32,191 nucleotides of DNA from Alphaproteobacteria bacterium (GCA_029212835.1 JARGPE010000013.1:1-32191); one strand, 5' to 3'. Positions 1-32,191 are shown, numbered from the stretch's first letter. The notes: generated from the letters alone by a model not told the origin. Program-made: numbers and translations.

Positions 1-72
1 GTTATTCATCAGGTCTGAGGCGCGGTGGCGGCATCAATTTTGGCCTGTAGGAAATCAAAGGGATGAAACACG

Positions 73-648
73 ATGAACAATAAGTTATTTGCGATGATGG
101 TGGCACTTTGCACCTTCGCCTTTGCCGGAAACAGCATGGCGAATGATTTTGAAGTGCAATTGAAGAAGTTCTTAGATGAAGCAACCTGGATTCAGGACCC
201 AGCAGTGGTTTCGGCCATTGAAGCGCAGAATGTTGAGCACGCGAGCCTGTCCGATGCGGATGTGGATGCGATGGACAAGCAATGGCGGGCCGAAAAGGAT
301 GCCGGGTCAGGTCCAATGATCGACAAGGTTCTGAGCAACGATCTTTCTGTCTGGTTGAAAAAGATTAAAGCTGACAGCAATGGCTTGATTGGTGAAGTTT
401 TTGTGATGGACAATAAGGGCCTCAATGTTGGCCAAAGCGATCCAACGAGCGATTATTGGCAGGGCGATGAAGCGAAATTTCAAAAGAGTTTCGGCGCTGG
501 GCCAGGCGGCATGTTGATTGATGATGTTGAATTCGATGATTCGGCAAACAGCTTCGTCAGCCAAGTCAGCCACACCATTGTCGACGCCTCTGGTGCCGCC
601 ATTGGCGCTGTGACGATTGGCGTGAATGTTGAAGAGCTTCCTCAGTAA
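73..648 (+). CDS. Periplasmic Cache/PDC-like sensor-domain protein with signal peptide
   Basis: N-terminal signal peptide (MNNKLFAMMVALCTFAFAGNSMA); 'VFVMDNKGLNVGQSDPTSDYWQGDEAKFQKSF...SHTIVDASGAAIGAVTIGVNVEEL' is typical of PDC/Cache folds; followed by a terminator hairpin. Confidence 0.7.
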   Translation: MNNKLFAMMVALCTFAFAGNSMANDFEVQLKKFLDEATWIQDPAVVSAIEAQNVEHASLSDADVDAMDKQWRAEKDAGSGPMIDKVLSNDLSVWLKKIKADSNGLIGEVFVMDNKGLNVGQSDPTSDYWQGDEAKFQKSFGAGPGGMLIDDVEFDDSANSFVSQVSHTIVDASGAAIGAVTIGVNVEELPQ

Positions 649-672
649 TCCAGTAAAGTTTCGCCTGTATAT

Positions 673-704
673 GTGCCGGCCTTCCGTTGGAGGCCGGCAC
701 TTTT
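673..704 (+). terminator. Rho-independent terminator of the Cache-protein gene
   Basis: Perfect 10-bp stem GTGCCGGCCT/AGGCCGGCAC (673-682/691-700) followed by TTTT. Confidence 0.8.
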
Positions 705-804
705 ATGTTTCCGGCCCCCTGCGATAAAAAGACCCTTGTCGATAACCGCGCTTTCCCAGACACTTTAGTAAAAGACGTCAAAGCAATTTTTGGGGAGCGA
801 CATC

Positions 805-2706
805 ATGAGCCAATTGGATGAAATCTATCACCGCAGCCTGACCGAGCCAGAGGCTTTCTGGGCCGAGGCAGCATCCGCTATTGATTGGATCAAACCCTGG
901 GACTCGGTTCTAGACAGCAGCCGTGCGCCTCATTTTTATAGTTGGTTCGCGGGGGCCCAGTGCAATACCTGCTATAATGCTGTGGATCGACATGCCGATG
1001 GTGGGCGGGGTGATCAGGCCGCGATTATTTATGATAGCCCGATAACCGGGCGTACAAAGACGGTTACCTATTCCGAACTGAAAGATCAGGTCGCGCGCTG
1101 TGCAGGTGCGATGTCTGACCTGGGTGTGGTAAAGGGTGATCGCGTCATCATTTATATGCCAATGATTATTGAAGCCGCTGTTGCGATGCTGGCCTGTGCC
1201 CGGATCGGTGCCGTCCATTCGGTGGTATTTGGTGGGTTCGCCTCCAATGAACTGGCAACCCGCATCAAAGATTGCCGTCCAAAGGCTATTCTGACTGCAA
1301 GCTGCGGGTTGGAGCCTGGGCGCATCATTGCTTATCAGAAACTGATCGAAGGGGCCTTGGCCCTGGCGCCAGAAATCGTTGAATCTGTTCTGGTCTTTAA
1401 ACGCGACGAGGCTCCTTGGGAGCTGAAAGCTGGGCGCGATCATGACTGGGATCAGGCTTTGGCCGCAGCGACCCCCGCAGCATGTGTGCCGGTGGCGGCG
1501 ACCGATCCGCTGTATATCCTCTATACATCCGGCACAACGGGTCAGCCTAAGGGCGTGGTGCGGGACAATGGCGGTCACATGGTTGCCCTGAAATGGTCCA
1601 TGAAGGCGGTCTATGGTGTTGATCCGGGAGAAGTTTTCTGGGCTGGCTCGGATGTCGGATGGGTCGTTGGGCATTCCTACATTGTTTATGGCCCGCTGCT
1701 GCATGGCTGCACATCGATCCTGTTTGAAGGAAAACCGGTGGGGACCCCGGATGCGGGAACCTTCTGGCGGGTCATCGCGGATCATGGCGTGACAACCTTC
1801 TTCACAGCGCCCACGGCGTTCCGCGCGATCAAGAAGGAAGACCCGACAGGCGCGTTGATTGGCAAGTACGATCTGTCCAAGTTTCGTGCCTTGTTCCTGG
1901 CAGGAGAGCGGTGTGATACCGACACGCTGGCCTGGGCACAGGAAAAACTGAAAGTGCCGGTGATTGATCACTGGTGGCAGACGGAAACCGGTTGGCCGGT
2001 TGCGGCAAACTGCATGGGTCTGACCCCTTTGCCTGTGAAACCGGGGTCTCCAACGCGCGCTGTTGCGGGCTATGATGTGCAGGTCATTGATGATGCACTG
2101 AACGAAGTGCCACGCGGCGAGATGGGGGCGATTTGTATCAAATTGCCGCTGCCCCCAGGCTGTCTGCCGACATTGTGGAATGCAGATCAACGCTATATCG
2201 ACAGCTACCTTGTCGATTATCCGGGATTCTATAAGACGGGTGATGCCGGATATATGGATGAAGACGGGTATCTTTATATCATGTCGCGCATCGATGACGT
2301 GATTAATGTCGCGGGCCATCGCCTATCGACCGGCGCGATGGAGGAGATTTTGTCTTGTCATCCCGATGTGGCGGAATGTGCCGTAATTGGTGCGGCTGAT
2401 GCAATGAAGGGCCAGTTACCAGTTGGCTTTCTGGTGCTGAAATCCGGCGTGACCCGAAGCGAGGCCGACATTGTCAAAGATGTCATCGCCATGGTTCGGG
2501 ATCAGATAGGCCCGGTTGCCGCCTTTAAGACGGCAACCATTGTGAAACGGTTGCCGAAAACGCGGTCTGGTAAGATTTTGCGTCGCTCCATGGCGTCTCT
2601 GGCGGATGGGTTGGAAACGAAAGCCCCGGCGACGATTGATGATCCGGCAATACTGGATGAAATCTCAGAGAGCTTGAGCCGGATCGGGTATCCGTCGAAA
2701 GGTTAG
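805..2706 (+). CDS. prpE: Propionyl-CoA/acetyl-CoA synthetase family acyl-CoA ligase (PrpE-like)
   Basis: AMP-binding motif YTSGTTGQPKGVVRDNGGH, WWQTETGWP and C-terminal LPKTRSGKILRR; ATG at 805 preceded by GGGGAG (the ORF track starts at an upstream TTG). Confidence 0.8.
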   Translation: MSQLDEIYHRSLTEPEAFWAEAASAIDWIKPWDSVLDSSRAPHFYSWFAGAQCNTCYNAVDRHADGGRGDQAAIIYDSPITGRTKTVTYSELKDQVARCAGAMSDLGVVKGDRVIIYMPMIIEAAVAMLACARIGAVHSVVFGGFASNELATRIKDCRPKAILTASCGLEPGRIIAYQKLIEGALALAPEIVESVLVFKRDEAPWELKAGRDHDWDQALAAATPAACVPVAATDPLYILYTSGTTGQPKGVVRDNGGHMVALKWSMKAVYGVDPGEVFWAGSDVGWVVGHSYIVYGPLLHGCTSILFEGKPVGTPDAGTFWRVIADHGVTTFFTAPTAFRAIKKEDPTGALIGKYDLSKFRALFLAGERCDTDTLAWAQEKLKVPVIDHWWQTETGWPVAANCMGLTPLPVKPGSPTRAVAGYDVQVIDDALNEVPRGEMGAICIKLPLPPGCLPTLWNADQRYIDSYLVDYPGFYKTGDAGYMDEDGYLYIMSRIDDVINVAGHRLSTGAMEEILSCHPDVAECAVIGAADAMKGQLPVGFLVLKSGVTRSEADIVKDVIAMVRDQIGPVAAFKTATIVKRLPKTRSGKILRRSMASLADGLETKAPATIDDPAILDEISESLSRIGYPSKG

Positions 2707-2713
2707 GGATAAA

Positions 2714-3754
2714 TTACAGAGTGACATATCCGGCATAGAGGAAGCCAACGCTGATCGTGTTGACCAGCGCCTTGACCGCAATTGCGGCGGGGATGCAGGT
2801 CACACCGCCTGCTACCATAAAGGCCAGGGCTGCGCCGGGCTGTAACCCGATATCCATTAAGCCACGCACCAGCGGGATGGCGGCATAGCCATTCAGATAG
2901 GCGGGCACACCGACCGCGGCGGCGGCGGGCACGGCCCAGTCCCCCAAAGTTGTCAATTGGGCGGCAACCTGATCCAGCGGAACCCAAGACACCATCATCG
3001 CCTCTAACAGGAAGGCGAGGCTGAGCCAGCGGGTCAAGAACCAGCCCATCGTGCCGATTTCGCCGACAAAACTGGCGCGACGGTCTGTTTCTTTCCAGAA
3101 GGTCCAAACGGGCTTGCCCTTGGGCAGGTTTGGCGTACCGCAAGTGGATGTTCCACAGGATGGCTTTGCCCGGGCGAGCAGAACGTCGCTCAGATAGCCT
3201 GCCCGCTGTAACAGCATGACGGTGCCGCCCCCCAACAATCCAATGGCAATGGCGGCTATAGTTTTAGCGATCGCCATTTCTAATCCCAGAACGCCCCAGG
3301 TTAGAACCATCATTTCCGGATCAATAATGGGAGAGGCCAGCCAGAACGCCATGACCGGTGCCAAAGGCACGCCTGCCGTGAGCAGGGCCGCAATCAAGGG
3401 TACGACGCCACAGGAGCAGAAGGGTGATAATGCGCCAAACACAGCAGCAGTTAGCACGGCTTTTTCCTGGCGCCCGGACAGCGCGCGGGCAATCAATTGG
3501 TCGGCGCCGCTGGCCTTGATATAGGCAGCCAGCAGAACGCTGGCCAGAATGAAAATGCCGGTATGCAGCAGGCTGTCGCCCATTGTTCCAGCAAAATCCA
3601 AGGCCTGGCGGCCGCTTGAAAGAATCGCTGTTCCGATCAAAAGGATCAGAATGCTCCAAACCACCCGATCCCGTGGCAGGGATTTAACCCATAGAACGAT
3701 ATTTCCAGAAATATCGAATTTATGAGACATCGGATCTAAACTTTGATCGGCCAT
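2714..3754 (-). CDS. Permease of the PF03773 type (ArsP / SO_0444-like heavy-metal or metalloid efflux)
   Basis: Polytopic membrane protein with PFCSCGVVPLIAALLTAGVPLAPVMAFWLASPIIDPEM motif and a cytosolic Cys cluster (KPSCGTSTCGTPN); AAAGGA Shine-Dalgarno upstream; adjacent to an ArsR-family gene. Confidence 0.75.
   Translation of the reverse strand: MADQSLDPMSHKFDISGNIVLWVKSLPRDRVVWSILILLIGTAILSSGRQALDFAGTMGDSLLHTGIFILASVLLAAYIKASGADQLIARALSGRQEKAVLTAAVFGALSPFCSCGVVPLIAALLTAGVPLAPVMAFWLASPIIDPEMMVLTWGVLGLEMAIAKTIAAIAIGLLGGGTVMLLQRAGYLSDVLLARAKPSCGTSTCGTPNLPKGKPVWTFWKETDRRASFVGEIGTMGWFLTRWLSLAFLLEAMMVSWVPLDQVAAQLTTLGDWAVPAAAAVGVPAYLNGYAAIPLVRGLMDIGLQPGAALAFMVAGGVTCIPAAIAVKALVNTISVGFLYAGYVTL
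3697..3716. promoter_or_regulatory. Candidate second ArsR operator inside the permease coding region
   Basis: Perfect 9-bp inverted repeat CGATATTTC-CA-GAAATATCG; 17/20 identical to 4148-4167. Confidence 0.45.
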
Positions 3755-3775
3755 CGCTGGAATCCTTTTAGGAGG

Positions 3776-4111
3776 TTAAGCGGTTAATTTATGGGCGCTG
3801 TGAGGGATCTTGGGCGCGCTACTACTATCGACGCAGCATTCTTCGGTCAGGAAGGTCAGCAACCAATTCATGGTACGATAATCCGCCCGGCAGGTATGCG
3901 TTGTGCCTTCACGATGACGTGACACCAATCCCACCAGTTCCAGATGCTTCAAATGATGCGACAGGGTGGAGGCAGGGATAGACAGGCTGGCCTGAATCTC
4001 ACCAACGCTTTTCCCAGTCTCTCCAGCACGCACCAGCCCCCGAAACATCGCCACCCGCGGTGGGTTTCCTAAGACCACTAAACACACTGCTGTTTCATCA
4101 AGATCGCTCAT
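3776..4111 (-). CDS. ArsR/SmtB-family metalloregulator
   Basis: Winged-helix ArsR signature (IQASLSIPASTLSHHLKHLELVGLVSRHREGTTHTCRADY) with C-terminal vicinal Cys pair EECCVD; likely start at MSDLDETAVC (upstream alternatives in the ORF track extend to 4147). Confidence 0.8.
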   Translation of the reverse strand: MSDLDETAVCLVVLGNPPRVAMFRGLVRAGETGKSVGEIQASLSIPASTLSHHLKHLELVGLVSRHREGTTHTCRADYRTMNWLLTFLTEECCVDSSSAPKIPHSAHKLTA

Positions 4112-4147
4112 GGAGTTGACCATAGATCGAGATTTAAAGCGAGTCAA

Positions 4148-4172
4148 CGGTATTTCTAGAATTATCGAAATA
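4148..4172. promoter_or_regulatory. Candidate ArsR operator in the arsR promoter region
   Basis: Imperfect dyad CGGTATTTC-TA-GAATTATCG, overlapping TATTTC...GAAATA; located upstream of the arsR start and nearly identical to a second site at 3697-3716. Confidence 0.55.
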
Positions 4173-4252
4173 AAGAAACGACCTTGCTTTCTTTTGCTGG
4201 CCGTCTTAGCTCAGAAGGTGACTATGTGATCATACGGAGACCGAGTTTCATC

Positions 4253-4498
4253 ATGGCGCAATTGCCAAATATTCCATCTCCCTGTGTTGGGGTATGCGTC
4301 ATGCACCCAACCACCAGCCTGTGCCAGGGCTGTATGCGCACCTTGGGTGAGATTGTGGAATGGTCCCGTGCGTCCAACGAGCGTCGCTATGAAATTGTAT
4401 TGGAACTGAAGCAACGGCGCATCGCCTCTGGCCGGGTGTCGGAAAGCGATTTGCGCCCACGCCGCCGTCGGTCAACCACGCCGCCCAATGCAGGCTAG
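4253..4498 (+). CDS. DUF1289 domain-containing protein
   Basis: SPCVGVCVMHPTTSLCQGCMRTLGEIVEWSRASNERR is the DUF1289 Cys signature; ATG at 4253 preferred. Confidence 0.8.
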   Translation: MAQLPNIPSPCVGVCVMHPTTSLCQGCMRTLGEIVEWSRASNERRYEIVLELKQRRIASGRVSESDLRPRRRRSTTPPNAG

Positions 4499-5723
4499 CT
4501 CCGTCATGGGCGAGCCTCTTCCTGTTTCGACGAAAGACGCTCGGGCGCTTGTGCTTAATCTCCAGGGTTTGGGGCAATCTCATCGTCGCAGGCTGTCGGA
4601 TGGGGAATTACTGGACCTGATCCGTCAGATGGGGTTCGTGCAGGTCGACAGCATCAATATGCTGGAGCGGGCGCATCAGATGATTCTGTCATCCCGAGCC
4701 ACCGGTTATCGGCCCAAGCAGCTGCAGCGTCTTTTGGAAAAGCAGGGGGCGTTGTTTGAGAACTGGACCCATGATGCTGCGATCATCCCGTCCGACTTCT
4801 TTCCTTATTGGATGCGCCGGTTTGAGAATCGCCGGGCGTCTCTGGCGGATCGCTACAGCCGTTGGCATGGCCCGGAATTCCTGAACGAAACTGCAAGCGT
4901 GATCGCCCATATCGAGGCGAATGGTCCAATCCTGTCTCGTGACTTATCACCAGACGAACGCAAAGGGCCGGGCGCCTGGTGGAACTGGCATCCCTCTAAG
5001 ACAGCCCTGGAGTATCTTTGGCGGACGGGTGCCTTGGCGGTGGCGAGACGGGAAGGGTTTCAGAAGGTCTATGACCTGACCCACCGTGTCATTCCCGAAC
5101 CACACCGGGAAACCCCGGCGGAGCATGCGGATCTGGTCGACTGGTCCTGCCGCAGTGCGTTGGAGAGATTGGGCTTCGGCACAGCGGGAGAGATTGCTGG
5201 TTTCTGGGATCATATCACGGCGGATGAGGCGAAGGCCTGGTGTGAGGAGAATCTTGGTAGGGCCGTTATTCAGGCCAGTGTGGACCAGACGACGGGACGC
5301 CCCCGGTTGCTCTATGCCAGACCAGATTTGGAAACCGCATTGAATCAGATTGAACAGCCGCCGCCCGGCCTGCGTATTTTAAACCCTTTTGATCCTGTCT
5401 TGCGGGATCGCAAGCGGTTGCAGGGCCTGTTCGGGTTTTCCTATCGCATTGAAGTTTTCGTGCCGGCCCCTCAGCGGACCTACGGCTATTACGTTTTTCC
5501 TATATTGGAAGGGGATCGCCTGATCGGCCGTATCGATATGAAAGCGGACCGACCGTCAGACGCCCTGCAAATCACAGCAGTGTGGCCTGAACCGGATATA
5601 TCCTTCGGGAAGGGTCGGATGAAACGCCTGGAAGGGGAGTTGGACCGCCAACGGCGCTTCGGCGGCCTGTCGACACTTCGCTTTGAAGATGGTTGGCTGC
5701 GTGCGCCAGTTGTGTCGGGATAA
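4488..5723 (+). CDS. YcaQ-like winged-helix DNA glycosylase family protein
   Basis: N-terminal 'LNLQGLGQ...LLDLIRQMGFVQVDSINMLERAHQMILSSRATGY' and 'LFENWTHDAAIIP' typical of the YcaQ/AlkX family; overlaps the DUF1289 gene end (a downstream start is possible). Confidence 0.75.
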   Translation: MQASSVMGEPLPVSTKDARALVLNLQGLGQSHRRRLSDGELLDLIRQMGFVQVDSINMLERAHQMILSSRATGYRPKQLQRLLEKQGALFENWTHDAAIIPSDFFPYWMRRFENRRASLADRYSRWHGPEFLNETASVIAHIEANGPILSRDLSPDERKGPGAWWNWHPSKTALEYLWRTGALAVARREGFQKVYDLTHRVIPEPHRETPAEHADLVDWSCRSALERLGFGTAGEIAGFWDHITADEAKAWCEENLGRAVIQASVDQTTGRPRLLYARPDLETALNQIEQPPPGLRILNPFDPVLRDRKRLQGLFGFSYRIEVFVPAPQRTYGYYVFPILEGDRLIGRIDMKADRPSDALQITAVWPEPDISFGKGRMKRLEGELDRQRRFGGLSTLRFEDGWLRAPVVSG

Positions 5724-5756
5724 GATAATCCCAGACAGGTGCCTTGGCGATTTTGA

Positions 5757-6689
5757 TTACACACGCCCGCGTAATTTGGGCGTTTTAACCGGGCGTACCT
5801 TTGCCACGCGGGTTTCGCGATGAACAATGTAAATCCCGCTGGCAATGACGATGCCCGCCCCGATGAACACCCTAAGCACGGGGATTTCGCCCCAAATCCA
5901 ATAAGCCGTTAGGGTAGTCCAGAAGATCGCCAGATAATCCAGTGGTGCCAGGATTGCCACTTCTGCATGACGGAAAGAAAGTGTCATCAAGAATTGGGCT
6001 GCCGCCCCGACCAAGCCGACACTGATCAGCAATGCCCAATCAAGCGGGGCAACCGGCGTAACCCAACCATCGACATAGACCCAGATGCTGCCAAAAATGG
6101 TTCCGGCCGTTGTGAACCAGAATGTAATGCTGATTGTTTGTTCAGTCGCGGAGAGCTTGCGTATCAGGATCATGGCCAGGGCCATGCAGGCAGCGGCGGC
6201 GAGGGCGGCAATCGCGGCCCAATCGAAAACACCGCTGCTAGGGTTCACGACAATCAAGACACCCGTAAACCCCACAAGAACAGCGGCCCAACGACGGATT
6301 CCCACACGTTCTTTCAAAAGGGGAACGGACAGGGCTGTCATAATAATAGGTGCGGCAAATAGAATAGCCACGGCATCCGCTAGTCGCATTTGACTGTAGG
6401 CCCAAAAGCACAAACTCATCGCGCTCAGGCCGATGATTGAGCGCATGAGGTGTACTAAGGGGGCCGATGTCTTGAGGATGGAGATCCCACCCTTCATGGC
6501 AACGACGACAAAAAGAGCGGGTAGGGCGACTGCACAGCGAAAGAAAACGATTTGGGATGTGGGATAGCCATCCCCCAACCATTTTACAGTCGTGTCCATG
6601 ATGGCAAAAAGAAATACCGCCAGACACATTGCCAGAATCCCCAGCCCGCGCTGGGGAATATACGGAATGCTGACTGGCGCGGAGTTCAC
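5757..6689 (-). CDS. DMT/EamA-family transporter
   Basis: Ten-helix EamA pattern (AVFLFAIMDTTVKWLGDGYPTSQIVFFRCAVALP); GTG start overlaps the proC stop. Confidence 0.8.
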   Translation of the reverse strand: MNSAPVSIPYIPQRGLGILAMCLAVFLFAIMDTTVKWLGDGYPTSQIVFFRCAVALPALFVVVAMKGGISILKTSAPLVHLMRSIIGLSAMSLCFWAYSQMRLADAVAILFAAPIIMTALSVPLLKERVGIRRWAAVLVGFTGVLIVVNPSSGVFDWAAIAALAAAACMALAMILIRKLSATEQTISITFWFTTAGTIFGSIWVYVDGWVTPVAPLDWALLISVGLVGAAAQFLMTLSFRHAEVAILAPLDYLAIFWTTLTAYWIWGEIPVLRVFIGAGIVIASGIYIVHRETRVAKVRPVKTPKLRGRV

Positions 6690-7525
6690 GACGTAGCGCC
6701 TAATTCCTTGGACCGACGGGTGGCTGCTGCAATTGCCTCTACCATCAAACGCTCCAGACCGTCTGTCTCCCGCATCAGGACTTTGAGTGCTTCCAAGGTT
6801 GTGCCACCAGGGCTGGTGACATTCTCTCGCAGGGTTGACGGGGGTGTATCACCGCTGGCAAGCGCCAGTTGACCGGCCCCGGCAACCGTAACCAGGGCCA
6901 GTCGGGCAGCAAGATCTTCTGGTAACCCTGCAGCCGTTCCAGCCTTGGCCATGCATTCCATCAACAGGAAGGTATAAGCAGGCCCGCCGCCGCTCAGTGC
7001 GGTTACGGCATCAATCAGGGATTCATCCTGAACCGTTGCGGCCTCTCCCACGGCTCGCAGTAGGGCTTCAGCCAAGGTGGCTTGGGCATCGCTTGCAATC
7101 GCATTCGGACAGGCAACAGTGATGCCTTGACCGATTGCGGCTGGCGTATTCGGCATGGCACGAATAATTGCGGCTGTGTCGCCCAAGTGAGACTCGAAAT
7201 AGCGGATGGTTTTGCCGGCCGCGATGGAAACAAACAGACAGTTTGGTCCTGAAAAACGTCGATAATCGGCTAAGAGAGCATCCATTTGCTGTGGTTTCAC
7301 AGCCAGAATGATGACTTCCGGGTTCAGGTCGTCGGGCACATCAGCGGCACTTGCAACAACGGTGACACCCGCACGATCCTTGAAAGCGTCGCCGCCAACC
7401 GGGTCAACGACGGTCACGCTCGCAGCGACAATGCCTGACTTCAGCCAGCCGTCCAGCATCGCCCCACCCATTTTTCCACATCCGATGAGCAAGAGTGGTC
7501 TTACAAGCTTTTCGGCCATAGTCAT
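6686..7525 (-). CDS. proC: Pyrroline-5-carboxylate reductase
   Basis: N-terminal LLIGCGKMGGAMLDGWL Rossmann motif; RAMPNTPAAIGQG; ALSGGGPAYTFLLMECMAKAG; VTSPGGTTLEALKVL. Confidence 0.93.
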   Translation of the reverse strand: MTMAEKLVRPLLLIGCGKMGGAMLDGWLKSGIVAASVTVVDPVGGDAFKDRAGVTVVASAADVPDDLNPEVIILAVKPQQMDALLADYRRFSGPNCLFVSIAAGKTIRYFESHLGDTAAIIRAMPNTPAAIGQGITVACPNAIASDAQATLAEALLRAVGEAATVQDESLIDAVTALSGGGPAYTFLLMECMAKAGTAAGLPEDLAARLALVTVAGAGQLALASGDTPPSTLRENVTSPGGTTLEALKVLMRETDGLERLMVEAIAAATRRSKELGATS

Positions 7526-7551
7526 CCCTTTCTGACTGGGCAGGATTAATA

Positions 7552-7962
7552 TCAGCGGTTACTCATCCGCTGAAACAGTTCTTCCGCATCTTTCACCAAG
7601 CGCCCCTGGCGTTCGGCGATATCCATCACGCGGGCAATATCGCTGGCTGAGAAATTCACCTGCTCAGTTACTTGCATGAGTACGGAAGATTCGTTGGGGT
7701 GGAAATTGTCATCGACAAAAGCCATGGTTGCAAGCGTCAGGATTAAAACGATCCGCGAATGGGTATCGTCAAAGACGGAGACGTCGATCTCTCCAAACAC
7801 ATCTTGCGTCGGGGTTGAGACACTAGCCCCCAATTCAGCATGAAGCATTGAAAACAGGGCGTCTTCTTCAACAACGACTTTGGCATCAGCAATCATCATC
7901 CGTTTGGCGAGGGCCAATAGAACGGTTTTTTGCCGCAAGCTGAGTTTATCAAAAACAATCAT
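7552..7962 (-). CDS. TerB-like (tellurite-resistance-fold) protein of unknown function
   Basis: All-helical acidic protein (ALAKRMMIADAKVVVEEDALFSMLHAELG...FVDDNFHPNESSVLMQV); GGAGGG Shine-Dalgarno before MIVFDKL. Confidence 0.45.
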   Translation of the reverse strand: MIVFDKLSLRQKTVLLALAKRMMIADAKVVVEEDALFSMLHAELGASVSTPTQDVFGEIDVSVFDDTHSRIVLILTLATMAFVDDNFHPNESSVLMQVTEQVNFSASDIARVMDIAERQGRLVKDAEELFQRMSNR

Positions 7963-8068
7963 GTGAAGCCCTCCCTTAGCACCGGGACCGCGTCGAAACG
8001 TCAAGTCCAAGCGTATGGTATTCGCCACAGTGTTCAACAGTTGTCAAACCTGATCACATGATAAATGC

Positions 8069-8098
8069 ACTGCCAGATAGTGTCACCCATCTGGCAGT
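8069..8098 (-). terminator. Hairpin downstream of the YbjN-like gene (candidate terminator)
   Basis: Perfect 10-bp stem ACTGCCAGAT/ATCTGGCAGT with 10-nt loop, located 18 bp past the stop codon; no strong T-run. Confidence 0.45.
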
Positions 8099-8115
8099 AA
8101 AGTGAATGAAATTGC

Positions 8116-8619
8116 TTATGCTTCGCCTTGGCAATCAAGCAGGGCTGCTTGCACGGCTTCCTCTGGCTTGTAACCGCCCCACAGCAGAAATTGGAAGGCA
8201 GGATAAAAGCGTTCGCATTCGGCCAGGGCGATATCCATCAAGTCTTCTAGTTGCTCAACAGAAAAGCCGCCCATTCCACGGGTTGGGATGGTATGCCGAT
8301 AGGTCGGAGAACCGCTTTCGGAACACAGATCAAAATGACCCATCCACATTTTCTCATTGATCAGGGCCAGCAGCTCCACCACGCCCTTGCGGCGGTCGCC
8401 CGGGATCTTCAAATCAAATGTGCATGTGTAGTAAAAGGCATGCATATCTTCACGCCATACGAATAGCATCCGATAATCACACCAGCCGCCCGTTGTCTCG
8501 ACGATCAGTTCTTCATCGTCAGAGCGTTCAAACGGCCATTCATTGGCTTGAAACATCGCTTCAAGGATATCGAGCGGGTTAGCGAGTTGTCCGGAATGAT
8601 CGACCTGCAAACTGGTCAT
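8116..8619 (-). CDS. YbjN domain-containing protein
   Basis: ANPLDILEAMFQANEWPFERSDDEELIVETTGGWCDYRMLFVWREDMHAFYYTCTFDLKIP is typical of alphaproteobacterial YbjN-domain proteins; start at MTSLQVD. Confidence 0.75.
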   Translation of the reverse strand: MTSLQVDHSGQLANPLDILEAMFQANEWPFERSDDEELIVETTGGWCDYRMLFVWREDMHAFYYTCTFDLKIPGDRRKGVVELLALINEKMWMGHFDLCSESGSPTYRHTIPTRGMGGFSVEQLEDLMDIALAECERFYPAFQFLLWGGYKPEEAVQAALLDCQGEA

Positions 8620-9036
8620 TGGTTCTCTCCCCTTCGAAGGCTCGGAGGATGGGGAATGCCAATTTTGACAGTCATGACAGGGCATGAGACTCAAAACTCT
8701 GCTATCCGCAACCGTCCGTGCCGCGATCCGCGTTGATTTCCACCTCTCTCCAGAGTGTCCAGATGTCACATCAATATATAGGTATCTATGCGACATCTGG
8801 TGAGATCTAACGTTTCACCACACAAGAACTAGACTGCCATAGGGGGTTTCGCGGCGCAAAGACTTTTTAATAGAAAGTTTTATGTCAGCTGTTTTCCCGT
8901 ATGCAATGACTCGCCATTCTGTGAAAGCCCGAAGGATGAAATTCTCTCTTTTTGTGGGGCGATAGATGCTTTTAGAAATTGGATCAGTAGGCTAGCGTTC
9001 TGTCACAAAGATATTGCATGGGAGAAATAGGAAAAA

Positions 9037-10005
9037 ATGGAACAAGAACACAGAGTGCTGATCACCAACGACAATCCAGAGAAATTGGCACCATTATTTG
9101 AAGAACGTTTCCCGGATTTACCAATTCGATTCCTCAGCGTTGCTGACGAACTGGATAAGACGCTGGCGGAATTCAACCCGACCGTGATTTTCGGTTATCC
9201 CGGCGAGCCGGTTCCGAAGGCCAAATTCCCGGTTATGATTAACCATCCATCTGTGCGATGGATTTCCAACAGCGGCGCTGGTGTTGAGCATATGGGGGAT
9301 TGGAATCCAAAGCAAAAGATTGTCACGAATGCTTCCGGTGTGAATGCTCCATTTCTGGCGCAATATGCAATTGCCGCCCATATGTCCGCAAATATCGGGA
9401 TGCCACTTTATGCCCGGCAACAAAGAAAGAAACTCTGGCGTATGGAGGAATGGCAACCCTTTGATGGGCGTCGATTCTGCATCATTGGACTTGGCAATAT
9501 CGGACAGGCCGTCGCTGGCTATGCCAAGGCGCTGAAACTGCGCGTTGTGGGCACACGGGGCACCGCGCGCCCGACCCCAAATGTGGACGAGGTCTATGAT
9601 TCGGACAATATTATGCGCGCCTTGGTTGGGGCTGAATTCGTGTCGGTTCACACCGCGCTGACACCAGAGACACGGGGATTGATCAGTGATGACGCCTTTG
9701 CGGCCATGGCCGATGGTGCGATTTTTCTGAATGCGTCCCGTGGTGCTGTCGTGGATGAAGATGCCCTGTTGCGTGCCCTAGACAGCGGGAAGGTAAAGAC
9801 GGCAATCCTGGATGTGTTCCAGCAGGAACCTCTGCCTCAGGATCATCCCCTATGGACGCATGAAAATGTGATTATCACGCCGCATATGGCTGATTCGGTA
9901 AAAGATTGGCATATCAACAATGCTCGCGCCTTTTGTGATAATCTGGACCGCTGGCTGGCCGGAGAGCCGCTGAACAACATCGTTGATCCCAAGAAAGGAT
10001 ATTGA
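9037..10005 (+). CDS. D-2-hydroxyacid dehydrogenase (glyoxylate/hydroxypyruvate reductase-like)
   Basis: GLGNIGQAVAGYAKALKLRVVGTRG, HTALTPETRGLI, FLNASRGAVVDEDALL, ILDVFQQEPLPQDHPLW; Shine-Dalgarno present. Confidence 0.88.
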   Translation: MEQEHRVLITNDNPEKLAPLFEERFPDLPIRFLSVADELDKTLAEFNPTVIFGYPGEPVPKAKFPVMINHPSVRWISNSGAGVEHMGDWNPKQKIVTNASGVNAPFLAQYAIAAHMSANIGMPLYARQQRKKLWRMEEWQPFDGRRFCIIGLGNIGQAVAGYAKALKLRVVGTRGTARPTPNVDEVYDSDNIMRALVGAEFVSVHTALTPETRGLISDDAFAAMADGAIFLNASRGAVVDEDALLRALDSGKVKTAILDVFQQEPLPQDHPLWTHENVIITPHMADSVKDWHINNARAFCDNLDRWLAGEPLNNIVDPKKGY

Positions 10006-10668
10006 TCAGATATCACCGGGAAAGACTGGCTCTTTGTCACCGGCCTGCCATGCTGGGTATTTGGCCATGATCCCTTCGAACAGAGGGGATGAGAGATGAC
10101 CAGTAAGCCAGCGCTGCAGATGGGGCAGGGGCTGCGCGTCAAACCAGTCCCGATCGGTATTGGCAAACTGGCGGATGAAGGGGAATAAGGCCGCATCCGC
10201 CAGGCTGATCTGCGCCCCAAAAAGCTGATCTGTTTCTGCCAGCCGGTCGTTTAATTCAATAAGGATATCAAAACCTGCCTGCCGATGTTCTGTCGCGTCG
10301 GTCACGTCATCGTAGCGATGGGGATATTTGTATCGGTCCAGATGATGTTTGAAGGGACCGTCATTCCGGTCAATCAAGTCAATCATCTCTGATCGCGTCC
10401 CTTGTGGCGGGGATAACCAGTGACCAGGGTCATTTTGGTTCAACGCCCACAGCATTATATCCAGACTTTCTTCCAACACATCTCCTTGCGGTAAGTGCAG
10501 TACCGGAACCGTGGCTTTAGGGGAAATTTCAATCATCTGGGCCGGCTTATCGCGCAGCACCACTTCCCGTAGTGCGCATTTCTGGCGACTGACGCTGAGC
10601 GCCAGACGGGCACGCATCGCATAGGGGCAGCGCCGGAAGCTATATAGAATTGGCAATGTGTCAGTCAT
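10006..10668 (-). CDS. Glutathione S-transferase family protein
   Basis: N-terminal thioredoxin-fold [40 protein letters not shown] at 10668 overlaps the trhO stop. Confidence 0.85.
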
Positions 10669-11671
10669 CGGCCTTGGCGTGCGCTTGTATCTGCGATTGC
10701 GCATTTACCCTGGACTGATCGCCGATATGCATCCGACCCTGCGCCTGTGCCAGTTCCACTTGCCGCTGACGCTCTCGAAAGCGCTCCTTGCGGGTTTCAT
10801 CATGGGCATCATAGCAGGCAGGGCAACTGACGCCGGGTACGTATTTCCAGGACTTCATATCCCCTGCATCAACCGGCTGACGGCAAGCGTGACAGACCTG
10901 ATAGCTGCCCAGTTCCAGCCCCTGTTTAACAGAAACGCGCTGGTCGAATACGAAGCACTCGCCTTGCCAAAGAGATTCTTCTGCCGGGACTTTTTCCAGA
11001 TATTTCAGAATTCCGCCCTTCAGATGGAAGACGTCGGAAATACCCTGTTGTTTGACAAAGGCTGTCGCCTTTTCACAGCGAATTCCTCCGGTACAGAACA
11101 TTGCCACTTTTTTCCCCGCCAGAGCATCGGGCGTCAGGTCCGGTTGGGATTGAAACCAGGTTGGGAAATCACGGAAGGTTTCTGTCTTTGGATCAATCGC
11201 ACCCTGAAAAGTGCCAATACCAACCTCATACTCATTGCGGGTATCGATCACGATCACATCGGGATCGCTGATCAGGGCATTCCAATCCTCTGGTGCGACA
11301 TAGGTACCAACCGTTTGGGTCGGATCAATCCCCGGCACGCCCATCGTGACGATTTCTTTCTTCAGCTTCACCTTCATACGATAGAAGGGGATCTCCGTTG
11401 CATGGGATTCTTTATGCTCAAGATCGGTGCAGTTTAAGATCCGTTTGATTCCGGCCAGGGCTCCGTCAATGCCTTTGCGACTGCCAGCGATGGTCCCGTT
11501 GATGCCTTCCTCTGCCAATAGCAGGGTCCCGGTCACGCCAGCCCCTAGGCAGGCCGTCAGGATTGGCTCCCGATAGCGCGTATACTCTGGCAAGGCGATA
11601 AACTTGTACAAAGCCGCGACGACAATCGCTGGATTGTGTTTGGCTGAAGAGGGCAAGGATGCGTCGGTCAA
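10661..11671 (-). CDS. trhO: Rhodanese-related tRNA uridine 5-oxyacetic-acid-pathway hydroxylase (TrhO/YceA family)
   Basis: [49 protein letters not shown]; catalytic loop [20 protein letters not shown]; likely TTG start at 11671, because the longer GTG ORF begins within a terminator hairpin. Confidence 0.85.
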
Positions 11672-11690
11672 AACCAGGAAACTCCCAATA

Positions 11691-11751
11691 TCGCTCGAAA
11701 ATGAAAATGGCGAGGCGTGGTGTATCACGCCTCGCCCTTAATTTCGAGCGA
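11691..11751 (-). terminator. Nested double hairpin between gdhA and trhO (terminator)
   Basis: Inner perfect 11-bp stem GGCGAGGCGTG/CACGCCTCGCC (11709-11719/11726-11736); outer stem TCGCTCGAAA/TTTCGAGCGA (11691-11700/11742-11751). Confidence 0.7.
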
Positions 11752-11764
11752 AAGGGACCTGCCC

Positions 11765-13120
11765 TTACATCACCCCAAATGCCAACATGGCATCGGCAAC
11801 CTTTACGAAGCCGCCGATATTGGCACCTCGCACATAGTCGACAGTGCCATTGACGCCATGTCCGGCCCCGAATTGGTGGCAGGTCTGGTGGATCGTGCTC
11901 ATAGTGGTTTTCAATAGATTGCGCAGTTCCTTATCGGTCCAGGAAACGCGGGCGGAATTCTGAGACATTTCCATGCCAGACACCGCAACACCACCTGCAT
12001 TCGCCGCCTTAGCAGGGCCAAACAACACACCTGCTGCCAGAAAGGCCTTCACACCGGCATCCACTGTCGGCATGTTTGCCCCCTCAGACACAGCTTTGAC
12101 TCCATTGGCAATCAGGGCCTTTGCCTCTTCGCCACTGATTTCATTCTGTGTTGCGCAGGGCAGGGCGTAATCACAGGGCACCGACCAGGGGCGTTTTTTC
12201 TCATGGAAGGTCGAGCCAGAAAACTCCTTAGTATATTCGGAAATACGCCCATTGTTCTTCTTCAGGGTTTTGACCCAGTTGATCTTTTCTTCCGTCATAC
12301 CAGCCGGATCATGAATGAACCCGCCGGAATCCGATAGGGTTACAACCTTCGCACCCATCTGACAGGCTTTTTCCGCCGCATGGATCGCAACATTGCCAGA
12401 GCCTGAGACGACAACGGTTTTACCTTCAAAATCCAGACCCTGAACGGCCAGCATATTCTCCATGAAATAGACCGCGCCATATCCGGTGGCTTCTGTGCGG
12501 ATCAGTGATCCGCCATATTCCAGGCCTTTCCCGGTCAACACACCTTCGAACTTGTTGGTCAGGCGCTTATACTGACCGAACATATAACCGATTTCTTTAG
12601 CGCCAACGCCAATATCCCCCGCAGGGACGTCTACATCTGGGCCGATATGGCGGAACAGTTCCGACATAAAGGCCTGGCAGAATCGCATGACTTCAGCATT
12701 TGACTTACCTTTAGGGTCGAAATCTGAACCACCCTTTGCGCCCCCCATTGGCAGGCCGGTCAAGGAGTTCTTTAACTGTTGCTCAAAGCCCAGGAATTTT
12801 AGAACCGACAGGTTGACCGTTGGATGAAAGCGACAACCGCCCTTATACGGGCCAATGGCATTGTTAACCTGGACACGAAATCCGCGATTGACGTGAACGG
12901 TACCATCATCTGCCTGCCAGCAGACGCGAAAGATGATGGTGCGGTCCGGCTCGCACATGCGTTCAAAGATTTTAAGATCGCGATAGATTGGCTTGGTGTC
13001 CATGAAAGGAATAATTGATTCTGCTACTTCATGAACAGCCTGATGAAATTCATGTTCGCCTGGATTTTTTGCTTTCAGATCATCCATAAACGCGGCGATC
13101 TCAGATGCATGCGATCCCAT
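11765..13120 (-). CDS. gdhA: NADP-type glutamate dehydrogenase
   Basis: GPYKGGCRFHPTVNLSVLKFLGFEQQLKNSLTGLPMGGAKGGSDFDPKGKSNAEVMRFCQAFM, VSGSGNVAIHAAEK, EGANMPT; about 451 aa. Confidence 0.95.
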   Translation of the reverse strand: MGSHASEIAAFMDDLKAKNPGEHEFHQAVHEVAESIIPFMDTKPIYRDLKIFERMCEPDRTIIFRVCWQADDGTVHVNRGFRVQVNNAIGPYKGGCRFHPTVNLSVLKFLGFEQQLKNSLTGLPMGGAKGGSDFDPKGKSNAEVMRFCQAFMSELFRHIGPDVDVPAGDIGVGAKEIGYMFGQYKRLTNKFEGVLTGKGLEYGGSLIRTEATGYGAVYFMENMLAVQGLDFEGKTVVVSGSGNVAIHAAEKACQMGAKVVTLSDSGGFIHDPAGMTEEKINWVKTLKKNNGRISEYTKEFSGSTFHEKKRPWSVPCDYALPCATQNEISGEEAKALIANGVKAVSEGANMPTVDAGVKAFLAAGVLFGPAKAANAGGVAVSGMEMSQNSARVSWTDKELRNLLKTTMSTIHQTCHQFGAGHGVNGTVDYVRGANIGGFVKVADAMLAFGVM

Positions 13121-13297
13121 ATTGTGCTTCCTCGTAAGTTGATTAATTCAATATATTTGTAAAGGGTAGGCTTTAAATTAGATATTCGAAAACTCTAATT
13201 TGAACTTTCAGATGAAATTGATAATTAAATCCGTCCATATTGCCGCGCTCTTACATAGCTGCAATGTTAGTGGTGCTGAAAATAAAGGAAATAAGTA

Positions 13298-14455
13298 ATG
13301 CCATCGTCTGAATCCCATCCAGAAATCAGAGACTCTGTTGCCCGTCTATGCCAAGGTTTTCCAGGCGAATACTGGCGTGATTTGGACCAGAGACAGGCCT
13401 ATCCCGCTGCCTTTGTCTCGGCTCTGACAGAGTCTGGATTTTTGGCAGCCTTGATCCCAGAGGAATTTGGTGGGGCTGGTCTGGGTCTGTCCGCTGGCGC
13501 TGCGATACTAGAAGAAATCCATAAACAGGGTTGCAATGCGGCTGCCTGCCACGCCCAGATGTATACTATGGGGACTGTGCTACGGCATGGTAATGATGCG
13601 CAGAAGCAGATGTATCTGCCAGAGATTGCAGCCGGTAACCTGCGGCTTCAGGCCTTTGGTGTGACAGAACCGACCAGCGGCACTGACACGACGGCACTTC
13701 GCACTTTTGCGCGGCGGGATGGCGATGATTATATCGTAAATGGTCAGAAGATTTGGACCTCTCGCGCAGAGGAATCTGATTTGATGGTTCTGCTGTGCCG
13801 CACGACCCCGCGAGAGGATGTGAAGAAACGCACGGACGGTCTGTCGGTCCTGCTGGTCGATATGCGTGAGGTGCGCGGCAAGTCCCTGACCATCCGCCCA
13901 ATCCGTACGATGATGAACCATGCAACAACTGAGGTTTTCTTCGACGACATGCGTGTTCCTGCCTGTAACCTGATCGGGGAGGAAGGCAAAGGCTTCTCCT
14001 ATATCCTGAGTGGCATGAATGCGGAGCGAATCCTGATCGCGTCGGAATGTATCGGCGATGCGAAATGGTTCACAGAAACGGCGACAAATTATGCCAAAGA
14101 CCGCAGTGTCTTTGGCCGCCCCATTGGCCAAAATCAGGGTATTCAATTCCCCATCGCCAAGGCCTATGCCCATATGCGGGCAGCAGAATTGATGCTGCAC
14201 CGTGCTATTGAATTGTATGAGGTTGGGGAAAACCCTGGAGAAGAGGCCAATATGGCAAAAATGTTGGCCGCCGATGCTTCCTGGGAGGCGGCAGAGGCTT
14301 GCCTGCAGACCCATGGTGGCTTCGGCTTTGCCGCAGAATATGACGTGGAACGCAAATTCCGCGAAACCCGCCTCTATCAGGTGGCCCCCATCTCCACCAA
14401 TCTGATCCTAAGCTATATTGCCGAGCATGTTCTGGGGCTGCCACGGTCTTATTAA
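13298..14455 (+). CDS. Acyl-CoA dehydrogenase
   Basis: AFGVTEPTSGTDTTALRTFARRDGDDYIVNGQKIWTSRA; QTHGGFGFAAEYDVERKFRETRLYQVAPISTNLI. Confidence 0.9.
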   Translation: MPSSESHPEIRDSVARLCQGFPGEYWRDLDQRQAYPAAFVSALTESGFLAALIPEEFGGAGLGLSAGAAILEEIHKQGCNAAACHAQMYTMGTVLRHGNDAQKQMYLPEIAAGNLRLQAFGVTEPTSGTDTTALRTFARRDGDDYIVNGQKIWTSRAEESDLMVLLCRTTPREDVKKRTDGLSVLLVDMREVRGKSLTIRPIRTMMNHATTEVFFDDMRVPACNLIGEEGKGFSYILSGMNAERILIASECIGDAKWFTETATNYAKDRSVFGRPIGQNQGIQFPIAKAYAHMRAAELMLHRAIELYEVGENPGEEANMAKMLAADASWEAAEACLQTHGGFGFAAEYDVERKFRETRLYQVAPISTNLILSYIAEHVLGLPRSY

Positions 14456-14457
14456 GG

Positions 14458-15939
14458 TTAGCGCATCACAAAAGGATTGGACATGGGCGCGTCGGAGACG
14501 TTGATCCAGGTTGTACGCGTACGGGTATAGTCCAGGATGGACTCCATGCCGGCCTCTCGTCCATAACCGGATTGATTGAAGCCGCCAAAGGGCGCGATTG
14601 GGGATATGGCGCGGTAGGTGTTGACCCAGCAGATCCCGGCACGCAGGCGCGATGAGACCCGGTGTGCGCGTGCTAGGGATTGGGTAAAAATGCCAGACCC
14701 CAAACCATAATCGCTGTCATTGGCCAGAGCGATAGCCTCTTCTTCGGTATCGAAGGGGATCAGGGTCATGACGGGTCCAAACATTTCGACCGTCAAGGTT
14801 TCCAGGTCGGGCTGGTCATGGGTCACCAGGGTGGGCATGAAATAGTTGCCGTCTGTCCCCTCCTTGCGCACGCCCCCAAATCGAATTTTCCCTCCCTGAT
14901 CAATGACCTTTTGCAGGGTCTCCTCGATCCGGGAGATCTGGGTCATGCTGCATAATGGGCCGATATGCGTCTTGGGGTCTTGTGGGTCGCCCACGATCAG
15001 GTCCTTGCATTTCTCCTGTACCAGAGTAGCGACCTTTTCATAGAATGAGCGGTGGACGTAGCCCCGAGATCCGGCAACACAGGATTGTCCCGATGCGCCA
15101 AAATTGCCGGCGATCAATCCATTGGCGGCACTGTCCGGGTCGGCATCCTCGAAGACAAGAATCGGCGACTTCCCGCCCAGCTCCAGGGTTGTGACGGCAA
15201 AATTCTCAGCTGAATTGCGCACGACATGGCGCGCAGTTTCCGGGCCGCCAGTAAAGGCGATGCGATCTACTTTTGGATGCCGGGTCAGGGGGATAGCACA
15301 TCCGTCCGCATCCCCGGTTACGACAGAAACGACTCCCGCCGGAAAGCCCGCCTGTTCGATCAATTTGGCAAAATGCAACATAGGGGCGGGGGCGATTTCT
15401 GAGGCCTTCAGCACGACGGCACATCCTGCCGCCAGGGCCGGTCCCAGCTTTGTCGCGGTCAGGAACATTTGCGCATTCCAGGGAACGATGGCCGCCACCA
15501 CACCGATAGGCGCACGCTGTGTATAAACATGCATGTCTGGCTTATCGATGGGTAGAACCGCCCCTTCGATCTTGTCGGCCAAGCCTGCGAAATAGCGATA
15601 GTAATCGGCGACATAGCGGGTTTGCCCGACAGTTTCCGTCGCCAGCTTCCCGCTGTCTGTAGTTTCTAATCGGCCCAGTTCTTCCGCATTCTCTTCAATC
15701 AAGGCCGCGAGACGGTACAGCAGCTTCCCCCGCTGTGTTTGCGTCATATCGCGCCAGACAGGGTCATTCAGAACCCGGAGAGCCGCAGCGATGGCACGGT
15801 CGATATCTTGCGGGGCAGCACAGGCAAAAGTCGCCCAGACCTGCCCGGTGGCGGGGTTGCGACTTTCCATCACCTGTCCCGTCGCGCCGTCGCACCAGGT
15901 GCCGTCGATGAACAATTGAAAATGGGGGAGGTTGGTCAT
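14458..15939 (-). CDS. NAD(P)-dependent aldehyde dehydrogenase
   Basis: VVAAIVPWNAQMFL, TLELGGKSPILVFEDAD, GASGQSCVAGSR, EMFGPVMTLIPF; about 493 aa. Confidence 0.92.
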   Translation of the reverse strand: MTNLPHFQLFIDGTWCDGATGQVMESRNPATGQVWATFACAAPQDIDRAIAAALRVLNDPVWRDMTQTQRGKLLYRLAALIEENAEELGRLETTDSGKLATETVGQTRYVADYYRYFAGLADKIEGAVLPIDKPDMHVYTQRAPIGVVAAIVPWNAQMFLTATKLGPALAAGCAVVLKASEIAPAPMLHFAKLIEQAGFPAGVVSVVTGDADGCAIPLTRHPKVDRIAFTGGPETARHVVRNSAENFAVTTLELGGKSPILVFEDADPDSAANGLIAGNFGASGQSCVAGSRGYVHRSFYEKVATLVQEKCKDLIVGDPQDPKTHIGPLCSMTQISRIEETLQKVIDQGGKIRFGGVRKEGTDGNYFMPTLVTHDQPDLETLTVEMFGPVMTLIPFDTEEEAIALANDSDYGLGSGIFTQSLARAHRVSSRLRAGICWVNTYRAISPIAPFGGFNQSGYGREAGMESILDYTRTRTTWINVSDAPMSNPFVMR

Positions 15940-15949
15940 GGTGGCTCCT

Positions 15950-16984
15950 TTAGCTGAAGGCAGGCATCACGTCATCGATGAAGCGGGACAGGGAAGCGCG
16001 TTTCCGCTCCGCCGTCATGCCACTGTCGATCCAGAATGAAAATTCATCATAGCCCAGATCCTCAATGCGTTTCAGGCGGTCAATCACCTCCTGAGCCGTC
16101 CCCATGGTCAGGTCGCGGCGCATGTTTTCTGGGGCCATCATGGCATTGCCTGCAATTTCAGACTCTTCCAGTGTTTGGATCAAGCCTTGAGAGACAGGAC
16201 GCTTGTTCTGAAACCAGGCACCGAAGTAACAATAGAAGCGACTGAAAATGTTGGCAGCTTCTTGGGCATCGTCCTCGTCGGCCGCAACATAGGTATGGTG
16301 CAGCAGCATGACTTTGGGTCTGGGGCCGGTATGGCTGGCGCAGGCCGCATTGAACCGCTGCATCAGGCTTTCGATTTCGTCTGATCCCTGCCACAGCGGC
16401 GTCACTTGCACATTAAAGCCATTATGCACGGCGAATTCATGGCTGTTGGGATCACGGGCGGCAACCCAGATGGGTGGGCCATTGGCTTGTTTGGGTTTTG
16501 GAGAGGCCGTCGTGCTGGGGAATTGAAAGAATTCCCCCTCATGGGCGCAATCCCCCGCCCAGAGTTTCGGCAACAGAGGTGCGATTTCCCGCAACCGCTG
16601 GCCCGCCTGCCAAGCGTCCAGGCCGGGATGCAGGCGTTCATATTCATAACTATAGGCACCGCGCGCAATCCCCAGCTCCAGCCGCCCCCCGGTGACCAGA
16701 TCGGTCATTGCGGCTTCTCCCGCCAGTTTGATCGGGTGCCAGAAGGGGGCAACCACTGTGCCGGTTCCCAGGCGCAGGTTCTTTGTATGACGCGCGACAT
16801 CGGTCAGGGTGATGAAGGGGTTGGGCGCGATGGTGAACTCCATCCCGTGATGCTCCCCGGTCCAGACCGCGCGCATTCCGCCCTCGTCGGCCATCTGACA
16901 CAGATCCAGGAATTCCTGATACAGAACATCATGGGGTTGGTCCGCGTTCAGCCGTTCCATATGGGCAAATAGTGAAAATTCCAT
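15950..16984 (-). CDS. LLM-class (luciferase-like) flavin-dependent monooxygenase
   Basis: AVWTGEHHGMEFTIAPNPFITLTDVARHTKNLRLGTGTVVAPFWHPIKLAGEAAMTDLVTGGRLELGIARGAYSYEYE. Confidence 0.9.
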   Translation of the reverse strand: MEFSLFAHMERLNADQPHDVLYQEFLDLCQMADEGGMRAVWTGEHHGMEFTIAPNPFITLTDVARHTKNLRLGTGTVVAPFWHPIKLAGEAAMTDLVTGGRLELGIARGAYSYEYERLHPGLDAWQAGQRLREIAPLLPKLWAGDCAHEGEFFQFPSTTASPKPKQANGPPIWVAARDPNSHEFAVHNGFNVQVTPLWQGSDEIESLMQRFNAACASHTGPRPKVMLLHHTYVAADEDDAQEAANIFSRFYCYFGAWFQNKRPVSQGLIQTLEESEIAGNAMMAPENMRRDLTMGTAQEVIDRLKRIEDLGYDEFSFWIDSGMTAERKRASLSRFIDDVMPAFS

Positions 16985-16986
16985 AC

Positions 16987-17919
16987 TTAACTTCCTCTTT
17001 GGACGGGGTGAACAGGATGCAGGTCGCCGTATTCGTCATCACCGACATACAAACCGAATTGTTGGTTCTGACTTTCCAGAATGTATCGTTCGATGATGGT
17101 TCGCTCCGCCAATGGCCCGGAAAGCGAGTCGGGCACACTTTCCAACGGCATGAAGCGGCCCAGATTCGCTACCTCTAAGGAGGGGGCTAGGGCGCGATAG
17201 AAGGTGTAGCTGCGATCGGCCTTTGTATCGGTATAGATTGAATAGACGGCACCGATTTCGATGCCTGTTCCATCTAGGGCGTGGGTCAGGGTATCCAGGG
17301 CGCTTGTGCGCGCCGGGACCCGAAAATGAGGTAAACGTAGGCCGGTTTCTGTGGGTGTCAGTAGAAGCTGATCTCCATATGAAATAATGCCGCCAACGAA
17401 GCGCTTCTCCATTTCTGTTGCGACACCTGTCTGTGCCTTGTGCTCCAGGCTGCGGCTGAAATATCCACCGCTGGCATAACCCAGGCCCGGCTTGTCATTG
17501 GTGTCGAAATTCAGAACTTCCCCGATCAGAATATCGTGGTCGCCTGCTTCCACACGCTCGTGAACTCGACAGGAGAACTGTGCGGTTGCGCCCTCAATCA
17601 AGGGGCTGCCCCAATCATCCCTTGTCCAGTTCACTTGACCGAACCGATCTTCTGTCCGACCGGCAAACAGGGTGGAGATTGCAGATTGATCATCGGCCAG
17701 AATGTTTACGGCAAATTGGGTGCAGGTATGAAATAGGTCATAACTACTCAAACGTTTTGCGGGACAGACCAGCAACAAGGGTGGGTCCAGAGAGACCGAG
17801 GTGAAGGAATTTGCCGTGAAACCGACAGGAACGGAGTCCGGGCTCATCATGGTCACGACGGTCACACCGGTCATATAACTGCCAAAGGCGTTGCGCAGGG
17901 CGATTGGATCCAGCGTCAT
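16987..17919 (-). CDS. Flavin reductase (FMN-binding split-barrel) with C-terminal extension
   Basis: RNAFGSYMTGVTVVTMMSPDSVPVGFTANSFTSVSLDPPLLLVCPAKRLSSYDLF is HpaC-like; about 140 extra residues at the C-terminus. Confidence 0.87.
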   Translation of the reverse strand: MTLDPIALRNAFGSYMTGVTVVTMMSPDSVPVGFTANSFTSVSLDPPLLLVCPAKRLSSYDLFHTCTQFAVNILADDQSAISTLFAGRTEDRFGQVNWTRDDWGSPLIEGATAQFSCRVHERVEAGDHDILIGEVLNFDTNDKPGLGYASGGYFSRSLEHKAQTGVATEMEKRFVGGIISYGDQLLLTPTETGLRLPHFRVPARTSALDTLTHALDGTGIEIGAVYSIYTDTKADRSYTFYRALAPSLEVANLGRFMPLESVPDSLSGPLAERTIIERYILESQNQQFGLYVGDDEYGDLHPVHPVQRGS

Positions 17920-17920
17920 A

Positions 17921-18742
17921 TCAGACCTCCCCCTCTGCCATCGCGAAAAATTCTGCCAGGATATTGGTGATCATCTTGGCATGGGTCATCGGAGCCATAT
18001 GGGCGGCGTCCTCAATGATATGGGCGCTCCCCTTTGGAATGATCCGGGCCAGAGCTTTTGACATTTCCGGTGTTGAATTGGGATCGCCAGCGGCGGTTAG
18101 GAGCAGCGCTGGACAGGCAATCTTTTCCAATGCCGCATCGTCTGGACCATCCGAATAGGCAAAGGCATTATAGGCTGCCGCATATCCCGGCAGGGATCCA
18201 TTCACTAACCAGTCATAGCAGGCATCATTGGCGGCTTTATTGGCCGGACTTGGTGGATTGCCAAACCAGCGTGTCAGGGTTGGTTGTGGATCAGCATCCC
18301 GACCGGACTGTGCCTGGGTCAATGAATTTGCGCGGGCGCGGACCGCCTGGGCGGAGTCCGGACTGCGGCGATAGATACTGTTCAGCGCCGCGACCGCATG
18401 GATTTTTTCCCGATAGCGTGCCGCGAGGTCCAGGGAAATCAGCGCCCCCAGGGAATGTCCGGCGATAGAGACGGGTCCAGGAATATCCTGCAGGCTGGCT
18501 GCGATCTGATCGGTATAGTCGGTCACTGTCGGGTTAGCCTTGTCGAGCAAGGGGCTGTCGCCATGCCCAGGCAAATCAAGGGCATAGACGTTGTGCCGTG
18601 TAGCAAGCCCCGGCAGAATACCGCCCCAGCTTTCGGCACGCAGGCCAACGCCATGGATCAGGACTACAGCGGGTCCCGATCCACGCTGGTGCCAGGCCAG
18701 GCCGGAGCTACTGTTAGACCGCGGCAGGGTTGTCCAGGTCAT
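17921..18742 (-). CDS. Alpha/beta-fold hydrolase
   Basis: VVLIHGVGLRAESW oxyanion region, ALDLPGHGDSP, nucleophile elbow IAGHSLGALISL, C-terminal EDAAHMAPM. Confidence 0.9.
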   Translation of the reverse strand: MTWTTLPRSNSSSGLAWHQRGSGPAVVLIHGVGLRAESWGGILPGLATRHNVYALDLPGHGDSPLLDKANPTVTDYTDQIAASLQDIPGPVSIAGHSLGALISLDLAARYREKIHAVAALNSIYRRSPDSAQAVRARANSLTQAQSGRDADPQPTLTRWFGNPPSPANKAANDACYDWLVNGSLPGYAAAYNAFAYSDGPDDAALEKIACPALLLTAAGDPNSTPEMSKALARIIPKGSAHIIEDAAHMAPMTHAKMITNILAEFFAMAEGEV

Positions 18743-19313
18743 GTCCCAGATCCTTTAGGTCCTGATAGCGATCGCCAATGCGATGATGAGGCCGTCCCCC
18801 ACTGGCACCGCCCAGCACGACGACAATCTCGTCGGCGCGCGGCGCATCGGGGATGGCAAATTGGATGGTCATATAATGGGACCGGCGGCCCGCATCATTC
18901 TTATCCATCAAGGGCACACTGATCGGGGCATTCGCACCGCCCCTGGTATTGGTGAAAGACAAATAGGATTTAGCGGCAACCGCCTCGCGGTAGTGATTGC
19001 CAAAGCGCAATGTGTGGATCAGACCCGATGCATGCTCAATCTCTCCATCTAGGCCGACGACAGCAGCCTTGCCATAAGCTTCAATTGCCTCACCGCCGCC
19101 TGCCATTGCCAGAATACGCTCAGTCAGCATGGCTCCTAAAACCGGTCCATAGGCTTGGATTTCTGGTTTTAGATCTTCGACGAAGCGTCCAGCCCAGGGA
19201 TTGCGTACAACAGCGGCGACTGCGAACAGACGCCAGGGTGTCTCTATCGACTTGAATCCCTCAATCAGCGTTTCTTCTTCAAAGGTCACAATTTTGCGAA
19301 TTTCCGGCTTCAT
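18714..19313 (-). CDS. DUF1185 ('amino acid synthesis') family protein
   Basis: MKPEIRKIVTFEEETLIEGFKSIETPWRLFAVAAVVRNPWAGRFVEDLKP resembles the DUF1185/PF06684 family; start at 19313. Confidence 0.75.
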   Translation of the reverse strand: MKPEIRKIVTFEEETLIEGFKSIETPWRLFAVAAVVRNPWAGRFVEDLKPEIQAYGPVLGAMLTERILAMAGGGEAIEAYGKAAVVGLDGEIEHASGLIHTLRFGNHYREAVAAKSYLSFTNTRGGANAPISVPLMDKNDAGRRSHYMTIQFAIPDAPRADEIVVVLGGASGGRPHHRIGDRYQDLKDLGHDLDNPAAV

Positions 19314-19365
19314 CCTATCCATCCTTATATTTGTTAAGGGGGAGTGTCGGACTGGGTGCAAAAAT

Positions 19366-19395
19366 TGACAAATGATGCTTTTGACGTCATTGTCA
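19366..19395. promoter_or_regulatory. Candidate operator in the DUF1185/LysR divergent promoter region
   Basis: TGACAAATGA...TCATTGTCA inverted repeat (one-nt difference) flanking an internal TGACGTCA palindrome. Confidence 0.4.
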
Positions 19396-19425
19396 TTATT
19401 ATTACTAATGGCTGAGTTGATGCTT

Positions 19426-20352
19426 ATGGCGCGCGCATTGCCTCCTGTGGCTTGGTTCCGAGCGTTTGAAAGCGCCGCGCGGCATTTGAGCTTTACGGCG
19501 GCTGCGGAAGAATTAGGCCTGACTCAGTCCGCCATCAGTCAGAATGTGCGGTCTCTGGAACTGCGATTTTCCACAATCCTGTTTGAACGCAAGCCACGTG
19601 GATTGGCACTGACCGATGCGGGGCGGCGGCTTCTACCAGATGTGACGGCAGCCATGGGCAGCCTGAGCAATGCAGCGGGTATTTTTGAACGGGCATCAGA
19701 CTCTGGGCTGTTGACGGTCGCAGCCAGTGTCAGTTTCGCACAATGGTATTTTGTACCCGGATTGTCGCGTTTGATGGATGCGAATCCCACCCTGTCACTG
19801 CGTGTCATCACGACGGTTTGGCCGGACGAATTCAGCCGGTCTTCAGCGGATGTGGAACTGCGGTTCGGGACAGAGTCTCATATGGGCAAGGGGGCGGAAC
19901 ATCTGGGGCCAGATGAGTTGATTGTCGTCGCTGCGCCGGACTTGATGAAACGCGTGGGGCAGCCCTTCCTATCTACTGAGTCACTGCGCCAACAGCGATT
20001 GATCCAGGCCGTTGGGACCAGCGATAACTGGAAACGCTGGGCTCAACATAGTCGCATCGCCTCTCTGCCAGAGCCGGATTTGATGGCAGATTCCCACGGA
20101 CTGGTGATTGACTTTGCGCGGGCGGGATTGGGGGTTGGCGTGACCAGCGCCTTGCTGGCCGCTCCAAGTCTCGCCTCAGGGGACCTGGTCCAGGCTCACG
20201 CCATGACAGCCCCGACCAAGGATGGTTATTTTCTTGCGACGAACCCACTGGCCGATCAGCAGGATGTTGACTTGTTCACAACGTGGCTGAAGGCGGAGAT
20301 CAGCGCTGCGACCACTCAGGCTGACCTGAAAAGACGGGCGGCAGACCCGTAG
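19426..20352 (+). CDS. LysR-family transcriptional regulator (GcvA-like)
   Basis: ARALPPVAWFRAFESAARHLSFTAAAEELGLTQSAISQNVRSLELRFSTILFERKPRGLALTDAGRRLLP; divergent from the catabolic operon; start 19408 also possible. Confidence 0.9.
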   Translation: MARALPPVAWFRAFESAARHLSFTAAAEELGLTQSAISQNVRSLELRFSTILFERKPRGLALTDAGRRLLPDVTAAMGSLSNAAGIFERASDSGLLTVAASVSFAQWYFVPGLSRLMDANPTLSLRVITTVWPDEFSRSSADVELRFGTESHMGKGAEHLGPDELIVVAAPDLMKRVGQPFLSTESLRQQRLIQAVGTSDNWKRWAQHSRIASLPEPDLMADSHGLVIDFARAGLGVGVTSALLAAPSLASGDLVQAHAMTAPTKDGYFLATNPLADQQDVDLFTTWLKAEISAATTQADLKRRAADP

Positions 20353-20447
20353 AATTAGATTCTGGCATTTTCCCGTAGGTACACACAAATTGCGTATGCA
20401 GTTCTGATGACTTTATTGCGCACTAAGTTATTGTTATTATGAAAAAA

Positions 20448-20524
20448 TGGTGTCCCCGACAGGAATCGAACCTGTGGCCTCAGGATTAGGAATCCTGCGC
20501 TCTATCCTACTGAGCTACGAGGAC
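20448..20524 (-). tRNA. tRNA-Arg, anticodon CCT
   Basis: Minus strand GTCCTCGTAGCTCAGTAGGATAGAGCGCAGGATTCCTAATCCTGAGGCCACAGGTTCGATTCCTGTCGGGGACACCA; anticodon loop TTCCTAA, 7-bp acceptor stem, encoded CCA. Confidence 0.95.
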
Positions 20525-20588
20525 ACGCAACCGGGCTATAGCACAGGTAGCTTTGGCTTACCAAGTGTGTGTTTGCCTTAAAGCTGCT

Positions 20589-21035
20589 TTACCATGTGCC
20601 GGTATTTTGCATCGAGCCCCAGGGTTCTTCGACGGCCAGTTTCTCGCCCCGTTGCAGCAATTCGATGGAGATGCCGTCGGGGGAGCGGATGAAGGCCATA
20701 TAGCCGTCGCGGGGTGGGCGGTTGATGGTGACGCCCTGGTGCATCAGACTCTGGCAAGTCTCGTAGATATTATCGACACGGAAAGCGAGATGGCCGAAAT
20801 TGCGACCGCCCTGATAATCCTCCGGGTCCCAGTTATAGGTTAATTCCAGCAAAGGCGCCCTTTCGGCGTCCGCATTGTCCTTATCGTCGGGCGCGCACAG
20901 CATGACCAGCGTGAAGCGGCCTTTTTCGCTTTCCGTGCGGCTGTGTTCCACCATGCCCAGCTTGTTACAATAGAAATCCAGGCTTTCGTCTAAATCAGTG
21001 ACGCGCACCATCGTGTGCAGATATTGAAGTCCCAT
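20589..21035 (-). CDS. gloA: VOC-family protein (glyoxalase I / lactoylglutathione lyase-like)
   Basis: [23 protein letters not shown]...[35 protein letters not shown]...[20 protein letters not shown]; Shine-Dalgarno AGGAG before ATG at 21035. Confidence 0.85.
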
Positions 21036-21123
21036 GAGCCGGAAGCTCCTCTTGTCTGAGTGAATGTCTGCCTCACTAGGTAGCGGTGAGATCCCTTCAG
21101 GACAACCCCACGACGCGGGATTC

Positions 21124-22434
21124 CTATTGCAAGTGACCAAACAACAACAGGCAGGCCCCCACGGCTGCGGCGATACCGGCGGCATCAGCAGCCAAGGCGG
21201 CGAACAGGGCGTGTCGGACGCGGCGAATCTGGACTGCCCCGAAATAAACCGCCAGGACATAGAATGTCGTTTCCGTTGAGCCCTGCAAGGTGGTTACCAG
21301 ATAACCGGTATAACTGTCCGGCCCAATCGTCGGATCGGAGATAATGGCGACCATGATACCATAAGCGCCTGAGCCGCTGAGCGGGCGCATCAGGGCCATG
21401 GGCAATGCTTCTGCAGGCAGGCCAAAGGGGGCGGTGATCAGGCCGATGGGTTCTATCAACAGCGCCATGGCGCCAGACGCCCGGAACATGCCAACCGCCA
21501 CCAGGATTGCGACCAGATAGGGGATGATCTTGATCGCAACGCCAAAGCCGTCTTTCGCACCCTCCACAAAGCTTTCATAGATCGGTACGCCGCGCAGCAT
21601 GCCGAAGCTGAGAAAGGCGATCATCAGGCCGGGAATGATCCAGGGCGCGATGGTGGGGCCAAAAAAGATTGTCAGCGGCACAAATCCAATCAAGGCCAAT
21701 AGCGCCAGAGCGGAGGCCCAAAGCGGATAAGCCTCGCTGGCATCGGCGGGCAGGGCCTCTTGAGACTCGGCTGGTTCATCTGGCTCTGTCCCCTCATCGG
21801 GGGCCGGGGTTTTGAACCGACTCTGCAGCAGCTTGGCGGTTACGATGGCAATCGTGGTGGAACAGATTGTTGCGATCAGGGTAGTGGAAACAATACCAGC
21901 CGGATCGTTGGAGCCAGACGCTGCACGAATTGCAATCACACCGGTCGGCAGCAATGTGACGGAGGATGTGTTGATCGCCAGGAACAGGGCCATGGCATTG
22001 GTCGCTGTTCCTTTATGAGGGTTCAGCCGGTCCAGTTCCTGCATCGCGCGAATGCCAAAGGGGGTGGCCGCATTGCCCAGGCCCAGGGCATTGGCAGAGA
22101 TATTCATGATCATCGCCCCCATGGCTGGGTGGTCGGCGGGCACGTCTGGGAACAGGCGCACCATCAAGGGGCGCAGCAGTTTCGCGATGATGCGCAACAG
22201 GCCGCCTGCCTCCGCCACTTTCATCAACCCTAGGAACAGCGCCATGACGCCGATCAGGCCCAAAGCCAGGGTGACGGAAGATTCCGCCGTGCTGATCATC
22301 GACAGACCCAAATGCTCCATCGGGGCCTTGGCGGCTTCTTCACCTGCGGCCACAATTGGGGTCACCCAGGTCACCTGTTGATAGGCCGCGACCACGAATG
22401 AAATGGCAACCATGGCGAAGAATATATAGTTCAT
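21124..22434 (-). CDS. Nucleoside-recognition (Gate)-domain membrane protein, SpmA-SpmB-like fusion
   Basis: [72 protein letters not shown] (SpmA-like) plus a C-terminal SpmB-like half ([34 protein letters not shown]). Confidence 0.85.
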
Positions 22435-22610
22435 TGACGGCCCATCCTCTGTTTGGATCAGCAGCCAGCGATTCGATGAATTTGTCGAGAGGATCGCAGC
22501 AGTTTGGAGCATGAAGAGGGTGATTTCCCCTTGCATCCTGTGTCCGGTTCACGCTCAATTCGCGCGTCTTTTCCATCCTTTATGATGGGGAATGGAGCGG
22601 AGGGCATTGA

Positions 22611-24044
22611 ATGCGGATCACGAAGACGCTCTGGGGGTTGATTGCACTGCTCGCTTTTTTGGGGCTGGCTTCCACTGCCTATGCTCATACGTCAGAGCGT
22701 GGTTATATTCTGTTGCTGCCGACAGAATATTATCTTTTGGGTGGTACCTTGTCGGTAGCGCTCTCTTTTATGATCCTGTCATTGTCAGAGCCAAGGGCGG
22801 TGATAGAGGCTTTCCGGGGGGGACTAAACCTACCCTGGATTCCGGCTGGGTTGTTTGACACAGTTTTATCGGCGATTGGCTTTCTGTCATTTGCTGGATT
22901 GTTGTATTGCGGTGTCGAGGGCGCGCGTGATCCACTCACAAATCCGCTGCCGATGGTGATCTGGACCATTGGCTGGATCGGGGTGACGGTTGCCCATGCG
23001 GTATTTGGGAATTTCTGGTCAGTGCTCAATCCCTGGCGGTTTCCTGTGCGGCTGGTGCGTCGTTTGGTGGGGGCATCGGCAGAGGGCGTCGGGCCTGTAT
23101 CCCTGCCTAACTGGGCCAAGGGTTGGCCTGCTATCCTACTGTTTATGGGGATTGCCTGGTATGAGCTGGTTTCCCTCTCGCCAGAAGACCCGGATCTTCT
23201 GGCCTTCTGGGTTTTGATTTTTTGGGGAATTGGTTTCATCGGTTGCCTGCTGTTTGGCGAGGCCGTGTGGCTGCGGGCGGGGGAACCGCTTTCCGTGTTG
23301 TTCCGCTATTTATCCTTGCTCGCCCCAATTTCCGTAAAGACAAATCCAGATGGGAGACGCGTGCTGTGCCTTTCGAAGCCAGGCAGTCGGGTGTTGGATT
23401 CAGAACCGGCAAGCCTGGCGATATCGCTGTTTCTGTTGCTCAGCCTCGCCACAGTCAGTTTTGATGGCTTGAGCATGACCTTCTGGTGGTTGGGGTTGAA
23501 CGACATCAATCCTTTAGAATTTCCAGGGCGCTCTGCGGTGACCGGGATTAATTCTGTTGGGTTACTATTGGCCTGGATTACGCTTGCAGCGCTGTATGGC
23601 GCGTCGGTATGGGGTGGGGAATGGCTGCGCGGTGCACGGGATGCTAAACCGGCCTTAGGGTTGATGGTTTTGTCGATCCTGCCCATCGCACTGGCCTATC
23701 ATATCTCCCATTACCTGACGTATTTTTTGGTCAATGCGCAATGGGTACTGATTGCCCTGAATGATCCCCTGGCAACCGGTGCGAATTTATTGGGTCTTCA
23801 GGGATTCCGCGTTACAGCGTCATTTCTCAATTCGCCCGACTCGGTGGAACGGATTTGGCAAATTCAGGTGGCAGCGATCAGCATTGGCCATATCTGGGCC
23901 GTTATTTTGGCCCATGGCCTCAGCAGTCGATTGAGCGGTGGGCGGCCTGCGCGTCATCTGGTGGGGCAAATTCCACTTGGCTTGCTGATGGTGGCCTATA
24001 CGTTGTTTGGCTTGTGGCTTCTGTCCTCCCCAACGGGTGGATAA
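22611..24044 (+). CDS. Polytopic inner-membrane protein of unknown function
   Basis: Signal peptide, then more than 10 hydrophobic segments; 'TSERGYILLLPTEYYLLGGTLSVALSFMIL' N-terminal region; located immediately upstream of the ABC transporter operon. Confidence 0.75.
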   Translation: MRITKTLWGLIALLAFLGLASTAYAHTSERGYILLLPTEYYLLGGTLSVALSFMILSLSEPRAVIEAFRGGLNLPWIPAGLFDTVLSAIGFLSFAGLLYCGVEGARDPLTNPLPMVIWTIGWIGVTVAHAVFGNFWSVLNPWRFPVRLVRRLVGASAEGVGPVSLPNWAKGWPAILLFMGIAWYELVSLSPEDPDLLAFWVLIFWGIGFIGCLLFGEAVWLRAGEPLSVLFRYLSLLAPISVKTNPDGRRVLCLSKPGSRVLDSEPASLAISLFLLLSLATVSFDGLSMTFWWLGLNDINPLEFPGRSAVTGINSVGLLLAWITLAALYGASVWGGEWLRGARDAKPALGLMVLSILPIALAYHISHYLTYFLVNAQWVLIALNDPLATGANLLGLQGFRVTASFLNSPDSVERIWQIQVAAISIGHIWAVILAHGLSSRLSGGRPARHLVGQIPLGLLMVAYTLFGLWLLSSPTGG

Positions 24045-24173
24045 TGGGGGAAAGTTTACGAGAGGCACTAGACACAAATTCATTTGTATGCGTACGATTT
24101 TTCGGGACATGGTTGTTGCGGGCACATCCTCCTGCAAATGGCCATGAAAAACAGGGTCTGAACAGGAGACTTC

Positions 24174-25487
24174 GTGATGACTGAGCAGAAGACACAGAGC
24201 ACCATAACCAAATTCTTTACCCGTCGGGATACGTTGAAAACGATGGGCGCAGCCGCTGGTTTGGCGGCAGGATCGCAGTTGTTGAGCGGTCGCTACGCCC
24301 AGGCACAAAGCAGTGAGCCGATCAAAATTGGCTTTCAAGCGCACCGTACTGGTATCGGTGCCTCTTATGGTCGCTGGTATGAGCGCACGACAATGGCTGC
24401 TACTCAATTGATCAATGATGCTGGCGGGATTAATGGTCGCCCGGTTGAAATCGTCACGGAAGATGACGGCACAGATCCCAAGCGCGGTGCGGAAGTGGTC
24501 GAAAAATTCGCCATTCAGCATAAAACCGATATCGTCTTTGGCACCTTGTTCAGCCATGTCGTGATCGGGTCTGCCCCGCGTGCAGGCGAATTGAAGATTC
24601 CTTATTTCGTGGTCAGCGAAGGACATCATGTCGCCAGCGGCAAGTTGAACCGTTATGTCCTGCAGCCCGGCATCACCGATGTGAAGAGCCAGGTTCAGTC
24701 CATGGCACCTTGGGTTGGCAGCAATCTGGGTAAAAAGGTTACGATGATCTTCCCAGATTTTGCCTTTGGTCATGATCACCGCGACTATTTCTCTGCCGCC
24801 ATCGCTGCCCAGGGGGGCGAGGTGATTGAGAAAATTGCAATCCCACCAACGGAACAATCCTTCTTCAAATATTTCCCACGCATTCCGAAGGAAACAGAGG
24901 TCCTGTACCACGTCATGGTCGGCCCCGCTGTTTTGACCTTTGTAAAAGAACTGGGTGAATTCTTTGGTAAGGATCGTCCGCAGATCTTTGGCTTTATCGA
25001 TAGTCTTGAAGCGGTTGATCTCGCCAATCCGGGGTTAGAAGCATTGGAAGGCACCTATTTCTGGGAAGGCTTCCCGCGTTATGCCCAGAATGATGGGGCC
25101 AATCCCCATGATGCCTTCTATCGGGAAAAGGTTGGCGTTGATGCCAATGGAGCCAGCCTGAGCGATCCGAAGGATATTTCCACCTATGCCCATATGTTTG
25201 GGTGCTGGGAGACCCTGTATATCATCAAGCAGGGTATGGAAGCGGCAGACTATAAAGGTCCGGCGGATCGCGCGAAATTGATCGAAGCGGTTGAGAGTTT
25301 CACGGATTTCCCAGAAGGTCCGGAACATCCGCAGGGTGCGAAGATATTTAATGGTCAGACCCACCAAGTCTTCGGCATTCAGAATATCAGTCAGGTCACC
25401 GATGGGAAATTGAAGGTGGTACACCGCACCTCCATCGAAGACAGCCTGTATGAGCCGGAAGTCGACTATACGAAGATGGCATTCTAG
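24174..25487 (+). CDS. Branched-chain amino-acid-type ABC transporter substrate-binding protein (Tat-type signal)
   Basis: TRRDTLKTMGAAAGLAAG twin-arginine-like signal; IKIGFQAHRTGIGASYGRWYERTTMAATQLINDAGGINGRPVEIVTEDDGTDPKRG. Confidence 0.9.
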   Translation: MMTEQKTQSTITKFFTRRDTLKTMGAAAGLAAGSQLLSGRYAQAQSSEPIKIGFQAHRTGIGASYGRWYERTTMAATQLINDAGGINGRPVEIVTEDDGTDPKRGAEVVEKFAIQHKTDIVFGTLFSHVVIGSAPRAGELKIPYFVVSEGHHVASGKLNRYVLQPGITDVKSQVQSMAPWVGSNLGKKVTMIFPDFAFGHDHRDYFSAAIAAQGGEVIEKIAIPPTEQSFFKYFPRIPKETEVLYHVMVGPAVLTFVKELGEFFGKDRPQIFGFIDSLEAVDLANPGLEALEGTYFWEGFPRYAQNDGANPHDAFYREKVGVDANGASLSDPKDISTYAHMFGCWETLYIIKQGMEAADYKGPADRAKLIEAVESFTDFPEGPEHPQGAKIFNGQTHQVFGIQNISQVTDGKLKVVHRTSIEDSLYEPEVDYTKMAF

Positions 25488-25514
25488 GGCTTGCGCCGCT
25501 TAGATTTATGACTC

Positions 25515-25547
25515 TCCGTCATCCCGGCAAATTGCTGGGATGACGGA
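25515..25547. repeat. Intra-operonic REP-like palindrome (33 bp)
   Basis: TCCGTCATCCCGGCAA-A-TTGCTGGGATGACGGA, 16-bp stem with a single G-T wobble, between the substrate-binding protein and livH genes. Confidence 0.75.
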
Positions 25548-25570
25548 AACTTTTGGACGGCAGCATCTGT

Positions 25571-26452
25571 ATGGATTTTGGACCCTATTTGCTTCTTGCC
25601 TCGCTGGAAGGGGCCGTTCAGGCGGCGGTTCTGGCGCTGACGGCTGTGGGCTTGTCGCTGGTGTTTGGTGTCATGCGTGTGGTCAATGTCGCCCATGGGG
25701 AATTCTTCATGTTGGGCGCGGTGTTGGCCTGGTGGATTTCAAACATGCTGACTGGCTCCCCTCTTTTCGGATTTCTTGCAGCGCTGATTTTTGCCCCGTT
25801 GATTGTGGCGGGCTTAGCTGCGGTTGCAGATCGATTGATCTTGAAGCGTTTGAGCTATGACCCTGAGGCGACAATCGTTGCCACCATTGGGTTGCTGTAT
25901 ATCATTCAGCAGGGCGCGCTAACCTTGTTTGGGCCAGATGCGCGTCCGGTTGCTGCTCCTTTCGATTTCCGGGTCAGCTTTCCTTGGTTCGGCTATTCTG
26001 GATATAAGATTTTTGTGATCCTGGCCTGTGTCCTGGTGCTGTTGGGCGTTTGGGCACTGCTGACGCGGACCCGGATTGGGTTGATCATGCGCGCAACCCA
26101 GTTTGATCGCGAAACGGCCCAGGCCTTCGGGATTCCTGTCGCGCGGGTCTATACCGGTGTTTTTGCCTTTGGGGCGATGCTGGCTGCCGTTGCTGCCGTG
26201 CTGATCGTACCAACACAGCAGGCGTATTACCTGATGGGGCTCGACCCGCTGTTGCTGTCCTTTATCGTTGTTATCATCGGTGGGTTAGGCAGCTTGAAGG
26301 GCACTGTTCTGGCCGCGGCGGTGATCGGGTTGAGTGACGGTATTATCACCATCTTCTTTGATCCGACGCTTGCAAAAATCCTCTCCACAATTCTGGTTGC
26401 GATGATCCTGGTATTTCGACCAACCGGCCTGTTTGGGACGGCAACGCGATGA
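25571..26452 (+). CDS. livH: Branched-chain amino-acid-type ABC transporter permease (LivH)
   Basis: GLSLVFGVMRVVNVAHGEFFMLGA; FIVVIIGGLGSLKGTVLAAAVIGL. Confidence 0.9.
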   Translation: MDFGPYLLLASLEGAVQAAVLALTAVGLSLVFGVMRVVNVAHGEFFMLGAVLAWWISNMLTGSPLFGFLAALIFAPLIVAGLAAVADRLILKRLSYDPEATIVATIGLLYIIQQGALTLFGPDARPVAAPFDFRVSFPWFGYSGYKIFVILACVLVLLGVWALLTRTRIGLIMRATQFDRETAQAFGIPVARVYTGVFAFGAMLAAVAAVLIVPTQQAYYLMGLDPLLLSFIVVIIGGLGSLKGTVLAAAVIGLSDGIITIFFDPTLAKILSTILVAMILVFRPTGLFGTATR

Positions 26453-27396
26453 AGGGGTTGATCAGCAAATCACTGGGTCTGCATCTGGGGCTGATTGCGC
26501 TGTTGTTGCTGCTGCATTTTATTTTGCCGGACTACCATCATGTCAGTCTGGCGCGGATCATGGTGTTGGCAGTCTATGCGCTGGGGTTCAATTTATTGTT
26601 TGGCTATACGGGCTTGCTCAGTTTGGGTCATGCACTGTTCTTTGCAGCAGGACTCTATGGCGCGGGGCTGTCGATGCAGTTCTTTCAATGGACGGCGGGA
26701 CCCGGATTTGTCTTTGGTCTTTTCTGCGCCATTGCCGTGGCAACACTGATTGGCATGCTGGCGCTGCGTACCGTGGGCGTCTCCTTTATGATCGTGACAA
26801 TGATGTTCGCCCAGGTCGGCTATCTGTTGATCCTGTATTACAATGAATATACCAGAGGGGATGAAGGCTTTGTGATCCTGCGGGAGCTGCGGATGCTGGG
26901 CCCGCTGGATCTGTCGGCAGAAGGGACGCGCTATCTGGTGGCCTTGGCATTGTTGGCCGCTGCAATCCTGATCAAGTTGGCATTGGTGCGGTCGCCCACG
27001 GGGCGCATTTTAGTCGCCATTCGGGAGAATGAGGAACGCACCCGGATGCTCGGCTATGACCCATTCCGTTATAAGCTGATGGCAATGGTGATTTCGGGTG
27101 GCTTTGCGGGGGCGGCAGGGGCGGCCTATGGCATTCTGTTTGGCTATGTCGGGGCCAGTTTCGCCTCCATCCAATATTCAATTCTGCCGCTGCTCTATGT
27201 CTTGATGGGCGGGGCGGGGGTTGTCTTAGGGCCACTGTTGGGCACGATTGCGATGTTTTATCTGATTGATATCGCCAGCGGCCTGACCTCGGCTTATCTC
27301 TTCTTTGTTGGTCTTGCCTTGGTGCTGCTGATCCTGGTCGCGCCAAAGGGCGTGCTAGGGACCATACGCGATCGTTGGGTGCCGTGGCTGCCATGA
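26449..27396 (+). CDS. livM: Branched-chain amino-acid-type ABC transporter permease (LivM)
   Basis: MVLAVYALGFNLLFGYTGLLSLGHALFFAAGLYGAG; RILVAIRENEERTRMLGYDPFRYKL; ATGA overlap with livH. Confidence 0.9.
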   Translation: MKGLISKSLGLHLGLIALLLLLHFILPDYHHVSLARIMVLAVYALGFNLLFGYTGLLSLGHALFFAAGLYGAGLSMQFFQWTAGPGFVFGLFCAIAVATLIGMLALRTVGVSFMIVTMMFAQVGYLLILYYNEYTRGDEGFVILRELRMLGPLDLSAEGTRYLVALALLAAAILIKLALVRSPTGRILVAIRENEERTRMLGYDPFRYKLMAMVISGGFAGAAGAAYGILFGYVGASFASIQYSILPLLYVLMGGAGVVLGPLLGTIAMFYLIDIASGLTSAYLFFVGLALVLLILVAPKGVLGTIRDRWVPWLP

Positions 27397-28130
27397 CAAC
27401 ATTGCTGCAAACCCGAAACTTGTCGAAGAATTTTGGCGGCCTGGCGGCGGTTCAATCCGTTGATTTCGATCTGCAACAGGGTGAAATTCGTGCCATCATC
27501 GGACCCAATGGGGCCGGGAAATCAACTCTCGTTGGCCTGATCAGTGGGCGCATTACCCCCAGTGGGGGCAGCATTACATTTGATGGAAAATCAATCACCC
27601 AATTGCCAGCCCATGCCAGGGTCGCGCGGGGGATCGCCTACACATTTCAGATCACAAGCATCTTTGCCAATCTGACTTGCCGGGAGAATATTCTGCTGCC
27701 AGCCCAACGCGCTTCGGTTGCTGCATCCGGCCTGTTCGGGCGTGTGGATGAAGCCGCACTGGAGCATCGTGCCGAACATATTCTGGCGCGTGTGGGGTTG
27801 GGCGATAAGGCTGATACCAAGGCAAAAGAGATGGCCTATGGGCATCAGCGCCTGTTGGAAGTCGGAATGGGATTGGCGCTGGATGCGAAATTGCTGATTC
27901 TGGATGAGCCAACGCAGGGTTTGGCAGATTCTGAAATTGCCAATTTCATCGACCTGATCCGCGCGGTGTCCAAGGATACGACGGTGCTGTTGATTGAGCA
28001 TAACATGACCGTTGTGATGGATCTGGCACAGCGGATCACAGTGATGAATTTTGGCGAAATTCTTGCCGAAGGGACGCCAGAAGAAATCCGCGCTAACTCT
28101 GCCGTTCAATCCGCGTATCTGGGGGGATAG
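27393..28130 (+). CDS. livG: ABC transporter ATP-binding protein (LivG)
   Basis: Walker A GPNGAGKST, TQGLADSEI, LIEHNMTVVMDLAQRITVMNFGEILAEGTPEEI; ATGA overlap with livM. Confidence 0.92.
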   Translation: MTTLLQTRNLSKNFGGLAAVQSVDFDLQQGEIRAIIGPNGAGKSTLVGLISGRITPSGGSITFDGKSITQLPAHARVARGIAYTFQITSIFANLTCRENILLPAQRASVAASGLFGRVDEAALEHRAEHILARVGLGDKADTKAKEMAYGHQRLLEVGMGLALDAKLLILDEPTQGLADSEIANFIDLIRAVSKDTTVLLIEHNMTVVMDLAQRITVMNFGEILAEGTPEEIRANSAVQSAYLGG

Positions 28131-28133
28131 GCG

Positions 28134-28829
28134 ATGCTGACGGTTACGGATATCGATTGCTTTTATGGCGATGTGCAGGTTTTGCGGCAATTCTCGCTCT
28201 CGGCAGCGTCCGGCGAAATCCTGTGTTTGCTGGGGCGCAATGGGGCGGGCAAGACGACGGCCTTGAAGGCGATTATGGGATTGGTTCCGCCCCGATCCGG
28301 CAGCGTGGTTGTCGATGATGTTGATTTGACCAAATTGCCCGCCCATGCCGCCCCGAAATATGGATTGGGCTATGTGCCTCAGGGTCGACGGTTGTTTTCC
28401 GAACTGACGGTCGCGGAGAATATCGAGATTGGCCTGATGGCTACCGGACAAGGCAAACCCACCCGGGATCGGGTGCTGGACCTGTTCCCGGTGCTGCGGG
28501 AAAGGCTCTCGCAAGTCTCTGGTAAATTGAGCGGCGGCGAACAACAGATGTTGGCTATGGCCCGCGCGCTGTGCACGGAACCTAACGTTCTGTTGATGGA
28601 TGAACCGACAGAGGGTTTGCAGCCCTCCATGATCGCAAAAATCAGGGAGGTCGTGGTGGCCCTGAAGCAGACGGGCGTTGCCGTTGTTCTGGTAGAACAG
28701 CGTGTCGATGCCGTTTTACCTGTCGCTGATCACGTCGCCTTCATCGAAAATGGTATGAACCGGGAAACCGTGCCGGTGCAGCAGCTGCGCGACGACCCAA
28801 GCCTGCTGCACCGCTATGTCGGGATTTGA
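28134..28829 (+). CDS. livF: ABC transporter ATP-binding protein (LivF)
   Basis: GRNGAGKTTALKAIMG, LGYVPQGRRLFSELTVAENI, LSGGEQQMLAMARAL, LLMDEPTEGLQPSMI. Confidence 0.93.
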   Translation: MLTVTDIDCFYGDVQVLRQFSLSAASGEILCLLGRNGAGKTTALKAIMGLVPPRSGSVVVDDVDLTKLPAHAAPKYGLGYVPQGRRLFSELTVAENIEIGLMATGQGKPTRDRVLDLFPVLRERLSQVSGKLSGGEQQMLAMARALCTEPNVLLMDEPTEGLQPSMIAKIREVVVALKQTGVAVVLVEQRVDAVLPVADHVAFIENGMNRETVPVQQLRDDPSLLHRYVGI

Positions 28830-28850
28830 ACAGGGATTAGAAGCGCTGGT

Positions 28851-29321
28851 TTAACAACGCTCCACCCGGCATTGGAAGCAATTGTTTGTAGCTGATCGCA
28901 TATGGATATAGGCAATCGTGTCGTCTGCAAACAGCGCGTCCAAGGCGGGGGACAGGGCGTCTATGGTCACCACTTTACCGCTGCCATAGCGGATGCGGTC
29001 ATTGTAGCCATAGCCGCGGATGAGGATCTGGGCATACTCCTGAAACAGGGCGGGGAGTGCGGCTTGGTCCGGATGGCGGGGGCAGGCCTCAGCGCATAGA
29101 AAGATGGGGCCGATCTCTGCATAGGGTTGCGGCGCGGGGAAGGGGCGGTGGGCCATAACCAGCATCCCCGCCCCTTCGGGGATATCGCGCAAACAATGAC
29201 GACAGGGATTGCCATTCCCGTCGGAAGTTTGAAGTTCCGGCACTTGCCCATTGGCATCTGGCTCCCCCCGTTGGGCGCGGCGCGCGGTTTCGGTATCAAT
29301 GGCGGCAAAGTGATAGGGCAT
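28851..29321 (-). CDS. DUF1203-like protein
   Basis: NPCRHCLRDIPEGAGMLVMAHRPF...PYAEIGPIFLCAEAC Cys-containing motif. Confidence 0.7.
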   Translation of the reverse strand: MPYHFAAIDTETARRAQRGEPDANGQVPELQTSDGNGNPCRHCLRDIPEGAGMLVMAHRPFPAPQPYAEIGPIFLCAEACPRHPDQAALPALFQEYAQILIRGYGYNDRIRYGSGKVVTIDALSPALDALFADDTIAYIHMRSATNNCFQCRVERC

Positions 29322-29452
29322 GATGTGGCCTTTGAGAAAGGGTTGAGGTTGCCTAAGCTAATGCTTGGGCTTGCGACCCGACACCCGGTTCTTGCGAAGG
29401 ACTGGTGGGATGTGGAAAACTAACGACTGGCTCCAAGGAAAAGAGGTTTCTG

Positions 29453-30079
29453 ATGATCCCGGCGGATACAGCCTTTGTGGCGATTGATGTGCAGAATGAC
29501 TTTTGTCCAGGCGGTGCCTTGGCCGTGGCCCAGGGGGATCAGGTCGTGCCCTTGATCAACCAATTGATGCCTGGGTTTTCGGTAAAGGTTCTGACCCAGG
29601 ACTGGCACCCGGCTGATCATTTTTCCTTTGCCGCCAACAGCGACGGTGCCCAGCCCTTCAGTCTTATCGATGCGCCTTATGGCCCGCAAGTGATGTGGCC
29701 GACCCATTGCGTTCAGGGCAGTGCTGGGGCTGAATTTCATCCTAATCTCAATACAGATTGTGCCGATCTGATCCTCCGAAAGGGCTATCGCGGCCATATT
29801 GATTCCTATTCCGCCTTCTTTGAAAATGACCATGTGACTCCCACCGGTCTGGAAGGATATCTGCGAGAGCGGGGCGTGAAATCCCTGGTCATGGCAGGGC
29901 TAGCGACAGATTTCTGTGTGCGGTTTTCGGCGGTTGATGCAGCAAAGCTGGGGTTTCAGGTGACTGTTCTGGATGACGGGTGCCGCGCGATTGATATGGA
30001 TGGATCGCTGGCGGTGGCGTTGGCCGATATGGCCGATCATGGCGTGACCGTCATTCCCAGCACCCGCTATGCAGCGTAA
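29453..30079 (+). CDS. pncA: Nicotinamidase
   Basis: FVAIDVQNDFCPGGALAV; TQDWHPADHFSF; MWPTHCVQGSAGAEFHP; MAGLATDFCVRFSAVDA. Confidence 0.92.
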   Translation: MIPADTAFVAIDVQNDFCPGGALAVAQGDQVVPLINQLMPGFSVKVLTQDWHPADHFSFAANSDGAQPFSLIDAPYGPQVMWPTHCVQGSAGAEFHPNLNTDCADLILRKGYRGHIDSYSAFFENDHVTPTGLEGYLRERGVKSLVMAGLATDFCVRFSAVDAAKLGFQVTVLDDGCRAIDMDGSLAVALADMADHGVTVIPSTRYAA

Positions 30080-30162
30080 TTTCCCTTTTCTGTTGTGTGA
30101 AATACTGCTAAAGCCCATCTACCCTGACAAGGGGTGGTTTTGGTGAGAAAAGGGATGCGAAG

Positions 30163-30597
30163 ATGGGCACTGGATATGCGGGCGACATAACGCCAAAGGA
30201 AGCCTGGAAATTGTTGCAGGACGAGCCGGATGCCGTGTTGGTGGACGTGCGCACCGCGGCGGAATGGCAATTTGTCGGTGTGCCTGTTTTGAATGCTCTA
30301 GGGAAACAGCCCGTGTTGGTCGAATGGATTCGTTTCCCCGGCGGCACGCCAAATCCAGATTTTACCGCCCAGGTGAAAGAGGCCGTGTCTGAGAATGTCG
30401 GAGATGGCGACCCGGCGATTGTCTTCCTGTGTCGGTCCGGCCAGCGCAGCCAGGGCGCTGCTGCGGCCTTGACGCAAGAAGGGTATAGCCGGTGCTTCAA
30501 TATCCTTGAGGGGTTTGAAGGCGATAAGAATGCCGATGGCCAGCGTGGCAAGGTTGGTGGTTGGAAGGTGGCTGGACTGCCTTGGGGCCAAGGTTGA
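30163..30597 (+). CDS. Rhodanese-like domain protein
   Basis: AWKLLQDEPDAVLVDVRTAAEWQFVGVP; active-site FLCRSGQRSQGAAAAL. Confidence 0.88.
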   Translation: MGTGYAGDITPKEAWKLLQDEPDAVLVDVRTAAEWQFVGVPVLNALGKQPVLVEWIRFPGGTPNPDFTAQVKEAVSENVGDGDPAIVFLCRSGQRSQGAAAALTQEGYSRCFNILEGFEGDKNADGQRGKVGGWKVAGLPWGQG

Positions 30598-30638
30598 ACC
30601 CTGAACGGGGTGATCTCATAGTTTAGAAAGAGAAGACA

Positions 30639-31838
30639 ATGGACAGCGGAAAACCTGAAATCGGTGCAGGTCGGCGATATCGCCAACAGACGGAATTGGT
30701 ACGTGGCGGCCTGGAGCGCACGGATTTTCGTGAAACCAGTGAAGGCCTGTTTCTGACCTCTGGCTATATCTATGACAATGCGGAGCAGGCGGAAGCCTCG
30801 TTTAAAGGCGAGACTACCAATTTCATGTATTCCCGCTACGCCAATCCTACGGTCGGGATGTTTGAACAACGCCTGGCCCTGCTGGAAGGCGCGGAAGGAT
30901 GCCGCGCAACGTCCAGCGGGATGGCCGCTGTCTTTCATGCGCTGGCCTGCTTTTTGGGACAGGGCAAGCGGCTGGTCGCCTCACGCGCGCTGTTCAGTTC
31001 CTGCTACAATATCTGCAATGATATCCTGCCGCGCTTTGGCGTGCAGACCACCTTCGTGGATGGACATGACCTCAATCAATGGGAAGAGGCTCTAAAACAG
31101 CCTGCCGATGCGGTATTTCTGGAAAGCCCATCCAATCCGATGCTGGATCTGGTCGATATTGAGGCAGTGTGTAAACTCGCTAAAAAGGCGGGTGCTCGCG
31201 TTGTCGTTGATAACGTATTCGCCACCCCGATGTTACAACGTCCATTGGCTTTGGGTGCCGATATTGTGACCTATTCAGCGACCAAGCATATCGATGGTCA
31301 GGGGCGCACGATGGGGGGTGCTGTATTGAGCACCAATGCTTTCCTGAAGGATGTGTTTGAACCATTGTATCGCCATACCGGCCCGTCGATGAGCCCGTTT
31401 AACGCCTGGGTCATGCTGAAAGGTCTTGAGACTCTGCCTCTGCGCGTTGAGCGGATGTGTCAGAATGCCGACAAAGTCGCGCGATTCCTGGAGAGCCATG
31501 CGGCCGTCGATCTCGTTCGCTATCCCGGATTGGAAAGCCACCCGCAGCATGATCTCGCCAAGCGGCAGATGAGTGGCTTTGGCACACTGGTCACCTTCGC
31601 GGTGCCTAGCGGTAAGGAGCGTGCCTTTAAGTTCCTGAATGGTATGAGCCTGTTTGATATCTCCAACAATCTTGGCGATGCGAAGAGCCTGGCAACCCAT
31701 CCCGCCACAACGACCCACCAAAAACTTAAAGCCGAAGAACGTCAGGCCCTGGGCATCAATGACGGCACTATCCGCCTGTCCATCGGTCTGGAAGATGTCG
31801 ATGATCTGATCGAGGACCTGGATCAGGCGCTTGCGTGA
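30639..31838 (+). CDS. metZ: O-succinylhomoserine sulfhydrylase
   Basis: Cys/Met metabolism PLP family: FMYSRYANPTVGMFEQRLALLEGAEGCRATSSGMAAV, YSATKHIDGQGRTMGGAVLS, HPATTTHQKL. Confidence 0.88.
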   Translation: MDSGKPEIGAGRRYRQQTELVRGGLERTDFRETSEGLFLTSGYIYDNAEQAEASFKGETTNFMYSRYANPTVGMFEQRLALLEGAEGCRATSSGMAAVFHALACFLGQGKRLVASRALFSSCYNICNDILPRFGVQTTFVDGHDLNQWEEALKQPADAVFLESPSNPMLDLVDIEAVCKLAKKAGARVVVDNVFATPMLQRPLALGADIVTYSATKHIDGQGRTMGGAVLSTNAFLKDVFEPLYRHTGPSMSPFNAWVMLKGLETLPLRVERMCQNADKVARFLESHAAVDLVRYPGLESHPQHDLAKRQMSGFGTLVTFAVPSGKERAFKFLNGMSLFDISNNLGDAKSLATHPATTTHQKLKAEERQALGINDGTIRLSIGLEDVDDLIEDLDQALA

Positions 31839-32108
31839 TCCCGCTGTTTCGTCAGCTTAGGGGTGACGTGATTGCGGTGCATCTTGCATGGATTATCAAA
31901 TGATTAATGAATAATACGACTTACAATTCAATATAGCTGACCCAAACATCGTGTGCCACTGACAATCTGATGGTAATTTTCAGGTGGTTTTGCAATTGAT
32001 GTATGCTTGGCAAGCAAAACTCTTGATCCACGCTACTCTGTATTTGCTCCGCTTCGAAAGCTGGGATACGGATATCGTACCGCGCGTCTTTTGAAGTTGG
32101 ATTTTTCT

Positions 32109-32191
32109 ATGTCACAGGTTTCTGCTGACCATCCCGATGCGACCGACAGTGCCTATTCCTGGTTTCGATTGGGGATATGTCTGATCTTGAG
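32109..32191 (+). CDS. N-terminus of a truncated ORF, possibly a membrane transporter
   Basis: ATG at 32109, open to the window edge: MSQVSADHPDATDSAYSWFRLGICLIL; hydrophobic segment begins. Confidence 0.4.
   Translation, partial: MSQVSADHPDATDSAYSWFRLGICLIL

Follow-up and report, generated by a model that had tools for sequence, protein, structure and literature searches.

A marine LysR-linked operon probably belonging to the tgn-type systems for pyridine-betaine ring opening

The window analysed here is a stretch of 32,191 nucleotides from an alphaproteobacterium (GCA_029212835.1, JARGPE010000013.1:1-32191). Five genes stand head-to-tail on its minus strand, accompanied by a divergent regulatory gene and an intergenic palindrome:

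14458..15939, minus strand: aldehyde dehydrogenase (ALDH), TgnC-like; Pfam Aldedh, with catalytic Asn155, Glu253 and Cys287
15950..16984, minus strand: luciferase-like flavin monooxygenase (LLM), TgnB-like, proposed ring-cleaving oxygenase; Pfam Bac_luciferase, identity to syntenic LLMs, and trees
16987..17919, minus strand: flavin reductase with an extra C-terminal domain, TgnA-like; Pfam Flavin_Reduct and full-length PDB 3rh7 match
17921..18742, minus strand: alpha/beta hydrolase, TgnD-like; Pfam and invariant residues
18714..19313, minus strand: DUF1185/AA_synth protein (PF06684, E 6e-72), TgnF-like, first gene of the operon
19394..19410, no strand: LysR box, imperfect palindrome CATTATTATTACTAATG (ATTA-N7-TAAT), shared by the intergenic regions of type-B operons (defined below)
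19429..20352, plus strand: divergent LysR-type regulator (ORF open from 19372); Pfam HTH_1 and LysR_substrate

All six open reading frames lie where the initial annotation had placed them, with the gaps (10, 2 and 1 bp) and the 29-bp overlap between the DUF1185 and hydrolase genes that it had described, and Pfam agrees with each of its family assignments. The DUF1185 gene almost certainly starts at the ATG at 19313 (199 aa) and not at the TTG at 19361, because homologue lengths match 199 aa and AGGAT lies just upstream, and the LysR gene probably starts at the ATG at 19429, since the conserved box at 19394-19410 would otherwise fall within it. Scans for sigma-70 promoters and terminators gave site numbers no higher than in shuffles. 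A convergent acyl-CoA dehydrogenase gene on the plus strand (13298-14455) stops 2 bp short of the ALDH stop codon, and an NADP-glutamate dehydrogenase gene (11765-13120) lies next to it; both were rejected as operon partners, since the closest relatives (L011, L137 and L138) do not keep them at this place. A branched-chain-type ABC transporter (binding protein, two permeases and two ATPases) at 24174-30079, followed by an isochorismatase-family hydrolase, possibly serves uptake of amides or N-heterocycles.

The operon contains a two-component set of LLM oxygenase and adjacent flavin reductase, as in TgnA/TgnB. The reductase (~310 aa) has a second C-terminal domain and is matched over nearly its full length by PDB 3rh7, which we take to be S. 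meliloti SMa0793. The catalytic residues of the ALDH are invariant among relatives, as are Ser97 and His248 of the hydrolase, together with Arg126, Arg137 and Arg158 (138/138 relatives). A profile search with the hydrolase returned N-acetylaminomethylene succinate hydrolase (3kxp, E 8e-22) as one among many alpha/beta hydrolases. The LLM shares 64-69% identity with its counterparts in syntenic clusters of Sinorhizobium, Rhizobium, Acinetobacter, Burkholderia and Pantoea, and among the NCBIfam LLM families, luciferase and F420 included, no listed match reaches its curated cut-off.

Gene content, homology, synteny, box and active-site conservation could all be read directly from the genomes compared. 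The order DUF1185-hydrolase-(reductase)-LLM-ALDH was seen again in 34 loci with a GntR-type and about 98 with a LysR-type regulator in Alpha-, Beta- and Gammaproteobacteria, and an arrangement repeated in more than 100 loci across three classes is not due to chance. The full five-gene order was found on pSymA of S. meliloti (where it adjoins nif genes) and in Ruegeria, Phyllobacterium and A. venetianus, as well as in Burkholderia, Pantoea, R. johnstonii, Leisingera, A. baumannii and A. junii; the rhizobial and Acinetobacter clusters carry in addition an SSADH gene and a transporter, with GntR in front. A tblastn search of plasmids with the LLM gave 424 records, of which 262 showed 60-80% identity, and 80 loci, almost all of them in marine bacteria, emerged from a scan of GTDB contigs.

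These results bear on the alternative that the LLM is a conventional oxidoreductase of the alkanesulfonate, alkanal or F420 type whose neighbours are there by coincidence. Only generic LLM families match it, the best being TIGR04020 with 117 bits, which would suit such a reading; yet even this score is below the cut-off, as is that against the luciferase alpha family (75 bits versus 600), and the surrounding genes stay together in different classes and families. The initial annotation had offered grouping of the LLM with alkanesulfonate or alkanal monooxygenases, or lack of conserved synteny, as grounds for abandoning its proposal, and neither was observed. Coincidence is already refuted by the conserved synteny, and the reading as a whole is hardly credible.

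The loci, which are related to one another, fall into 34 of type A and 98 of type B. A GntR gene accompanies 33 of the 34 type-A and none of the type-B loci, and a divergent LysR gene 89 of the 98 type-B and none of the type-A loci; the window operon, with its LysR gene and conserved LysR box, is thus of a separate, marine type B and not of the GntR type. The palindrome ATTA-N7-TAAT occurs in 35 of 54 type-B intergenic regions (0.26 expected from shuffles), mostly 77-82 bp upstream of the DUF1185 start. No SSADH (TgnE) gene is linked to the operon in the window or in any of the 98 type-B loci, compared with linkage in 9/34 of type A (Fisher 2e-6, a value that ignores kinship and overstates independence because the loci are related); an unlinked SSADH gene, whose product is 64% identical to that of Phyllobacterium, is present on another contig of the same genome (C254). 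A dedicated reductase is encoded in all 34 type-A and in 78 of the 98 type-B loci. In about one fifth of type-B operons (L016, L017, L034, L045, L271 and others), the reductase gene is missing and the hydrolase gene is followed directly by that of the LLM.

The two types differ unevenly in sequence. The LLM of the window is 72-80% identical to those of type-B loci (97% in the nearest relative) and 64-70% identical to those of GntR clusters, and its hydrolase is 36-40% identical to type-A hydrolases. Mean identities within and between types are 76/66% for the LLM, 77/57% for the ALDH, 54/39% for the hydrolase, 78/64% for the DUF1185 protein and 54/39% for the reductase, and type-specific sites number 32 in the ALDH and 4 in the LLM. 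The ALDH tree separates A from B (SH-aLRT 99 each), and the LLM tree places type B (support 98) beside Roseobacter type-A sequences (support 88).

Among described systems, the tgn genes of Acinetobacter baylyi ADP1 provide the same set of reductase, LLM oxygenase, ALDH, hydrolase and DUF1185 protein (TgnF), and the five-gene order is the same in Acinetobacter relatives; the window operon differs by having LysR instead of GntR and no linked SSADH, permease or porin. Compared with these relatives (L231, L233 and L005), its ALDH is 52-54% and its LLM about 64% identical. The clusters of S. meliloti pSymA (L002), Rhizobium (L009) and Phyllobacterium (L004) have an identical five-gene order and the two-domain reductase (PDB 3rh7), with 66-69% identity in the LLM and 68-71% in the DUF1185 protein, but link GntR, NIPSNAP, ABC transporter and SSADH genes, none of which accompanies the window operon. 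GntR-type clusters of Ruegeria and Leisingera (L003, L010, L237-L256), found on plasmids and chromosomes, share the gene order, come from the host genera of many type-B operons and have the LLMs closest to type B in the tree, but differ in regulator and ALDH clade and in Ruegeria are mutually exclusive with B.

On this basis, the window operon is considered a tgn-type ring-opening operon for a pyridine betaine, with a probability of roughly 85%, and the system is very probably a variant of the known tgn pathway that has its own regulator and is widespread in marine bacteria. The enzyme logic proposed by the initial annotation is well supported by synteny and sequence; so is its assignment of the substrate to the N-methylated pyridine betaines, of which the exact compound may be trigonelline, homarine or another. 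For a marine, LysR-regulated form acting on trigonelline (N-methylnicotinate), the likeliest single substrate, the chances appear about even. The Acinetobacter trigonelline pathway was reportedly detailed by Perchat et al. in 2018, with C5-C6 cleavage and with MFMB and MFMS. By analogy, the reductase would supply reduced flavin, the LLM oxygenase would cut the C5-C6 bond to give an N-formyl-N-methyl enamine aldehyde, the ALDH would convert this aldehyde (or its lactol) to a dicarboxylate, and the hydrolase would take off the formyl group to leave a product yielding methylamine and a C4 semialdehyde, which an unlinked SSADH would oxidise. The DUF1185 protein may help at a late step, and LysR is expected to bind the conserved box and respond to a pathway compound.

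In favour of trigonelline, the five-gene order is common to the Acinetobacter (L231, L233), Phyllobacterium and Rhizobium clusters that hold SSADH, GntR and a transporter, and thus all six Tgn functions together. Wild-type S. meliloti grows on trigonelline and a pSymA-cured strain does not (PMC4207669), which supports trigonelline since the syntenic cluster sits on pSymA. Heal et al. argued on steric grounds that TgnAB should not act on homarine (PMC8269262). On the other hand, trigonelline is scarce in the sea (PMC8269262), which counts against it as the substrate of marine type B, as do the lack of linked SSADH and the Ruegeria gene neighbourhood described below; moreover, the ALDH is far more diverged between A and B than the oxygenase, suggesting a different aldehyde.

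The distribution within Ruegeria provides further evidence on this question. Among 54 genomes, 26 have B, 15 have A and none has both (P = 4e-6); in a wider family sample this exclusion is non-significant (P = 0.11). On the rpoB tree the two types are interspersed; the best tree implies 11 changes between them, and its well-supported branches provide five independent contrasts (sign test 0.0625). Type B occupies one conserved site in most Ruegeria genomes, flanked by mgdABCD-tmaR, and type A several other sites, except in two genomes (G736 and G740) where it lies at the site of B with the right flank of B retained. One genome has a hybrid (L272, 525-10556), in which GntR and type-A DUF1185-hydrolase-ALDH genes are followed by an ABC transporter and an alcohol dehydrogenase, and then by LysR and type-B reductase-LLM genes. 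Exclusion, repeated replacement and the hybrid together favour a common substrate for A and B, although the exclusion could have a cause other than redundancy. At the Ruegeria site, the type-B operon adjoins SoxBDAG-like genes (L259, 13779-18264; L371, 1-5637; L372). The SoxB-like protein shares 79% identity with the protein at the mgdA position of R. pomeroyi DSS-3, a TmaR-like regulator (56%) comes next after the SoxBDAG-like genes, and neither gmaS nor mgs is evident near the operon.

This neighbourhood is relevant to the possibility that type B degrades homarine (N-methylpicolinate), in which C5-C6 cleavage of a ring with its carboxylate at C2 would lead through 2-(N-methylformamido)glutaconate to N-methylglutamate or to 2-oxoglutarate and methylamine, products for which SSADH would be unneeded. 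Besides the lack of SSADH linkage, this proposal would account for the diverged ALDH and hydrolase, the marine distribution and the adjacent mgdABCD-tmaR genes, since a part in homarine catabolism has been reported for Mgd (PMC13390433). The Mgd linkage was rejected as decisive, given that type-A clusters of Phyllobacterium and A. junii likewise have SoxBDAG as neighbours. The published hom operon is said to comprise five genes and a regulator and to yield N-methylglutamate, which fits the proposed carbon skeleton. R. pomeroyi DSS-3 removes homarine from diatom metabolites (PMC12817926), an observation of uptake and not proof of catabolism, yet its genome contains neither a type-A nor a type-B LLM. 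A report on growth of DSS-3 on trigonelline versus homarine (PMC8269262) was set aside because a correction by the authors (PMC10134881) withdrew the passage. Homarine was raised as first choice by the SSADH and ALDH contrasts and lowered again by the exclusion in Ruegeria, the hybrid, which like the exclusion points to a common substrate, and the absence of both types from DSS-3. The type-C LLM of DSS-3, L265 and others is an equally good homarine candidate. For type B, homarine appears rather unlikely, though next in line after trigonelline.

Type-C clusters (R. pomeroyi DSS-3, L353; Aminobacter, L235; Agrobacterium, L236; L265) contain the same enzyme set, including DUF1185, but their LLM is only about 40% identical, their gene order differs, RidA and carnitine-type genes are often present, and they co-occur with type B (together in six Ruegeria genomes). 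Examples are the operons of DSS-3 (10542-17175), of L265 (6875-12297; LysR / reductase-ALDH-LLM-DUF1185-hydrolase) and of L154 (7502-11879; LysR / ALDH-LLM-hydrolase); one type-C genome, of 2,753,527 bp, matches SAR116 strain IMCC1322 in size. In L234, L235 and L353, type-C LLM, ALDH, hydrolase, DUF1185 and RidA genes lie inside carnitine-type clusters with a carnitine dehydrogenase-like gene, BKACE, CoA transferase and ABC transporter. Type C may be a homarine operon, and its link to carnitine-type genes suggests that this set of enzymes is probably not confined to a single substrate. The window operon might accordingly degrade another N-heteroaromatic or betaine (a nicotinate or pyridine derivative, or another N-methylpyridinium) with the same enzymes; this is improbable, as the LLM is 64-69% identical to those of trigonelline-associated clusters and the hybrid uses trigonelline-type downstream enzymes.

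The initial annotation had regarded the DUF1185 member as unexplained by such pathways, but TgnF of the Acinetobacter pathway belongs to the DUF1185 family and in A. baylyi ADP1 stimulates TgnE-dependent oxidation of succinate semialdehyde (PMC7913881). The protein is conserved at the level of the LLM and ALDH, far above the hydrolase and reductase, with 58 sites that hardly vary among types A, B and C, and a fold search with a modest model (pLDDT 65) matched only the two known DUF1185 structures. Most type-B operons retain it although an SSADH gene is lacking in their vicinity. It is also retained in L149, from a genome that resembles SAR11 in size and GC content (1.4 Mb, 30% GC), where an operon of four genes (8144-12073) encodes DUF1185, hydrolase, LLM and ALDH, in that order, but neither reductase nor LysR. 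On these grounds, a role confined to succinate semialdehyde oxidation is probably too narrow. One guess is that it hydrolyses or tautomerises the N-methyl enamine or imine remaining after deformylation, which would serve either substrate. Extending this thought, type B could tentatively be viewed as a tgn operon that has undergone neofunctionalisation and now serves another marine pyridine betaine, be it homarine or one not yet described, with DUF1185 as a general enzyme acting on an N-methyl enamine or imine common to both routes and not as an SSADH helper; this is a possibility to be taken seriously, if not the favoured one.

Taken as a tgn-type operon, the locus belongs to a family in which three related operon types, two of them (A and B) apparently interchangeable, are now set apart, with named genes for substrate tests, and the retention of DUF1185/TgnF in type B calls into question its role as an SSADH helper. 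Plants, algae and animals use pyridine betaines as osmolytes, so the enzymes that open the rings of these compounds decide what becomes of a labile pool of nitrogen in both soil and sea.
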